A program made the translations under genes and the position numbers. DNA of 64,000 bases from Teretinema zuelzerae (GTDB lineage Bacteria; Spirochaetota; Spirochaetia; Treponematales; Treponemataceae), in the NCBI RefSeq assembly GCF_021021555.1, contig NZ_JAINWA010000001.1, forward strand, positions 496,001 to 560,000. Direction: 5' to 3'. Each line of letters starts with the position of its first letter. The first letter of the stretch is position 1. Positions 1 to 64,000 of the stretch are shown here, piece after piece. The notes under the pieces were generated by a model. It did not search any database, had not been told where the DNA came from, and was given only the letters and a program-made list of their open reading frames with translations.

Positions 1-3000
1 ACAGGGAATAAAGGGCAACCGTCTTCCCGCTTCCGAGAATTGAGACAATCTCAGCACCACCGACCTTATCAGCGCTCCATGTAATAGCTTTATAGTCCTC
101 GCTTGTACCAAGATCTATATTTGCAGATATTTCAACCGTTTTTCCGGTCTCTGTCGATATATAGTTCTTGTTTAGCGAGATTCCAGCATTTGATCCTTCT
201 ACCTGTACATGTATGGTATAGATAGTTGATGTTTTTGGATGAGAAATACGTATTGACGTTTCACCTGCTTTTAACGGTTTTACGATGATATTTGATCCAG
301 AGGTGCCTATAAGACTCGCAATAGATGGATCTGTAATTTTCCATTGTAGATTATACTGGTCTGGAGTCGAGATTCCTTCTCCGACAATCGAAGCACTCAC
401 AGATCTCTGAGAATCAGTAATTTTCATCGCAAGGACATTGGTTTGAGACGTAATATAAGGAGCTGTCATCTCAGTAGCTTTCTTAACATAAATCATTAAG
501 TCGCTTTTAGCTCCGGAAGGGCTTGTAGCAGTAACAATCGCTGTTCCAGTTGCAAGAGCAGTTACCTGAGCGACCTTATTAGTGCCAGTGATTGTTACAA
601 TCTTTGAGTTGTCAGTAGCATAGGTAACTCTACCGGAATACTCTCCTTCGATGGCCGGAACCTGCATTGCAACAAATTGAGTCGTACCTTCAGCGATCGT
701 CATTGATGACTGAGAAAAAGCAAATTGAGAATATTCTGTAACCCTGACAATTATCTTCCCATCATACGGAGATTTTGGATGCGTGATAGTTATTTCAGCT
801 TTTCCTTCTTGTCGGGGCGTTATGACCGCTGTATTTGCAGAATAGGTAAGATCAATCACATTATAGTTATCTGCACTCCATACAAAGCCATATTTATCTT
901 CAGCGGTACCGCCAACTAATGTAGCTGTGACAGTTTGTGCAGAATCTGCGGGTTTCATTGAAACGATTGGAAGAGAAGGGTTAATATAAAGGTTTGAAGA
1001 TGGAGCCGGTTCATCAACAATTACCACCAATGGGAATGGATAGGATGCCTTTGGATGCGTGACGGTTAGTCGACACTCTCCAGGAGAAATACCTTTCACA
1101 ACTGCATTTTGACCATTTGCGGTAAGTTGAATTAGGTCTCCACGATCAACTGTCCATACAAAATGTTGATTATCGACTTCTTGACCTCCCGCAAGTGTAA
1201 CGGATAAGTTTTTAGAAGCGCCATCTTTAGTTACAGTAAGAATATTCTGGCCTGATGTGATATATGGATTTGAAGATGCGTCTTGGAGAGTATTCGATAT
1301 AATTACTGTAATATCAAGCGAATAGACACAGGAGGCATGCTTCACTGTAACACGGGCGACGCCCGCAGTAATTCCTGATAATACCGCAGTTGTACCATTA
1401 TCAACGATTTGCAAGACTGAAGGGTTGTCAGAAGTCCAAGCATAATCCGCAGCACTTGTTTCAGAAGTACCTGATAAACGAACACTGACCGTTTGTTGAG
1501 TACCAGTCACCATCCGAACAACGTTTTGTGTTGTAGTAAGATATGAAAGTCCATCAATATCTGCTTGAGTGTTCCCCACCAATACAAGAACATTTTTATC
1601 ATAGGTTGAGTCTGCATGACGAACGATAAGACGTGCTTGGCCGGGGACTTTTGGAACAATGTAGCACTTATCTCCAAGTGGGCTTATCGCAGCAATAGAA
1701 GGATCATCGATATCCCAGGTGAATAGAGTTGACTCAACACCGTTTTCAAGTTTTGCAGTAATTTGTTCACCCTGAGCACCAGCAATTAGTCCAACTACGT
1801 CTTTACTTGTACTGATAAAGGGTTCTTTTTGATTGACTATGATATATTCATCACCAATTCGTACAGTAATCTTTAAGGTGTTTTCTGATTTAGGGTGTGA
1901 AACAGTTATCACTGCTTCACCATTACTTTTTGAAGTAATGGTTGCTGTTTTTCCATTTGGTATCACATCCATAATCGATGAATCACTTGATACCCATGAA
2001 ATGTTGGAATATTCAGATAATGGAAGGTTTACCGGGGTTACCGATACAGTTTTATCCGCGTTAATATCCGTGAACTGAATAACATTCTGACCTGTAGAAA
2101 AATATATTGCGGGTGGGAGAACATCGAGGCTCGTTCCTTGTGGATACACAGTAATCGTAAATCGCACAGGGTTACTTCCGGGTAACGTTGCACTAATTAT
2201 TGCCGTTCCACTTGAAACGCCAGTTACTGTACTCACACTCGTATTAGCACCAACTGCAATTGTTGCCACAGAAGGATTATTCGTTTGCCATGTTATAGAC
2301 TCAGCTTCTTGTGGTGTTACATTCCGATAGGAGAGATATAACTCGGTATTTGTTCCAGCAATAAGTGAGTAATATGTTTTCTCTGAATAGAGAATTTTCA
2401 TTGATTCCAGTTCTTCTACTGTTTCTGCAACATAACAGAGTATCTTTTTGGAGTTTTCTGCTTTCGGATGTGTGATATTAATAAAGGTCTGTCCATTACC
2501 TGTTGCAGTGACCAGTTGTTCTTTTCCAGATCCTGCTACGGTGACAACTCCTGTATCCTCGCTTGACCATACAAGAGCCGCTTCATCATTTGCAGTTACA
2601 TTACCTTGAAGGGTAACTGCAATCTTCTGAGACGTTCCGCGAACAATCCCAAGGAGTGATTGCCCCTGGATAACAAGAGGTTCTTCAAAGGAGGCGTATG
2701 AAGGGAAAACCTTTACCAATACCTCTGTAGGGGTCAAAGCCTTTGGATGCGTGATATAGATAACAGCAGAACCTTCTTTTTTAGGTTCAATAAAGGCAGT
2801 TCCATTTGTTCGCTGTGTAATGATAGATGCGGTACGTCCCCAAACTCCAGTTGTTCCATTTGTTGTACGAAGAGAAATGATATCAGGATTATCAACTGAC
2901 CAAACAAAATTTCTCTCATCTCCGGCTTCACCACCAACAAGAGAAACAAGGAGTTCGCTTTCATCGAGTCCCAGTTTTGTCCGGATATAATTCTGACTCG

Positions 3001-4240
3001 TCGTAATAAACGCACCAGAGTGCACTGCGCCATCTGCTTGATTCTCCACAAAAACCATGATTTCTCGCGGATATTTCGCGGCCGGATGCGATACAGTGAG
3101 CTTTGCTATTCCATTCTTCTTGCCATTCAGGACAACTTCATTATGATAAGAAGCAAAATCACAAATAGACGAATCATCAATCGTCCATTGAAATTGAGAA
3201 GGATCGAGTTCATCAACGCGAGTCGACCCCTTTAACGAAACCGATAAGTTTGCAGGAGTTGAACCATTTACGGTAACCTTACTCTCTATAACATCGATAT
3301 ACACATTCTCAATAATGGTAACAACGCGGACTTTAATATCAAGAGGATAAAGAGCTCGAGGGTGACTCACCCTGATGGTTGCCCGTCCATCTACTCGTGG
3401 GGATATTTCAGCATTAGCACCATTTGCAGTTAGCGAAATGGTATCAGTGGCACTTTCTTCCGAATCAAGCACTTCCCAGGTAAAACTATTTTGATCTGCT
3501 CCATCCCCATTGACAAGAGAGACAGAGACTTTTCGGTCTGCTCCATTGTGAGCAAGCGAGATAATATTCTGGCTTGTTGTAAGGTAGATCGCTTTTTCAT
3601 TCTCCGGCTTGACAAATACTAGTAGTTCTAATGGATAGGTGCTTGAAGGATGAGAGACCGTAATTCGGGCAACACCATTTGCTTTCGCACTGATAATTCC
3701 ATTCTGTCCGGAAGCCTCTACTGTAGCAATACTGGACTTATCAATACTCCAAGAAAATTGTGACATCTCAGCGGATGAACCCTTTGATAAAGATACCAGT
3801 ATTTTCTTTGTGGTTCCTGCTTCCATTTCAACCACTGGCATGGTTGTGGATATATAGGGAGCGTTCTCGGTAATCGGATCAATACCAGACACACCAATGA
3901 CGCAGGCGGCCGCCTGACCATTTGCTTTTGCGATGAGCACCGTATTTCCATTTCGAAGACCTGAAACGGTTGCACCCGAAGAGTCTCCATCAACTTTGAT
4001 GACTGATTCATCATATGTGTACTCTATTCGTGCATTACTTTTTGCTTCAGTCGGATTTATGGAAAGAATTAAGTACTCAATTCCACCAATACCCAGAGAA
4101 AGAGTCGTTTTTGAAAATGCTAATGATTTGACAGTAACGGTTTCGTCTTTATCATTCGATAAGAACAAACTACACGAAGCAGTCAGAAGAGAAATGAGTA
4201 CCACAAAAGCTAGAAAGGCGTTAGGTTTTGAATGTCTCAT
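1..4240 (-). CDS. Giant Ig-like repeat lipoprotein, C-terminus beyond window
   Basis: The reading frame starts at 4240 behind an AGGAG ribosome site. I checked the frame by hand at the start, near 2.1 kb and at the left edge, and it stays open; no stop is inside the window. The N-terminus is a lipoprotein signal (hydrophobic segment, then Ala-Ser-Cys at residues 21-23). The rest is about a dozen or more repeats of roughly 90-95 residues. Each carries a WS-x-D/N core (as in FVWSVDN) and ends in a conserved I-x-HPKA-x-YP-type strand, as in bacterial Ig-like (BIg2) domains. It probably forms a long stalk anchored in the envelope, acting in adhesion or cell contact. It lies directly downstream of trbI on the same strand, so it may be a surface protein of the conjugative element. 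Family assignment is by pattern only. Confidence 0.8.
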   Translation of the reverse strand, partial: MRHSKPNAFLAFVVLISLLTASCSLFLSNDKDETVTVKSLAFSKTTLSLGIGGIEYLILSINPTEAKSNARIEYTYDESVIKVDGDSSGATVSGLRNGNTVLIAKANGQAAACVIGVSGIDPITENAPYISTTMPVVEMEAGTTKKILVSLSKGSSAEMSQFSWSIDKSSIATVEASGQNGIISAKANGVARITVSHPSSTYPLELLVFVKPENEKAIYLTTSQNIISLAHNGADRKVSVSLVNGDGADQNSFTWEVLDSEESATDTISLTANGANAEISPRVDGRATIRVSHPRALYPLDIKVRVVTIIENVYIDVIESKVTVNGSTPANLSVSLKGSTRVDELDPSQFQWTIDDSSICDFASYHNEVVLNGKKNGIAKLTVSHPAAKYPREIMVFVENQADGAVHSGAFITTSQNYIRTKLGLDESELLVSLVGGEAGDERNFVWSVDNPDIISLRTTNGTTGVWGRTASIITQRTNGTAFIEPKKEGSAVIYITHPKALTPTEVLVKVFPSYASFEEPLVIQGQSLLGIVRGTSQKIAVTLQGNVTANDEAALVWSSEDTGVVTVAGSGKEQLVTATGNGQTFINITHPKAENSKKILCYVAETVEELESMKILYSEKTYYSLIAGTNTELYLSYRNVTPQEAESITWQTNNPSVATIAVGANTSVSTVTGVSSGTAIISATLPGSNPVRFTITVYPQGTSLDVLPPAIYFSTGQNVIQFTDINADKTVSVTPVNLPLSEYSNISWVSSDSSIMDVIPNGKTATITSKSNGEAVITVSHPKSENTLKITVRIGDEYIIVNQKEPFISTSKDVVGLIAGAQGEQITAKLENGVESTLFTWDIDDPSIAAISPLGDKCYIVPKVPGQARLIVRHADSTYDKNVLVLVGNTQADIDGLSYLTTTQNVVRMVTGTQQTVSVRLSGTSETSAADYAWTSDNPSVLQIVDNGTTAVLSGITAGVARVTVKHASCVYSLDITVIISNTLQDASSNPYITSGQNILTVTKDGASKNLSVTLAGGQEVDNQHFVWTVDRGDLIQLTANGQNAVVKGISPGECRLTVTHPKASYPFPLVVIVDEPAPSSNLYINPSLPIVSMKPADSAQTVTATLVGGTAEDKYGFVWSADNYNVIDLTYSANTAVITPRQEGKAEITITHPKSPYDGKIIVRVTEYSQFAFSQSSMTIAEGTTQFVAMQVPAIEGEYSGRVTYATDNSKIVTITGTNKVAQVTALATGTAIVTATSPSGAKSDLMIYVKKATEMTAPYITSQTNVLAMKITDSQRSVSASIVGEGISTPDQYNLQWKITDPSIASLIGTSGSNIIVKPLKAGETSIRISHPKTSTIYTIHVQVEGSNAGISLNKNYISTETGKTVEISANIDLGTSEDYKAITWSADKVGGAEIVSILGSGKTVALYSL

Positions 4241-4374
4241 ACGGTGAACTCCTTTTGTTCATTCATGTATGTATAAAGAGTGAAAACTCTTTATATTCTG
4301 TGTCTCTAAAGAGAAATCAAAATAAAGGTGAGGATGATAGAAAGAAATATGTGATTGTCGTTACTAGAATACAG

Positions 4375-4398
4375 AAGACCGCCTGTATCAGCGGCCTT
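4375..4398 (-). terminator. Hairpin after trbI
   Basis: An 8-bp inverted repeat (AAGGCCGC on the minus strand, 8-nt loop, GCGGTCTT) lies seven bases past the trbI stop. There is no clear U-tract, so it may be a weak terminator or an mRNA 3'-end stabiliser separating trbI from the lipoprotein gene. Confidence 0.45.
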
Positions 4399-4404
4399 TA
4401 CGCA

Positions 4405-5763
4405 TCATCTTTTATATACAGATGTAACAGGTGGAGATGAGATAGGAGGAAGGCGAATATTTTTATTAAGCATAATATTGATCTTTGTTCCGCTTTTCAC
4501 CGTAAGAGTCGGTTGGATATTCATTGTTCGATCAATAATTTTGGCTCCCAGCTGGGTAATAACATTCTGGTTTGCAGCTATGAGATTCTGTGCTGTCTCA
4601 TTTTGAGTAGAAGCCATGGTTGCAGCAAACTCACCATTAATCAATGTAAATGCAGAAATAATTCCCATCGCTTTCGCATATTGGAACAGATGCTCGTCAA
4701 CCTTGCCCTTGGTTCCTGAATATCCTTGAGCATCTACGCTATTCATATTCCCAAGGGAAACCTGAAATCCGTCTGGCCTAATCAATGTATTCCATGCAAT
4801 CTGAACCCTACTTTGCGCGAAAGAAACGGACGAGTTGTATGATGCTATAAGTATGCTCCCTTGCGGAACTAGTATTTTTTTTCTTGTGAGGGAATCATAA
4901 ATGTTTTCCGTCACACGGGCTTGTACATCGCCGGGAAGATCGGTGTTAATACCAGTGATTAAGACTCCGGGAATCATTGTTCCATTCCAGAGCGTATCAT
5001 TTCCAATAAAATATCCCGTAGTCTCATTCTCTCGGCCAGAACTATAAAACGATTGTTTGTCGTCTTGCATATTCTGTTCACGGTATCCCATCGATTCTCC
5101 GCTTCCTGTGCCGCCAGAGGAACCGATTCCCCCAAGAGCCGCGATCCGATTTGCCGTATATTCGTCCTGACCCATGGGAACAGAACCAAAACCAGAGATG
5201 GTTTGCATTAACGGATCTTGTCCTTGAGAATTTTCCCTATATGCTCCTTGAGTTTCTTGGCCGAGAAGTCTTCCTTGAACTACCGGAATAATTGCAGATC
5301 CATAGGCATTCAACGCACTTTCATCTACTTGAGCAGGTCTTCCCCCACTTGTCGGTTGTGACTTCTTCGTTTGCTGAGGGGGAGGTACATATACTGGACT
5401 TTCCTCCTGAATAGCCGGAGGAGACGAATTGCGTACTTCCGAACGTTCCTCGTAGGGCTTTGGTTGTACAGAGAAATCAGGTACAATCAATTCAGAAGCG
5501 ACTCCGTCTTCCATCTTCTTCTTTTTTTTACTCTCGGAAGGGGAGATAATCGAAACAACAACAATGAGGGAAGCAAGTCCACCGGCCAACAACAAAATGA
5601 GTTTTTTGTTAATCCTCGGAACAACTGTTTTCGGCTCAACTGAAGCACCATCATTTTTCGAAGAAACATCTTCGGTATCTTTTTCTTCGTCCAGCGCTGC
5701 TTCTCGTGCAATTTCATCTTCATCCGAAAGAACAAGGCCGGTTTCTTCGTCGTATTTACTCAT
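4405..5763 (-). CDS. trbI: TrbI/VirB10-family conjugal transfer protein
   Basis: This 452-residue protein is the inner-to-outer-membrane scaffold of a type IV secretion system. It has an acidic cytoplasmic N-terminus, one membrane helix around residues 53-71, a Pro/Gln/Ser-rich periplasmic stretch, and a C-terminal TrbI/VirB10 beta domain from about residue 250 (including the Gly-rich MIPGVLITGINTDLPG region typical of the family). It follows trbG by 3 bp and is the last gene of the trb operon on this strand. The length is normal for TrbI. The assignment combines sequence pattern with the strictly conserved trb gene order. Confidence 0.9.
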   Translation of the reverse strand: MSKYDEETGLVLSDEDEIAREAALDEEKDTEDVSSKNDGASVEPKTVVPRINKKLILLLAGGLASLIVVVSIISPSESKKKKKMEDGVASELIVPDFSVQPKPYEERSEVRNSSPPAIQEESPVYVPPPQQTKKSQPTSGGRPAQVDESALNAYGSAIIPVVQGRLLGQETQGAYRENSQGQDPLMQTISGFGSVPMGQDEYTANRIAALGGIGSSGGTGSGESMGYREQNMQDDKQSFYSSGRENETTGYFIGNDTLWNGTMIPGVLITGINTDLPGDVQARVTENIYDSLTRKKILVPQGSILIASYNSSVSFAQSRVQIAWNTLIRPDGFQVSLGNMNSVDAQGYSGTKGKVDEHLFQYAKAMGIISAFTLINGEFAATMASTQNETAQNLIAANQNVITQLGAKIIDRTMNIQPTLTVKSGTKINIMLNKNIRLPPISSPPVTSVYKR

Positions 5764-5766
5764 TAC

Positions 5767-6747
5767 TTACCCCTTTTTCTTCTCGATTGTAATTCGCTCT
5801 TTTTTGTACTTTACTGTCACACGCTCGATAAGCTTATCAATGACAATCAAATTCCCCTGTGGGCGATAATTTACCACGTCGGCCTTATTTTCAAAGATCC
5901 CAGGTAATTCCATCTGTAAGACTTCTTCATCGAAGGTTATATAGGTCTTCTTTCCATCATCATAGACTCTTGTTGGAATCCATCGAGGTTTCTTGAAAAC
6001 ATTGAAAGTAATCTTGTAGTCAAATGATAAAAAACGTGGATCTATTGTATCCATCTCTGTTGCTACTTGAATTTCTTTGGTTATATCTTTAGCAAAGATC
6101 TGTGGCATCCCTTGATTGTGATATTTCCATTTCACAATAGGCATATACACGTTTGAATAACTTCTTAAAACCACATGGTATACTCTCATATTTGTATTTA
6201 TGATGAGTGTGGCATCAAGTCCGGCCTGTTTCGGTTTAACATAGATATGCTGAACGACAACATTGTTCTGCTGATTAACACCTGCACCAATAATCCATCG
6301 CTCGGTATCTGAAACAAATGGACTATCGATGACTATCTCACCGGGCTGTAGGTGTATATCTGTTGTGCGTAGTATCTGACAATATACTTCATACACCTGA
6401 TCTGGATCATAATCATAAATTCTCGCTGCGTGTGAGTACTCAGTTGGTTTGATAGTTCCCTCTTCAGTAGATTGTTTGACTGAATCAAGACCTGTAGTCC
6501 GTTTTACCGCTGGCTCAGGAGTCGGAATATACACAGGGCGATCAACATAGACTATTTGATTTTGAACATCGATGGAGGTTTTCAGTTCTTCAACTGCAAC
6601 TTCTTCTTCGCTCTTTTCTTCCATTTCGACAAGTTTGTCTTTAACGACTTCGTTTCTCGGCTCCATGTCCATCGTTTTACAGGAAACTACCAGAACAATA
6701 CTGGTAGCTAGTAAAAAACTGGCGCGGATCTCATGTCTTTTGTACAT
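5767..6747 (-). CDS. trbG: TrbG/VirB9-family lipoprotein
   Basis: This 326-residue protein has a lipoprotein signal ending Val-Val-Ser-Cys (Cys23), a charged linker, then the VirB9/TrbG fold. The motif around YDPDQVYEVYCQ and the LQPGE segment mark the family, and the C-terminal half carries the FVFxxP-like beta strands. VirB9 proteins form the outer-membrane ring with VirB7 and VirB10. Here the lipidated N-terminus may replace a separate VirB7. The start overlaps the trbF stop by one base, which indicates tight operon coupling. Confidence 0.88.
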   Translation of the reverse strand: MYKRHEIRASFLLATSIVLVVSCKTMDMEPRNEVVKDKLVEMEEKSEEEVAVEELKTSIDVQNQIVYVDRPVYIPTPEPAVKRTTGLDSVKQSTEEGTIKPTEYSHAARIYDYDPDQVYEVYCQILRTTDIHLQPGEIVIDSPFVSDTERWIIGAGVNQQNNVVVQHIYVKPKQAGLDATLIINTNMRVYHVVLRSYSNVYMPIVKWKYHNQGMPQIFAKDITKEIQVATEMDTIDPRFLSFDYKITFNVFKKPRWIPTRVYDDGKKTYITFDEEVLQMELPGIFENKADVVNYRPQGNLIVIDKLIERVTVKYKKERITIEKKKG

Positions 6748-7445
6748 TACTGTGCTCCTTGTATGCGAGTGATTTCAGTGAGATTGTATTCTTCAATGTA
6801 AATACCTAATGGATTGAGTTTTTCCGCTTTCTTGGGCGGCGTCTTCCGGGTTGTCGTAACCAATGCGCGGAAACGTTTAGTTCCAGCTCCCCGTCCGGTT
6901 ACAGTTTCAATAAAATCAACTTGATAGGTACTACCTGATACCCGTATTGTAGATTCTATTGTTACAACTCGTTTCTTGAATCCAATATCTGCGAAGGGAT
7001 TATCCTCACGGATTGCAGGTGTCATTCGATCTGCACAGGAAGGAGTAATGATGTTATAGAGGGAGCTGATGTTCGCGGTGAGAACTTCTCCATCGGTGGG
7101 AAGCGTACGTAAGTTTTGGAGGAATGTTTCCACCTGGTAGATATATGCGCTTTCAGGGATGTTCATCGTTTGATAGGAATAGCTGGATACATCCCCTACA
7201 TATTTTGCTTCGCCCCATGGTAGAACAGTAATTACAACCGGGATCTTCTTCGGTAGTGTCATTGCCCATGACAGTGACACTGCAAGAACAATGATCACAG
7301 CGAGTTCCACTATCGCTATAATAAGCCACTCTTTTTTGCCTTTACTCTCCCGAGCCACTAAATCGCAGTATAGTTTTTCATTTCGCTTCATAGGGTTATC
7401 AATATCAAATTCTGTGTAGATTACTTTCTTATGATGACTTGCCAT
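6747..7445 (-). CDS. trbF: TrbF/VirB8-family inner-membrane protein
   Basis: This 232-residue protein has a short cytoplasmic head, a single membrane helix at about residues 43-63, and a periplasmic VirB8-like domain. The segment after the helix (KKIPVVITVLPWGEA) and the YNLTEITRI tail match the TrbF pattern. VirB8 nucleates assembly of the secretion channel between the inner-membrane platform and the core complex. The gene overlaps trbL by 17 bp and trbG by one base. Confidence 0.88.
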   Translation of the reverse strand: MASHHKKVIYTEFDIDNPMKRNEKLYCDLVARESKGKKEWLIIAIVELAVIIVLAVSLSWAMTLPKKIPVVITVLPWGEAKYVGDVSSYSYQTMNIPESAYIYQVETFLQNLRTLPTDGEVLTANISSLYNIITPSCADRMTPAIREDNPFADIGFKKRVVTIESTIRVSGSTYQVDFIETVTGRGAGTKRFRALVTTTRKTPPKKAEKLNPLGIYIEEYNLTEITRIQGAQ

Positions 7446-9012
7446 TATTTCCTCCAGATGGTGGTGTAGGTGGTGTAGTACGTTGTGGGGATTGTTGTCC
7501 TAACGGAGTTCCACCGTCATACTTTTTGGTATCTTGCTGAACAGGTTTTTGCATTCCGCCTATTTGTGCTTTCCATGCAGAAGATTCAGCATTTTTAGTT
7601 TCTTGCTTATGTTGTGCATATCGTTCCGCTCCTTTTGCTTTATTCTCCTGAGCAAATTCACCGCTTGTTTTCCGATTCCCATCTTCTTTTGGTTTATTCC
7701 GAGCCTCAAGCGATGAGAATCGATTTCCGCCGCCACTATTGTTTCCGCCTCCTCCTTTACCATTCGTAAGACTCTTTGCAAGTCCATGAACACCGGACTT
7801 CACAGACTCTTTGGCAGAATCACCCATTGAGCGCGCACCTGCTGCAATTGAGCCAAGCTTTCCTTTTCCATCTGCGGCAGCGGCCTTTCCAGCACCAACA
7901 GCCTGATCAACCGCTGCTTTCCCTTGTACAGCGGTTTTGACTCCAGCAGAAGCTGCACCCTTAACGGCAGCTCCACCGGCTGCGGCTGCTCCTGCCATAG
8001 AGGCAGCAGTCCGAAGACCTTCAGCCATTGATAATTGAGGCGTGCCGGTCAACAGTGCTGTCGCAAGTGCGGGGCCGTTTTGACAAAGAAGCCAATGAAG
8101 GAAGATGGTGAATAGCGTATAGATGGTTTGGTCGATGAAGTTATCAAAGGGTCGAACCATGAGCGCAAGAAAACCATTTATGGCGAGCATGAACGTAAGG
8201 GTTACAAAGAGAAGTTTTAACGCTTGACCGACTATTGCTCCAACCAGTTTCTCTGTAAGGAACTTTGTTCCATCCCAGAGCATGAAGGGAAGCATAATAC
8301 ATCCAACGCTTGTGATAAGTGTGAATTCAATTGCACCAATGAAATATTGTATCGAACAGAAAATACCACCGAGGAGAACAGCAAATGCAGATAATGTAAG
8401 GAGAACAAAACCAGCAGGGTCTTTAGGAAGATAAAATACTATTGCAACATTTTCTAAGCATTGTATTGCTTGATACCAAATATTTTCGAAGGTAAGCATC
8501 AGTAAACGCATGACTGCGTTTGGTCTTATAAACATTCCAGGTCGTTTATCAGAGCCTTTATCAAAGATATCAAGTATGTATTTCTTTGCAACATTTCCCT
8601 TTCCCGTTTCCTCTTCGAGTACTTTAATAATATCCGAATATGCATCCGGGTCATTTGCTTTCTTTTCCCAGAACTCCGTTGCCTCACCATCAGAGGTAGT
8701 TTTCTGGATCATCGCTGCTACCTTCCCATAGGTTGAACCATAACTCCAAGCATATATAATTCTATTTATACCTTGAATCATTACGGGATAAGCATTAATG
8801 AAAATCAAAAAGAATATTACAGATGTGAGTGTTTTGATTAACTGCTCTGATAATCCTTCTCCTTTGGCAATGTACTTAATCGCAATAAGCCCGAGATTAA
8901 GTGTTAGGATAATCTTTGCAATAAACATCGCCTGTCCCATGAAATACCCTTGAAGACTAGAGAAGTCTTCAAGAAGTGTAAAAAAAGGTGCGTCAAGCCA
9001 TTTAGGTTCCAT
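7429..9012 (-). CDS. trbL: TrbL/VirB6-family polytopic membrane protein
   Basis: This 527-residue protein has a strong GGAGG site 5 bp before ATG 9012. The first ~330 residues hold five to seven hydrophobic helices, as in TrbL/VirB6, the channel component that contacts the DNA during transfer. The remaining ~190 residues are a low-complexity Ala/Gly/Lys/Ser-rich tail, also usual in TrbL. It sits between trbF and trbJ, but a divergent plus-strand gene lies between it and trbJ, so it probably has its own promoter in 9013-9100. Confidence 0.88.
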   Translation of the reverse strand: MEPKWLDAPFFTLLEDFSSLQGYFMGQAMFIAKIILTLNLGLIAIKYIAKGEGLSEQLIKTLTSVIFFLIFINAYPVMIQGINRIIYAWSYGSTYGKVAAMIQKTTSDGEATEFWEKKANDPDAYSDIIKVLEEETGKGNVAKKYILDIFDKGSDKRPGMFIRPNAVMRLLMLTFENIWYQAIQCLENVAIVFYLPKDPAGFVLLTLSAFAVLLGGIFCSIQYFIGAIEFTLITSVGCIMLPFMLWDGTKFLTEKLVGAIVGQALKLLFVTLTFMLAINGFLALMVRPFDNFIDQTIYTLFTIFLHWLLCQNGPALATALLTGTPQLSMAEGLRTAASMAGAAAAGGAAVKGAASAGVKTAVQGKAAVDQAVGAGKAAAADGKGKLGSIAAGARSMGDSAKESVKSGVHGLAKSLTNGKGGGGNNSGGGNRFSSLEARNKPKEDGNRKTSGEFAQENKAKGAERYAQHKQETKNAESSAWKAQIGGMQKPVQQDTKKYDGGTPLGQQSPQRTTPPTPPSGGNNGKSS

Positions 9013-9098
9013 TTATCCTCCTGTTAACTCTTGTACGATCCATAGAGACATCTCCTTTTGATGTTTTGTTTGATTAAAGAGAGAGTATTATTCCTATC

Positions 9099-9128
9099 TT
9101 GTTTTTCACCTATTGATGATGCTATAAT
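9099..9128 (+). promoter_or_regulatory. Putative sigma-70 promoter for the plus-strand repeat gene
   Basis: TTGTTT at 9099-9104 and TATAAT at 9123-9128 are spaced 18 bp apart. The predicted transcript start falls about 15 bases before the ATG at 9150. The match to the bacterial consensus is good in the -10 and fair in the -35. Confidence 0.5.
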
Positions 9129-9149
9129 TAGGTCTAAGTGGAGATCAAC

Positions 9150-9869
9150 ATGAATAAAAAGATATATATTATTATCGTACTGATGAGTCTTATTAGTTTT
9201 GTTTGCTTTGGGAAAGATATAATCGATACTGAAATTGGTATTGGCTTTCTCGATAATAATACAATTACTTTTTATTCCCTCAATACATCATCTTCTTCGT
9301 TTGAAGCAAGCAAAATCTCTGAATTTTCAATTCAATCAAAAGATGAAATTATCAGTATTTCTGGTATTGGCATTGGTGTTATGAGTAATAACACTATAAA
9401 GTTTTATTCCCCTAATAAATCCTTTACTGCTTTTGAAGAAAGTAAAATGGCAGACTTTTCCATTCCGCCTAACGATAAGATTATTAGCGTCCCCGGCATT
9501 GGTATCGGGGTCATTAACAATAACACCATTAAGTTCTATTCCCCTAATAAATCCTTTACTGCTTTTGAAGAAAGTAAAATGGCAGACTTTTCCATTCCGC
9601 CTAACGATAAAATTATAAGTGTCCCTGGCATTGGTATCGGGATCATTAACAATAACACTATTAAGTTTTTTTCACCTAATAAAACTTTTACTGCTTTTGA
9701 AAAAAGTAAAATATCTGATTTTACTTTTCCGCCTAACAGTATAATTATTAGCGTTTCAAATATTGGAATTGGATTTCTTGAAAATAATACAATTAAGTTT
9801 TTTTCCCCAAACAGATCATTTACTTACCTAGAAAAAAGCAGAATAACTGATTTCGATCTACCCAACTAA
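9150..9869 (+). CDS. Secreted tandem-repeat protein between trbJ and trbL
   Basis: I chose ATG 9150 over GTG 9138 because GGAG lies just upstream. The 239-residue product begins with a signal peptide (KKIYIIIVLMSLISFVCFG). The rest is five copies of a 44-residue repeat built on GIGIG-x4-NNTIKF-[YF]-SPN-[KR]-[ST]-F. Copies two and three are almost identical in DNA. It is the only plus-strand gene inside the minus-strand transfer operon. In P-type systems the trbJ-trbL gap usually holds trbK, the entry-exclusion lipoprotein, so a role in surface or entry exclusion is worth considering. That is inference from position alone; I do not recognise the family. Confidence 0.75.
   Translation: MNKKIYIIIVLMSLISFVCFGKDIIDTEIGIGFLDNNTITFYSLNTSSSSFEASKISEFSIQSKDEIISISGIGIGVMSNNTIKFYSPNKSFTAFEESKMADFSIPPNDKIISVPGIGIGVINNNTIKFYSPNKSFTAFEESKMADFSIPPNDKIISVPGIGIGIINNNTIKFFSPNKTFTAFEKSKISDFTFPPNSIIISVSNIGIGFLENNTIKFFSPNRSFTYLEKSRITDFDLPN
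9231..9866 (+). repeat. Five in-frame 132-bp tandem repeats
   Basis: Unit boundaries are 9231, 9363, 9495, 9627 and 9759; the last unit is cut short by the stop codon. Units starting 9363 and 9495 differ at only a few bases, which indicates recent duplication or gene conversion. The outer units are more diverged. Copy-number change by slippage would add or remove 44 residues without a frameshift. Confidence 0.85.
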
Positions 9870-9943
9870 GTATCAATTCAAGTAACATGTATATTTCAGC
9901 AAACCATCATTATTGATGGCCTATATTTTGAATCCCTTCATTA

Positions 9944-10741
9944 TTACTCGATCCAATCTTTTGAAAAACGACCTTTTTGTTCTACAGGCATATCAGCAGC
10001 CATATCCCTATCAGCTTGGTAACGTATATTCAACGCATTAAGACGGTTTGCTTCCATTTGTTGACCAATAAGTATTTGCATGAGTGCAGTCAGGGATTGT
10101 AAGACAGCCAAATTACTTTCAGATTTTTCTGCTTCTTTCATAATTGCATCCATCTCCTGTGCAGCAACCTTATTGTTTTCTTCGATTACATCTCCGATAA
10201 CAGTCATTTGCTTTGCTGCCTCATTAATTCTACCTTTCCATGCAACGGCATATGCATAGTTAGCAGGATTAAGACCATAGTGACTCCACGCTCTTGCTTT
10301 TTCCCAATCACTCATATCTGAGGTCATATCATTTACAACCATGTCAATTGCTTCGCCTGGAAGTCTATAGAATTGACTTATCGGGACTTTCTTCCCACCG
10401 ACTTCAACACTGATTGCTTTAAACCGATTCTCTGTCTTTCTCACAAAATCAATTTGTTTATCAACATACGAGACAGCATCGCTAAATGACTTAATCTCGC
10501 TCATATCCAATTGCTGCAATTGCTTCAATTGTGCCTGAGTGGTTACATAGGCGTACTCAACCTGCTTTATCGAGTTCAATACAGATTGGTACATTTGATA
10601 TCCATTATGAATTGTTTCAAGAATATGTGCCGCATCGATTACAGGTGCACCTTGTGCTCTAACCGGCATAGTTGACATGATGAATAGTATTGTACTGATA
10701 ACAAAATCCTTAATCTTTCTGTGATTCTGTTTTTTCATCAT
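9944..10741 (-). CDS. trbJ: TrbJ/VirB5-family protein
   Basis: This 265-residue protein has a signal peptide ending near VRAQG, followed by long amphipathic helices with the QLKQLQQLD coiled-coil stretch typical of TrbJ. VirB5-like proteins sit at the pilus tip or in the periplasm and help attach to the recipient. It overlaps the trbE stop by 4 bp (ATGA), so the two are translationally coupled. Sequence identity within this family is low; gene order is the main support. Confidence 0.82.
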   Translation of the reverse strand: MMKKQNHRKIKDFVISTILFIMSTMPVRAQGAPVIDAAHILETIHNGYQMYQSVLNSIKQVEYAYVTTQAQLKQLQQLDMSEIKSFSDAVSYVDKQIDFVRKTENRFKAISVEVGGKKVPISQFYRLPGEAIDMVVNDMTSDMSDWEKARAWSHYGLNPANYAYAVAWKGRINEAAKQMTVIGDVIEENNKVAAQEMDAIMKEAEKSESNLAVLQSLTALMQILIGQQMEANRLNALNIRYQADRDMAADMPVEQKGRFSKDWIE

Positions 10742-13182
10742 GAAGCCTCCTTCATGTACCGTGAATAATCGAGTCCTTTTACCTTCAAGATATCCGCTGC
10801 GTATTCGTATCCGCTCTCGTCTCCATGTTCAGCGACAAGCTTATCAAGAAGTTCATGATCTGGAGTTCCTATAAGTGCGAGTGTAATGCTATCACGCTTC
10901 AGATCAAGCTGAAACTTTCGACTTCCCATCGTTGAGGTGTATAAGTAGTCTTGTTTCATTATCCCATGAGAAAGAGAGCTGATTTCTGCATCAGTAAGAC
11001 CAAAGGTAGAATAGGCATGATGCATGGCCGGTGTTTCAGCCTCCGGATCTGCAAGGAAAATCTTTGTATGGCACTGTTGTATGATCGTTGAACACAAGGA
11101 CGAATTAACTGCATCAGCAACATCCTGTGTAGCAAATACAACAAAAACATTCTTCTTTCGGAGTGTTTTGAGCCACTCTTCGATCTTTGCTCTGAATATT
11201 GGATGACGAAGAAAAAGCCATGCTTCATCAAGGACAAGCAACGTGAGACGGCCAGTAAAGAGGCTTTCTATGTAATGGAAAATATATGATATAGCTGGAG
11301 CTACACACGATTCTCCCATTTGCATGAGATATTCCATTTCAAGTGTAATATACCGGCTATCAAGGGAGATTGAAGTGGAGGAAGCATCAAATATTGCTCC
11401 ATACTTACCGCCAAGTTGATACGGACGTAATGTTTCGCGTAGTAGCGGTTGTTTGGTTTCAGGATCAAGATAGTTAACACTCTGACAAAATGTAGTAATC
11501 GTTCGATTCGACTTTGGAATACTGGCCATTCGTTCAATTGCATCGGTAATAGCACTACTCATCGAAGGAGTGACTGTTACTCCTTGAATCTCTACCAGAG
11601 ACTCAATCCATTCAGTTGCCCAGGTACGATCAAGAATTGTTTCAAGGTGTGCTAACGGTTGAAAACACACACCATTCGTTCCCGGCTCATAGTAGCGACC
11701 ACCGAAGGCCATGGTTGGCTGTCTGGCAGATCGTCCTTTATCAAGTACGATTACCTGGCTGTCAGTATATTTGAAGAACTGTAATTCTAGAAGGTTAAGA
11801 AGCGTTGATTTTCCGGCTCCTGTCGGTCCAAGTATGATTGTATGGCCAACATCACGAGGATTTAAGCTAAGAAAAAAGGGAGTCCCATCTTGAGTCGAGC
11901 AAGTGACATGAGGTAGATCAATTCCACTTACATTACCTGCATGTTCATTTTCAATCATTCCTGCCCAGATTGCAGACAAAGGTACTACATGACTAAAATT
12001 ACTTGATACAACCGGTAGGGAGCGGATATTACTAACAACATCCCCTGGCATCATAGATTTCCATGCTTCGAATGCATTAAAGGTCTCTTCCTTTGCTACA
12101 AAACCAACACTCTGAACCAGTTTTTTGACTTCTTGAGCCTTCTTATGTGCTTTTTTTAAATCTGTATCCCATACCATTATATTTGAGGTATACAGGCCAA
12201 GAGAGACTTCATCTGTATCAAGAGCAATCTGAGCGGCCGCAGCATCTTCTTCCTTCACAATCGCGCCACCGTTTATTTGCTTTGGAGGCTCCTTTGTTGC
12301 AGAAGCAATAAAGGATTGGAACCAACCAACCTGATTTCCACGATGGTTTTGTTGAGCTTTTTCAGTCTTCTTTATCGCTTCCTCTTTATCAAGACAGATA
12401 TATCGTGTGCTCCATCGATACTCCAATTTTGCCTTATTGAGCTTGTCGAATATAGCCGGATACGTACTCTGAGGAAAATCGACAATACCAATTACTGGTA
12501 TATAGTTCTCCCCTAATTTCATAGTAAGCCCAATATCAAGGACTTCATCAGGAAGAAGCCGATCAATGAAAAAAGGATTATCAGGCAGAGTTAAGGAATG
12601 TCTATTATTAGATATAGTTGAATGAAGATACTCACAGGTCTGAAAATCACTCAAAGGAGCGATGAGTATTTTAGTAGCGAGAATTCCAACGATATCATCT
12701 GTAGTGGTTTCAAAATAGGAAATGTCTTCTTCAAGAGAGTTACTGTGTCCAGTTTCAGTATAAAAGAGATTCGTTGCTTTTTTTGTGATTTCTCTCGGAG
12801 GCCGATATGTGAAGGTTAAATAATATGAAGATTCAAAGTGCTTTCCGAAAGATCGAAAAGCTTCTTCTCGTTCTTTATCAATTAGATACGGAGCCAGATT
12901 CGTAAACTTACCACCAGGGTATTCTTGTGTTGAAAACCGTTGAACTTCCATTTGAATAGCCCAACCAGAACCAAGACGTTTCACTGAATTGCTCAAATGA
13001 AGAGAAAGATCATTGATATAAAAGGCGGCAGAGGACTCAAGGTCGGGTCCTCGAAAGGCAAAACTACGCTGGAGAAGTCCGTCTTTCTGAACAACGACTC
13101 CTTCTACGCTACTCGATAGATATCGCCATGGTAAGTGACAGCTCCAATAATCTGCATTTGTAGGTATTCCATTTTGTGCCAT
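10738..13182 (-). CDS. trbE: TrbE/VirB4-family transfer ATPase
   Basis: This 814-residue ATPase powers pilus biogenesis and substrate transfer at the inner membrane. The CagE/TrbE/VirB N-terminal domain covers roughly the first 400 residues. A Walker A motif (GPTGAGKST) is near residue 450 and a Walker B (LTLLVLDEAW) near 645, followed by the FATQD segment usual in VirB4. Length is normal and the motifs are intact. It is separated from trbD by 88 bp containing a perfect hairpin, the only sizeable gap in the trbB-trbJ run. Confidence 0.95.
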   Translation of the reverse strand: MAQNGIPTNADYWSCHLPWRYLSSSVEGVVVQKDGLLQRSFAFRGPDLESSAAFYINDLSLHLSNSVKRLGSGWAIQMEVQRFSTQEYPGGKFTNLAPYLIDKEREEAFRSFGKHFESSYYLTFTYRPPREITKKATNLFYTETGHSNSLEEDISYFETTTDDIVGILATKILIAPLSDFQTCEYLHSTISNNRHSLTLPDNPFFIDRLLPDEVLDIGLTMKLGENYIPVIGIVDFPQSTYPAIFDKLNKAKLEYRWSTRYICLDKEEAIKKTEKAQQNHRGNQVGWFQSFIASATKEPPKQINGGAIVKEEDAAAAQIALDTDEVSLGLYTSNIMVWDTDLKKAHKKAQEVKKLVQSVGFVAKEETFNAFEAWKSMMPGDVVSNIRSLPVVSSNFSHVVPLSAIWAGMIENEHAGNVSGIDLPHVTCSTQDGTPFFLSLNPRDVGHTIILGPTGAGKSTLLNLLELQFFKYTDSQVIVLDKGRSARQPTMAFGGRYYEPGTNGVCFQPLAHLETILDRTWATEWIESLVEIQGVTVTPSMSSAITDAIERMASIPKSNRTITTFCQSVNYLDPETKQPLLRETLRPYQLGGKYGAIFDASSTSISLDSRYITLEMEYLMQMGESCVAPAISYIFHYIESLFTGRLTLLVLDEAWLFLRHPIFRAKIEEWLKTLRKKNVFVVFATQDVADAVNSSLCSTIIQQCHTKIFLADPEAETPAMHHAYSTFGLTDAEISSLSHGIMKQDYLYTSTMGSRKFQLDLKRDSITLALIGTPDHELLDKLVAEHGDESGYEYAADILKVKGLDYSRYMKEAS

Positions 13183-13229
13183 ATGATTGCGTATCTCCTT
13201 TTTCCTTTTTCGCTCTCTAATGCGGACTA

Positions 13230-13265
13230 CTTGTGAGCCATTCCGATAATGGAATGGCTCACAAG
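13230..13265. promoter_or_regulatory. Perfect 15-bp hairpin between trbD and trbE
   Basis: The arms at 13230-13244 and 13251-13265 are exactly complementary, with a 6-base loop and no U-run on the minus strand. It lies after the trbD stop and before trbE. It could adjust relative expression of trbE or act as an mRNA processing or stability element. Confidence 0.6.
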
Positions 13266-13270
13266 GGTGT

Positions 13271-13525
13271 TCATGGCACCAGATAGTCCTTTTGATTGAC
13301 GTGTTCGATGAGAATGTCGATAAGATAGGGATCTTTTTTTGTCATTATTCGCATTGCAATGTACAAAGCGGCAATTATGACACCAAAGTAGTATTGCTTT
13401 AGGATATACATGGTAAATACACCTAGCAGCAATAGAATGAGCATCCCCATCGAGGGAATACCCAGTACAAGATCACGTTGCATAAGTGACCTGTGCACCG
13501 TAACAGAATAATCCCGAACAGTCAT
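13271..13525 (-). CDS. trbD: TrbD/VirB3-like protein
   Basis: This 84-residue protein has two adjacent hydrophobic helices and the short RDLVLGIPS segment after an N-terminal VHRSLMQR motif, the hallmark of TrbD/VirB3. It is an inner-membrane partner of the TrbE ATPase. Size and position between trbC and trbE fit exactly. Confidence 0.85.
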   Translation of the reverse strand: MTVRDYSVTVHRSLMQRDLVLGIPSMGMLILLLLGVFTMYILKQYYFGVIIAALYIAMRIMTKKDPYLIDILIEHVNQKDYLVP

Positions 13526-13526
13526 G

Positions 13527-13847
13527 TTAGGAGCCCATTTTCATCACGTTATCAACAATTGACTGTGATAACGCAAGAAGTCCAGAGCCGATCATAACCG
13601 CAATCATTTTCGCTTTCATCTTTTCATTGTCTTTGTTGTATGCATACGCAATGCAACTTCCGGCAAAGAAAATACCAACGAGAATACGGGCAAGATCTCC
13701 AGTAAATGCATTACGAACCTCTTCGAGGGTAGTCTGCACCTCATCTGGTATCACAACGGTGCTCGCATATAGTCCGGCACCAAGTACCAGTAAGAATGCA
13801 ATCTGGCACAAAATCATGTGTTTTCTCTCAAGACGCTTTTCGTTCAT
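13527..13847 (-). CDS. trbC: TrbC/VirB2-like pilin
   Basis: From ATG 13847 (GGAG just upstream) the product is 106 residues; an in-frame TTG at 13901 would add 18 residues but has no nearby ribosome site. It has a signal-like hydrophobic segment, a short hydrophilic loop (PDEVQTTLEEV) and a second and third hydrophobic stretch, as in the conjugative pilin TrbC/VirB2. It stops one base before trbD starts. Start choice is uncertain. Confidence 0.8.
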   Translation of the reverse strand: MNEKRLERKHMILCQIAFLLVLGAGLYASTVVIPDEVQTTLEEVRNAFTGDLARILVGIFFAGSCIAYAYNKDNEKMKAKMIAVMIGSGLLALSQSIVDNVMKMGS

Positions 13848-13970
13848 CATTTCTCCAAAAATACGTTTGAGTTCAGCTCTCTTTCGTTCTCTTCGGATCA
13901 ATGGTTGTTGTTTCTGTCTCTTTCCTCCTTCTGTATGAGTCCAGGGATACTCATGTTCTGTTGTTAGGAA

Positions 13971-14990
13971 TTATTCAGCATTGAGCGTCGCATGGAGATA
14001 ATCGTTATACTCACTCATTACAAATGCTTCGCTTGATCGCTGTTTCTCTATGGTATCGAGAAGCTTTGCAATTTGTCTTGTATGAAGAACTTCTTCTACC
14101 ATAGGACCGAAACCTGCTTTTCTTTTGAGATGCACACACACCTGTATCGTCTCACTTACATCAGGAAGTGTTCCTGTAATTACTTCAGAAAGCATTCCAC
14201 GGAAACGAGTAAGCATTGATTGCGCTGAGTCTGCATGAATGGTGGTAACATTCCCCGGATGTCCAGTATTCCAGCATTCAAGGAGTTCTCTTGCAACATC
14301 GCCAGATCGAAGTTCTCCAAAAATGATTCTTTTTGGAAACCAACGAAGAGCAAAACGAACAGCCAAAGCTGCTTGATCTTTTCTGATGTATAGTTGCGTA
14401 AGGTCTTCTGCATGGCATTGTAGTTCTGGAGTGTCTTCTATAATCAGAAATCTGTCATGAGGAGTAAACTCGCTCATTTTCTTGATACACGCATTCGTAA
14501 AGGTTGTCTTCCCTGATCCTGTCCCCCCACCGATGAGGATATTATCTTTCCTTTCTATTGCTGCAACCACCTCCTTATATTGCATGTCTGTCATTCGGCC
14601 TGTGTCTCGATACTCTTCTAAAGAAAAAATCTTTACCGGAGGTCTGCGGAAGGTGATCTCCGGGGATTTAACCCATGGTGGAATGACTGCTGTCACACGA
14701 AAATTATAGCCGGGAAGGATTCCTTCTAAGGTAGGATTTGACCATGTATCAATACTTGAATCTGCCATTGCAGAGAGATAATGTATGATGTTATAACGCG
14801 CGGTTTCATTAACCTGTATTCCTGAATCGATTCGCCCTTCAAGAAAATGCTCTGCCCGAACACTTCCATCTCCATAAATGAAAATGTCGGTAAGCTCCTT
14901 GTTCTCAAAGACAGGAAGAAGACTTTCTAGTTCACCATAAAGATTTGCTAACTGTCTTTCCCGTATTTCTTTTTGGGCGTCGGCGTTCAT
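13971..14990 (-). CDS. trbB: TrbB/VirB11-family secretion ATPase
   Basis: This 339-residue protein is a hexameric traffic ATPase on the cytoplasmic face of the channel. It has the N-terminal FIYGDGSVRAE region, Walker A GGTGSGKTT near residue 155, the Asp box (LIIEDTPEL), the His box (GHPGNVTTIHADSA) and a RGMLSEVITG segment. All catalytic motifs are intact. It overlaps the preceding ribbon-helix-helix gene by 4 bp. Confidence 0.95.
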   Translation of the reverse strand: MNADAQKEIRERQLANLYGELESLLPVFENKELTDIFIYGDGSVRAEHFLEGRIDSGIQVNETARYNIIHYLSAMADSSIDTWSNPTLEGILPGYNFRVTAVIPPWVKSPEITFRRPPVKIFSLEEYRDTGRMTDMQYKEVVAAIERKDNILIGGGTGSGKTTFTNACIKKMSEFTPHDRFLIIEDTPELQCHAEDLTQLYIRKDQAALAVRFALRWFPKRIIFGELRSGDVARELLECWNTGHPGNVTTIHADSAQSMLTRFRGMLSEVITGTLPDVSETIQVCVHLKRKAGFGPMVEEVLHTRQIAKLLDTIEKQRSSEAFVMSEYNDYLHATLNAE

Positions 14991-15409
14991 TTGTGTTCCT
15001 CAAAGAAGTCAGCAAGGAGAGACTCAAACATGGCCGGAGAGTTTTTTAGACTTGCTTGATAGCTCTTGAAAACACGTTCAAAGCGTTCTACAGCTGAAAT
15101 AGAGGCTGCCTCTTTTAGCTCATTTGGAATTTCTGCATGATATGAAAGGAAATGCCTTGCGAGAAATGTGATATAGCTAAAAAGAACTTCCTGCTGACGG
15201 GATACAGTATTCATCGTATCATGCAGATGTTTTAATGATGCAAATATTAAGTCAGGATCTTCAATCTCCGGGCGGAGGGCTTGAGAAATAGCAAAACGAA
15301 AAAAATCAGATCTCGATTCCACACGATGACGTGCGCAATACGCATCAATTTCTTTCGCTTGTTGTATAGTTAGTCTGAATGGGTAAATATCTGTTGTTTT
15401 AGGTGCCAT
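14987..15409 (-). CDS. Ribbon-helix-helix (CopG-like) protein of the transfer operon
   Basis: This 140-residue protein starts with YPFRLTIQQAKEIDAYC then SRSDFFRFAI, the strand-helix-helix pattern of CopG-type DNA binders. The C-terminal half is helical and unrecognised. The same gene position (between traG and trbB) holds a CopG-family gene in Tn4371-like elements, so it may regulate the operon or serve as a relaxosome accessory protein. It lies 1 bp after the traG stop side and overlaps trbB. Confidence 0.75.
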   Translation of the reverse strand: MAPKTTDIYPFRLTIQQAKEIDAYCARHRVESRSDFFRFAISQALRPEIEDPDLIFASLKHLHDTMNTVSRQQEVLFSYITFLARHFLSYHAEIPNELKEAASISAVERFERVFKSYQASLKNSPAMFESLLADFFEEHK

Positions 15410-15410
15410 T

Positions 15411-17558
15411 TTACAGTCCTATAAGATTTGGAGTGAAGACCTCTACCTGTGGTACAGGAGAATCATCGGGATCGTCTACATAAAAAGAATCAGAAGGAGC
15501 TTCGCTTCCTGCGGCTTGTGAAGCCAGTTTCTGTACTTCACTATCTCTGATTCGATTGGTAAACCATGGATCTATTAAGCGTTCATCAACAACAACTTCA
15601 GAGGTCTTCTCAAGACAGGTAAACAGGGGAAGATCGTACCAGTGCCGTCCGGAGTTCCGAACTACGTTATGTGCGCATTGCTTCATCGCGCCTTTTTTAT
15701 CAGTGAAGGCCGGAGGTAAGAGTCGTTGTTTAAAGGGAGACTGTTCATAATAGACACATTTCTTTGCGATATAGGGTGGTTTACCCTGTGTTAGAATTAT
15801 CAGTTGGTCTGGAGGTAGTTTCATCACTTCATCAGGATTAATGAGATTTCTTTCTTGCTCGCCTCCAGAGATATTCAGATTATCAAGGCCAACAGAGAAT
15901 CGAGTACCACTCGTTGAAGTACTCGATTTCCAGATTGATTCCTTACCAATCATTTCTGAGCAAACTTTTCCGCTTTCAATCTCTCCAGGAGCGAAAAGGA
16001 GGACATTCTTGCAGTGTGCAAAGAACTGATGGTTTCTCCCATAAATATCAATAAGCTGGCTAGGTGACTGTATAATAAGGAGAAAGTGAATACCGTAGCC
16101 CGCAAGAATTCCCATTGATTCTTGTAATTCACTAAACTTACCCAGCTTATCGAACTCATCAAGAACAATTAAAAGTGGAACCTTCAGTTTCCGCACATCA
16201 TGACGCGTTTCTCCATCAGTGAATTTTCGGATAATAAGCATGATAAAAAGGCGTACCAAGGGAGCAAGACGACTCATGTGAGCATAGGGCATTGTCAAAT
16301 ACAGAGATATGGGAGTATCAGTCTTTTCAAACTCATCGATGTAAAAGTCATGGCTCATTGAGGACTCGCGTACTCGTGGGTCTTCAAACACCCGTAGAGA
16401 TTTCTGTACCGTCGAAAGAACTGATTGCCGCTCACGGTCAGGCCGCTTCAACTGATCTCCCGCTGCCGTCACTACGCGCTGGTGTATCTCCTGTGTACAA
16501 TGGACGCCTTCAATCATTTGCGTAAGTGAATACGTGTCATCCGCAGGATTTTCTGGATTAACCGCAGACAAGAACGCTTTAACGCCTGGAAGTGTTTTAT
16601 CGGGATAATCAGAGGTAAGAACATGGAGAATAACACCTGTGAGAAAGGCTATGGCGGCTTCACGAAAATGTTCACTGTTCGCGTCTCCTGAAGACTTGCC
16701 CGCCTGTGGCGTAAGAACCGTATCGGCAATGAGGTTCGCATATCCATAGGCATCTTTCCCGCCGGGAATTTCCATGAGCGGATTAAAATTATGTCCCGAT
16801 TCGCTTACTGGCGCATACCGATATACTTTTCCTTTTTTCGCTCGATATCCGCTGGTTTTTTCAAAGTTTTCACCCTTGAAGTCAAGTACGAGTACCGAGC
16901 CATGATAATACGTAAGTGTAGGGATAACCGTTGAAACACCTTTACCGCTTCGTGTCGGAGCGGCGAGAAGGGCATTTGTTATGCCGACACTCGTAATAAG
17001 GGGCGCATTTCGTTTCAGGTGAAGGGAAACGGAGCCCTTTTCTTTATTAAGACGCGCTTGCACCTGGGCATCGAAAAGCTGTCCATACACGACCCCTGCC
17101 TCGTTTCCAAGAAGGCCTTCTTTTTGAAGGTCTTTCTTTGTTCCCCATCGAGCTGTACCAAATATATTCTCAGCTGCCTGACGGAACCCACGGAAGTATG
17201 TAATGATCGTATAAAGAATAACCGCTGAAAATGAAATCACAAGCCAGGGAACTAAGGCTTTCTTTAATAGATAGGTTAGTTCAGCATCCTTAAAGAATGA
17301 AAAGAGCCAGAGCAGATACTTCCAGGGCTCATATAATGGATATGATCCGCCATTAAGCCACTCTTCACGAATGATTATGAAAGGATAGCCAATGAGTAGA
17401 GGATCATAGCCGATAAGGAAGGCGAAATACTGAGTTGAAATCCATAAGCCGGCAAATATGATTATAAATGCGAATATCTTATTAACCGCTGCGAACAGTT
17501 GTTCACGGTTCCCACTAGTCGGTTTTCCACGAAGGAATTCTGATGAGTTTGTAGCCAT
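15411..17558 (-). CDS. traG: TraG/VirD4-family coupling protein
   Basis: This 715-residue inner-membrane ATPase links the relaxase-DNA complex to the secretion channel. Hydrophobic N-terminal helices are followed by the IFGTARWG segment, Walker A (APTRSGKGVST) near residue 199, Walker B (LLIVLDEFDKLG) near 464 and the LIIQSPSQL sensor region. Length and motifs are standard for TraG. It heads the traG-trb operon, and its location next to the relaxase gene is usual. Confidence 0.95.
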   Translation of the reverse strand: MATNSSEFLRGKPTSGNREQLFAAVNKIFAFIIIFAGLWISTQYFAFLIGYDPLLIGYPFIIIREEWLNGGSYPLYEPWKYLLWLFSFFKDAELTYLLKKALVPWLVISFSAVILYTIITYFRGFRQAAENIFGTARWGTKKDLQKEGLLGNEAGVVYGQLFDAQVQARLNKEKGSVSLHLKRNAPLITSVGITNALLAAPTRSGKGVSTVIPTLTYYHGSVLVLDFKGENFEKTSGYRAKKGKVYRYAPVSESGHNFNPLMEIPGGKDAYGYANLIADTVLTPQAGKSSGDANSEHFREAAIAFLTGVILHVLTSDYPDKTLPGVKAFLSAVNPENPADDTYSLTQMIEGVHCTQEIHQRVVTAAGDQLKRPDRERQSVLSTVQKSLRVFEDPRVRESSMSHDFYIDEFEKTDTPISLYLTMPYAHMSRLAPLVRLFIMLIIRKFTDGETRHDVRKLKVPLLIVLDEFDKLGKFSELQESMGILAGYGIHFLLIIQSPSQLIDIYGRNHQFFAHCKNVLLFAPGEIESGKVCSEMIGKESIWKSSTSTSGTRFSVGLDNLNISGGEQERNLINPDEVMKLPPDQLIILTQGKPPYIAKKCVYYEQSPFKQRLLPPAFTDKKGAMKQCAHNVVRNSGRHWYDLPLFTCLEKTSEVVVDERLIDPWFTNRIRDSEVQKLASQAAGSEAPSDSFYVDDPDDSPVPQVEVFTPNLIGL

Positions 17559-17631
17559 GTCACTTTCTTTTGTTTGAGTTCAGCTAAACAAAGAAGGTTC
17601 TTTTTTACATTACAAGTCTATTGGGTAAAAA

Positions 17632-17919
17632 TCAAGAGATACGAATTCCATTCTCCCAGTATTCTTCATATATATTGCCATCTTCATCTTCGCGAATAGT
17701 TGTTACTGCTGGGCGACCAACAGCATGAAGCTTTCCATTTTTCCAGTATTCAAGATGACCATCAGTACAAGAAATTCCGGGTTCTTCACCACCGTCTAGC
17801 AACCCATTTTTAAACCTCATGATCATTTTTGGAAATAAAACATCTTCGTCTTGAATGTTTCCGTCCTCATCACGGCAAATCTTGTCTGTGTACTGTAGAA
17901 ATCGTGCTTTAGTTTCCAT
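17632..17919 (-). CDS. Small MORN-like protein of unknown function
   Basis: ATG 17919 has AGGAG 8 bp upstream, preferred over TTG 17943. The 95-residue product has two similar modules with the pattern G-x-L-E-Y-W-K-N-G-K and YEEYWENGIRIS, resembling MORN-type or toxin-associated repeat proteins. It lies between the relaxase gene and traG. No catalytic motif is visible. Confidence 0.65.
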   Translation of the reverse strand: METKARFLQYTDKICRDEDGNIQDEDVLFPKMIMRFKNGLLDGGEEPGISCTDGHLEYWKNGKLHAVGRPAVTTIREDEDGNIYEEYWENGIRIS

Positions 17920-17970
17920 GCTTGCTGCTCCTTTTCTCTTCAATTATTATAAGCCCTAAGTATACCATAC

Positions 17971-19221
17971 TTATAGCGTTTTCTCAGGTCCTTCGCGTCC
18001 TTGTGCGTTACCTCGCACAGAGACGGCATATCCTTTTCTATAGTCATGTTGTTCACATTCTACGAGCAAATCGGTATGACTCTTCTTATTCATTGTCGGG
18101 GTTAGGCGACCTCGTTGATTTCTTTCAGGAATAACTTCAATTATTTGTCCTCCGGAAATCCTGGGTCTTGAGTAAAGCGGAATGAAGTATGCCTTTCCAT
18201 TGATAGACTCAAGAACTAGTGCATGATTATCTGATACTTCATCTGTTTTGAATATCTTTGTCACAATACCAGAGACCTTTCCCTGGGAGCCATCATAGAG
18301 ATTGAGATTTTGTTCTTCTGTATGTACAAGTGTCTTTCGCGCAGAAAGAAAAGCATTATATCGACCATTCGTTCGTAGTAATGATTCCCATTCGGGAACA
18401 AATATGTATTGACCATCTTTGAACTTACACAGATGTAGCGACTGAAGATGCGTGAGTCGCATACTGATACTCTCAGCATCTCGAGTAGTTAAACGTGGAA
18501 CAATCTTGAGGTCCGTAAGTTGTTCTTTAATTTTGTCATCAAGGATGGTATACCGATTCGCAGTAAGTTGTCCTTTACGTTCCAAGGCCATATCTTCCTT
18601 CGTGCGAGATCCAATTAACGATGTGCAAATGTTCCGTGCATTCTCACGCATAAAAGTCTTAACCACATCGGGAGGGAAGAATACATCCTTTCCATCCTTA
18701 TCTTTCCCATTAATCAGAAGGTGTACATGATGATGGGCTGTATCATAGTGATTTGCAGCTACCCAGAATAGTGAATAACCTGTTTGAGATTCAAGGGAAG
18801 CGATGAAGGTCTTTGCAAGAGTTTCAAGTGGAACCTTATTTGATGAAGGACTCAAAAATATTCGAAAATTCTTGTCTGTCATATTTTTTCTATACTCAAC
18901 CTCTGAAGTACCGTATAGGGTCGGTGCGTTACCATCTTTCCCTTTCCCTTCCTTCACCAAATACCGATTTATTTGCTCTTTATGTGCCTCCATACTCTTC
19001 GAGTAATGCATTTTGACTGTGCATCTCTGTCGAGTATCTATCGAAGTTCTTGTGCCATATTTTCTTCCACCACTATCAGAACTACTTTTCTTCCCTGCGC
19101 GGTACTTCCGCAGAACATATAGAGCAGTCAGTCCGAGTGCAAGGCTGCTTCTTTTTTTCTTTGGAGATTTCCAGGTTGGACTAATCTCATAATCTTCAAC
19201 ACCAATAAAGTGTTTTGCCAT
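17971..19221 (-). CDS. MOBP-type relaxase (DUF3363-like)
   Basis: This 416-residue protein should nick the transfer origin and pilot the strand into the recipient. The metal-binding His triad is clear in HYDTAHHHVHLLI near residue 157. The following helix carries ARNICTSLIGSRT, and the later RYTILD and TRDAESISMRLTHLQSL segments resemble the DUF3363 relaxases of Tn4371-like elements. N-terminal tyrosines (for example in RKYGTRTS and MHYSKSM) are candidates for the nucleophile. It starts 2 bp after the stop of the replication-like gene, so they are probably co-transcribed. No oriT was recognised nearby. Confidence 0.88.
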   Translation of the reverse strand: MAKHFIGVEDYEISPTWKSPKKKRSSLALGLTALYVLRKYRAGKKSSSDSGGRKYGTRTSIDTRQRCTVKMHYSKSMEAHKEQINRYLVKEGKGKDGNAPTLYGTSEVEYRKNMTDKNFRIFLSPSSNKVPLETLAKTFIASLESQTGYSLFWVAANHYDTAHHHVHLLINGKDKDGKDVFFPPDVVKTFMRENARNICTSLIGSRTKEDMALERKGQLTANRYTILDDKIKEQLTDLKIVPRLTTRDAESISMRLTHLQSLHLCKFKDGQYIFVPEWESLLRTNGRYNAFLSARKTLVHTEEQNLNLYDGSQGKVSGIVTKIFKTDEVSDNHALVLESINGKAYFIPLYSRPRISGGQIIEVIPERNQRGRLTPTMNKKSHTDLLVECEQHDYRKGYAVSVRGNAQGREGPEKTL

Positions 19222-19223
19222 AC

Positions 19224-20426
19224 CTAGCCAACTAGCCCAAAGTGTCGATCGAGATCTCTGAGTTTATCACTAACATTTCCCCCTGATCGAAGCGCTTGTG
19301 AGCGAGCAGAAATATAAAGCTCCTTAGTTTCATCGTCCATGCGATACAATCCTTTGAGTCGTGGTATATCATCAGCTACTGGGTTAATTGGAGAATCACA
19401 CTCCGAACAAGAACGTGTTGCTTGTGTGATTTGCTCATGATAACCACAGACAGGGCATATATATTCTTTGAGCAGGTCCTTTTTCTCGTCCAGTGATTTC
19501 TTACTAGTGAGTAATTGTGCTTGATAGCGCTGAATATAGACCTCTCGAAAGAATACAGTAAAGAAGTACCCAGAGAAATTTTTTATTTGCTTTGAGCTCT
19601 TGAGATAGTTATAAAACCAAATCAAGTACTCTTCTCCTACTCTGAAGCGATTAAGATAATCTGCTGCTGCGGGATAAAACTCAGAATCCAAAATCAATGT
19701 TGGATCAAGATTTTGCAACGTAGTACGAATAGCAGAAGCAGTATTTTGTTTATTATTTGGTTTAAGATATGAGTTTATATCTGGTATAGGTTTCCCCGTT
19801 TGGGGAAATGGATTTCCCGTTTTGGAGAAATGCATTTCCCCGTTTGGAGAAATGGATTTCCCGTTTTGGGGAAATGCATTTCCCCGTTTGGGGAAATGGA
19901 AGGATTGGAGATTTTCAACACTAGTAGTCTCATTTTCACAAGTCAATGAAGCAGTATCGATTGATTCAGTAAAGCAAACTGGTGTTTCGCTATTTGAATA
20001 GTGCTTGAAGGAATCTTCTGTGTCATCTTTTTGAGGTGTTTCATCTATTGGTAGTGGTGTAGATGGTTTTTTTGATACTCCTAAATACTTGTCAATCCAA
20101 TACTGCTCATCTACTAAACAATACCAACAAGTCCGATCAAAACCCGTATTATTGAAATTCCCTTTAACAATCAATCCCCGCTCGCGCAGTTTATTGAGAT
20201 AGGTTTCTATTTGCTTTTTTGAGTAATAAGGAAATTGTTGTACAAATGCTTGAATACTATTATATGTGAAGTAACGGTTAACAAGAGAACCGTTAATTTC
20301 TATCAGCTTTTGATTTTTATCATTCGTCTTATTATGGAGTATCCAATAACACAAATTTTGAAAAATCGTTGCAATATTGGCATCATGGAATAATTCAGCA
20401 ACTTCAGTATCAAATGTATGTATCAT
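19224..20426 (-). CDS. Replication-initiator-like winged-helix protein with zinc ribbon
   Basis: This 400-residue protein has a winged-helix N-terminus (about residues 1-125, with YFTYNSIQAFVQQFPYYSKKQIETYL-like helices) as in plasmid and phage replication initiators. A variable central part is partly encoded by 22-bp DNA repeats. A helical region with NFSGYFFTVFFRE follows, then a C-terminal zinc ribbon (CPVCG...CSEC near residues 322-345). It lies directly upstream of the relaxase gene. I infer a replication or replisome-loading role from fold pattern, zinc ribbon and repeats; the exact family is not certain. Confidence 0.65.
   Translation of the reverse strand: MIHTFDTEVAELFHDANIATIFQNLCYWILHNKTNDKNQKLIEINGSLVNRYFTYNSIQAFVQQFPYYSKKQIETYLNKLRERGLIVKGNFNNTGFDRTCWYCLVDEQYWIDKYLGVSKKPSTPLPIDETPQKDDTEDSFKHYSNSETPVCFTESIDTASLTCENETTSVENLQSFHFPKRGNAFPQNGKSISPNGEMHFSKTGNPFPQTGKPIPDINSYLKPNNKQNTASAIRTTLQNLDPTLILDSEFYPAAADYLNRFRVGEEYLIWFYNYLKSSKQIKNFSGYFFTVFFREVYIQRYQAQLLTSKKSLDEKKDLLKEYICPVCGYHEQITQATRSCSECDSPINPVADDIPRLKGLYRMDDETKELYISARSQALRSGGNVSDKLRDLDRHFGLVG
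19791..19900. repeat. Five 22-bp iteron-like direct repeats inside the replication-like gene
   Basis: Units begin at 19791, 19813, 19835, 19857 and 19879 and are exactly 22 bp each. Each has the form TTTCCC(C)GTTT(T)GG(G/A)GAAATG(G/C)A, so each is itself nearly palindromic, and unit junctions also form dyads around TGCA. Because 22 is not a multiple of three, successive units are read in different frames. The conservation is therefore at DNA level, as expected for initiator-binding iterons of a replication origin. Confidence 0.8.
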
Positions 20427-20488
20427 TGCAATAATCCTTTAAGCCAAATTTTTGTATATCTCATAACTACGTCCTCTTTTTTGATTAT

Positions 20489-20524
20489 AAAAAAAGTGCC
20501 GGGAGGTTTCCGCATCCTCCCGGC
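20489..20524 (-). terminator. Rho-independent terminator upstream of the replication-like gene
   Basis: A 9-bp GC-rich stem (20498-20506 with 20516-20524) and 9-base loop are followed on the minus strand by seven U's (20495-20489). It would end transcripts from the tRNA-like gene and small genes at higher coordinates before the replication-relaxase operon. Confidence 0.85.
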
Positions 20525-20582
20525 CGAGCTGAACTCAAACACCGGTGCAACCGGCACGTAGTTTTTCACCCATACGGGCTAT

Positions 20583-20668
20583 AGGAAGTGATAGGAATCG
20601 AACCTATGATGCGACTGACTACAGCACGAACGCATGACATTCTGATGACCACTCATCACTACACTTCC
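20583..20668 (-). tRNA. tRNA-like gene with long variable arm, anticodon probably CAU
   Basis: The 86-nt minus-strand RNA folds as follows. A perfect 7-bp acceptor (GGAAGTG/CACTTCC) is followed by U8-A9. The D hairpin can form six pairs (TGATGA/TCATCA), and a short anticodon stem closes a 7-base loop GTCATGC (U33 then CAU). A ~20-nt variable arm and a perfect 5-bp T stem with loop TTCGATT complete it. No CCA is encoded. The weak anticodon stem, strong D stem and long variable arm with CAU make it abnormal. It could be a real element-encoded tRNA, a decayed one, or another tRNA-like RNA. Confidence 0.6.
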
Positions 20669-20675
20669 AGATGAA

Positions 20676-20879
20676 TTAAATTGCTTTTACATTATTTCGT
20701 TCGAAATCAAGACACAGTGGGCATTTCGCGGTTTCTGTTAATTCAAAAACACAATCAAGCGTGTAATCTGTTGTTTTCCCACATGCAAAATGAGTCCTTT
20801 TATAGTGAGGCGTAACCTCAGTTCGCACGACCATGTGTCGATAACGTTGTCCATAACCACGAATCCATTCTTTACTCAT
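20676..20879 (-). CDS. Small cysteine-containing protein
   Basis: This 67-residue protein has AGGAG upstream of the start. Two CxxC-like pairs (HFACGKTTDYTLDC and CPLCLDF) suggest a small zinc-binding fold. It lies between the tRNA-like gene and a thermonuclease gene. Function unknown. Confidence 0.6.
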   Translation of the reverse strand: MSKEWIRGYGQRYRHMVVRTEVTPHYKRTHFACGKTTDYTLDCVFELTETAKCPLCLDFERNNVKAI

Positions 20880-20898
20880 TTCAATACACTCCTTATAG

Positions 20899-21417
20899 TT
20901 ATCTCCAAAGACCTACCCGATTTAATCGGGTATAATCTTCTGCGTTCTGAAAATCATTCATTTTTTCTGGATCGAAAGAAAATAAATCGTAGTAATATCC
21001 ATACCCATTGAGGATGAGTTGTTCATTAATTGAAGGTGAATCGAAGGATTTATAAATATAGGCAAGAACTCTTCCATACCTATCTTTTTTGGCTGAGATA
21101 GAATCAAATACAAGTAGGACATCTCGTCTATAGATTTGATTAGTATAGGCTCGTGCTTCAGCTGCATAGTACTCAGGAGGATCTGTGAAAAGCTCCGGAG
21201 TATCGACACCAACAAGACGTACTCTTTCATTCCACTGGCACCCAGAAGGGCAATCTTCTCCAGTAAACTGCACCTGAATGGTGTCTCCATCAATAACGGC
21301 TGTTACCCTTGCTTCATACCATGTATTTGATTCAGCATGAAGTTCGACTTCACATGAAAAAAAAGTGAATGATATACATAAAAATAGAGATATATTCCTT
21401 AGTAGTTTAGAATTCAT
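20899..21417 (-). CDS. Exported thermonuclease (staphylococcal nuclease family)
   Basis: This 172-residue protein has a lipoprotein-like signal (Cys22 after FFS). The SNase domain shows VIDGDTIQV, VRLVGVDTPE and DRYGRVLAYIY, carrying the Asp/Arg/Glu catalytic positions, then NGYG. It should cleave DNA and RNA in the periplasm or at the surface. SNase-like ParB-associated nucleases (for example Nuc genes) are common on conjugative plasmids. It lies 13 bp from ssb. Confidence 0.85.
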   Translation of the reverse strand: MNSKLLRNISLFLCISFTFFSCEVELHAESNTWYEARVTAVIDGDTIQVQFTGEDCPSGCQWNERVRLVGVDTPELFTDPPEYYAAEARAYTNQIYRRDVLLVFDSISAKKDRYGRVLAYIYKSFDSPSINEQLILNGYGYYYDLFSFDPEKMNDFQNAEDYTRLNRVGLWR

Positions 21418-21430
21418 TGATTACCTTCAG

Positions 21431-21829
21431 TTAGTAAATATCCATAAGGAAAGATTCTTCTTCAGCCGGATAATCTGATGATGAAGGAGCCTCATTACTT
21501 ATTTTTGGACTAGAGAGAAGTTGAACTTCGTTTATGATTAGTTCATTACTTGAGTATTTCTTACCTTCCTGCTCCCATTGATTTTGGCGCAGTTCAGCTT
21601 CTATACCAATGAGTGCACCTTTTTTGAGATAAGGATGTAGACCTTCTGCCATTTTCCCGAACACCACTAACTTGAAAAAGTTTGCTTTTTTTGACCAGGT
21701 CTCCCCTGTTTTCTTTGAATAATTATTCGCAAGCGAGAACTCGCACAAGACTAGATTAGCGCCCTTGCGTTTCAGTTCTGCATCTCTCACTAAACGTCCC
21801 GTAAGAGACACATGGTTTAAATCGCCCAT
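21431..21829 (-). CDS. ssb: Single-stranded DNA-binding protein
   Basis: Start ATG 21829 gives MGDLNHVSLTGRLVRDAEL, the canonical SSB N-terminus; the longer open frame upstream is not coding-like. The 132-residue protein has the OB-fold FFKLVVFGKMAEGLHPYLKKG segment and an acidic C-terminal tail ending EEESFLMDIY, close to the DDIPF-type tip that recruits partners. It probably protects transferred or replicating single strands of the element. Confidence 0.9.
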   Translation of the reverse strand: MGDLNHVSLTGRLVRDAELKRKGANLVLCEFSLANNYSKKTGETWSKKANFFKLVVFGKMAEGLHPYLKKGALIGIEAELRQNQWEQEGKKYSSNELIINEVQLLSSPKISNEAPSSSDYPAEEESFLMDIY

Positions 21830-21984
21830 CTTCAAAAACCTCCGTACTGATTTACTATCTTCAAGAGAAGCTAATTCACGAACTCGTGATTCAAAGAAAC
21901 CTCCGGATGAGTGGTATACTCGAAGGCAACCAAACCGTCCCCGCGTATGTAGGGCGAAATACCAATCCCCCGGAGGGTAAAAAC

Positions 21985-22149
21985 ATGACTCAAATAATTT
22001 GATCAAAACAAATCTTAAATTTGGTGAATGCAATGGCTGAAGCAAATGGCACAACGTATGATTTAACAAAAGGAAGTCTCGAAGACCTTGCAAAGCAGAC
22101 TGTAGCTGCTGCTAAAGTCTTTCAGGACTTTCTTGAATTGAAAGACTAA
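21985..22149 (+). pseudogene. Small plus-strand ORF with in-frame TGA at codon 6
   Basis: GGAGGG lies 7 bp before ATG 21985. The frame reads five codons (MTQII), then TGA, then stays open for 48 codons to the TAA at 22147-22149. The downstream part (from ATG 22033: MAEANGTTYDLTKGSLEDLA then KQTVAAAKVFQDF) looks like a small folded protein. Options are a nonsense mutation, a 5-residue leader peptide followed by re-initiation at TTG 22021, GTG 22024 or ATG 22033, or recoding. Position between minus-strand genes is unusual. Confidence 0.5.
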
Positions 22150-22338
22150 TTAGCCTTTCACCGGCGTGCATCGTATGAGGATCGCGCCGGTTTTCGCATC
22201 GAGTGTCATTACTTTTGAAAGGCTTCCGGCCTCAATAACTGCGTACCCAGCATCACGGGCATCCTCTTCAATGGCTCGATCTACCTGGAACCCTGCGCTT
22301 TCCAGCGCCGTAATCGCTTTCATCAGTTTTGACTCCAA
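22150..22338 (-). CDS. Small hypothetical protein
   Basis: The start is TTG 22338 with AGGAGG 5 bp upstream, or ATG 22323. The 62-residue product (SAGFQVDRAIEEDARDAGYA then VIEAGSLSKVMTLDAKTG) has an alpha/beta pattern but no recognised motif. It ends exactly beside the stop of the plus-strand small ORF, giving a convergent pair. Confidence 0.6.
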   Translation of the reverse strand: MESKLMKAITALESAGFQVDRAIEEDARDAGYAVIEAGSLSKVMTLDAKTGAILIRCTPVKG

Positions 22339-22374
22339 TTTGTCCTCCTTATGGTTTTAAAAAGTGAAACTAAA

Positions 22375-22644
22375 TTATAGAAATGAAAAAGTAAGACCGT
22401 GAACACTATTTCGCATACCACGACAAACCCGAGATACTTGCGTAGGAGCTAGACCGTAACATCGTGCGGCCTCTGATATACTTTCAAAGGTCTTTCCCGT
22501 TTCATTACATATGACTGCTTTTGCCCACTGTTCGATAATTGCTCTTGTAACATTAACCTTCCATGAAGACGACAGAACTCTATTTTTCATGGCAAGAGAA
22601 ATCTTTTGTCTTGTTAAGGGTGAATGCCTTTTCCTACTATTCAT
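22375..22644 (-). CDS. Stand-alone NUMOD-type DNA-binding protein
   Basis: This 89-residue protein combines a HSPLTRQKISLAMKNR segment (NUMOD3-like helix) with a C-terminal ICNETGKTFESISEAARCYG block (NUMOD1-like helix-turn-helix). Such modules normally form the target-recognition tail of GIY-YIG or HNH homing endonucleases. Here no nuclease domain is present, so it may be a decayed endonuclease remnant or a repurposed DNA binder. It overlaps the upstream gene by 4 bp, which argues it is expressed. Confidence 0.7.
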   Translation of the reverse strand: MNSRKRHSPLTRQKISLAMKNRVLSSSWKVNVTRAIIEQWAKAVICNETGKTFESISEAARCYGLAPTQVSRVCRGMRNSVHGLTFSFL

Positions 22645-23468
22645 TCTTTCATAATCCTTTCCGCATAGATTTTTCCGTGACTAGCTTCACCTGCATTGAT
22701 TCCATTCATTTCGCCTAACTCATTAATGATTTTACGGAGTCTTTCGTTCAAAGCGGTGATTGTTTTTTCAATACGCCTCTTTTCCCTTTCTAGTTCCTCG
22801 TCTCGTGCCGTTGATTGAGATTGAGTAGTGGTTTTGATTTGAGCAATGCTTTTACCAGATTCAATTGCACCGATTACCCGTTGGTCATTTCCCTTGTTGG
22901 AAATCAGAACATGCGCTGCATCGAGTGAGAGGTTTTCAACTTTATGAGCTGGCAGTGTACTTATAGCACACATTTTCTTAACCGTTACAAGGGAGAGTTG
23001 CAGATCATGCTGGAAAATATCTTCATATCTAATCGCTTCGTTTTCACTTGTTTCGTGGATTTCCTGAAGCAATACCCCTAATCGTTGTTCAAGGAGAAGT
23101 ATTTCATGCTGTAATGCTTTAGCCTCATCTATTTTCTTCTGTATGGATGCAGATCGTATGCGTTGGTATATTCCTTTTGTTTCTGCATCATCAAGAAGCG
23201 TGTTAAAAAGAGACCAGAATGCAATATCGTGTGCGCGAGAAGAGGATGCTCCCGATTCGACACGAAGATGGTGGGCGTATTCATGTATCGCTGTATACAG
23301 AAGCTGATTATCCTGAGAAAAATTCTTGTTATGAAGAAAGATTTCTGCCGTACCAGGTTTATAAAGCCCGTTTACTTTCTTGCTTTTCTTACCAGTAAAA
23401 ATAACAGTGAAATCTCGTTTGGTATCGGCAAGTGATAGCAATATTTCTTTTACTCTCTCTTGGTTCAT
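22641..23468 (-). CDS. Zincin-like (HExxH) protein with coiled coil
   Basis: I use ATG 23468 next to GGAGG rather than GTG 23477. The protein has TAIHEYAHHLR (HExxH zinc site) and a downstream SRAHDIAFWSLF His region near residue 80, as in SprT/WLM-like or conjugation-associated metallopeptidases. Two long heptad-rich stretches follow. It sits in the plasmid-maintenance block beside parB. Substrate unknown; it could process a DNA-protein complex, but that is inference. Confidence 0.7.
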   Translation of the reverse strand: MNQERVKEILLSLADTKRDFTVIFTGKKSKKVNGLYKPGTAEIFLHNKNFSQDNQLLYTAIHEYAHHLRVESGASSSRAHDIAFWSLFNTLLDDAETKGIYQRIRSASIQKKIDEAKALQHEILLLEQRLGVLLQEIHETSENEAIRYEDIFQHDLQLSLVTVKKMCAISTLPAHKVENLSLDAAHVLISNKGNDQRVIGAIESGKSIAQIKTTTQSQSTARDEELEREKRRIEKTITALNERLRKIINELGEMNGINAGEASHGKIYAERIMKE

Positions 23469-23477
23469 TACCTCCAC

Positions 23478-23813
23478 CTACCTTTTTTGAAATGGGTCTT
23501 CTGTATTCTGCTGTACGACGGAGGCATAGAAACATTCTTCAATACAATGGAGGCTGTCCTTAACTTGCCGCATAAATCTATTAAGACTTTTTTTATCCTT
23601 GAAAAACCAAGTATCTGCATGGAGGCGATCATCAAGGACGGTACAGACAAAACCTACTCCAGTAAAAATCTGGTAAGGAGCCATCCGTGAAAGTCTTCTC
23701 TTTGAAAAGTACATCTTAGGATGCAACAAGATGGTATCGACCTGACCATAGACGAGCTTCTTATCATGAGAACGATACAGTCCGCGCGTTTCGCTCTTTT
23801 TTACGGTACTCAT
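23478..23813 (-). CDS. Hypothetical protein between parB and the zincin
   Basis: This 111-residue protein overlaps the parB stop by 4 bp and is followed closely by the zincin gene, so it belongs to the par operon. It is basic, with YRSHDKKLVYGQVDTILLHP and a C-terminal helix around FMRQVKDSLHCIEECF. No family recognised. Confidence 0.65.
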   Translation of the reverse strand: MSTVKKSETRGLYRSHDKKLVYGQVDTILLHPKMYFSKRRLSRMAPYQIFTGVGFVCTVLDDRLHADTWFFKDKKSLNRFMRQVKDSLHCIEECFYASVVQQNTEDPFQKR

Positions 23814-24553
23814 ATCCCGTACTCCTTTACATACGATGAAAGGCCTTCAATATCACCAGAGGTAAGAAATGACTGAATAGTAGTGATAATCTGTATGACT
23901 TCTTTTGAAGGCTTCTTATCCTTACTCTTCCTACCAGTCGATTCAGTCATTGTTTCCCGAACGAGGTGATACGCTTTATTAAGCGTGAGTTCACCTGACT
24001 CGATCTGTTTTTTGATTTCATCGGTAGCATATTTTTCCACCATGCGGGTCTTCTCAACCCGTGAGGTGGAAATACCCAAAACCTCTGCCGAACGTGCAGC
24101 GGATTTTCCGTCACCCGTTGCCCCACGTCCTCGTGTTTTAAGAGAATCCACTACTTTAAGCGCTCTCATAAGCTCCGCATCTGAAAGGTTGCGCCTTTCA
24201 GTTTGAAGGCTTATGGCATATTCAAGCGCATCTTCAATAGAAGAAAACTCGTGTAAGAAACATGGGATTTCGTGGAGTCCGGCACGAAGAGCGCCTTCCC
24301 GCCTATGATGTCCGTCAATAAGGATATGTTTCCCATTGAAATTCCATATATGTACCGGTTGGGAATTATCGTATCCGCCTTCCATGATTCGTTGCGTTAT
24401 TTTCTCCACGTTACCAGGAATAAGCGGAAACAGTTCCTGGAACTCCTTCTGGAGCTTAATTTCGGTAAGTGGTATAAGACGCGCCAATAGCACGCGCCCG
24501 GAATTATTAAGGTCAAGCTTTTTCTCGTCTTTCAGAATGGTTAGTGGCTTCAT
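23810..24553 (-). CDS. parB: ParB/Spo0J-family partition protein
   Basis: This 247-residue protein has the ParB N-terminal domain with DGHHRREGALRAG near residue 80 (the CTP/arginine-rich box), then QTERRNLSDAELMRALK, and a helix-turn-helix region (SAEVLGISTSRVEKTRMVEKYA). It should bind centromere-like sites and work with the adjacent ParA. The presence of partition genes suggests the element spends time as an autonomous replicon. No obvious parS cluster was found nearby. Confidence 0.9.
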   Translation of the reverse strand: MKPLTILKDEKKLDLNNSGRVLLARLIPLTEIKLQKEFQELFPLIPGNVEKITQRIMEGGYDNSQPVHIWNFNGKHILIDGHHRREGALRAGLHEIPCFLHEFSSIEDALEYAISLQTERRNLSDAELMRALKVVDSLKTRGRGATGDGKSAARSAEVLGISTSRVEKTRMVEKYATDEIKKQIESGELTLNKAYHLVRETMTESTGRKSKDKKPSKEVIQIITTIQSFLTSGDIEGLSSYVKEYGI

Positions 24554-24567
24554 TTCCTTTTCCTTCT

Positions 24568-25329
24568 TTAGAAAGCAACCGGTTCGCTTACCGGCTCTCC
24601 GGTGATTATTTCGACTAACGAAGCGACACCGTCAAAAATCTTTTCGCTTGTTTTACGGGTAATCTTCTGATCCCGGTCAATGCGGTTTGTTACCGCAGAT
24701 GTTTTAGGCAGATAAATGTTAAGGCACTGGGTGAAGGTCTTTTTATAGAGTGATATGTACTGATAATGGGATGAGTTTTTATTTTGGGCGTATTGATTAA
24801 CACCATTGAAAAAAAGACCCCAGGAAGACATTTTCTCGGCTTCCACAATCTTACTTTGCAAAGTAAGACATGAAATCATGTCGAACTGGCACAATAGTAC
24901 CGGAGTTAAAATCAGGTCAGACGCATAGATTGCGTTATTGATCGTGGAATTAAATCCCTGGGACGTATCAAGGAGAATGTAGTCATAGAGAGATAGTTCT
25001 TTATGTTCCATTTCCACAAGACGAGAAAGAACCAGATCATCCTTCAATACCAGGTGTTCAATGTCACTGTTTGAAGGAATTAACTCTATATTCTCATTTT
25101 GGGTGGATACGATATTATCTGTAAGGCGACCAGTCTTTACGGCCTGAGAAAACCCTTTCCCCCGCAACCCGGCTTTGCTTTCAAGATAATGCAATGTCGT
25201 TGAATTGCTGTAGTCGGTATCAATTACCAATACCGACTTGCCGACAGCAGCCAGGTAATTTGCGATTAAAATGGTGGAGGAAGATTTCCCAACTCCACCT
25301 TTGGTTGATACAAAAGATACGATTTTCAT
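24568..25329 (-). CDS. parA: ParA-family partition ATPase
   Basis: ATG 25329 has AAAGGAG 9 bp upstream; the open frame to 25368 is an over-extension. The 253-residue protein begins MKIVSFVSTKGGVGKSSST, a deviant Walker A, followed by VIDTDYSNSTT and DYILLDTSQGF. ParA forms ATP-dependent gradients on the nucleoid to segregate ParB-bound DNA. It is 14 bp upstream of parB. Confidence 0.92.
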   Translation of the reverse strand: MKIVSFVSTKGGVGKSSSTILIANYLAAVGKSVLVIDTDYSNSTTLHYLESKAGLRGKGFSQAVKTGRLTDNIVSTQNENIELIPSNSDIEHLVLKDDLVLSRLVEMEHKELSLYDYILLDTSQGFNSTINNAIYASDLILTPVLLCQFDMISCLTLQSKIVEAEKMSSWGLFFNGVNQYAQNKNSSHYQYISLYKKTFTQCLNIYLPKTSAVTNRIDRDQKITRKTSEKIFDGVASLVEIITGEPVSEPVAF

Positions 25330-25395
25330 ACTTGAGCTCTCCTTTAGTACGGTTTCAACTAGTCTCATAACATGGAATAGTTAATTATTTGTATA

Positions 25396-25485
25396 TGGCA
25401 GAAAGGGGAGTCGAACCCCAATAGAGTAAAAACTTGGAGTGGAGAGCTCCTGACTCTTTTTACTCCCGGAATACCATCCGCTGCC
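25396..25485 (-). tRNA. Degenerate tRNA-like gene
   Basis: On the minus strand, TATAAT lies just before GGCAGCG. The 90-nt RNA ends with a T-arm (GGGG-TTCGACT-CCCC) and CTGCCA, and five acceptor pairs form. A D-like hairpin (CGGA-TGGTAT-TCCG) is present. The middle, however, folds as a 9-bp stem (GAGTAAAAA with TTTTTACTC) around a 24-nt insert rather than a standard anticodon and variable arm. It may be an unusual element-encoded tRNA, a decayed one or a tRNA mimic. Confidence 0.5.
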
Positions 25486-25486
25486 A

Positions 25487-25719
25487 AGAATTATATTTAA
25501 GTATAGCTTCGCCGGAACAAGCTTCTCTCCAAAGCTTGAACTTCATCAATGGCACTTTACTCGCCATTCTTAGCCTCCCAGCCGAAACATGGTGAAGCAA
25601 GGCCGGTTGCGTACCCGGCGCCGTACCTAAGGTTGGTAGGCCGCTTTCATAACAAGTTGAAGAACTTATCTTCTTTCAGTAATCCACTGCTTTTTTTTAT
25701 CCCGAGGAAGGCTTTGTTA
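25487..25719 (-). other. Gene-free structured stretch upstream of the second tRNA-like gene
   Basis: About 230 bp lie without a convincing ORF. On the minus strand there are several inverted repeats, including CAAGCTT with AAGCTTG (25521-25541 area) and a GC-rich pair around 25605-25645. A TATAAT lies immediately before the tRNA-like 5' end. It may be a leader RNA, part of a longer structured transcript, or a site for partition proteins. Confidence 0.4.
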
Positions 25720-26013
25720 TTAAAAGCTGTCTGCGTAATTAATCTGGAAAGAACGTGCTTCGGTTCGCCCTTCTTCATATCCAGAAAACCATGCATCTAA
25801 CTGACAAGATCCCTTTGAGAAAGGAGGTTTAATTAATTGATCTTTGTATTTCACTTGGAGAAGTGTGTTAAAGGCAGCTGCATGGAATCCATCTTTATAT
25901 TCCCGGCTTCGAGGATCTCGAGGTTTGGTAAAAGAATTAGTTAACAAGTCAGAAGCTATATTCTTTGCAAGAGTAGGATTAAACCGTATGTCTTTTGGAT
26001 TTACATGTTCCAT
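25720..26013 (-). CDS. Hypothetical protein
   Basis: This 97-residue protein (MEHVNPKDIRFNPTLAKNIA...) has AGGGAG upstream of the start. It ends with GYEEGRTEARSFQ, a pattern seen in small element-encoded proteins with repeated short helices. No domain recognised. It lies between the excisionase-side small genes and the structured stretch before parA. Confidence 0.6.
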   Translation of the reverse strand: MEHVNPKDIRFNPTLAKNIASDLLTNSFTKPRDPRSREYKDGFHAAAFNTLLQVKYKDQLIKPPFSKGSCQLDAWFSGYEEGRTEARSFQINYADSF

Positions 26014-26096
26014 CGTATAACTCCCTTATATTTTCTTGTCTGCATTTAATTTGTTTCTTTCTATTAACTACACTCTTTCATTACTTCTGGGACTTA

Positions 26097-26282
26097 CTAA
26101 TCTTTATGCGTAATTTTCATTGCCTCAGCTGTCTGTATTTCAGTTTTCGATACACGTCCAGAATGAAAGGTTAAAATCAGAGAACAGGTCCCAAACTCAA
26201 TGTCAGCACTTTTCTTTTTTAATTGGGAAAGACATGAAGCGATTAATTCATAATTCTCTTGAAGGTATTTTTCATTTAGCAT
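26097..26282 (-). CDS. Small DUF2292-like protein
   Basis: This 61-residue protein ends in a strand-turn-strand pattern (FGTCSLILTFHSGRVSKTEI), which resembles the short DUF2292 proteins (basic regulators near mobile-element control genes). It overlaps the excisionase-like gene by 7 bp, so the two are co-translated. Confidence 0.6.
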   Translation of the reverse strand: MLNEKYLQENYELIASCLSQLKKKSADIEFGTCSLILTFHSGRVSKTEIQTAEAMKITHKD

Positions 26283-26512
26283 AAAACAGACTCCCCTACC
26301 CGTACGGAATTTTGTGTTTTAACTTTTCCAGGAATTCTGTATTTCTCGATTTCTTTATCCAACTCAGCCTTTTCAAACATCACTTGATTTCCAAAAAGTT
26401 TGACCCTAGGAAGCTCTGAGTGACGATCAAGCGTTGCGATACTGATATTGAGATACTTAGCTGCCTGTTTACGAGTAAGCAAAGGCGACTCAATTTCAAT
26501 TTTCATTTTCAT
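26276..26512 (-). CDS. Excisionase-like helix-turn-helix protein
   Basis: This 78-residue protein has the Xis/AlpA-type motif LLTRKQAAKYLNISIATLDR then a wing (ELPRVKLFGNQVMFEKAELD). It is probably a recombination directionality factor or a small activator of the minus-strand operon. Its ribosome site (AAGGAG) directly follows the U-tract of a terminator, so translation depends on read-through of that terminator. Confidence 0.8.
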   Translation of the reverse strand: MKMKIEIESPLLTRKQAAKYLNISIATLDRHSELPRVKLFGNQVMFEKAELDKEIEKYRIPGKVKTQNSVRVGESVLC

Positions 26513-26524
26513 TACTTGCTCCTT

Positions 26525-26564
26525 AAAAAAAAATCCCCATCAAATCCGAGCCGATTTGATGGGG
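26525..26564 (-). terminator. Terminator immediately before the excisionase-like gene
   Basis: A perfect 12-bp stem (26535-26546 with 26553-26564), 6-base loop and nine U's on the minus strand. Three smaller hairpins precede it on the same transcript (positions about 26565-26640). The arrangement looks like a leader with conditional termination controlling the excisionase and the downstream operon. Confidence 0.85.
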
Positions 26565-26632
26565 AAGCACCGTTTCCGGTTAACCCGCAAAGCGGATAAG
26601 TCATGGCTCGAACTGGCTTATCAACTCTGGAA

Positions 26633-26650
26633 ATAACGCAATTGCGTTAT
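26633..26650. promoter_or_regulatory. 18-bp palindrome in the divergent control region
   Basis: ATAACGCAATTGCGTTAT is a perfect palindrome between the divergent excisionase-like and repressor genes. A second, spaced inverted pair (ATATCACAA near 26665 and TTGTGATAT near 26706) lies beside it. These are candidate repressor operators. Confidence 0.6.
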
Positions 26651-26724
26651 CTTTATTAATGTTATATATCACAAGTGCGTTATCGTCAATGGTTAAATAT
26701 CGTATTTGTGATATTTACTATGGA

Positions 26725-27048
26725 GTGAACTTTAATGAACGTTTACGCGCCGAAATTGAATATTCCGGACTTCTCCACAAGGAAATTGCAGATAAAGCAG
26801 GAATAAAAAAACGCGCTTTTGATATGTATGTCGGATCAAGATTATCAATGCCACCTGCCGACATAGCCGTTAAAATTGCCGAAGTACTCGGTGTCTCTGT
26901 TGAATATCTCGTTACCGGTAATAAAGCTCCTAAAGAAGTCACTCTTCCACCAGAAACTAATAAAGTAATTGCCCTCCTTTCATCATTAGACAGTAAGGAA
27001 AAAGAAGCTTTTATTACCCTTCTTGAAGCTCTGGCCAATAAGCGGTAA
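26725..27048 (+). CDS. Phage-type (XRE) repressor 1
   Basis: I place the start at GTG 26725 by alignment with its paralogue (VNFNERLRAEIEYSG versus MGFKENLRSELDYQD); ATG 26689 is an alternative. The ~107-residue protein has a clear helix-turn-helix (HKEIADKAGIKKRAFDMYVG), then PADIAVKIAEVLGVSVEYLV. It probably represses the divergent minus-strand operon. Near-duplicate of the next gene. Confidence 0.8.
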   Translation: MNFNERLRAEIEYSGLLHKEIADKAGIKKRAFDMYVGSRLSMPPADIAVKIAEVLGVSVEYLVTGNKAPKEVTLPPETNKVIALLSSLDSKEKEAFITLLEALANKR

Positions 27049-27084
27049 TTCCTTCCTTTTTTTAGACCTCACCTGTCATATTTT

Positions 27085-27126
27085 TAGTAGTTGTAAATAC
27101 TTAAATTTAAGTATTTACAACTACTA
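27085..27126. promoter_or_regulatory. Perfect 42-bp palindrome between the two repressor genes
   Basis: The arms 27085-27104 and 27107-27126 are exactly complementary around a central AT. As RNA it would be a 20-bp hairpin with no real loop. A likely operator for one of the flanking XRE regulators, or a bidirectional transcription stop. Nearby ATACGTTGATACGTAT (27150 region) is a second, smaller dyad. Confidence 0.75.
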
Positions 27127-27184
27127 TAACGTCTTTTTACGTTTTGTCAATACGTTGATACGTATTTTTAAGTACAATGAATTT

Positions 27185-27550
27185 ATGGGTTTTAAAGAGA
27201 ATTTACGGTCAGAACTTGATTATCAAGACATGATTGTAAAGGAACTATCTGAAAAAACAGGAATAAATAAACGTTCTCTCGATAACTATTTAACAGGGCA
27301 CAACTCGATTCCTTCTGCAGATATTGCAGTGACAATAGCAAAGGCATTAGGAGTTTCTGTTGAATATCTTGTAACAGGACAGGAAACACATTCAAATGGA
27401 GCTACCTCACCAAAAGAGCGCAAACTTCTTAGCCTATTTGAGATCCTTGATGAACGAGATCAACAAACAGTCTTAACCATGGTCGAATCCATGGCGGAGA
27501 GGTATGCAAACGATGGAAGGAAGGAAAAATCCTCTGTACAAGCAGGTTAA
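27185..27550 (+). CDS. Phage-type (XRE) repressor 2
   Basis: ATG 27185 gives a 121-residue protein with the helix-turn-helix VKELSEKTGINKRSLDNYLT followed by PSADIAVTIAKALGVSVEYLV. A TACAAT box ends 6 bp before the ATG, so the message may be leaderless, as for lambda cI. The two repressors share domain order and probably arose by duplication; having both suggests two operator sets or heterodimers. Confidence 0.82.
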   Translation: MGFKENLRSELDYQDMIVKELSEKTGINKRSLDNYLTGHNSIPSADIAVTIAKALGVSVEYLVTGQETHSNGATSPKERKLLSLFEILDERDQQTVLTMVESMAERYANDGRKEKSSVQAG

Positions 27551-27933
27551 TTATCTTTAGTTGCTGATTGTTTTATTAACTTTTATATACAAAAAAGTAC
27601 TATTAGTACATAGTTATACATCTGAAAGATACTTTATATAAGCAGAGCAATTTTTAACACGCTAGAGGATTTTTTTCTCCGAGGTTTACTAGTCATCCTG
27701 TTAATCAAGGAATCGTATATTGCTCGATATGCAATTGGAGAGTGTATGCAGCTAGTACCAATAGACTCTTAATAGATTCTATGAACAAAAATTGATTGAA
27801 AACACATAATTTGATTGACCATCAGATAAGCAAGGGTTAACATCAATTAACAATAACCCCCATAGCAAATGAGTCTGCGAGGATGCAGTATTCCCTTTTA
27901 TCGTATATTTACCTTATATATGGGAGATTTCAG
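27551..27933. other. Intergenic region between repressor 2 and the HD-GYP gene
   Basis: About 380 AT-rich bases with no coding-like frame. The conjugation/maintenance block ends here and the plus-strand cargo begins, so a boundary or promoter may lie within. No attachment repeat recognised. Confidence 0.4.
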
Positions 27934-29661
27934 ATGGATGAAACGATATATAAATATGCCCTACAAACTTCACCTTTTGGCTATACGTTTAACGAACTAG
28001 TAGTTAATGAGAACAATATTCCGATTAATTATATAATTAGAGACTCAAATCAAGCCTTCGCGACCTTCCTTGGAACAACAAGAGAGGCTTTATTAGATAA
28101 ACCAATAACAGAGTTCAATTCTTCAGTATTTAATGATTCATTCAATTGGCTCGCAACATTCGCATCTGTTGCCCTCACAGGAGAACGAACAGAGTTTGAT
28201 GCATTCTCATCCATCATGAATCGATATTTTCACTTTTCTGTAAGTTGCCCTAAAAAAGGCTTCTTTATCGTCATTTCAATTGATATAACCCAGCAAAAAG
28301 AAATGACAGATGCTCTTGCACGAAAGGAAGAAGAGCGGAGACAATATTTCGATAACACACCTGATGGGTTATTCATCACGGATGAAAACTACAAATATAT
28401 CGATGTAAATGAAGCAGGCTGCAGAATAGTCGGCTATACACAAGAGGAATTGAAGAATCTCCATATTCCGGACTTGATTCCCACTGAGGAGAACTCTGTA
28501 CACAGAGATAATTTTAAGCGCTTGCTCTCGCAGGGGAAATCCAGCAGAGTGGGAAAATTGAAACGAAAGGACGGTACTCTGGTTACCGTGCTGTTGGACG
28601 CCGTGAAAATGAAAAACGGCAGGCTGTTGGCCTTGTGCAAGGACTTGAGCGGTCAGGAACGACTGGAAGCCGAGAAGAAGCAGTATTATCTAGCCTTCCA
28701 AAGCAGCTCTCAGCCGATCTTGATTACAAATGCGGACGGAACCATCAGTTCTGTAAACGATGCGTTTATTGATATGTACGGATATCCCCGTGACGAGATC
28801 ATCGGACAGAACCCTCATTTTCTCAATCCGGGAAAGGAAGTGTACAACAATCTCGGTGTAAGCTACTTCGAATATGATTTTCTTTTCCGCGATCTTTGGC
28901 AGGCGGTGAAAGACCCGAATGTAAAAACATGGAAGGGCGAGATTATTAACAGGAAGAAGAACGGTTCATTACTGTGGATCAGCCTGCTCGTTAATGCCCT
29001 ATACGACGAAAATAACGAACTTACCAGCATTGTCGGGATGCCGATCGATATGACGGTTTCACATGATACTGCAATGAGTAACCGGATACAGCTTTTTCAG
29101 ACAATCGCGGATCTTGCAGAGCTTCGCGACGATGAAACAGGGAACCACATGAAACGAGTTGGGCTTTTCGCAAAACTCATTGCACGCAGCCTCGGGATGA
29201 ACCAGAAATATTGCAATGATATTGAGGTCTTCGCTCCCATGCACGACATTGGGAAGGTCGGAATTCTTGATTCAATTCTTAGAGCACCGAGAAAGCTTAC
29301 CCCCGAGGAATTCGCAATAATGAAAACCCACACAACTCTCGGACACAACATCGTCAAAGGAAAAGCAGAATTCGAAATGGCCGCAGCTATAACGCTCTGT
29401 CATCATGAACGATTTGATGGAACAGGATATCCGAACGGACTATCAGGGAAACATATACCTCAGTCAGCTCAAATAACTGCTATAGCTGATGTCTACGATG
29501 CCCTAAGAAGCAAGAGGCCATATAAAGACCCATGGCCACACGACAAGACAGTAGAACACATACGAGAAACGGCAGGATCTCACTTTGACCCGGATATTGT
29601 GGAACACTTTGTAGAACTACATAATAGATTTGACGTTGTGTTCAAAGAACTTTCTGATTAG
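27934..29661 (+). CDS. PAS-PAS-PAS/HD-GYP cyclic-di-GMP phosphodiesterase
   Basis: ATG 27934 follows GGGAG; the upstream ATG 27883 adds 17 residues without a ribosome site. The 575-residue protein has three PAS-like sensor domains (about residues 1-125, 130-250, 260-385) and a C-terminal HD-GYP domain. The latter carries [21 protein letters not shown] and ADVYDAL with its metal-binding His/Asp set. It should hydrolyse cyclic-di-GMP in response to a ligand or redox cue. Base composition shifts from AT-rich to clearly GC-richer after about 28.5 kb, which suggests a mosaic gene. Confidence 0.9.
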
Positions 29662-29677
29662 ATTTTTGGAGGAGAAA

Positions 29678-31000
29678 TTGATCACAAAACAGAGACTGTC
29701 GCATGTACTTTTTGTAACTGAACAGATCTTAGGCAAACTGGCAATAGTTTCAATTATACTAATTCCACAGGGACGATTTCTTCTTATTCCTTCATTGCTT
29801 GGCATACTCATTCTAGATGGTTCCATCCTGATCGTAGTCTATTCAAAATACAGAAAGCAGTTACAGACTTTTAAGGGCATTGTTACTAAACAATTGAATC
29901 AAGGCGATACCTCTGTTGGACACACATGGGAGAATGCGGTAAATTTTCTAAATAATCACATATCTTCCTGTCAACAATCCCGAAGTAGCACTACAAAGCT
30001 AATATCAGAAAGCCGGGTTCATGCACTGCAATTCTCCATGAAACTTAAAGACTCCATTTACACTGCGACAAAAATTAATGGAAGCGTCTTTAAAATACGC
30101 GATACAATTGCACAATTAGAAGAAGAAATTCTTGCAAGCATGAACGCAATTGAGCGAATAACACATACAATCACCTCTTTCTCTGAACAAATTGATACTC
30201 AATCAAAATCCGTTATGCAAACATCCAGCGCGGTGGAACAGATGGATGCTTCAATAAAGAACGTTCGTACCATAACAGGAAAGAAACGTGATTCCGTCGA
30301 AACACTAAGGAAAAGAACACTCGATGGACAGGAACAAATGGAGAAGATGGCTGAAGTCGTCGTCGATATTCATTCAAGTATCGATACAGTCAGCCAAGTT
30401 ATGGAAGTCATTAACAATATTGCAACACAAACAAGCTTATTATCCATGAACGCGGCAATTGAAGCAGCTCATGCAGGAGATGCGGGGAAAGGATTTGCAG
30501 TAGTAGCCGAAGAAATCAGATCCCTTTCAGAGTCTACGACAGAAAATGCCCAAGTAATTGCCTCTTCTCTGGAAACAATGGTCGAACATATCAAAGAAAT
30601 TCAGGGGCAAAGCAATACAAATATCTCAATATACGGTACTATCGTACAGGAATCACAAAGTCTTTCAAGAGCATTCGCAGAAATTCATGCTGCAACGGAA
30701 GAATTGGAAATCGGTAGCACAGAGATTGTCAATTCATCCTTGACTCTTAAGGACATTACCAAGTCTATCGAAAAGGGATCATCAGAAATCCTGAACAGCG
30801 CAGGTAATATCCGCAGTTCAATTCAGCACATCATTGAGACAAGCACTGAAAGTAATACTGAAACATCCCTAATTGCTGAGGTTGCCCAACAGCTCAACAT
30901 TGTTTTCCTGGAAATATCTGAATTATTCCTTAGCTATGAAAATGTTATCTCGCCCACGTTCAATGACGAAGTGCGACAAAAACCTCTTCAGGTGTTTTGA
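29678..31000 (+). pseudogene. Chemoreceptor 5' part, interrupted by IS30-family element
   Basis: TTG 29678 has GGAGGAG 4 bp upstream. Two N-terminal membrane helices are followed by a long coiled-coil signalling domain with the receptor tip [20 protein letters not shown] then [14 protein letters not shown]. No periplasmic sensor domain is present. At 30952 the frame runs into the IS and reads 16 foreign codons to a stop at 31000. Without the IS, the frame joins exactly to 32066-32446, giving a 551-residue receptor with a C-terminal CZB zinc-sensing domain. The truncated protein might still signal but lacks its CZB domain. Confidence 0.85.
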
Positions 31001-32062
31001 ATCCTAAACACTTCATTGGTCGAGTGTTAATCTTCTTGACCACCTTATCAAGTTGTTTTTGAGTAATCAAGGACCAGTCTTTTTTTTTAGGAAAGTATCT
31101 GCGTATCATACCTATCCGATTTTCAATACTTCCTTTTTCCCAACTATGGTATGGATTACAGAAGTACGCTTTTGTCTTTAAAACCTTGTCGGTTAATTTA
31201 TGGTTTGCGTTTTCCGTACCATTGTCATAGGTAATGGTTTTCCGGAGTTTCTCAGGAAGCTTTTTCAAACTATTAACTACAGCATCATGCATGGCTATTG
31301 CAGTTTTGCCTTTGATTTTTTTCGCAATTAGGTATCTTGATTTTCGTTCCACGGTTGCAGTAATCGCTGCCTTGCTTTGCCGGGAAACAGCAGTATCCGT
31401 TTCCCAGTGCCCGGCCTCATTTCTCGTTTGTATTTGTGGATCGCGATGCTCAATCATTGTACGATCTGGAACTCGTATACACCGCTTATTCTTTATACTG
31501 GAACGCTTTTGACGGTTTCTGTGTGCCCTCGGAAGACATTGAATCAAGTCTCGGCGATCCTTATATATCCACAAATATATGGATTCATGGTTTGTCTTAA
31601 ACCCTGGTTTATCAAGTGGTAGTTTACCTGCAATTATTTCTGGAGTCCATTCTTCCTTGAGCTTTTTAACAACGTACTTTTGGATTACCGGGTTCGACAA
31701 GCGCTGTCTGTTATGACTTTCTTTTTTACGTTTATCTGCTCGTATTTGAGCACGATTTGCTCTGTATGGAACATCATTGATCTGCGCATTGTTTCTATTT
31801 ATTTCTCTGTATATAGTACTTTCGTCTCTGTTTAATTTCCGGGCAATATCAAGAACACTTTTACCCGAACTTAATCCAACGGATATTTCTTCCCGTTCTG
31901 CAAACGATAGATGTATGTACTTTTTCTGCTTTTCTGTGCTATTCCTATCCATGGCGATGCTCCTGCATTTTGTTGTTGTGGTAAACACACAATACAGGTT
32001 TTTGTCGCTACTGGGGAGGGGTTTAGGCCCCTCCCTTCTTGCACTTCGTCATTGAACGTGGG
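30953..32062 (-). mobile_element. IS30-family insertion sequence
   Basis: The element is 1110 bp with perfect 22-bp terminal inverted repeats (30953-30974 and 32041-32062) and a 3-bp target duplication TCG (30950-30952 and 32063-32065). One intact transposase gene lies inside. Removing element plus one TCG restores the chemoreceptor frame exactly. The intact ends indicate a recent insertion. Confidence 0.95.
30960..31952 (-). CDS. IS30-family transposase
   Basis: ATG 31952 has AGGAGC upstream. The 330-residue DDE transposase has an N-terminal helix-turn-helix ([20 protein letters not shown] then [18 protein letters not shown]) and the catalytic acids in [16 protein letters not shown] and [19 protein letters not shown]. 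The stop codon lies within the left inverted repeat. Full length and apparently functional. Confidence 0.95.
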
Positions 32063-32065
32063 TCG

Positions 32066-32446
32066 TCAATAAGCAACTTCCAAGATTCATCCACAACACA
32101 GGCTCAGTCAGGATCATTGAATACAGTCCCAATAATGATTCAACATCTATTATGGGTCATTCGCGCTCGTGGGGTTATTGATAAAACAATGACGATTGAT
32201 CCTGATAAAGTCATCGACCACACCACTTGTCATCTCGGTAAATGGATAGCTTCTTCTGCTGCAGATTCGTATCGTAATTCTCCTTCATTTATCTCAATGA
32301 TTAGCGATCACGAACAGATGCATAAACTAGTTAAAGACCTCATAACCCAGTCTCATACAGAAAAGAGACAGATATCAGAGGCAAAGTTCGATGAACTACT
32401 CGCCTACTCTAGTAGAATTATTTCTACACTTGCCAAAATGACCTAG
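32066..32446 (+). pseudogene. Chemoreceptor 3' part with CZB domain
   Basis: The 127 codons continue the chemoreceptor frame past the IS. They contain the chemoreceptor zinc-binding pattern: His in QHLLWVIRARGVID, Cys in HTTCHLGKWI, and two His in DHEQMHKLV. CZB domains bind zinc through 3 His and 1 Cys and tune chemotaxis or cyclic-di-GMP output. Not likely to be expressed as a separate protein, though an ORF from 32039 could start in the IS. Confidence 0.85.
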
Positions 32447-32564
32447 ACAAAGAAGTTGAGACTAAATAGTTGAGCAAGAAAAAAGGATATAGAGACTGGA
32501 TAAAATGATGAGAAATAAGATCTGTCATTGATTGAGACTGATATTCCATCTGTGAGGAGATAAC

Positions 32565-32978
32565 GTGCATAAGAAAGTAATAGTTGAAATAACAACGTAT
32601 AAATCAATTTATGATGCATGGAATGTGTTCATTAATCCAGATTACATTACTCAATGGAATTATGCCTCGGATAGTTGGTGCTGTCCAACTGCGATAAATG
32701 ATTTTGTTATACATGGTACGTTCAGTTACCTAATGCAATCAAAAGACAAAAAACATGGTTTTACCTTTTCTGGAAAGTATATTTCCATAATCGAACAAAG
32801 GGAAATTGTTTATGAATTAGACGATGGAAGAATAGTACAAGTTGATTTTATACAAGAAGGCGATAAAGTTATTGTTCGCGAAACCTTCGATGCTGAAAAA
32901 AGCAACCCAATAGAAATTCAACGAACAGGTTGGCAATCTATACTGAACCGTTACAAAATGGTTCTCGAAAGGATGTAA
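32565..32978 (+). CDS. SRPBCC/AHSA1-like protein
   Basis: The GTG start has GAGGAG 5 bp upstream. The 137-residue protein shows the AHSA1 pattern: an early strand (KVIVEITTYKSIYDAWNVF), INPDYITQWN, a GTFSY strand, FSGKYISI, and a C-terminal helix TGWQSILNRYKMVLE. These proteins bind small hydrophobic ligands or act in stress responses. Its stop overlaps the start of the next gene (TAATG), so they form a pair. Confidence 0.8.
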   Translation: MHKKVIVEITTYKSIYDAWNVFINPDYITQWNYASDSWCCPTAINDFVIHGTFSYLMQSKDKKHGFTFSGKYISIIEQREIVYELDDGRIVQVDFIQEGDKVIVRETFDAEKSNPIEIQRTGWQSILNRYKMVLERM

Positions 32979-33394
32979 TGCTTATGAGACTTCCTCAAGA
33001 CTTTACGTCACTATACAAAACCGCTGTAGAAAATAAAGACAAACAGCTCATGTGCTCTTTATATCATAAGAACATCGTTTTTTATGATGTTTGGAATGAC
33101 TTTTCACTTAATGGAATAGCAAACATCACCTCTATGATAAACAGCTGGTTTGATTCAATCAGTTCAGAAAATGTACTAGTTGATTTTGAGAATTCAGAGA
33201 CCATTTTTGATGGTTCTGCAGGTTTCTCTACTTGTTCTTTCAAGTTCTCAGCTCAATCAGACCAAGGGGTTGAAATAAGACATATAAAGGAGAGAATGAC
33301 GGTCTGTTTCATTAAAGAAAATGAAGAGTGGTTTGTGACTAATCAACACACTTCTGTACCTATACACATGGACACTGGTTTAGGCATCTTTTAA
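32978..33394 (+). CDS. NTF2/SnoaL-like protein
   Basis: Start ATG 32978 overlaps the previous stop by one base; ATG 32984 is possible. The 138-residue protein has the SnoaL/NTF2-like pattern: helix LYKTAVENKDKQLMCSLYHK, NIVFYDVWN, and C-terminal strands MTVCFIKENEEWFVTNQHTS. Probably a small-molecule binding or isomerase-like cone-fold protein paired with the AHSA1-like gene. Confidence 0.75.
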   Translation: MLMRLPQDFTSLYKTAVENKDKQLMCSLYHKNIVFYDVWNDFSLNGIANITSMINSWFDSISSENVLVDFENSETIFDGSAGFSTCSFKFSAQSDQGVEIRHIKERMTVCFIKENEEWFVTNQHTSVPIHMDTGLGIF

Positions 33395-33557
33395 TTAGTG
33401 CGGTAATACGTTCTGATTACATGAGTCGAAACGACTTTCTGTTTTTATCTTTTGACCTTCCACTTAATCTCTCTTCCTTGTTCAAATCTGATAAAAGGAA
33501 TAAACAATAAACGGTTTTCATTGATATCTCACGATTGAAATGGAGGATTGAATAGAG

Positions 33558-33971
33558 ATGAAAATGCCAGATAAAGTCGACGAGATCTATTTTGCTCCTT
33601 GTGGTGTGAACTGCTTTGTTTGTTATGTTCATCTAAAAAAGAAGAAAGCATGTAATGGATGTTATGAATCGGATCTAAATAAACCGGAGAGGTGTAAGCA
33701 CTGTCTGATAAAGCAATGTGTTATCGACAAGAAAATAAAATACTGTTTTGAGTGTACTGAGTATCCTTGCAAGCGAATTAATAACCTAGAAAAGAGTTAT
33801 ATAACAAGATACGGTGTAAGCTTACTGGATAATGCAAAAATGGTACAAAGTGCAGGACTAACATACTTCTTTTCTGTAGAAAAAGATAAATGGCGATGTC
33901 CAAGATGTGGCGGAGTGGTTACACAGCACGGGAAATTATGCTCTGAATGCGAGAACAAAACTGAATCGTAA
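33558..33971 (+). CDS. DUF3795-family cysteine-rich protein
   Basis: This 137-residue protein contains the family signature APCGVNCFVCYVHL, then many paired cysteines (CNGCYES, CKHCLIKQCVID, CFECTEYPC) and a C-terminal zinc ribbon (CPRCGG...CSEC). It is a metal-binding protein of unknown role common in anaerobes. Confidence 0.85.
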   Translation: MKMPDKVDEIYFAPCGVNCFVCYVHLKKKKACNGCYESDLNKPERCKHCLIKQCVIDKKIKYCFECTEYPCKRINNLEKSYITRYGVSLLDNAKMVQSAGLTYFFSVEKDKWRCPRCGGVVTQHGKLCSECENKTES

Positions 33972-34134
33972 TCATCAAACACTTTCAAAACTGGTTTCTA
34001 CGATTAAGTACTAGTGTCCATAGTTATTTTTTTAGCATAACAAAAAGATGATTTTCTATGATAAAATTGGTTTCAACTTACTCAAATGAAAAATCGAAGT
34101 ATCAATTTCAGAGAAGTTTATTTAAGAGGACATT

Positions 34135-34602
34135 ATGCTTGACCTTAATATTCTTACTTTACTTGGTGGTATAAGCACCGGAATACTAACCGGAGTTATT
34201 GGGAATGCAATTTATGCTGTTTTGACAAGAAACCAATCACTCTTACCAATCGCAAATTATAGAAAAGAAGCATTATCAAAGAAATGGGTTGGTTTCTTTC
34301 TAATGCCTGAAAGTGAAGGTAAAGTAGAAAAAGTTGACATAATTATGACACTCCGAGTCAAGGGAAAAACAATTTTAGGGTCAGGAACATACTCAAACAC
34401 AACAATTCTATTTAAGGGTGGTTTTTTCAGAGATGACTATTTTTATCTGAATTATGAAAATTCTGATAAATCAATATTTCAAAGAGGTATGATAATCTTC
34501 TATTGGCCGAATAATCCTATCGAAATCAAGGGAAAATTCTTGGGAATAAGACGGGCAAAAGATGAGATAGCTGCCGGAGATATGGTATTAAGATCAAACT
34601 AA
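34135..34602 (+). CDS. Hypothetical membrane-anchored protein
   Basis: AGAGGA lies upstream of ATG 34135. The 155-residue protein has an N-terminal membrane segment with small residues (TLLGGISTGILTGVIGNAIY) and a soluble domain with beta strands (IIMTLRVKGKTILGSGTYSN and MIIFYWPNNPIEIKGKFLGI). No family recognised; the pattern recalls effector or lipid-binding beta domains. Confidence 0.65.
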   Translation: MLDLNILTLLGGISTGILTGVIGNAIYAVLTRNQSLLPIANYRKEALSKKWVGFFLMPESEGKVEKVDIIMTLRVKGKTILGSGTYSNTTILFKGGFFRDDYFYLNYENSDKSIFQRGMIIFYWPNNPIEIKGKFLGIRRAKDEIAAGDMVLRSN

Positions 34603-34768
34603 AAGTATCAATACGAGATTTTTTTAACTTATATCAAAAAATTGTAAGAAATCAAACCTTAACAACTTATAAGAAGTCAACGTTGACAACAAGTAGTTCA
34701 AGTACGAGACTACACATTAAGAGAAGACCGAAGGAGTGTCAGATATATTAATAATTAAGGGATAAGGC

Positions 34769-35500
34769 ATGATCAAAAAAAATTGTATAGTCTTGGTTGT
34801 TCTCATCTTTGTTCAGTTATTATTTTCTGAACAACAAACAATACATATTGCCACCTTGGAGTACCCTCCTTTCATATATTTTGAGAATGATCAGGTAAAA
34901 GGTCCTATCAGCGAGAAAGTAAGAGATTTGTTTCAGGAACTAGGTATTAATGTCATCATAAAGATCTATCCAATAGCTCGTGGCCTTTTTATGGTGACAA
35001 AAGGGGATGCTGATGCCTATTTCTCACTCAAAAAAACACCAGAGAGAGAAAAACAGCTTCTCTTTACCAATGAACCATTAATTCAACAACCCTTTGTCTT
35101 TTTTACCACAAAAGAATCAGGAATTGTCTGGACCGGTAGTATCGAGGATATTAAGAAATATACAATTGGAGTAGTTAGTAAAACATCATACGGAGCAGTG
35201 TTTGATAACTACGTTAGAAACGGAATTATTACTAACCTAGATGAAGCACAAACATTTGAACAGAATATCAGAAAACTAATAGCTGGGAGAGTCGACTTAG
35301 TAATCAACAGTTATGATGTCGGACTGACCTTACTGGATAAGCTTCAGGTAGAAAATCTTATTGCGCTTTTACCACCAGTTGAAGTTGTTTACAGCTATTT
35401 AGCCTTTACAAAAGCAAAAGATTATTCAGAATTAGTAGAAAAATATGATATTCTACTAAAACAGAAGAATAAATTGAAGAAACAAATCCTATCAAATTAA
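34769..35500 (+). CDS. Periplasmic amino-acid-binding-like protein
   Basis: This 243-residue protein has a signal peptide then the SBP_bac_3 fold: IHIATLEYPPFIYFENDQVK, GPISEKVRDLFQELG, YPIARGLFMVTKGDADAYFS, and the C-terminal lobe with FEQNIRKLIAGRVDLVIN. No transporter genes are adjacent, so it may be an orphan sensor or scavenging protein. Confidence 0.85.
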   Translation: MIKKNCIVLVVLIFVQLLFSEQQTIHIATLEYPPFIYFENDQVKGPISEKVRDLFQELGINVIIKIYPIARGLFMVTKGDADAYFSLKKTPEREKQLLFTNEPLIQQPFVFFTTKESGIVWTGSIEDIKKYTIGVVSKTSYGAVFDNYVRNGIITNLDEAQTFEQNIRKLIAGRVDLVINSYDVGLTLLDKLQVENLIALLPPVEVVYSYLAFTKAKDYSELVEKYDILLKQKNKLKKQILSN

Positions 35501-35610
35501 TTACAATATTAGGCGAAAATAATATGTCACTGAGTACTTTATGTGATCAAATGAGTTCGTTTGAACACATGCAGTATCGCTATCTCAAATTCTTGTAAAA
35601 GGAGTCTATT

Positions 35611-36168
35611 TTGTTAACACAATATTATACAGCATCAACGCTTGATGGTTTTATTGCAACTACCGACCATTCATTAGACTGGTTATTTCCGCTTGCAGAT
35701 ATATCTACCACTAGCTACCCTTCCTTTTACAATGAAGTTGGAGCGATAGTTATGGGGGCATCCACCTATGAATGGATCTTGCAGAAAGGTATGATGATCG
35801 GTACGCCTGATGAAACAGAATGGCCGTACAATATGCCATGTTGGGTTCTTTCCCATCAACAACATGTTATACCACAGGGAGCAGATATCAGAATAACACA
35901 AGGCGATGTTCGAAATGCTTATAATGAAGCATTCAAGATCTCCGGAGACAGAAATTTATGGATAGTTGGAGGAGGAGATATCGCTGGACAGTTTTTTGAT
36001 GCTGGATTACTTGATGAACTCATTATTCAAATTGGCTCTGTTACCCTAGGAAACGGAATTAAAGTCTTTCCCCGAGAGATCCTGTTTCCCAGGCTAAAAC
36101 TTATTTCATGCGAGAAATTTAGTGAATCTATGGTTGAACTACGCTATAAAGTGTCAAATTTTGAATAA
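35611..36168 (+). CDS. RibD/dihydrofolate-reductase-like protein
   Basis: The TTG start has AGGAG 6 bp upstream. The 185-residue protein matches the RibD C-terminal/DHFR-like fold: ASTLDGFIA, GAIVMGASTYEWIL, NLWIVGGGDIAGQFFDAGLL and DELIIQIGSVTLGNG. Probably an NADPH-dependent reductase of unknown substrate, of a type often found on mobile DNA. Confidence 0.88.
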   Translation: MLTQYYTASTLDGFIATTDHSLDWLFPLADISTTSYPSFYNEVGAIVMGASTYEWILQKGMMIGTPDETEWPYNMPCWVLSHQQHVIPQGADIRITQGDVRNAYNEAFKISGDRNLWIVGGGDIAGQFFDAGLLDELIIQIGSVTLGNGIKVFPREILFPRLKLISCEKFSESMVELRYKVSNFE

Positions 36169-36687
36169 TTTTCACTTTTTATCAGGCATCAATTTGATGT
36201 TCTTCATGGAAAATACAAGAAGTTTCTTCTTGTAAGAAGCCCGATTCAGAGAAAGAAACTCAATGAAAAGTATATCAAAACTAATCACAGAACCAAATTT
36301 CATGGTGACATCCAGGTTTTTCGTGTTATACTGACCAGCATAAAAAGCTTGTTGAGAGTAAAAATCTGTGAAAAATAATGGTCGAAGAGAAGCAAGTACT
36401 AAAGAACTCAAATTAATCAGTCAAAAATTGCATTTATTCACCAGAAATTTTACTAATTCAACCAAGCTTTCTTAGCAATGCAAAACAAGAAAGTGTAGTA
36501 ACTTTCCGGCTAGAGTCACGTAGTTTCGGCGCGGACACACAGCTGTGCAATCTGTCTCAACCCGTGGTCTATAAGCCATACAAATAGGCTCACCGTGCCC
36601 AATTCTTTATGACATAATCCCTTTGATGAAATTTTATACTACAAAGATATACCAAACAAGAAATTATTTATGAACAAAATAATTATT
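36169..36687. other. Gene-free stretch before the cassette array
   Basis: About 520 bp without a convincing gene; a 79-codon minus-strand frame is not coding-like. No integron-integrase gene is present. If an attI site exists, it would be the sequence immediately left of GTTAG at 36688. Confidence 0.5.
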
Positions 36688-36694
36688 GTTAGAT
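36688..36694 (+). repeat. First cassette core site (GTTAGAT)
   Basis: GTTAG followed by a short CCCTTCGGG hairpin, as at the start of cassette 2. No attC-like arm lies upstream, so this may be a residual attI or a truncated attC. It marks the left edge of the array. Confidence 0.65.
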
Positions 36695-36727
36695 TGACCC
36701 TTCGGGCCGAGGAAAAAAGAGGTAATA

Positions 36728-36852
36728 GTGAATTTATTATCATCCGAAATTATCAATATTCTAAAGTTTTTAATACCTGGTTTTATTTCAATAAGAATAA
36801 TTGAATCATTAACTCCGAATGAAACAAAAAAAGAATTTGATTTAATTATTAA
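36728..36852 (+). pseudogene. DUF6338-like membrane protein, 5' part split by IS256-family element
   Basis: GTG 36728 has GAGG upstream. The frame gives MNLLSSEIINILKFLIPGFI, then ETKKEFDLII, the DUF6338 N-terminus. It is cut at 36852. Excising the IS and one 8-bp duplicate joins it in frame to 38160-38637, giving a 200-residue protein. This is the gene of cassette 1. Confidence 0.8.
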
Positions 36853-38151
36853 GATTATGCAACCTTTTTTCTGTAAATTTCGTTCAAAGCAGGTCGGTCG
36901 GTTGACTCAGGCAAGTACCGTTTGTCATTCTGCCACTGGTCGTTTTGTTCGATCAGCATAGAAGCCGCAAGGCGAAGTAAACTCTCGGCGTTCGGGAAAA
37001 CACCCACTACTTTCGTTCGCCTGTTAATCTCCTTCATCTGGCGTTCTGCCAGATTCGATGTTCGCATCTTCCTCCTGTGATTTTCAGGGATGTTGAATAC
37101 ACTCAATCCTTCCCGTATATTTACATCGGCCCAAGCCGCTAAACGCGGATGGGTTTTTTGATATTTTTCAACGAGCTGTTGCAAATATCGTTCTGCATTC
37201 TCGCGGTCAGGCGCATTGAACACCTTCCGAATATCGGCGGCTACCAGCGGGATGTCATCTTTTTTCGTGACGTAGGAGTGGGCATTCTGCTGCAGATGAA
37301 ACTGGCAGCGTTGCCACAGAATTCCAGGGAAGACAGCATCGATTGCAGCGCGAAGTCCTGAGTGGTCATCACTGGTGATCATTCGAAGGCCGTGCATCCC
37401 TCGTCGTACGAGATCCTCGAGAAAGGAACGCCAGTTTACCTCTGCCTCACTGTTCGCGACTTCGGCGTCAAGAATATGCCGATTCCCGCTGTAATCAACG
37501 CCAATAGCCACTAGAAGAGCCTGCTTGACCACCTGGGAACCGACGCGCACCGATTCATAGGTCGCATCAAGTACCAAGTATTGAATCTGTCCGACAGGCT
37601 GCGCCTTCCAAGACGTAATCTCTTCATCGAGCTCCTTTGCCAGCCTGCTGACCTGGGACGAGCTGACTTCGGTGCCACAAAGAATTTCGACGATATCCGA
37701 GACCCTGCGGGTACTTACTCCTTTGACATACATTTCGGCGATGGCGAGCTTGAGAGCACGCTCACTGCGCATGCCTTTCTCGATGCAGCTGGGGTAAAAC
37801 TCCATCCCGCGAACTTGTGGTACTTTCAAGAGGACTTTCCCGGTCGCAAGATTGAGCGTCTTGTCTTTAAATCCATTGGCATGCCCAGTACGCTCTTCCG
37901 TGCGTTCATATGGTTCGGCGTTGAGAGCCTTTGCTCGCTCGATCTTCATGGCCTCATTGACGACCACTTCGATAACACGAGAAAATTTATTGTCCCCATT
38001 CGCTGCCAGCATCTGGATCACTTGCTCCAAAAGTGTATATTCTGATTCGTAGGCCATCGGGTTCTCCTTATGGTTGGTTTGGTCACTTACCATTTGAGCC
38101 CGATCGGCCTGCTTTTTTCAACCCAATTTACAGAAAGAATTGTACACTAAC
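36853..38151 (-). mobile_element. IS256-family insertion sequence
   Basis: The element is 1299 bp with imperfect terminal inverted repeats sharing CTGTAAATT about 17-25 bp from each end, and an 8-bp target duplication ATTATTAA (36845-36852 and 38152-38159). It contains one full-length transposase gene whose stop lies close to the left end. It interrupts the DUF6338 cassette gene. Confidence 0.92.
36855..38057 (-). CDS. IS256-family (mutator) transposase
   Basis: ATG 38057 with AGGAG upstream gives 400 residues. It has the DDE catalytic acids: VLDATYESVR, SDDHSGLRAAIDAVFP (with WQRCQFHLQQNA) and an Glu in the C-terminal ENHRRKMRTSNLAER region. Length and motifs are normal; it appears intact. 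GC content is clearly higher than the flanking cassette DNA, showing a different origin. Confidence 0.95.
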   Translation of the reverse strand: MAYESEYTLLEQVIQMLAANGDNKFSRVIEVVVNEAMKIERAKALNAEPYERTEERTGHANGFKDKTLNLATGKVLLKVPQVRGMEFYPSCIEKGMRSERALKLAIAEMYVKGVSTRRVSDIVEILCGTEVSSSQVSRLAKELDEEITSWKAQPVGQIQYLVLDATYESVRVGSQVVKQALLVAIGVDYSGNRHILDAEVANSEAEVNWRSFLEDLVRRGMHGLRMITSDDHSGLRAAIDAVFPGILWQRCQFHLQQNAHSYVTKKDDIPLVAADIRKVFNAPDRENAERYLQQLVEKYQKTHPRLAAWADVNIREGLSVFNIPENHRRKMRTSNLAERQMKEINRRTKVVGVFPNAESLLRLAASMLIEQNDQWQNDKRYLPESTDRPALNEIYRKKVA

Positions 38152-38159
38152 ATTATTAA

Positions 38160-38637
38160 TGCATTGATATATACGGTAATTATAAATGCAGTAGTTTACT
38201 TGGTATCGATAGTATGTTCTTTAATTGGGAATATATTCACAATTGGGGTTTGGGATGATACAGTATCATTAATCTGGTCTGTAATTATTTCAATTATTCT
38301 TGCGATTATTATTTCGTTTATTTTAAATAGTGATTGTATTCATAAGTTTTTAAGAGATAAAAACCTAACAAAACAGACACCATATCCATCTGAATGGTAT
38401 GGTGTGTTTTCTGAAAATATTACATTTATTGTTTTACATTTAAATGACGAAAGAAGAATAATGGGCTGGCCTGATGAATGGCCAACAAATCCACTTGAAG
38501 GACATTTTGCATTATCACATGCTATGTGGTTAATTGAAACAGATGGAAATGAAGATAAAAATATTGATCTTGATATGGATTCATATATACTAATTAAAGC
38601 AACCGATGTTCGGTTTGTTGAATTTATGAAGGAGTAA
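38160..38637 (+). pseudogene. DUF6338-like membrane protein, 3' part
   Basis: This continues the DUF6338 frame after the IS: NALIYTVIINAVVYLVS, a second membrane pair (VSLIWSVIISIILAIIISFI), and a soluble C-terminal part with PSEWYGVFSENITFIVLHL. An ATG-type start at 38140 would lie in the IS end, so independent expression is unlikely. Confidence 0.8.
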
Positions 38638-38649
38638 AAGGAGTTTATT

Positions 38650-38805
38650 ATGGGAAGAAAAGAACCACAGCCATTGCCCGGTACAATTATTCCTGGGAAG
38701 GTCCAAGACTCTCGTAATCCACCTGTTACAAGAGGAAGGAATCCAATCAGTGATGTTGTTAGACCTACGCCACCTCCTGCGCCGCCACAACCTCCAAAAA
38801 AATAA
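38650..38805 (+). CDS. Small proline-rich protein of cassette 1
   Basis: AAAGGAG lies 6 bp before ATG 38650. The 51-residue product starts MGRKEPQPLPGTIIPGKVQD and ends PTPPPAPPQPPKK. It directly follows the DUF6338 gene within the same cassette, so the two probably work together. No known domain. Confidence 0.7.
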   Translation: MGRKEPQPLPGTIIPGKVQDSRNPPVTRGRNPISDVVRPTPPPAPPQPPKK

Positions 38806-38811
38806 AAAAAT

Positions 38812-38929
38812 CTAACAACTGCTTCAACCTGATAATTCCTTTTGTCACACTTTTTTTGCAGTCGCTACGCTCGGCAAAAAGTGCGCCAATCCCTTCGGGC
38901 CGGAATTACAGGTTAAGCAAATGTTAGGC
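38812..38929 (+). repeat. attC-like site 1
   Basis: About 118 bp. R''-type end CTAACAACTGCTTCAACCTG pairs with L'/R' end CAGGTTAAGCAAATGTTAG; inner arms ATAATTCC/GGAATTA also pair. The central part contains CGCTACGCTCGGC and CTTCGGG hairpins. Predicted recombination point is between 38923 and 38924. Confidence 0.88.
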
Positions 38930-39006
38930 GGACCCTTCGGGCAGAGGAAAATATATTTAAAACTTGAAATATTTTTTTCTTTGTATTGATTGTAGCGAGG
39001 TTCGAT

Positions 39007-39561
39007 ATGAATGAAGATGTTGTTGTTCTTGAATTTGAGAATAGGGTTAAATATAGAGAATGGTTGGTAATTAATCACAAAAAAGAAAATAGTATTTGGA
39101 TAGAGTTTAAAAAGGGTAATAAAGATTTTACTGCAAATGACGCACTAGAGGAATCAATCTGCTTTGGATGGATTGATGGGGTTATGAAGTCAATAAATGA
39201 TGAAAGATATAGAAAATATTTTTCAAAAAGAAAAGATGTTCATAAATGGTCAGAGAAGAATAAGCAAATATTTAGGAAAATGGTAGATAATAATGCAATG
39301 ACAAAATCCGGTGTTGATGTTTATTTACCAGAAATTAGCAACGAAAATACTCAATTAAGTATAGAAGATAAAATAGAGTGTTTAAGAAATGTGCTTCAAA
39401 CAATGCCCGAAATAGTAAGATTATACAATGAAAAACCATTATCAAAACAAAAGCAATTTGCTGGCTTTTATTGTGATGCTAAAACCGAAGAAACAAAAAA
39501 TAAAAGAAGAAATAAAATAATTGATGCACTCCAAAATAACTATAACGGAATGTTGTATTAA
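39007..39561 (+). CDS. YdeI/OmpD-associated-family protein (cassette 2)
   Basis: ATG 39007 has GAGG upstream. The 184-residue protein has the YdeI pattern SIWIEFKKGN, SICFGWIDGVMKSINDERY, KYFSKRKDVHKWSEKNK, and a C-terminal helical bundle. The family is widespread and poorly characterised. It is the sole gene of a ~756-bp cassette bounded by attC 1 and 2. Confidence 0.85.
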   Translation: MNEDVVVLEFENRVKYREWLVINHKKENSIWIEFKKGNKDFTANDALEESICFGWIDGVMKSINDERYRKYFSKRKDVHKWSEKNKQIFRKMVDNNAMTKSGVDVYLPEISNENTQLSIEDKIECLRNVLQTMPEIVRLYNEKPLSKQKQFAGFYCDAKTEETKNKRRNKIIDALQNNYNGMLY

Positions 39562-39577
39562 TTTAATCAAATAGACG

Positions 39578-39686
39578 CCTAACAACTGCTTCAACCTGAC
39601 TTATTTGCTTGTCACGGATTTTTGCTCTTCGCTACGCTCGGCAAAAACCGCGCCAAACAAAACGCAGGTTAAGCAAATGTTAGAGC
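39578..39686 (+). repeat. attC-like site 2
   Basis: About 109 bp. Outer arms CGCCTAACAACTGCTTCAACC and GGTTAAGCAAATGTTAGAGC; the CGCCTAAC box is complementary to this cassette's own start GTTAGGCG at 38923. The interior differs from the other sites (no ATAATTCC arm), as expected for independently acquired cassettes. Confidence 0.88.
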
Positions 39687-39775
39687 GACGCCTTCGGCGC
39701 GGCAGAAGAGAATATTTTTTCTATTCTTATTTAGATAACGCCTTTATAAACATATTCATAGGGATTAAATGAAAA

Positions 39776-40282
39776 ATGGAATTAAAAGAGAACACAGGGT
39801 ATTTATACGTATTATTTCACCCAGATCTTCCGCATTATTACAAGTTAGGTCAAACTACAAAACATCCAATGGAGAGGCTTAAAAGTCATAATACTGACAG
39901 AACTAAGATACTTGGGAAACTAGTTCAGCTTACTAATAAACCATGGCAACTTATTTATTATGTGCCTGTTACAAATCCACGAAAAGCTGAATCTGCGACT
40001 CTCTGGTATGACGTATTACCTCGTTGGGATAATTTAGAGCTCAATAATGGGGATGTAATTGTAGTTATAGAAGACATTATTAAAAGTCCATATCTTGATC
40101 AAGATAAATACAATTTTTTATTAGGAACAGAACTTGTTTTTTATGATTACAAATCGTTGATTGAATCATTTGAACGAGGCTGGGAACGAGATGGATTAGT
40201 TGATCAATGTGATGAATTAATAAAAAAAGTTAAAGACGAAAGATTGAAAAATGATAAACGACATCGTTATAAGGATGATTAA
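39776..40282 (+). CDS. GIY-YIG-like nuclease-family protein (cassette 3)
   Basis: This 168-residue protein starts with GYLYVLFHPDLPHYYKLGQT then ERLKSHN, the GIY-YIG/T5orf172 pattern with Tyr, Lys-Leu-Gly and Arg positions. The central NPRKAESATLWYD helix continues it. Function in cassettes is unknown; a DNA-cleaving or regulatory role is inferred only from the fold. Sole gene of cassette 3. Confidence 0.75.
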   Translation: MELKENTGYLYVLFHPDLPHYYKLGQTTKHPMERLKSHNTDRTKILGKLVQLTNKPWQLIYYVPVTNPRKAESATLWYDVLPRWDNLELNNGDVIVVIEDIIKSPYLDQDKYNFLLGTELVFYDYKSLIESFERGWERDGLVDQCDELIKKVKDERLKNDKRHRYKDD

Positions 40283-40417
40283 GTAACAGGAATGTATTTC
40301 TTTAGAAATTAATAATGAAAATATTGGAATTAAGTGAAAAAAATAAAAATATTAGTGAAAAACGATTAAGCATTTTAGGAAACTTTTTAATTTAGGTAAT
40401 CAATTAAGTAAAAAAAT

Positions 40418-40536
40418 CTCTAACAACTGCTTCAACCTGATAATTCCTTTTGTCACGCTTTTTGCAGTCGCTACGCTCGGCAAAAAGCACGCCAATCCCT
40501 TCGGGCCGGAATTACAGGTTAAGCAAATGTTAGAGG
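40418..40536 (+). repeat. attC-like site 3
   Basis: About 118 bp and very similar to site 1, including the interior CACGCTTTTTGCAGTCGCT region. R'' CTCTAAC pairs with this cassette's start GTTAGAG at 39679. Predicted cut between 40529 and 40530. Confidence 0.88.
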
Positions 40537-40575
40537 GACGCTGCTATCGCAGCGCAAAAAATATAAGGAGAAAAT

Positions 40576-41544
40576 ATGCCGGATATTGTATTGCGAACAA
40601 CAGAAGATTTGGTGAATATCATTAATGGTTTTATCGAAGGCGATCAGTATTCAGGCAATATAAAGTTTGAAGAATCCTTATTAACATTAAATTATCATTT
40701 CACTGGTAGTAAATATAATTCTACTTTAACACCAACAATGATGAAATCATTAATTGGCTTACAAGATATAATTAATGATATTTATTTAAATTGTATTGCT
40801 GATACCAAAAGAATTCGATTAAAAGATGAAGAAAAGAAGCAACTAGAGATTACATATACTGTTACTGATGGCTCAACTAAAATATTAGCAAGCTTCGCAG
40901 AAGCAATTGAAAACCTTGAATTATTATTAAAAGGTTTAGATTCAAAACAAAAAACTAAAATTGTTATGGCCTTAATTGCAGTCTTTTCAATAAAATCAGT
41001 TGCTGATATTGCATCAGATGCATATTTAAAAGCTAAACAAGTTGAAATCGAAAATAAAAAAATTGAGTTGGAGAATAAAAAAGAAGAGCATGATTTCATT
41101 GAAAAAATGGAACTATTACAAATGACACAATCAGCTATAGCGGTAGCAACCGAAAATCGTGATAAATCCATTAGGTTATTGGCTAAGGAAAACTTTGATA
41201 CTGTTGTGATAGATGATGTATCCTTTGATCATGAAGTTCTTAATGAACGAGTCAAAATTGAACGTCCACGTGTGGAGACTGAAAGAAAACCGTTAGAAAG
41301 TAACTTTATAATTAATTCAATTGATTTAACAAATCCAGAAATTATTTATATTGATATTACAGATGAAGTAACAGGTATTCAGTACCACAAAGTTGATATT
41401 TTTACAGGATTTATTTCAAAAGATGATTATTCAATGATAGAACAAGCAATGAAACGAGAAACAATTAGAATGCGGTTAGTATTAGAAATAAAAAAAGGAA
41501 AGGTATTAGCTGCATTTCTTCAGAGTATTGTAAAAGACCTCTAA
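40576..41544 (+). CDS. Unknown protein with coiled coil (cassette 4)
   Basis: AAGGAG lies upstream of ATG 40576. The 322-residue protein has an N-terminal soluble domain, a short hydrophobic segment (TKIVMALIAVFSIKSVADIA), then a heptad-rich stretch (KQVEIENKKIELENKKEEHD), and a C-terminal beta domain ending IKKGKVLAAFLQSIVKDL. Its TAA stop is part of the attC R'' box. Not recognised; it may be a membrane-associated or defence-type cassette protein. Confidence 0.7.
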   Translation: MPDIVLRTTEDLVNIINGFIEGDQYSGNIKFEESLLTLNYHFTGSKYNSTLTPTMMKSLIGLQDIINDIYLNCIADTKRIRLKDEEKKQLEITYTVTDGSTKILASFAEAIENLELLLKGLDSKQKTKIVMALIAVFSIKSVADIASDAYLKAKQVEIENKKIELENKKEEHDFIEKMELLQMTQSAIAVATENRDKSIRLLAKENFDTVVIDDVSFDHEVLNERVKIERPRVETERKPLESNFIINSIDLTNPEIIYIDITDEVTGIQYHKVDIFTGFISKDDYSMIEQAMKRETIRMRLVLEIKKGKVLAAFLQSIVKDL

Positions 41545-41660
41545 CAACTGCTTCAACCTGATAATTCCTTTTGTCACACTTTTTGCGTCGCTTCGCTCCT
41601 GGTGCAAAAAGTGCGCCAATCCCTACGGGCCGGAATTACAGGTTAAGCAAATGTTGTACA
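41540..41660 (+). repeat. attC-like site 4
   Basis: About 120 bp; R'' CCTCTAAC is complementary to the cassette-4 start GTTAGAGG. The other end reads AAGCAAATGTTGTACAG, so the R' half (from 41654) belongs to a cassette with a different core, GTTGTACAG. Confidence 0.85.
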
Positions 41661-41767
41661 GATGCTCCTAACGGCGCACCAGCCCGCACCTTATTTTACG
41701 CGCGCGCCATCCTTGGCGCGGAGTTTGTTTATATAATATTCTAAAGCACTTTAATTGGAGTCAACAA

Positions 41768-43669
41768 ATGGGCAAGAGTGAACGAATTACTGAAAACATT
41801 GTAAGAGAGATGTTTCGAAAAAATGGTTATTATGAGCATGATAACAATATCACAATAGAAGAGCAAAAATCTGAAATCGTAAAAGTGAAAAATATTCTAT
41901 CAAAAGCAAGCAAAAATCAAAAAGGCAATGCTGGTTATCCTGAGTTTATTGTCTCTAACAAGAAGGACCATAAGTTTCTTATCGTCTTTGAATGCAAACC
42001 TGATGTGAGAAAGCACCAAAGCGAAAACCTTGATAAACCTGTGGAGTATGCTGTAGACGGCGTAATGCACTATGCCACTCATTTGTCAAAATATTATAAC
42101 ATAGTGGCAGTTGCAGTTAGCGGGGTGACAGAAAGTTCCTTACGAGTATCTAATTATGTTTATGCTTCTGGAAGTCAACAAGCGCGAGTACTAACAAATG
42201 AATCAGGTTTGCCAATTTCTCAAATATTGCCATATGATGACTATTACCGTCTTGCAGCTTACGATCCTGAAATTTCACAACGCAGACAATCTGATTTATT
42301 GGCCTTTTCCAGAGAATTACATGAATTAATATGGACTAAAGCAAAAATATCTGAAGAAGAGAAACCGCTTTTAGTTAGTGGTACTTTAATTGCATTAATG
42401 AATACATCATTTTTACGAACATTTTCTACATTAGATTCTGAAGATATTCAGGAAGCATGGTTGGGTGCAATAAAAAAAGAACTAGATAAAGCTGATATTC
42501 CACAAGGTAAGAAAGATACAATGTTACAACCATATACGACAATAGCAGTCCATCCAAATCTAGGCAAACCTGATTCAAAAACTGCAAAAGAATACCCAGA
42601 TGGCGTATTTAAGGAAATAATCACACGCATTTCCGATAATGTTTGGCCATATATTAGTGTATATCATGATTTTGATGTTGTTGGACAGTTTTATGGGGAG
42701 TTTTTAAAGTATACCGCAGGGGATAAAAAGGCATTAGGAATAGTCCTTACTCCTCGACATGTAGCTGAAATATTTGCACTCATTGCAAATGTTAATCCTA
42801 AATCAAAGGTACTAGATATTTGCGCGGGAACTGGAGGATTCCTCATTTCTGCAATGCAACTCATGCTTAAAAAAGCAAAAACTGAAGCTGAAAGAACTGA
42901 TATTAAGCGAAACAGATTAATTGGTATTGAAAATAGCCCAAAAATGTTTGCACTTGCTGCTTCAAACATGATATTACGGGGCGATGGTAAAGCTAACTTA
43001 CATCAAGCTAGTTGTTTCGATGAGGCCGTCATAAAATCTGTCAGAAGCATGAAACCTAATGTAGGAATGCTAAATCCGCCATATTCTCAGTCAAAAGGTG
43101 ATGCAGAATTACATGAGCTATACTTTGTAAAACAAATGTTAGATTGTTTAACAGTTGGCTCTATAGGTATCGCAATAGTACCTATTTCGTGTGCAATTGC
43201 ACCACATCCAATAAAAGCAGAAATGATGAAATACCATACCCTGGATGCTGTAATGTCGATGCCACAAGAATTATTTTATCCTGTAGGAGTAGTAACATGT
43301 ATTATGGTTTGGATAGCAGGGATACCTCATTCAGAAAGCAATAAAAAAACATGGTTTGGCTATTGGAGAGATGATGGTTTTGTTAAGACAAAACATCGAG
43401 GAAGAATTGACTTAAATGATAAGTGGGCATCAATAAGAGATAGATGGGTAGAAAACTATCGAAATCGAGAGGTCCATCCTGGCGAAAGCGCTCTTTCAGA
43501 AGTTGATTGGAAAGATGAATGGACAGCGGAAGCTTATATTGACACTGATTATGATAAAATAACAAAAGATGACTTTGAAACAGAGATCAAAAAGTATCTC
43601 CTATTTAAATTAATGCTAGAAATTAAAGGTGGTTCGGAAGATGAAGGTGAATTAGATGAAACTGAGTGA
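41768..43669 (+). CDS. BcgI-A-like restriction-modification subunit (nuclease-methylase fusion)
   Basis: This 633-residue protein has an N-terminal PD-(D/E)xK-type nuclease region (YPEFIV...FLIVFECKPD, residues about 58-78) and an N6-adenine methylase domain with DICAGTGGF near residue 350 and NPPY near 436. Domain order, size and the small partner gene match type IIB enzymes such as BcgI, where one fused RM subunit works with a separate specificity subunit to cut on both sides of its site. It overlaps the next gene by 14 bp. Both catalytic motif sets look intact. Confidence 0.85.
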   Translation: MGKSERITENIVREMFRKNGYYEHDNNITIEEQKSEIVKVKNILSKASKNQKGNAGYPEFIVSNKKDHKFLIVFECKPDVRKHQSENLDKPVEYAVDGVMHYATHLSKYYNIVAVAVSGVTESSLRVSNYVYASGSQQARVLTNESGLPISQILPYDDYYRLAAYDPEISQRRQSDLLAFSRELHELIWTKAKISEEEKPLLVSGTLIALMNTSFLRTFSTLDSEDIQEAWLGAIKKELDKADIPQGKKDTMLQPYTTIAVHPNLGKPDSKTAKEYPDGVFKEIITRISDNVWPYISVYHDFDVVGQFYGEFLKYTAGDKKALGIVLTPRHVAEIFALIANVNPKSKVLDICAGTGGFLISAMQLMLKKAKTEAERTDIKRNRLIGIENSPKMFALAASNMILRGDGKANLHQASCFDEAVIKSVRSMKPNVGMLNPPYSQSKGDAELHELYFVKQMLDCLTVGSIGIAIVPISCAIAPHPIKAEMMKYHTLDAVMSMPQELFYPVGVVTCIMVWIAGIPHSESNKKTWFGYWRDDGFVKTKHRGRIDLNDKWASIRDRWVENYRNREVHPGESALSEVDWKDEWTAEAYIDTDYDKITKDDFETEIKKYLLFKLMLEIKGGSEDEGELDETE

Positions 43670-44654
43670 TCTGTTTGAAATACATAATGGCTTAACAACA
43701 ACAAACCTCACAATATATTCAAAATCTTTTCCTGGAAGCATTCCTTTTCTACGGCCATCTAGTACTCAACAAAGAACTCTTGCAGGTTGGATTAAGAAAG
43801 AATCAATATCATCCGAAGATGTTTATCCGATCGGATCATTGTTTGTATCAACAAACGGAGAGGGTAGTCATACATATTCATATGTGTCGCAATTTGAATT
43901 TGCATGTAATTCAGATGTGTCTGTTCTTCTTCCAAAAAAAAATATGAGCATTTCTGAGAAAATTTATTATGCCAAATGCATAACAGCAAATAGGTTTCGT
44001 TTTTCATATGGAAGGAAACCAAAGGGAAATCGTCTGAAAGATATTGATCTTCCAAATGCTATTCCAATATGGGTTCAATCTTTGAAACTCGATGATATTA
44101 CGCTGAATCTCGACATCTATAAATACACCACACCTTCAAAATCTATAACCACTGGTGACAGAGAATATGTTAGATTGTCTGAAATTTTTGATGTAAATTA
44201 TGGTACATCTTTAGAACTCAATAGACTTGATAAAACGACAAAATCAAATGGTGGAATTCCATTTATATCCCGAGTAATGGGGAATAATGGAGTTTCTGCA
44301 TATGTAAAGAAGATCAGTGGTATTGATCCTATTCAGGCAAATGTGCTTAGTTGTGCATTAGGTGGTAATGTTCTTTCGACATTCTTGCAGGAAGAACCAT
44401 TTTATTCTGGTAGAGATGTTGCGTATTTAGTTCCAAAATATGATTTAAGTAAAGAAGAGTTATTATTCTATTGTTATTGCATTGAACTGAATAAATTCAG
44501 ATTTAGTTATGGTAGACAAGCAAATAGAAGCTTGAAACATTTATACATTCCTTCAATAAGCAGTATACCAGAATGGGTATATGGATCGGTAAATCGCGTT
44601 ATAGAAAGTATTGATATATCGCCTTCGCCATCCCTGGCTCAGGCGATTTTGTAG
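43656..44654 (+). CDS. BcgI-B-like specificity subunit
   Basis: This 332-residue protein has two similar halves: LSDLFEIHNGLTTTNL and LSEIFDVNYGTSLELN, each followed by RFSYGR (residues about 115 and 285), the typical two-target-recognition-domain layout of type I/IIB S subunits. It would direct the fused RM subunit to a bipartite DNA site. The end of the gene lies 8 bp before a possible cassette end. Confidence 0.82.
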   Translation: MKLSDLFEIHNGLTTTNLTIYSKSFPGSIPFLRPSSTQQRTLAGWIKKESISSEDVYPIGSLFVSTNGEGSHTYSYVSQFEFACNSDVSVLLPKKNMSISEKIYYAKCITANRFRFSYGRKPKGNRLKDIDLPNAIPIWVQSLKLDDITLNLDIYKYTTPSKSITTGDREYVRLSEIFDVNYGTSLELNRLDKTTKSNGGIPFISRVMGNNGVSAYVKKISGIDPIQANVLSCALGGNVLSTFLQEEPFYSGRDVAYLVPKYDLSKEELLFYCYCIELNKFRFSYGRQANRSLKHLYIPSISSIPEWVYGSVNRVIESIDISPSPSLAQAIL

Positions 44655-44661
44655 TGGCGGG

Positions 44662-44671
44662 CTGTACTAAC
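44662..44671 (+). repeat. Possible R'' end of the restriction-modification cassette
   Basis: CTGTACTAAC here is complementary, with one extra T, to the cassette start GTTGTACAG at 41653. The rest of an attC is missing; instead a different repeated sequence follows, so the site may have been cut by an insertion. Confidence 0.5.
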
Positions 44672-44995
44672 TAGGACATAGTTTACAAAACTACAAGGAC
44701 ATCGTTTACACTTTATTGTCGTTTCAACCGTCCTTGTGTATCTTGAATTCTAAGTTTTCTTGCTTCAAGATATCCAACGATCTTGAACCGAAAATATATA
44801 CGAAAGGAAAAGATCAAATTTGGCTTCCGACTACTTCGCGCAAAGTACTTAGTAACTGACCACTCCTCCAAGTCTGGACATGACCATAAACCGTCGGGCG
44901 TTTCTAGTGGTGTTAAAATACGAAAGTCATGTCAAAGATCATGGTAAAGAATCAAGGAAATCTGTACTCGACATTCTTACCACTAATCACATTCG
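44672..44995 (-). mobile_element. Remnant with IS-end-like repeats
   Basis: Two direct copies of GTAAAC-(G/T)-ATGTCCT (minus strand, 44672-44715) resemble the multiple terminal repeats of IS21- or IS481-like elements. Beyond them a minus-strand frame of about 70 codons (reading LETPDGLWSCPDLEEW then IVGYLEARKLRIQDTQG) lacks a start and begins after a TGA. It is probably the decayed 3' end of a transposase gene; I cannot name the family. Confidence 0.4.
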
Positions 44996-44997
44996 GG

Positions 44998-45312
44998 CTA
45001 TACCTTAAGAAGCATCTCTGTTTCAGATATCCCGTTTGTTTCTTTTGGATATACACGAAGTTCCAGACCCATTCCAATTCCATCAAGATATTCAATTAAT
45101 GTTGATAGCTTCATATCTTTTCGTCGTTCCAATTTGGATACAGCAGTCTGGCTAAAAGAGCCCATTTCCGACTGTTTAATCCCACGGCGTTCCCGAAGCT
45201 CGGAAAGACGAATTGATAGTATTTCTCGTTCAGCCTCATTTCGTGCGCGTTTAATCTGATCTGCAGTCATCGAAGATTCCATACTTTTAACCGCGTTCTT
45301 TGCTGTTTCCAT
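44998..45312 (-). CDS. HigA-like antitoxin (XRE family)
   Basis: This 104-residue protein has a C-terminal helix-turn-helix (LSELRERRGIKQSEMGSFSQ then TAVSKLERRKDMKLSTL). It is the usual antitoxin of HigB/RelE-type toxins and lies 11 bp downstream of the toxin gene, so the toxin precedes the antitoxin as in higBA loci. It appears intact. Confidence 0.82.
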   Translation of the reverse strand: METAKNAVKSMESSMTADQIKRARNEAEREILSIRLSELRERRGIKQSEMGSFSQTAVSKLERRKDMKLSTLIEYLDGIGMGLELRVYPKETNGISETEMLLKV

Positions 45313-45323
45313 TCAGAACCTCC

Positions 45324-45662
45324 TTAATGCCGGTATCGCTTTATCAAGGATTCAGCCTGGTGTATAAGCCGGTCATAAAAATCCTTTTCGTTTTTCCCTT
45401 TCTTGTCACCACCGATAAGAAGTAACGCTTGCCGATCTTCATCAAAGTAAAACAAAACTCGAAGAACATGTGAAGTAGTTCGAGCGCGAAGTTCCTTCAG
45501 ATTTATCATAGAACTACCTTTTAAAGTATCGACATGTGGTCGTCCCAAAGAAGGACCAAATTCCTCTAATAGAATTACCTTGTAAAGTATAGATTCCTTA
45601 GAATCTCCATCCTACAAACCGAACCACTTAAGATATTCATCCGTTGCAACTACTTTCCACAT
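45324..45662 (-). pseudogene. HigB-like toxin with premature TAG
   Basis: Reading from ATG 45662: MWKVVATDEYLKWFGL, then TAG at 45614-45612, then DGDSKESILYKVILLEE and FGPSLGRPHVDTLKGSS, and LRVLFYFDEDRQALLLIGGD. The last part is the HigB/Gp49 (RelE fold) core. One nonsense mutation at codon 17 breaks an otherwise full 112-residue toxin. An internal start (GTG/ATG at 45548) would give only the C-terminal part. Confidence 0.85.
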
Positions 45663-46091
45663 ACTTAAATATGCCTTATTGTTCATATGAAGTCAAGAGC
45701 ATAATAATTTGTTTAACTAATTATAGAAAACAAACCTAGATAACCCGAGCCTTTATTAATAGAATAAGTTAAATAGTTCAACATACGTCACTAGGAATTT
45801 TCTGATAAGTATAGATATAATCGTTTTCCTATACATATCACATCGGTAATATATAGAAAAACAACATTTAGTATATATATTTGATGAGGTTAAAAAAAAC
45901 ACCGACTAATTTAATATGCAATACACAAAGTAGAGATACAATTTCCCCTATGTTCTTCCGCCTGTGCAATGAAATGTGCAATGATTCTCCAAGAAATGGT
46001 ATGATTACGTTTGATTACGCCTGATAATTGACAAAATCACTGATAAGCAGCTATTTTAGGGTAATCAGTAAGGTAAAGGCCATTTTCCAGT
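45663..46091. other. AT-rich intergenic stretch before the attachment site
   Basis: About 430 bp, very AT-rich, with no coding-like frame or recognised RNA. It forms the right end of the AT-rich mobile region. Confidence 0.5.
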
Positions 46092-46134
46092 GCTTTTAAG
46101 GCGTGGGTCGATGGTTCGAATCCATCGTGGCTCA
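46092..46134 (+). other. tRNA 3'-end fragment, attachment site (Lys-like)
   Basis: The sequence contains CTTTTAA (a UUU anticodon-loop-like segment), then a perfect T-arm (GATGG-TTCGAAT-CCATC) and acceptor 3' strand GTGGCTCA. No matching 5' half lies upstream, so this is a duplicated tRNA 3' end left by integration. Base composition changes sharply here, AT-rich to the left and GC-rich to the right. Confidence 0.75.
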
Positions 46135-46234
46135 AAGTAAAGTTCTTATGTTATAAGAACTTGTATAAGAAACCCGTTAAAGCGGGCCATTATTAATCGG
46201 TTTTCTGTCAGAAGAATTGACAGAAAAGAGAGGA

Positions 46235-47599
46235 ATGATGCGCCCGCTTTATTGTTATAAAAGGAATAACGGGTTTTATTATGTCCAGTTCGTGGACCCG
46301 CTCACCAAAACCCTGACATATGGTCGCACAACCCACCAACGGGACCGCGACGCCGCCCTTCTGACCGCCTACAAATGGCTTGAACAGGGCATTCCCGGCA
46401 AACAAGCCGAAAGCACTCCGGTCGCTCAAATTCTATCCTTCGATACCGCCCTTGCCCAACTGAAACAGCTCAACATCAATGCATCGGAAACTGAACGACT
46501 TTTGGCGCTGCTGAATACTAAAGGCCAGGCCTGCGCCAAAGCCGATCCAGTCGCCACAAAACCGACCGGGCACCCCTTCATACAGTTTCTGCTTGACTTC
46601 TGGAACTACGACAAATCGAAATATATACAAGGCCTCCTTGCGCACGGTACGGGCATCACTCGCCGCCATTGCTACGAAATGGCAAACCGGGTCAATACCT
46701 ATTGGGAACCGGCTTTCGGTAAGACAATCACCATCGAGGAGCTGAAAGATGAAGATATCGAAGAATTTCTCCTGAAACAAAAAACTGCGATACGCGAAAT
46801 CAAAAACAAAAAGACCGGGACTACAGAAATAGTGACCACCGCGCTATCGGGCGCGACCGTCAACAAGATCCTGAACTCAATACGCAAACCCCTGAAATGG
46901 GCCATGAAAAAGAATATCATCAGCTATGATCCCACGGCGTCCCTCGATTCGTTCAGTTCGAAAATAAAGGAGAGGGGAATACTCGAAGACAACGAAGTCC
47001 AGGCGCTCATTACGCTTGACTGGAAGGACAAGCGCGCCCGGGTCGCGACCCTCACCTCAATGACAACAGGACTCCGCGCCGGGGAACTCCTCGGCCTCCG
47101 GGTACAGGACATCAGGGAAAAAAGCATATCGGTCGAGCACGGATGGAATACCAAAGACCGCCTGAAGACGACAAAAAACGGAAAATCCCGCGAAGTGATT
47201 CTTTTGCCGTACATCCGGACTATTTTGCTTGAATACGCCAAGACCTCCCCGCACGGATTCAAGCCCGACAGTTTCGTTTTCTGGTCACCACTGTACGCCG
47301 ATCAGCCCTGTGACACCAAGAAATTCAATGACGGTTTCTATGAAGCCCTGGGCGATATCAAGATCACTGAAGAAAACCGTAAAACACGGAATATCGTGTT
47401 CCATTCCTGGAGGCACTACAATGCGACCATCATTGCCGATCACCTGGACGAGCGGACAGCGCAGCTTCTCCTCGGGCATCTTACCGCCTCGATGACCAAA
47501 CGTTATGCCGACCATGCGACAAAAAAACAGCTGGATATCGCGGCCACCGCACTCGACGAGACCTTCGGGACCTCATTCAAATTCGGCTCAGGAACGTAA
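46235..47599 (+). CDS. Tyrosine recombinase (phage/ICE integrase)
   Basis: I prefer ATG 46235 next to AGAGAGGA; TTG 46217 is possible. The ~454-residue protein has a SAM-like core-binding domain (LKDEDIEEFLLKQK...KPLKWAMKKN) and a catalytic domain with TTGLRAGELLGL (Arg), HSWRHYNA (HxxR), LLGH and the nucleophile in KRYADH. All catalytic residues are present. It starts 100 bp from the tRNA fragment, as usual for elements that use a tRNA 3' end. It lacks the extra helix of integron integrases. Confidence 0.93.
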   Translation: MMRPLYCYKRNNGFYYVQFVDPLTKTLTYGRTTHQRDRDAALLTAYKWLEQGIPGKQAESTPVAQILSFDTALAQLKQLNINASETERLLALLNTKGQACAKADPVATKPTGHPFIQFLLDFWNYDKSKYIQGLLAHGTGITRRHCYEMANRVNTYWEPAFGKTITIEELKDEDIEEFLLKQKTAIREIKNKKTGTTEIVTTALSGATVNKILNSIRKPLKWAMKKNIISYDPTASLDSFSSKIKERGILEDNEVQALITLDWKDKRARVATLTSMTTGLRAGELLGLRVQDIREKSISVEHGWNTKDRLKTTKNGKSREVILLPYIRTILLEYAKTSPHGFKPDSFVFWSPLYADQPCDTKKFNDGFYEALGDIKITEENRKTRNIVFHSWRHYNATIIADHLDERTAQLLLGHLTASMTKRYADHATKKQLDIAATALDETFGTSFKFGSGT

Positions 47600-47657
47600 T
47601 GGCGGGCCAGCAGGAAGGGTATCTATGCGAAATCAAGAGATAAGAAAGGGTCAACAA

Positions 47658-47712
47658 AACAGCTTCTTTCTCTCCGTCGCTCGTGCCTCGCTCCTCCGTT
47701 CAAGAAACTGTT
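47658..47712. repeat. Long hairpin A
   Basis: AACAGCTTCTT at 47658-47668 pairs with AAGAAACTGTT at 47702-47712 (one mismatch). The loop contains CCGTCGCTCGTGCCTCGCTCC, similar to the loop of hairpin B. Confidence 0.55.
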
Positions 47713-47879
47713 ATGTTCCCAAGAATCAACGTCCCCTGTTCCTCCGGCTTTTCACTCCTCCCCGGTTGCCTCCCGGTCCCCGAGTTCTCCGGCTGCAACA
47801 CCCCTTTCGGCGTCTTTTCTCCCGACCGCTTCATTCTTTCGCTTTCCATTCGTCCAGTTCCTGAAGAAGTTTGGTTAAC

Positions 47880-47996
47880 AAAAATAAACTCTTTCACTTT
47901 CGTCACTCGGTCGCCGCTCAGCCAAGGATCGCTCCACTGCGTTCCGCTCTCCACGGCCTCGCGCTCGCTCGTTCCTTCGTTCAAGAGATTATTTTT
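47880..47996. repeat. Long hairpin B
   Basis: AAAAATAAACTCTT (47880-47893) pairs with AAGAGATTATTTTT (47983-47996), one mismatch, around a ~90-nt interior. The interior shares the CGTCACTCGG...CGTTCAAGA organisation with hairpin A, so the two are probably diverged copies. Confidence 0.6.
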
Positions 47997-48680
47997 CTTT
48001 GCATCGGGAAACATGCCCGCATTTTCTTGCCTCTCCCCGTCAATCCTGCAACGCGTCCCGCCGGGTATTTCACGCTCCGTCGCTTCGCGGTCTTTTTCTT
48101 CGCGGGAGTATCACTCGCCAAAATCTCGAGTTCAGGCGCACGTCCGTGTGCGCCTTCACTTCAGTCGAACCCTACGCGCTACGGGCCTCCTGCCCTTGCG
48201 CTCCCGGGTCCTCCTTCAAGATGCGCCCGCCTGTACTTCTGCCGTAAACAAAGCGGCACCACCGGCGTCCCGGATTCCTTTCGCCCCCCGCCGGCCCCCT
48301 CTCCCCAAACCCCTCACCCCCCGCACCCCCTGCAAAAGGTACCGGATCGAAATTGGGGAAAGGGGGGCCTCTATCGGCCTGAAGGCCTGGGGGGCTCCAG
48401 CTCGTTCCACTCGTCCGGGACGCCGGTGGTGCATCTGGTTCAAGGTGATGCGATGACACCGAACAGGCGGGCGCCCGGGAAGACCAGCTGATTCGAACCA
48501 GCCCGGCGGGACGCTTACACGCTTTCCTGTGATGACCGGTCAATCCGGGGTGAATGACAGGCACCGATTTTCTTCCCTCGCCCGATACCGTGAGCGGGAA
48601 TACAATCGTTCGCAAGGACTTCTCGCCTTCGGCTCGTAGACCTGCCGAAGGTTTCTTCACGCGGTTTAGTGCTGTGCGTT

Positions 48681-48763
48681 CTTCCGCCTTCGCCTTATCG
48701 TTCAGCGGACACTCCGGCTTCGTTCCTCAGCCTCCGCGACCGCTTCACTGGCGAAGGCGGAAG
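48681..48763. repeat. Long hairpin C
   Basis: CTTCCGCCTTCGCC (48681-48694) and GGCGAAGGCGGAAG (48750-48763) are exact inverse complements, 14 bp, separated by 55 bp. Confidence 0.6.
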
Positions 48764-49175
48764 ATTCCGATAGTGAATGCAAAGCCCGCCGCGACACTTC
48801 CGGCCCCTGCGGGGCCGGACCGATATAATCACGCTAATTTTTTTTATCCCGCGAAAAATATTTTCTCACGGGGAGCGCACGACAGGGAAAAACTGCTTGC
48901 TTTTAATCGCATCAATGACACAATGACGCTTACTGACTTCGTTTTCGGAAACTTTCTGTATTGTCTTGTTTCTGCCTTTATTATTTTATCCATAGGTCAT
49001 AAAAAAAATAAAAAAGAAAAATAAGAAGAACTCTGTATCTTTCGTTTACTTCTGTTTACCTGAATTGACATGAGTTTACATTCTTTTCGCTGCCGCTTTT
49101 CGTTCTTGTGTCATTGCTTTGTGTCATTTTCAAGACTCATACGGAAGGGGGAGCACGGGGGAAACCCTCAAGGAC

Positions 49176-49203
49176 AAAAAAAAGACCGGAACAACCGGCC
49201 TTT
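49176..49203 (-). terminator. Terminator of the phage-like operon
   Basis: AGGCCGG-TTGTT-CCGGTCT on the minus strand followed by eight U's, directly after the primase stop at 49206. Confidence 0.85.
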
Positions 49204-49205
49204 CA

Positions 49206-50612
49206 TCAACTTTCTGTCCTGATCGCAATACCTTTCCAGTACCGCGTTGTGGAATCCCGCTCCTTTCCCACACCCATGTTCTGCAGGTGTATGCCGAATA
49301 TCCGCTGGGCATACGGCCTCTCGCTGTTCTTTTCGCACCATACCGTATACGCGCGGTACAGTTCCCCTGAGCCGATTCGAAGATACCCGCTCGGGTCCAC
49401 AATGCAGCATTCCCTGATAAAGGAGCCGATAAGATCCATATCCTCCTGGTATTCCTCGGTTGCGAGTTTTACTTCTTCCGGTTCACCGAGCCATTCCTTT
49501 TGCCACAGGAGACATCCTTCGACCATCCAGTTGAGAATCCCGGGAGCCTCCTTCCGCAATTTTTCCATCAGGTTCGGGTCTCGCTCTTCGTAGGGTATCG
49601 TTACCGTAAAGGGAACCAGACGGATACGCCGCCAGATTCCGTGGTCATTTCCCCTGATTACCGGTTTGTGGTTCGTGGCCATGAAAATCTTGAAGCTCGG
49701 GGCAAAGTCGAAATACTCGCCATACAGAAACCGTGCCGTCATCATGTCCTGTCCGGTTACCTGCTTGATGAGTGGCTCGCTCATCCGCTTTCCTTCCTCG
49801 GCCTCAACCGTCGTGACAAAACGCGTTCCCCGCAGGCGCGCGATATCGTTCGAGATTCCTTCCCCGTGCTTTTTCATGAAGGTTTCGGTCGGGCTCGACA
49901 TCGCGTAATCTCCGAGAATTTCCATGATGGCATTGAGAAACGTGCTTTTGCCGTTCGCCCCCGAACCGTAGAGAATAAACATAACCTGTTCGCTCATGTC
50001 CCCGGTCAGCGCCCAGCCGACCGCCTTCTGCAAAAAGGTAATGAGACGTCCGTTCCCGTCCATTATCCGCAGCAGGAACATGTTCCATTCAGGGCTTTGC
50101 GCATTCCTGTCGTGGACAACTTTTGCGCACTTCGTGATGAACTTTTCCTTCATCGGTTCATGGAGTATCCCGGTACGGAGGTCAATCGTGCCGTTTTGGA
50201 CGTTGAAAACAAAAGGGTCGCTGTCAACCTCGTGCGGGAAGAGCCTTACCGCCTGTTCATGGCTCGCGCTCTCGATCAGTGCCTGCCTCTTCCGTATCGA
50301 TTCGCTCTTGATCAAATGCGAACGGAGAAGCACCGACCGCTCCGCGTCGCAGAGCGGTCCCGTTTTCAGGTACATGCCCCGAATGAACGATTTGACCAGC
50401 GCATATATTTCATTGCAGTCATCGGGATGCCAGGTATTCCCGTCCCAGATCAGCCATTTGTTCCAGGCCGTGCAGAAGCGGATTTTCTCCCGGAATTCCT
50501 TTACGAACTGTTCTCCGTTCGTGAGGTCGGTAAACTGTTCTTTTCCCGCGACAAAATCATCGACGCGCAGGAGTTTGGCATCAAAAGATACCTGTTCATC
50601 CCCGTCGCTCAA
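49206..50612 (-). CDS. D5/P4-type primase-helicase
   Basis: The TTG start 50612 has a G-rich ribosome site 6 bp upstream and overlaps the previous stop. The 468-residue protein has the D5_N-type region (NWMLIWDGNTWHPDD-like WLIWDGNTWH) and an SF3 helicase with Walker A LYGSGANGKSTFLNAI near residue 217, RLRGTRFVTTVEAEEGKR, KIFMATNHKPVI and a C-terminal winged helix. It would unwind or initiate replication of the phage-like element. It lacks an obvious AEP primase domain, so it may be helicase-only. Confidence 0.9.
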   Translation of the reverse strand: MSDGDEQVSFDAKLLRVDDFVAGKEQFTDLTNGEQFVKEFREKIRFCTAWNKWLIWDGNTWHPDDCNEIYALVKSFIRGMYLKTGPLCDAERSVLLRSHLIKSESIRKRQALIESASHEQAVRLFPHEVDSDPFVFNVQNGTIDLRTGILHEPMKEKFITKCAKVVHDRNAQSPEWNMFLLRIMDGNGRLITFLQKAVGWALTGDMSEQVMFILYGSGANGKSTFLNAIMEILGDYAMSSPTETFMKKHGEGISNDIARLRGTRFVTTVEAEEGKRMSEPLIKQVTGQDMMTARFLYGEYFDFAPSFKIFMATNHKPVIRGNDHGIWRRIRLVPFTVTIPYEERDPNLMEKLRKEAPGILNWMVEGCLLWQKEWLGEPEEVKLATEEYQEDMDLIGSFIRECCIVDPSGYLRIGSGELYRAYTVWCEKNSERPYAQRIFGIHLQNMGVGKERDSTTRYWKGIAIRTES

Positions 50613-50905
50613 AGGTACCCCCCTTGCATTAAAGCCTGATAATACAGCGCGTACCGCCTATCATGAGTCACACCCTCAGTCTCTTCAGATTTCCATACCC
50701 GGTACAGGCACAGGAGTGATCCCGGTTTTTTCAGATACTCCCTGCGCTGGAAAAACAAAAGTATCACCAGTTCCCGGTAGGTCAGCTTCGTACCGTTGAG
50801 ATTGCACAGGTATTCAATGTCCTTCGCCTGTTCTTCCTCGAACGAGAGGAAGCCCTTCAGTCTGCGCTCCTGCCAGCCTCCCCGGAATGACCGCGCGGCG
50901 ATTAT
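50609..50905 (-). CDS. Conserved-looking 98-codon frame without a standard start
   Basis: Between the 96-residue gene and the primase gene, one frame is open from ATA at 50905 (overlapping the previous TAA as ATAA) to TGA at 50611-50609 (overlapping the primase TTG). It reads LSFEEEQAKDIEYLCNLNGT then KLTYRELVILLFFQRREYLK, which looks like a real helical protein. No ATG, GTG or TTG begins it in the usual place; ATA, or CTG at codon 16, would be needed, or the original ATG has mutated to ATA. Both ends show the tight overlaps of a genuine operon gene. Confidence 0.6.
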   Translation of the reverse strand: MIAARSFRGGWQERRLKGFLSFEEEQAKDIEYLCNLNGTKLTYRELVILLFFQRREYLKKPGSLLCLYRVWKSEETEGVTHDRRYALYYQALMQGGYL

Positions 50906-51192
50906 CTGCCTTCTTCTTTAACGAATATTTTAACCGCATCCCCAAAGGCTGACCGCTCGTCATCGAAGGTCACGAATACCCAAAACCGCCACCATCCCGG
51001 AAGATCGAGTTCATTGCCGAGAAGGTCGTAGGAGACCACACCGCGCTCGGCGTCGCTCACAAAAGCCGCCCATTGTCCCCGTGTCCCGTCGGGCTTCTCG
51101 TATCTGATCTCGCACTCCGCGATATCGGCAAGGGCTGTTCCTGTCCGTGCCGATACCCGCAATGCCGATTGCCCGACATATATGTTTGTCAT
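50902..51192 (-). CDS. BppU-like phage protein
   Basis: This 96-residue protein starts TNIYVGQSALRVSARTG, then IAECEIRYEKPDGTRGQWAA, the pattern of small phage baseplate upper-protein-like beta domains. It overlaps the tail-fibre-like gene by 4 bp. Probably a structural or accessory tail protein. Confidence 0.65.
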   Translation of the reverse strand: MTNIYVGQSALRVSARTGTALADIAECEIRYEKPDGTRGQWAAFVSDAERGVVSYDLLGNELDLPGWWRFWVFVTFDDERSAFGDAVKIFVKEEGR

Positions 51193-52724
51193 AGGAGATA
51201 CCCCCTGAATTCGATTTCCCGCGTCACGCGCGAGACAAAGACAAGCTCTTCCTTTTTCAGCAGCATCCAGCCAAGCATCTGTTCGATAAACCCGCAGACG
51301 CTGGTAACAAGCCTCGATTGTCCGAGACTCCGCGCGACATTCTCCAGCACAGCGAGACCCGAAACGCAGAACCGGATAAACATCTGTACAAACGAGACAG
51401 TTCCAACAGCCTCAAGGGTAGAACTGCACAAGCGAAGCAGAACCTGAATAAATGAAAGCAAGTCGGTAATGTCGGCAAGCGACCGGCATTCCCGAATCAA
51501 ACCTCTTTGTGCGACAGTAGTTTCGGTAATACCCGAACCATCAGCGCACGCACGCCTGAACGTAAAGTGCCTTGCAAGTGTCTCAGTCAGTCCAATCGTA
51601 TCAAGCATAATCCGGGTAAGATTCTGGGCATCGGTGTAAGTAAAATACATACTCATCAATACATTTTTTATTACCGTGTCTGGATCGGGGTCCGGAACGA
51701 AGACATTCTCGACAAAGCCGTCGGTATACATCCGCTCGATACGATTCGCAAAATCAATATACGGAAAATAAACTTCAGAGGCACAATACCCATACCAAAA
51801 CGTCTCACCGGCTGCGACTGGCCGCGACAGAGAAAAGGACGACGATACCCAGCGGGGCGATGTAACGGTGAAATTGGCATTCTGTTCGTTTTGCGAAATC
51901 CTGTTTGCCGGTTTCGCGTTCACTTCCGAATATAGTACGGGAATTCCACCTGCTCCCGGTGTATTCAGATAGCAGTACATAGAGGATGAACAACTCCCAT
52001 AAATTGCGGATGATGCAGTAAACCTGTTGAGTCCTGTTTCCAGTTCCATCAAGAAAGTTACCGGTGAGTCTTCACCCCACCGGTCATACTCATAGGTTGC
52101 GCCTCTGGTCTGCGTTCCGATTACCGGATCTACCACTACCGGATAGGAAGCCTCAGAGAGCCAGTCTTCCGGTATCGTGATGGTCATCAAACATCCTGTC
52201 AGAAGGAGACGACCCCATACCTTTCTTCCCCGCGCATCATAAGCGAGCGGCCGGTATATGTGGCAGAACTTCCCCGTCTTGTATTTCCCGTTCCTGTTTT
52301 TCCAGTACACCGCATAGCTGTCTATTACCTCGGGGGCGCAGTAATACCGGGATTTTGTAATCTCCTCGAATGAAGGCTGCCGGTAAAACTCGAGACCGTC
52401 GGGAAACTGAAGATCAATCTCAATGACGTTGGTTTCCGGTTCCTTGAGGAGTATTACGTCATATTCAAACCGTTCACCGTCAAGTTTCCTGAAAACATGG
52501 TGCGTCTTCCTGGTCGAGTCGGGTTTTAAAAGAATCTCGTTTCGGCACACCTCAAGCCGGCCTGCATGTTCACTGCCGGTACACAGGCGAAGCGACGCCT
52601 CTCCGTTCCATTTGGAAAGCGAGATAAGGGATTCCTCGCATGCAAAACGTACCCGACACGGAGAATCCCGCGCTGACTGGTCAAGATAGAAAGAGTCCCG
52701 GTCTTGTTGGAAATATACGCTCAT
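51189..52724 (-). CDS. Tail-fibre/spike-like phage structural protein
   Basis: This 511-residue protein has a beta-rich N-terminal part, a LTGCLMTITIPEDWL then SYPVVVDPVIGTQTR segment seen in phage tail fibre or virion proteins, a carbohydrate-binding-like region (ANFTVTSPRWVSSSFSLSRP), and a helical C-terminus. It overlaps its neighbours by 4 bp at both ends. Likely the receptor-binding or fibre component. Confidence 0.6.
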   Translation of the reverse strand: MSVYFQQDRDSFYLDQSARDSPCRVRFACEESLISLSKWNGEASLRLCTGSEHAGRLEVCRNEILLKPDSTRKTHHVFRKLDGERFEYDVILLKEPETNVIEIDLQFPDGLEFYRQPSFEEITKSRYYCAPEVIDSYAVYWKNRNGKYKTGKFCHIYRPLAYDARGRKVWGRLLLTGCLMTITIPEDWLSEASYPVVVDPVIGTQTRGATYEYDRWGEDSPVTFLMELETGLNRFTASSAIYGSCSSSMYCYLNTPGAGGIPVLYSEVNAKPANRISQNEQNANFTVTSPRWVSSSFSLSRPVAAGETFWYGYCASEVYFPYIDFANRIERMYTDGFVENVFVPDPDPDTVIKNVLMSMYFTYTDAQNLTRIMLDTIGLTETLARHFTFRRACADGSGITETTVAQRGLIRECRSLADITDLLSFIQVLLRLCSSTLEAVGTVSFVQMFIRFCVSGLAVLENVARSLGQSRLVTSVCGFIEQMLGWMLLKKEELVFVSRVTREIEFRGYLL

Positions 52725-53272
52725 GATCCCGTAAAGGTTATTTCCCAGTCTATCTGGAGGGTATCGACGAGGGTTACCGTTGCCGCAGGCGTTACCTGAG
52801 CATAGGCCAACGATACGGCCGCTGCGGTATTCCCGTTCAAAAGGCTTGCCTCATTGATATTGCTCGCATTCAGTTTCCCCGCCTCGAAGCTCGCACGGAA
52901 GCGCAGGACATTGTCCCCGGTCGCGCCAAAAGCGGCATTGGTGACCGGATAGCCCGAATCCAGCGCCTCCATGGCTCCGGTCGGGGCATTGCAGCGGGTA
53001 TTCGCCTTAACGCTGTTTCCCGTCCATCCGGTACCGAGCTGGATATACCCCGAGGCAGAAGTAATCTTCGTCTTCGTCGGGGCCGCCAACAACAGATCCG
53101 CTATCAGTCCCTCTCCCTGCCGGGTCACCGTATTGTGGCGTCGCGACAGCATCGGTTTCCCCTGCAAGCCAAAAACCCGCCGCCACCAGGACGGCTCATG
53201 AAGTTTTATCTTTCCATCCGGACCGATGACGCAGACGCGAACTGTCCCCTTTATTCGTAATTTTGCCTGCAT
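52721..53272 (-). CDS. Phage tail-associated structural protein
   Basis: ATG 53272 has AGGAAGGA upstream; the frame to 53317 is an over-extension. The 183-residue protein has LRIKGTVRVCVIGPDGKIKL, RRHNTVTRQGEGLIADLLL, and a beta-rich C-terminal domain ending LQIDWEITFTGS, typical of phage fibre or capsid-decoration folds. Confidence 0.65.
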   Translation of the reverse strand: MQAKLRIKGTVRVCVIGPDGKIKLHEPSWWRRVFGLQGKPMLSRRHNTVTRQGEGLIADLLLAAPTKTKITSASGYIQLGTGWTGNSVKANTRCNAPTGAMEALDSGYPVTNAAFGATGDNVLRFRASFEAGKLNASNINEASLLNGNTAAAVSLAYAQVTPAATVTLVDTLQIDWEITFTGS

Positions 53273-53282
53273 TGTATCCTTC

Positions 53283-53699
53283 CTATTTTGTGAGATAGAG
53301 AACGAGGCTACCGCCAAGAATGATGGCTGTTTCGATAAAGAAAGCGTTTCTCCATCGTCCTCGCGAGCGGTCTATCTTGTCCGCTTCTTTTTTCCAGCTG
53401 TCCGCAAGGCTCTTCTGAAATGAAATCTCGCCTGCGTCCTTGGCCGCGACTTCGTGGGCGGCTTCCTGCGCCGTCCGTTCAATCTCCTCGTCGGCATCAC
53501 TCAGGATGTTGCTCATCAACTCGGCGACCTCCTGCCGCGATAACTCTTGTCTTGACCCGAGAAGCGAATCGACTTCGTCCTGCGTCAATGGTGTCGCTGA
53601 CACCTTCATACTGTTCAGCGACAGAACGAGCAGAACGACCACGAATAGCGTCTTCTGCCTCAACTCTTTTTGTTTCTGCTTTTGTGGCAAGTTTGTCAT
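53283..53699 (-). CDS. Exported helical protein overlapping the spanin-like gene
   Basis: AAGGAG lies 9 bp before ATG 53699. The 138-residue protein has a signal-type helix (LFVVVLLVLSLNSM), a long charged helical region (LTQDEVDSLLGSRQELSRQE then VAELMSNIL), and a C-terminal membrane helix (FFIETAIILGGSLVLYL). It overlaps the upstream gene by 203 bp in another frame. It may be the second partner of a lysis (spanin) pair, or a tail chaperone-like protein. Confidence 0.65.
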   Translation of the reverse strand: MTNLPQKQKQKELRQKTLFVVVLLVLSLNSMKVSATPLTQDEVDSLLGSRQELSRQEVAELMSNILSDADEEIERTAQEAAHEVAAKDAGEISFQKSLADSWKKEADKIDRSRGRWRNAFFIETAIILGGSLVLYLTK

Positions 53700-53844
53700 G
53701 CGCTTGTTCTCCTTGATCGGTCTTTGTATCTGTTATGCGGCTTCTCGCCCTGACCGTACCGGACAGGACGAAAAGAAGAATTGCTATCAGGCAAGTAAGC
53801 GCTGCAGCTCCGGCAATCTTTATTTTCTGCAAGAGCTGTTTCAT
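53497..53844 (-). CDS. Spanin-like (Rz-type) protein
   Basis: ATG 53844 overlaps the previous stop as ATGA. The 115-residue protein has one N-terminal membrane helix (IAGAAALTCLIAILLFVLSG) and a long charged periplasmic helix region (KTDQGEQAHDKLATKAETKR), the layout of an inner-membrane spanin. Another gene is embedded in its 3' half in a different frame, as for Rz/Rz1. No lipobox is seen in the embedded partner, so the call is by architecture. Confidence 0.6.
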   Translation of the reverse strand: MKQLLQKIKIAGAAALTCLIAILLFVLSGTVRARSRITDTKTDQGEQAHDKLATKAETKRVEAEDAIRGRSARSVAEQYEGVSDTIDAGRSRFASRVKTRVIAAGGRRVDEQHPE

Positions 53845-54107
53845 ATTTCTGCTCCCGTTCCGTTTCGAAACTGCGCTAGCACTTTCAGGCCAACGATGCC
53901 GAAAAGCACGGCAATCATGACGCAAAACCATACCCATTCGCCGATCTTGCCACTGACCAGCAAATAAGTTGTAAGGTACAGACAAAATGGTTTGAAGCCG
54001 ATCATCTTCGACGGCAGTGCGAGGCATCGCTTCGCCAAAATCGTGAAGTGTTCCCGGAACGTATAGTCGCAAGCTTCCCGGTATCCCGTTTCAATGTCAT
54101 TGGGCAA
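53841..54107 (-). CDS. Holin-like small membrane protein
   Basis: This 88-residue protein has a soluble N-terminus and two membrane-helix-sized segments (FCLYLTTYLLVSG and WVWFCVMIAVLFGIVGLKVL). It overlaps the endolysin stop by 11 bp and the spanin-like start by 4 bp. A holin role is inferred from size, topology and position. Confidence 0.65.
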   Translation of the reverse strand: MPNDIETGYREACDYTFREHFTILAKRCLALPSKMIGFKPFCLYLTTYLLVSGKIGEWVWFCVMIAVLFGIVGLKVLAQFRNGTGAEI

Positions 54108-54660
54108 TTGGTTTTTCCTCCTTCACAAATTGCGAAAATTCAGCATCAAGACCGAAAAGGTCAGTCCCGTCACGCCCAGCATCCCGGAGAGACTGCATAT
54201 CAAGTCCCCGGATCACCAGGTCGCAACCCATAAGTGAATACGAATGACGCAGCGATAAAACGAGCCGGATATCCGCCTTCGGCTCCACCACATTCATGAC
54301 AACCCCGTCATGAATTATTCCGGCCACATGGACTACCTCGCCTTTCTTGGCTAGGCGGTCTCCATGCTCGCGGTCGTAAGTCGTCGTAAAGAACACGGCC
54401 TGTATGTCGTCCGGTCCGGGATTCCGAAGCGTAAAATACTTCCGGTACAGCCCCTCGGCCGTCGTCCGTATCACGCATCCGGTTGCGGCAGCCAACGCCA
54501 GACACACTGCGCCGGAGCAGTCGGCGCCCGAGGGTAATTCCATTCCCCAAAGATACGGCGAGCGATACTGAAGCAAAAGAAAGTAGATAAATTTCTCCCG
54601 CACCGTCATTGCCTCAAACTGCTTTTTCTCGACTTCGAAAAGTTTTTCCCACACGATCAC
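54097..54660 (-). CDS. NlpC/P60-family cell-wall hydrolase (endolysin)
   Basis: GTG 54660 with AAGGAG 9 bp upstream gives 187 residues; the longer frame to 54828 is not coding-like. Catalytic Cys is in SGADCSGAVCLA near residue 49 and catalytic His in EVVHVAGIIHDG near 110, followed by a beta strand with NVVEPKADIR. It would cleave peptidoglycan peptides for host lysis. It lies in a lysis cassette with holin- and spanin-like genes. Confidence 0.88.
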   Translation of the reverse strand: MIVWEKLFEVEKKQFEAMTVREKFIYFLLLQYRSPYLWGMELPSGADCSGAVCLALAAATGCVIRTTAEGLYRKYFTLRNPGPDDIQAVFFTTTYDREHGDRLAKKGEVVHVAGIIHDGVVMNVVEPKADIRLVLSLRHSYSLMGCDLVIRGLDMQSLRDAGRDGTDLFGLDAEFSQFVKEEKPIAQ

Positions 54661-54665
54661 TGCAT

Positions 54666-54977
54666 TCAGCTCCTTTTCATCAACGCCATCACTATCGTAA
54701 AGGCGCACATCACGGTCGAAACACAGACCGCCCATATCGACACTGCCAGTCCCTTGCTTCCCTTGTGGTCTTTCAGGTGGGCATCGAGGGCACGAGCATT
54801 CGCGCAGACAGCGGGATTCTTCTGGCATTCGTTTGCCGCCGCCTCAAGTCCCGTAATCCTGATGACCGCAGTCTGCTTGAATTCTTTCATTTCGCCGCGG
54901 AACTCCTGCATCTCCGAGCGGAGTCCGTGCATCACGTTCATTGTCTCCGTTATCAGTTTTCTCTCGTCCTCGTTCAA
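54666..54977 (-). CDS. Phage coiled-coil membrane protein
   Basis: This 103-residue protein has an N-terminal coiled coil (MNEDERKLITETMNVMHGLR), a His/Lys-rich linker, and a C-terminal membrane helix (LAVSIWAVCVSTVMCAFTIV). It overlaps the tail gene and sits just before the endolysin gene. Such XhlA-like proteins often act as holin partners. Confidence 0.65.
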   Translation of the reverse strand: MNEDERKLITETMNVMHGLRSEMQEFRGEMKEFKQTAVIRITGLEAAANECQKNPAVCANARALDAHLKDHKGSKGLAVSIWAVCVSTVMCAFTIVMALMKRS

Positions 54978-56530
54978 TCGTCCTCCTCAAGCGTGAACGA
55001 CGCCACAAAGGCTTCGTCATAGCGGTACCTGAGTTCCATTTCCCTGATTACCGCCCGATCCGCCGTCAGTCCGTCCCGCATCGCGATACGGCAGGGCGCG
55101 CCGACGCGGGCATGGAACACACCGTTGTTCGTTTTCAGAAAAAATCCCTTCCGTTTTTTTTTCAGCTTGTCAAGCTTGCGCTCCGCCCACCAGCGGTAGT
55201 ACGGTTGCCCGTCGCGTTCGCTCTCCGACAAGTAGGGTGTCGTAATATTGAGCGCGACCGTTCCGTTCGCTGCGGTTTCCTCCGAATCGGAAATGTAATG
55301 GCAAAAGTTCGGTTCTCCCGCAATGGCGTCGCCATGGATACTGGCAGAAAGAAGAACCGTGTTTTCGATTGTGCCGAGCTTCAGCATAGCCCGGTCGCGT
55401 TTTCCGATGACGTCATAAAGGAGTGTTTGCAGCGCCGGTCCCTGGGTAACCAGTGAAGACTCGAACACTTCCTGCGTTTCGATGTTTTCCGCATATACCA
55501 CCGTCAGGGTTTTTCCCTCGTCGGTTTTTGCGGTATATCTCGCCGCATATCCGTCTTCCTCTATACCCCGTTTGGTGCCGTCCACGACAAAGGGGAAGGT
55601 CGCGCTCAGGTCGGCGAGGTAGATAACCGGTGCGTCCTTGTATCTCCATAGTTCCCGTCCTGTCAGTTCCCGGTATCTTGTCCACTTGAGGCGGAGCGTA
55701 TTCCGGTACTGGTCAAGAAGATCGTAGATGCGTATATGGGTCACGTTCGAATTGTCGAAGGTAAACTGTACCACGTCATCGGAATACACAAACACGAGCG
55801 GTTTTTCCGGTGCCGTTTCGATATGCGCGTCATAGAAAAAGGCAAGGGAAGAAAGTTCGTCCCATACCGTCCCGGTCAGTTTCACGTACGGGAGATATTC
55901 AGTGACGGTTGAACAGTCGATGTCGTCCACCCCAAGGCCGGCCCGCTCGGCGATCCGGTGCACCAAAGAAAATCCGGCGTTACCCTTGTCGCAGATGACA
56001 CAATGGACAAGCAACTCGTCATTTGTCCAGTCCCTGTTCTTGTCTGTTTCCTTCAGCTTTTGTGAAAGATCAACCAGACCGAGTTTTGTTATCCAGTGCT
56101 TCGATCCGATTGCCGTCTGCTGGAAGCCGTTGTCGTCCACATAGAGGTTAAACCGTTTCACGAAGGCCAGATCCTTCCCGGCGCTGTAGGACATAAAAAC
56201 CTGAACGCCGGGCCTCAGATAGCCGAGACCGTCCTCCTGCTTCTCTCCGTTGTATTTGTTGTAGCCGGGTCTGTAGGTCTCAAAAAGGCGTGGGCAATAC
56301 GTGCCGAGAGTATTGTCCAGTTCCAGCGTTGCCCGTGTTACCGTACCGCCGGTTTTCTCCTGCAGGGATGTCACCGTAAGGGAGACAACGTCAAATTCCG
56401 GAATGGTTACCTCAACCCCGGTTCCGGTAAAGTCGAAGGAAACCTGTACGCGAACCCTGTTCCGCCGGTCTTTCAGCCGTTCGCCAAGCGTGTCGTCTAT
56501 CGTGTAGAACTTCATGCGGCGCTGACCCAT
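54974..56530 (-). CDS. Tail/baseplate hub-like phage protein
   Basis: This 518-residue protein (ATG 56530; ATG 56515, overlapping the previous stop as ATGA, is equally plausible) has the distal-tail pattern VTRATLELDNTLGTYCP, GYLRPGVQVFMSYSAGKDLA, VKRFNLYVDD, then hub-like domains and a C-terminal segment ending LRYRYDEAFVASFTLEEDD. It probably forms the tail tip. It is the second gene of the remnant operon. Confidence 0.7.
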   Translation of the reverse strand: MGQRRMKFYTIDDTLGERLKDRRNRVRVQVSFDFTGTGVEVTIPEFDVVSLTVTSLQEKTGGTVTRATLELDNTLGTYCPRLFETYRPGYNKYNGEKQEDGLGYLRPGVQVFMSYSAGKDLAFVKRFNLYVDDNGFQQTAIGSKHWITKLGLVDLSQKLKETDKNRDWTNDELLVHCVICDKGNAGFSLVHRIAERAGLGVDDIDCSTVTEYLPYVKLTGTVWDELSSLAFFYDAHIETAPEKPLVFVYSDDVVQFTFDNSNVTHIRIYDLLDQYRNTLRLKWTRYRELTGRELWRYKDAPVIYLADLSATFPFVVDGTKRGIEEDGYAARYTAKTDEGKTLTVVYAENIETQEVFESSLVTQGPALQTLLYDVIGKRDRAMLKLGTIENTVLLSASIHGDAIAGEPNFCHYISDSEETAANGTVALNITTPYLSESERDGQPYYRWWAERKLDKLKKKRKGFFLKTNNGVFHARVGAPCRIAMRDGLTADRAVIREMELRYRYDEAFVASFTLEEDD

Positions 56531-57291
56531 TCGCCCTTGTCATTCCGGATTTCAATCACAAAATTTCCGTCGACCCGGTATCGCCTGTAAATGAGTATTT
56601 CCTCGGCGTTGTCGGTTTTTGCGTAAAATGAAAGAAGGTTCAGATTGGTGCAGGTAAACCGTATGCGGTCCCCGAAAGTCAGGGTAACGGCGTCAAGGTT
56701 TCTCAAATTGTTGAGTACATGTGTTTCGCTCAGGCAATAATGGAGCTGGAGGACGGTTGTCTCGCAGGTTCCGGTCTTACGGGTCAGGGAAAACCGGTAT
56801 ATGCCGCCAGGTACCTCATCCCCGATTTTCAGGTTTCCTTCCAGGTACCGGTATGTCGGTTTCTGCTCCCATGCGATATCCGGGGTATTGTTTTCCCAAT
56901 CGTCTGCTTCGCGGCCTTCGACATCAAGGCGGATATATACCGCTTCGTCCAGTTCACCCCGTACCTCAAAACCGGTAAGGGAAAGATTTTTGTATTTCCG
57001 TTTTTCAGCCACGCGGTTCAGGTAGAGGCTAAAGGGAACTATCTCGCCGGTATCGAGTACGCCTGAGAGGGGAATGGCCGATTCGTCGGAAACGCGGGTA
57101 ACGACACAGCCCAGTATCAGCATGCCGGACTTCCCGGAAGGCACATTTTCCAGGGGCATCACATAGCCAACCAGCGGATCAAGCAGGGCTTCTTCAGGTT
57201 CTTCCCGCAAGGTTTCAAGGCTGTACGGCAGGGCCGTCAACTCGCCATCGCGGACGAGGGTAATAGAGCATTCAGACCCAAAGATATACAT
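56512..57291 (-). CDS. Phage tail protein, first gene of remnant
   Basis: This 259-residue beta-rich protein (MYIFGSECSITLVRDGELTA..., LSGVLDTGEIVPFSLYLNRV) has no recognised catalytic motif. By position next to the hub-like gene it is probably a distal tail or fibre-attachment protein. No phage gene lies upstream, so the operon seems cut at this end. Confidence 0.6.
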   Translation of the reverse strand: MYIFGSECSITLVRDGELTALPYSLETLREEPEEALLDPLVGYVMPLENVPSGKSGMLILGCVVTRVSDESAIPLSGVLDTGEIVPFSLYLNRVAEKRKYKNLSLTGFEVRGELDEAVYIRLDVEGREADDWENNTPDIAWEQKPTYRYLEGNLKIGDEVPGGIYRFSLTRKTGTCETTVLQLHYCLSETHVLNNLRNLDAVTLTFGDRIRFTCTNLNLLSFYAKTDNAEEILIYRRYRVDGNFVIEIRNDKGEWVSAA

Positions 57292-57561
57292 GGTGTGCCT
57301 CCGTGGGTATAACCGTACCAGAGTTTATACCTCACGCGGATGGCTATTTTTGCGATGGGTTTTGGGGGTTTTTCGTAAAAATGCGAGATTTTGGAAGATT
57401 GACAGTGCAAAAATGATAAATCTTGCTATGGAACAAATTTTTATACGATAATTAAGTATGTAATAAGGTCTTTGATTGGACTATACTGAATTTGATATAT
57501 GAGAGAATATTAAAATAAAAACTTTTCACGTTTGATCAGCAAGACTCTGGAGTGTGATGCC
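57292..57561. other. Intergenic region between phage remnant and uppP
   Basis: 270 bp; GC falls sharply here, so this is probably the right boundary of the phage-like DNA. No tRNA fragment matching 46092-46134 was found. A TTGACA-like hexamer near 57400 may belong to the uppP promoter. Confidence 0.4.
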
Positions 57562-58374
57562 ATGAGAGATTTCTTTGCCGCGTTTATATTGGGTTGTATT
57601 GAAGGCATAACTGAATTCCTTCCGATTTCTTCCACCGGACATTTGATTCTTGTCCACCAATGGATAAAATTCGAGATACATTTCCAAAATATGTTTGATG
57701 TCGTTATTCAACTCGGTGCAATCTGCGCAGTTATTCTTCATTTTCGTCATCGGTTTTTGCCATTTGGCCTAAAAAACGGGAACCAAAAAAATCCTTTTCC
57801 CTCACATTTATGGTTGAAAATATGTATTGGAGCTTTTCCTGCACTTGCCATAGGGTTTTTCACTGGAAACGCTATACAGTCCAAACTGCTAGTCCCCCAA
57901 GTAGTTGCAGGTACATTGATTGGATGGGGATTCATGTTGATCTTAATTGAAAACCATCAGGTAAATAAATCCGCCAGAATTCATTCAATCGAGAATCTCG
58001 GATACGGAACGGCTTTCGGCATCGGGATGGTACAGTGCCTTGCACTTATTCCGGGAACTTCCCGTTCGGCCGCTACAATAATCGGAGCGATGCTGCTTGG
58101 TTGCTCCCGTCTGGTCGCGGCTGAATTTTCCTTCTTTCTGGCAATTCCGGTGATGGTCGCGGCGAGTTGTTACTCGCTTCTGAAATATGGTATGTCAATG
58201 AATGGCCATGAACTATTGATACTGGTAATCGGGTTCATGACATCTTTTACAATAGCAGCCATAGTATTACGCAACTTTATAAAATATGTAGAATCGCATA
58301 CATTCATTTGCTTCGGAATTTATCGAATTATTCTGGGAATGGCGGTCGTGATAATGATTTTTCTGGCAAAGTGA
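57562..58374 (+). CDS. uppP: Undecaprenyl-diphosphatase
   Basis: ATG 57562 has GGAG upstream; TTG 57532 is an over-extension. The 270-residue membrane enzyme has the BacA/UppP signatures LGCIEGITEFLPISSTGHL (residues about 10-28) and IPGTSRSAATI near residue 163. It recycles undecaprenyl diphosphate for peptidoglycan and other envelope polymers and can give bacitracin tolerance. Length normal. Confidence 0.95.
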   Translation: MRDFFAAFILGCIEGITEFLPISSTGHLILVHQWIKFEIHFQNMFDVVIQLGAICAVILHFRHRFLPFGLKNGNQKNPFPSHLWLKICIGAFPALAIGFFTGNAIQSKLLVPQVVAGTLIGWGFMLILIENHQVNKSARIHSIENLGYGTAFGIGMVQCLALIPGTSRSAATIIGAMLLGCSRLVAAEFSFFLAIPVMVAASCYSLLKYGMSMNGHELLILVIGFMTSFTIAAIVLRNFIKYVESHTFICFGIYRIILGMAVVIMIFLAK

Positions 58375-58432
58375 ATGTATTGTATTTATCTATACGTTTA
58401 TCCCCTGATTGAGGACAAACGTACAAAGATAT

Positions 58433-59143
58433 TTAGTGTTTTCCTTCTCCAGACCTTATCCTCGCAACTCGGGCATTCATCGCATGCCGGGTTATCGACC
58501 GGAAAATGAAACGTTTGAGTGGGCCCATGGGTTGGGAATGTTCGGCGAAAAATTCGTCCGGATTTGTGAAGATACCGAAATCCTGCTTGATCCCCTCCTT
58601 CTGGATATAGGTATCGTCCCCAATCCAATCCACCGCAGGGGATTCAAAACAATCGGTGGCAATTCCGTATCCGCAGAACCCACCACGGATTTCAGGGAAT
58701 TTTGCCTGCACGGCCCGAAGGTAAGCCATATCGAGGATGAACCCCTCAATATTTATCCACTTCTCTTCAAAGAAAATCTCAACCCAACTGTGAACGATTT
58801 CCCGCGGGGCGAGAGCGTACCAAATGCCGGTGATCGCTCCCTTCTGGAGAGCCTTATCGATCGTGAAACCATGAAACCGGCAAGGGATACCGACACCCCG
58901 CAGCAGTGCCATGAAAAGGATCCCTTTGGTGTTGCATTGTCCGTACCCGTCGCTTAACACCTGTGAGGCGGGTATAGCGTCATCCTCGTTGTACCCGAAA
59001 CCGATATCGTCCCGGACGAAATTGTAAATCCCGAGGATACGCTCCCGTCGTGAGAGAGCGCTCCAACCGCGTGAGGCGATGAGCGCTTGCACGCTCGCTG
59101 ACTCATAGTTCAGCAGTACTGTCGACGCAAGGTTCCCTTCCAT
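58433..59143 (-). CDS. Transglutaminase-like domain protein
   Basis: ATG 59143 has AAGGAG 6 bp upstream; ATG 59161 overlaps the ATPase stop. The 236-residue protein has a Transglut_core domain with Cys in DGYGQCNTKG (near 69), His in EIVHSWVEIFFEE (near 115) and Asp in EGFILDMAYL (near 137). The domain usually acts as a cysteine protease or transamidase. It follows the metal-ATPase gene closely on the same strand. Confidence 0.85.
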   Translation of the reverse strand: MEGNLASTVLLNYESASVQALIASRGWSALSRRERILGIYNFVRDDIGFGYNEDDAIPASQVLSDGYGQCNTKGILFMALLRGVGIPCRFHGFTIDKALQKGAITGIWYALAPREIVHSWVEIFFEEKWINIEGFILDMAYLRAVQAKFPEIRGGFCGYGIATDCFESPAVDWIGDDTYIQKEGIKQDFGIFTNPDEFFAEHSQPMGPLKRFIFRSITRHAMNARVARIRSGEGKH

Positions 59144-59157
59144 AACGATCTCCTTCC

Positions 59158-61263
59158 TCATGATATCCTCGACTGGTTCTTGGCGTATCCGGCCGTCCGC
59201 AACGCATTGAGTACGGCAAGGAGGGCGACGCCGACATCGGCAATGACTGCCTCCCACATGTTTGCCACGCCCATCGTCCCGAGAACGATGAACACGCCTT
59301 TAACGGCAAGCGCCAGGACAATATTCTGGATCACGACCCTTCGCGTAAAGTTCGAGATCCTCAGAGCGAGAGGGATTCTCGCTATGTCGTCGTCCATAAC
59401 CACAACATCGGCCGCTTCAATGGCCGCATCGGACCCCAGTCCTCCCATGGCAAAACCGACATCAGAACGAACAAGTACCGGCGCGTCGTTCATCCCGTCA
59501 CCGACGAAGACAACAGCTCCATTTCTGTTCGGGTCATTTTCGAGCATTTCAAGTTTCGCGACCTTTTCATCCGGGAGAAGCTCGGCGAAAAACCCGTCAA
59601 GTCCTATTTCTGACGCGACCATTTCTGCTACTTTGTGGTCATCGCCCGTGAGCATTACCACTTTACGCACTCCGAGCTTCTTCAGATCGGCAATGGTTCC
59701 AGCAGCGACCTTTTTGATGCGATCGGAGATGACAATAAAACCCGCATAGATGCCGTCCACCGCTACATAGGCCACCGTGCCGTCGACTTCGCAATCTTCG
59801 TGGACGATATTCTCGCGGTGCATGAGACGATCATTACCAACCGCGATACTGTGCGATCCTACTTTTGCGATTACGCCGTGCCCCTTGACCTCCTGTATAT
59901 CGTCGGCCTTCTGTTCGCGGTTCCCTGCGGCCTCGCGGATGGATCTGGCAATGGGGTGGGTCGAATGCGATTCAGCGGAAGCGGCCCAACCAAGGAGATC
60001 ATCCTTCGTGAAACCGTTTCGCGTCACTATATTCACGACGGAGAACACCCCTTCGGTGAGCGTGCCGGTCTTGTCGAAAACAACGGTATCGACCTTGGTC
60101 AAAATATCGATATAATTCGCCCCTTTGATCAAGAGTTTGTTGCGCGATGCGCCCCCTATTCCGCCGAAATAGCCGAGAGGAATCGAGATGACCAGGGCAC
60201 AGGGACAGGAAATTACAAGCAATACCAATGCCCTATATATCCACTCCGAAAAGGTCGCGCCGCTGATGAAGAGCGGAGGAAGAAAAGCGACCATGACTGC
60301 GGCAATCACGACGAAAGGCGTATACACCGCCGCGAAGCGGGTTATGAACTTCTCGGTAGGTGCTTTGTGGGACGCTGCGCTTTCGACGAGCTCGATAATA
60401 CGCGCGGCGGAGGTCTGGCCGAATTCTTTTTCAACCCTAACCAGGATTCGGCCTTCATCATTGACAAAACCGCCGAGAACTTTGTCTCCCGCCTCAACCT
60501 TTCGGGGAACAGATTCTCCGGTAAGGGAAGACGTGTTCACGAATGAGGTACCCTCAACGACCTCCCCGTCGAGCGGCACGCGTTCACCGGGAAGCACTTC
60601 GAGCAGCGAGCCTACGGAAACTTCTTCCGGAGAGACGATCCGTCGCTCCCCGTTTTCGAACAGCCGCGCCGATTCAGGTCTTAAGTCCATGAGAGCCGCG
60701 ATGGATTTTTTGGAGCGGTCAACCGCCCGATCCTGCAAAAATTCACCGACAGCGTAAAACAACATGACACCGACGGCTTCAGACAGCTCATGAATGGCGA
60801 TAGCACCAACGGTCGCGATGCTCATCAGAAACATTTCATTGAACACTTGCCCACGGAAAATACTTCGTACTGCGGAGGCAAGCACCGGTGCGCCGACGAG
60901 CGCAAAGGCAGTAAGAAGAACGAGGTATTCGACTATTGCGTACGGTGTTGCATGGAGATCCGCATTAAATACGGATCCGACAAGAAAAAGAACCCCGGCT
61001 GCAATAAGCCGAAGAATTCCCCCTTTCCCGGAATCCTCATTTTCTTCCTTCTCGGGCTTTGTCCCCTCAGCCGTGATAGTCACACCCGGTTCTACCTTGT
61101 CTATAATGCTCCGGGCCTGATCCTCATAGCGGGAGTCTATGTATGCGTATCCGGTAGCGAAACTTATCCGTGCATCAGTTAGTCCTTCGTTCTTCTGCAG
61201 GGCACATTCGATTTCATTGGCGCACTGTGCGCAATCGAGCCCTTGTATCTTATACTTGGTCAT
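59158..61263 (-). CDS. Zn/Cd/Pb-transporting P1B-type ATPase
   Basis: This 701-residue efflux pump has an N-terminal metal-binding domain (GLDCAQCANEIE), membrane helices with the CPC motif in SCPCALVIS near residue 354, the phosphorylation site DKTGTLTEG near 396, the HP motif in STHPIARSI, and GDGMNDAPVL near 586. Helix pattern IPLGYFGGIGGASRNKLLIK matches CadA/ZntA. It follows the ArsR-type regulator by 16 bp, so it is induced by metal. Confidence 0.95.
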   Translation of the reverse strand: MTKYKIQGLDCAQCANEIECALQKNEGLTDARISFATGYAYIDSRYEDQARSIIDKVEPGVTITAEGTKPEKEENEDSGKGGILRLIAAGVLFLVGSVFNADLHATPYAIVEYLVLLTAFALVGAPVLASAVRSIFRGQVFNEMFLMSIATVGAIAIHELSEAVGVMLFYAVGEFLQDRAVDRSKKSIAALMDLRPESARLFENGERRIVSPEEVSVGSLLEVLPGERVPLDGEVVEGTSFVNTSSLTGESVPRKVEAGDKVLGGFVNDEGRILVRVEKEFGQTSAARIIELVESAASHKAPTEKFITRFAAVYTPFVVIAAVMVAFLPPLFISGATFSEWIYRALVLLVISCPCALVISIPLGYFGGIGGASRNKLLIKGANYIDILTKVDTVVFDKTGTLTEGVFSVVNIVTRNGFTKDDLLGWAASAESHSTHPIARSIREAAGNREQKADDIQEVKGHGVIAKVGSHSIAVGNDRLMHRENIVHEDCEVDGTVAYVAVDGIYAGFIVISDRIKKVAAGTIADLKKLGVRKVVMLTGDDHKVAEMVASEIGLDGFFAELLPDEKVAKLEMLENDPNRNGAVVFVGDGMNDAPVLVRSDVGFAMGGLGSDAAIEAADVVVMDDDIARIPLALRISNFTRRVVIQNIVLALAVKGVFIVLGTMGVANMWEAVIADVGVALLAVLNALRTAGYAKNQSRIS

Positions 61264-61279
61264 ATCCTCTCCTTATGGA

Positions 61280-61630
61280 TCAAGTCCGGTCAATATAATG
61301 TGCTCTCGCCAGCTCTATGAGAGCGACTACGTGGTCGTCATCCAGACTGTAAAAAACGTTTTTCCCGTCCTTTCTGCTCCGCACCAAGCGCATAACCTTC
61401 AGAAATCTGAGGTGATGTGAAATGGCCGGGAGAGTCATGTCTAAAAGGAAGGCAAGATCGCATACGCACAGCTCACGTTGGGCGACAAGATACAGAATTC
61501 TTGTCCTCGTCTCGTCAGACAAGGCCTTGAAAAGCTCTGAAACACCCGCAATTTCCAGCAAGGATTTGCGTAGACTCTCGGCTTCCTCGGTACAAGTAAC
61601 GCCCAATTGACTACAAATATCATCATTCAT
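61280..61630 (-). CDS. ArsR/CadC-family metal-responsive repressor
   Basis: This 116-residue winged-helix protein has ELCVCDLAFLL (CadC-type alpha-3 cysteines) and an N-terminal Cys6/Cys13 (CSQLGVTC), then a recognition helix LDMTLPAISHHLRFL. Metal binding should release it from the palindromic operator at 61643-61674 and induce the ATPase. Confidence 0.92.
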   Translation of the reverse strand: MNDDICSQLGVTCTEEAESLRKSLLEIAGVSELFKALSDETRTRILYLVAQRELCVCDLAFLLDMTLPAISHHLRFLKVMRLVRSRKDGKNVFYSLDDDHVVALIELARAHYIDRT

Positions 61631-61642
61631 GGAAAACCTCGA

Positions 61643-61674
61643 TTAAATGATTGCTTAACCAAGCAATCATTTAA
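61643..61674. promoter_or_regulatory. Palindromic operator upstream of the ArsR-type gene
   Basis: Arms TTAAATGATTGCTT (61643-61656) and AAGCAATCATTTAA (61661-61674) are perfect inverted repeats with a 4-bp centre, about 13 bp upstream of the repressor start. Typical of ArsR/SmtB/CadC autoregulation. Confidence 0.85.
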
Positions 61675-61817
61675 CCTAATCTACCTATTCTTGTGAAAGA
61701 TGTCAAGAAGGCTGCCACCATTTTGAAGGATATGAATACCAGATTCGATGATAAGATAAAAAAACGATAATTTTTATATGGCGGGTTAAAAGGGCCAAGA
61801 AGCCGGATACACAAGTT

Positions 61818-61847
61818 GGGAGGAGAGCCGCCAGCGGTTCTCCTCCC
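61818..61847. terminator. Strong hairpin downstream of hflK
   Basis: Thirteen to fourteen pairs (GGGAGGAGA... with ...TCTCCTCCC). Poor U-run on either strand, so it may be a bidirectional or Rho-assisted terminator between hflK and the metal operon. Confidence 0.6.
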
Positions 61848-61865
61848 ATTGTTTCATAATAAAAA

Positions 61866-62972
61866 CTATTCAGTCCCGAACAAGCGCAAATTTACCTTTC
61901 CGCCGGTACCCGAGACAATGTACTTCTTCACATTCGGCATGACCTTTTCCATTGTTTCGATATATAAACGTTGCCGGGTGACATCCCCGGAGGCGCCAAT
62001 CGATGCCGTGCGGTATTCCTTAAGCATTTGTCCAAATCGTTGCGCTTCTCCCTGGGCGCGATTGGTTACGTCGATACTGTAGCCCTCGGCTTCCCGAAGG
62101 TTCTTTTCAGCCTCACCCTGGGCCGGTGGAATCAATCCATTCCGATACCCTTCTGCCTGGCTAATTTCCCGCGATTTGTCTTCCCGGGCACTGCCAACGT
62201 CCTGGAATGATTCTGCCAGCTCATCGGGAGGATAGAGCTTGTTGAGGTTGACCGTTACTATCGTGAGGCCGCTTTGATACTTATCAAGCAATTCCTGGGC
62301 TTCTATTCTTACCCTTTTTTGAATATCCTCCTTTGCTACGGTCAGAATATCATCAACCTTCAGGCTTCCGGCAATACGCGTTGCCGCGAACCGGACAGCT
62401 TCATTTATGAGCTGAAAAGGCCGGTAATCAACATTGAATAAATACTGAACGGGATCGCTGATGCGATATTGTATGATCATTTCGACATCGACAATATTCT
62501 CATCGCCCGTCAATACCTGTATCTTTTCCGGTGCCGTATGCAGTCCGGCATGTTCCTTGTGGTCAATGCCGATTGATTCCCGGCGTATCTCCGCCGTATT
62601 CACCTTGTCTACCTTCTGGAACGGCCATGGCATGCGATAGTGCAAGCCCTCGCCGATACCGCTCCGTACTACCTTGCCGAAAAGCCGTTCAACTGCCTGT
62701 TCCCCCGGATTTACCAGATAAACCCCGGAAACGACATATAGACCGAAAAGAGCAGTGAACAGTGATACTACAACTCGGCGGGGACTTAGATGACCGAATG
62801 CCTTGAGCAGGTCCTCACGCAAATTCAGATTTCGAAAACCGGTCTTCAGGAAAGAAGATATTGAGGTCAGCACTGACTTGACCTTGGCTATCAGTCCCGA
62901 GAATGATTCCTCCCTTCCAGGGCTGTCCGGCAGAGATGGTGAAGGCGATTCGTCACGCTTTTTTTTTGACAT
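61866..62972 (-). CDS. hflK: HflK, band-7 membrane-protease regulator
   Basis: This 368-residue protein has a Pro/Ser-rich N-terminus, one membrane helix (about residues 66-85, VVVSLFTALFGLYVVSGVYL), then the SPFH/band-7 domain starting NPGEQAVERLFGKVV with LHYRMPWP. HflK forms a ring with HflC around the FtsH protease and modulates turnover of membrane proteins. It follows hflC by 8 bp. Confidence 0.93.
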   Translation of the reverse strand: MSKKKRDESPSPSLPDSPGREESFSGLIAKVKSVLTSISSFLKTGFRNLNLREDLLKAFGHLSPRRVVVSLFTALFGLYVVSGVYLVNPGEQAVERLFGKVVRSGIGEGLHYRMPWPFQKVDKVNTAEIRRESIGIDHKEHAGLHTAPEKIQVLTGDENIVDVEMIIQYRISDPVQYLFNVDYRPFQLINEAVRFAATRIAGSLKVDDILTVAKEDIQKRVRIEAQELLDKYQSGLTIVTVNLNKLYPPDELAESFQDVGSAREDKSREISQAEGYRNGLIPPAQGEAEKNLREAEGYSIDVTNRAQGEAQRFGQMLKEYRTASIGASGDVTRQRLYIETMEKVMPNVKKYIVSGTGGKVNLRLFGTE

Positions 62973-62980
62973 GTCTCCCC

Positions 62981-63877
62981 CTATTGCTTTTTGGGCTGTT
63001 CCAAGTACTTGAAGAGCTCGGAGTCAGCGGGAATGACGATCGTCGTCTTTCCATCCAGGATCTTTTCGTATGCCTGAAGGGAGCGTACGAAATCATAGAA
63101 ACGCGGATCCTGCCGGAATGCCTCGGCATAAATTTTGATGGCGCGTGCATCTCCTTCTCCCCGGATCTGCTCCGCCTTTTCATATGCCTGCGAGAGCAGG
63201 ATGACTTTTTCCTTATCGGCTATTGCCCTGATCTTCGAGGCTTCCTCAGTACCCTCAGATCTGTACAAACGCGCTATCTTTTCCCGTTCAGCCCGCATTC
63301 TCTGGAATACGCTCTGTTGGTTTTTCTCGGGAAAATTCAACATTTTTACGCGAAGATCGGACAGCAGAATTCCATAATCGTCCAGCTTCGTACTTGCCGC
63401 ATTTTTTACCTGTTCCATCATGTCGTTGAGTTTTATCTGATCCGGTATGACATTAATCAACATGTCAAGGTCATAATTTCCGAGCGCGACACCCAATTCG
63501 GAAAAAACTATATCATTCATACGCTGCTGGGTACGTTCGGCCGTATTAAGCGTCTTCATATACAGTTCGGGATCCTTGATCCGATAGCTGACAAAGCTCT
63601 CGACCAATATATTTTTTTTATCCCGCGTCAGAAACTCGGAAACCGCGGGGGAATAGATTTTCAAGCGATTGTCGAAGCGTTGTAAATTCTGGACAGGAAT
63701 AGGCCATTTCCAATTAAGACCGGGTTCGGTGATAGCCCGGACCACACGTCCGAATTGAGTTATGACCGCATATTCGCTTTGATCGACCGTAAAGACGATC
63801 GAGCCGCTAAATATCAAGATGACCACGGCCGCTGTGATGGGAAAAAGTGCAACCCCTTTCTTTTTTGACTCATTCAT
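62981..63877 (-). CDS. hflC: HflC, band-7 membrane-protease regulator
   Basis: This 298-residue protein has an N-terminal membrane helix and SPFH domain (FTVDQSEYAVITQFGRVVRA, EPGLNWKWPIPVQNLQRFDNR), with the family tail (KIYAEAFRQDPRFYDFVRSL, EKILDGKTTIVIPADSELFKYL). Partner of HflK. Its start overlaps the end of the next upstream frame by 8 bp. Confidence 0.95.
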   Translation of the reverse strand: MNESKKKGVALFPITAAVVILIFSGSIVFTVDQSEYAVITQFGRVVRAITEPGLNWKWPIPVQNLQRFDNRLKIYSPAVSEFLTRDKKNILVESFVSYRIKDPELYMKTLNTAERTQQRMNDIVFSELGVALGNYDLDMLINVIPDQIKLNDMMEQVKNAASTKLDDYGILLSDLRVKMLNFPEKNQQSVFQRMRAEREKIARLYRSEGTEEASKIRAIADKEKVILLSQAYEKAEQIRGEGDARAIKIYAEAFRQDPRFYDFVRSLQAYEKILDGKTTIVIPADSELFKYLEQPKKQ

Positions 63878-64000
63878 ATTTTCCCGCCTCCTTTTTAACG
63901 GATAATTGGTTGCCGTCCGTAAGCCACAAGTCGGTGGTATCCAACTTGACGCGCTTATCGACGATCAGCTTCTCTATCGAAACCAGGTTCATTTCCATTG
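63870..64000 (-). CDS. Partial gene upstream of hflC
   Basis: The frame enters at the right edge and ends at TGA 63872-63870, inside the hflC start. The visible ~43 residues (MNLVSIEKLIVDKRVKLDTT...) are not recognised. Overlap with hflC suggests one operon. Confidence 0.5.
   Translation of the reverse strand, partial: MEMNLVSIEKLIVDKRVKLDTTDLWLTDGNQLSVKKEAGKYE

Follow-up and report, generated by a model that had tools for sequence, protein, structure and literature searches.

Introduction

Origins of replication that lie inside a gene are already known from lambda O and from RepA_N plasmids. In phage lambda, the iterons to which the O protein binds lie mid-gene in O itself, next to an AT tract that melts (PMC7466680); the annotation of the lambda record places these iterons at nt 349-433 of O, with a spacing of 20-24 bp. 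RepA_N-type plasmids such as pLS32, pAD1 and pSK41 have their iterons within the sequence that encodes the initiator (PMC3155836), and in SGI1 the oriV lies downstream of rep, has 17-bp iterons and is served by a RepA_C-type protein (PMC7433901).

Here, we analysed a 64,000-nt stretch of Teretinema zuelzerae DNA (contig NZ_JAINWA010000001.1, positions 496,001-560,000; hereafter the window), in which a gene termed rep holds five iterons followed by an AT-rich element (Table 1). The original prediction, that a single locus may serve as both initiator and origin in the way of lambda O, is supported by the sequence evidence described below, and we infer that this origin fires. We put the probability at roughly 0.85 that rep is a self-contained initiator-plus-origin gene, which would act in the manner of lambda O on an integrated conjugative element.

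The locus resembles lambda O and ori-lambda in that a winged helix-turn-helix (wHTH) initiator carries iterons mid-gene, behind the DNA-binding domain, with an AT-rich tract adjoining them. It differs in that the protein lacks PF04492 (Phage_rep_O; no match at E≤1), the units, 22 bp long, have different dyad sequences, a near-invariant 12-mer repeat makes up the AT-rich element, and the host element is conjugative rather than a phage, with no P-type helicase loader seen beside rep. The phrog_11233 or O-like initiators of phiLdb, B124-14 and the Flavobacterium elemo phages share the wHTH family, the array position and the AT-rich element, whereas the zinc-ribbon-like C-terminal domain and the conjugative host element with its type IV secretion system (T4SS) set the window protein apart from them. 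Iterons inside the initiator gene are shared with RepA_N plasmids as well, yet the architecture is another one and no RepA_N domain was found in the window protein (no Pfam match at E≤1). As in SGI1, the integrated mobile element in the window has an initiator of its own and a candidate iteron origin distinct from the relaxase; its iterons, however, are 22 bp long and lie inside rep, unlike the downstream 17-bp iterons of SGI1. What is new is the family-wide, frame-independent DNA cassette in fixed register, and its conjugative-element host, both undescribed as far as the literature searched shows.

Table 1. Features of the rep locus and of the element around it, in window positions.
Feature	Position	Strand	Basis and remarks
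rep, encoding a 400-aa wHTH initiator; candidate origin internal	19224..20426	(-)	phrog_11233 match; two further copies
N-terminal winged-helix domain, residues 1-105	20112..20426	(-)	AlphaFold2 helices and wing; BFVD matches
Recognition helix, residues 70-82	20181..20219	(-)	K71, E74 and T75 covary with iteron arm bases
Five 22-bp iterons	19791..19900	(-)	TRF; exactly this interval, inside the rep ORF; fixed register with AT-rich element
Iteron dyad cores	19879-19897, 19857-19875, 19835-19853, 19813-19831, 19791-19809	(-)	
AT-rich element CCTATACCAGATATAAAC-TCATATCTTAAA-CCAAATAATAAA, 12-mers, candidate DNA unwinding element	19749..19790	(-)	near-invariant in homologues
C-terminal domain, residues 222-378, zinc-ribbon-like CPVC/CSEC	19293..19763	(-)	common to G005 and partly to G020 proteins
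Relaxase gene, directly downstream of rep	17971..19221	(-)	PF11843 E=4e-8, weak PF03432; RlxS-like, below cut-off
T4SS coupling protein (VirD4/TraG)	15411..17558	(-)	PF02534 E=2e-82
VirB4/TrbE-like ATPase	10738..13182	(-)	best NCBIfam TrbE/VirB4, E=6e-229, below curated cut-offs
SSB gene	21431..22093	(-)	PF00436 E=3e-21
ParB-like gene	23810..24553	(-)	position beside parA and reading; no Pfam match; relatives in L182 and L191
ParA gene	24568..25368	(-)	PF13614 E=1e-21

Frame-breaking iterons inside rep

The array had been described as five exact 22-bp units. Their number, period and position stand, but exactness was the point on which the original prediction, correct in substance, was wrong: TRF matches amount to 84% for a period of 22 and to 95% for one of 44. 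Two unit types take turns, AAACGGGG (units 1, 3 and 5) and AAAACGGG (units 2 and 4), and CTCC replaces CCCC in units 3 and 4. The unit is near-palindromic (TTTCCCC-AAAC-GGGGAAA), and the unit starts fall in frames 2, 0, 1, 2 and 0 of rep, so that each unit is translated in a new frame; both properties had been proposed. The unit pattern was found at seven sites in the window with at most 3 mismatches, against 0.31 expected, and five of these are the array itself with 0-1 mismatch each. In a stricter form, the pattern occurs in the whole 3.6-Mb genome only in the three copies of rep. A perfect DnaA box was looked for and not found.

Conservation of the AT-rich element

Alignment of all genes on the AT-rich element revealed a fixed register, in which the 22-bp units run right up to AACCTATACCAGATATAAAC. 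The gene in the window has 22-bp dyad iterons behind the wHTH domain in register with CCTATACCAGAT, a criterion that is defined in this work and not taken from a published scheme. Codon choice at the element is fixed, with ATA in 63/63, CCA in 63/63 and GAT in 54/54 cases, compared with background shares of 0.38, 0.40 and 0.66 in the same genes outside the element. The element is kept in ORFs of 25-57% GC, and in 70 of 76 genes the AT content of the 60 nt that follow the iterons exceeds that of the remaining ORF. An 18-mer of the element occurs in the 3.6-Mb genome only in the three rep copies.

The reading frame of the element is not always the same. Nine Rhodobacterales loci have CAGATATAAAC in another frame, encoding the peptide KNRYKP, and in phage contig L204 the register of array and element is normal but their translation uses another frame (DLYQIVNADGK), with a C-terminus that is still homologous to relatives. 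These two lineages are unrelated. As read from the sequence, the common form of the element contains a TAA stop in one of its two alternative frames, which may explain why one frame dominates.

Scanning viral contigs with an AT-rich 19-mer also returned many matches outside the family (L215, L219, L228 and others), mostly in short reading frames and without 22-bp repeats; these are probably due to chance and were set aside.

Repeats, dyads and covariation in homologues

Homologues were gathered from viral contigs, genomes and phages, and the counts that follow hold among the matches listed. For the pattern search, a three-sequence alignment was usable, while a seven-sequence alignment was too diverse; direct search of genome contigs and viral contigs yielded no close homologues of rep. 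The layout of iterons and AT-rich element is present in more than 100 related genes, mostly of phages. After deduplication, the set comprised 94 homologues, most of them from phages. Significant repeats, exceeding all codon shuffles, follow the wHTH domain in 79 of these, and in 54 of the 79 the period is exactly 22 bp. Neighbouring ORFs, which served as controls, had repeats in 7 of 70 cases, one of them at lag 22.

The half-site sequence varies by lineage and the period and dyad are constant. A single dyad centre at -10.5 gives an excess of 82 complementary pairs over expectation, compared with at most 22 for any other centre. The variable, lineage-specific arm positions pair with each other in three successive units (p ~0.0005-0.001 each, phylogeny ignored). 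In an APC-corrected mutual-information analysis between protein and DNA, which likewise ignores phylogeny, the top three pairs are E74/-5, K71/-8 and K71/-6, and residues 69-77 account for 16 of the top 50 pairs against 4.7 expected. Because the covariation ignores phylogeny, we take it as strong support, short of proof, for a protein that recognises sites within the gene encoding it.

Covarying dyad sites within the gene of a wHTH protein would equally fit an autorepressor, with the repeats forming an operator that shuts off rep transcription and the true origin located elsewhere. We regard this as improbable: the array sits behind the DNA-binding domain, ~530 nt into the gene, with no further site upstream of rep (the nearest other matches in the window, at 25010 and 28817, have three mismatches), an operator would not be expected to adjoin a near-invariant AT-rich element whose register with the last unit is fixed, and the homologues include annotated phage replication initiators adjoining DnaC or primase-helicase genes.

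The repeats could also be selected as a peptide linker, the DNA repeat being a by-product of recent tandem duplication. In whichever frame it is read, the window array encodes a peptide with a loose FPxxGxx rhythm, and a rep gene in genome G020 has an in-frame 33-bp repeat whose copies are 99% alike. The period of 22 in most homologues, however, means that frames change; half-sites differ among lineages while period and dyad stay, codon choice at the AT-rich element is fixed, the element is out of frame in two lineages, and the encoded residues are mostly low-confidence or disordered in the AlphaFold2 model. We therefore consider a peptide origin of the repeats very improbable. Homologues that keep the peptide repeats with shuffled codons had been named as the observation that would speak against selection on DNA; the opposite was found, since homologues keep the 22-bp period, the dyad and the AT-rich element and the peptide shifts with the frame. 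Selection on DNA, as originally proposed, is thus the reading we retain.

Domains of the Rep protein

The phrog_11233 replication initiation profile, which spans the N-terminal domain, matches residues 3-119 of the protein (E=3.2e-24). The predicted winged helix is supported by the AlphaFold2 model, with pLDDT >90 over most of residues 11-90, and its BFVD matches are phage replication proteins. A fold search of the PDB returned wHTH neighbours of the TubR and ArsR type at E>0.01 only. The C-terminal part is modelled as helical with a zinc-ribbon-like motif. A zinc ribbon had been predicted as well: its CPVC...CSEC cysteines are visible, but the Pfam matches are sub-threshold, and a PDB sequence search gave nothing beyond zinc ribbons of rubrerythrin and rubredoxin (E=0.03 or worse) and a single weak, unrelated match. 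We presume that the C-terminal domain is the replisome-recruiting part.

This C-terminal domain recurs behind other N-terminal domains. It is common to a protein of genome G005 whose N-terminal domain is of the lambda-O type (PF04492), and residues 264-363 are shared with G020 proteins that carry yet another N-terminal domain; by reading, the relatives in both genomes adjoin parA/parB-like genes. The same C-terminal domain with differing N-terminal domains implies that DNA-binding domains have been swapped on a conserved, presumed effector domain. We found no internal repeats in the chimeric G005 initiator (L009, G005:C2:660563-661006). The G020 rep gene with the different N-terminal domain (L022, 7704-7879) contains 5.3 near-exact 33-bp repeats with TGTCCA...TGGACA dyads and adjoins parA/parB-like and SSB-like genes.

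We lean towards the view that wHTH domain, dyad iterons and AT-rich melting element form one exchangeable cassette across phages of many bacterial phyla, which has been swapped onto different C-terminal domains, links specificity to site and has been captured by conjugative elements. With the origin embedded in the gene, the specificity of the protein and its binding site would stay linked.

The sequence establishes position, period, frame-breaking, dyad, recognition-helix covariation, conservation of the AT-rich element as DNA and the confinement of both elements to the three rep copies; binding, melting, helicase recruitment and replication of an excised form belong to a working model. In this model, the N-terminal winged helix would bind the five iterons, probably as a dimer per dyad; these mid-gene sites would be spaced one helical face apart within the rep coding sequence. 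The nucleoprotein complex on the array would melt the adjoining AT-rich 12-mers (CCTATACCAGATATAAAC and following), the zinc-ribbon-like domain may recruit the host replicative helicase machinery, and the rep module would replicate the excised circle of the integrated T4SS element. No DnaB/DnaC-type helicase gene was noticed among the element ORFs read, so helicase loading would have to rely on host factors or on an unrecognised gene.

If so, 22-bp dyads in register with CCTATACCAGATATAAAC provide a rule, readable from sequence, that points to the probable origin of many phages and some plasmids annotated with a hypothetical replication protein only. Covariation between recognition helix and binding site within single genes could moreover be used for a DNA-recognition code.

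The conjugative element around rep

Downstream of rep follow the relaxase and coupling protein genes and then VirB11/VirB4 and more T4SS-type genes; upstream lie nuclease, SSB, ParB-like and ParA genes. The hallmarks of an integrative conjugative element, namely T4SS, coupling protein and relaxase, are present. With rep in such a setting, replication of a T4SS conjugative element may not depend on its relaxase alone and may start from a lambda-like origin.

Two further copies of rep lie at C1:1558737-1559936 and C2:13013-14212 (96% amino-acid identity), and all three are full-length and open. Two near-identical arrays in the genome stem from one lineage. The window copy differs from the second copy at 41 of 1203 nt (3.4%; 20 changes alter an amino acid and 21 are silent), with no difference in nt 457-661, a segment that takes in the iterons and the beginning of the AT-rich element, against ~7 expected by proportion. 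Divergence of the copies with none in the iterons argues that this segment is under constraint.

These copies bear on the idea that rep is a decayed or silent prophage remnant whose origin is unused, with the relaxase alone replicating the element by rolling circle. Well-studied T4SS ICEs do rely on their relaxase, acting at oriT, for replication (PMC7433901), we found no rep family member next to conjugation genes elsewhere, and related relaxases in 14 other genomes are not accompanied by a rep of the window type. Three intact copies, the constraint on the iterons and the packaging of rep with SSB and ParA/ParB-like genes nevertheless make a remnant unlikely, although it is the least improbable of the alternatives, and we continue to favour an active initiator-plus-origin gene.

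The right end of the element is set by two different flanks, at C1:1552115 and C2:6391. As the second (C1) and third (C2) copies share this right end and differ in their flanks, the element has moved. G000:C2 1-6390 and C1:1535000-1552115 hold the same element copy on two different flanks (99.8%, 2 mismatches, 34 gaps), which suggests recent movement or a strain mixture. Contig C2 was considered as a circular plasmid and rejected, since it holds the element joined to a different right flank and its ends do not overlap. Among the ORFs read in the element's shared part, none was recognised as an integrase, and no tRNA was found nearby; a Tyr-integrase gene at 46217 falls outside the shared part.

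Further genes of the region were recorded in passing. Within the element, opposite to the T4SS genes, a gene at 9234-9824 (+) contains three to four copies of a 132-bp repeat (~81% alike) and encodes a 243-aa protein of 44-aa repeats. Upstream in the element, L030 6796-12033 encodes a 1745-aa polyvalent protein with MuF-C, RadC and ArdC domains beside a second ArdC-like gene. A transposase-like gene at 36855-38093 (-) recurs in the flank of contig C2, the two copies being 100% identical over 1299 bp.
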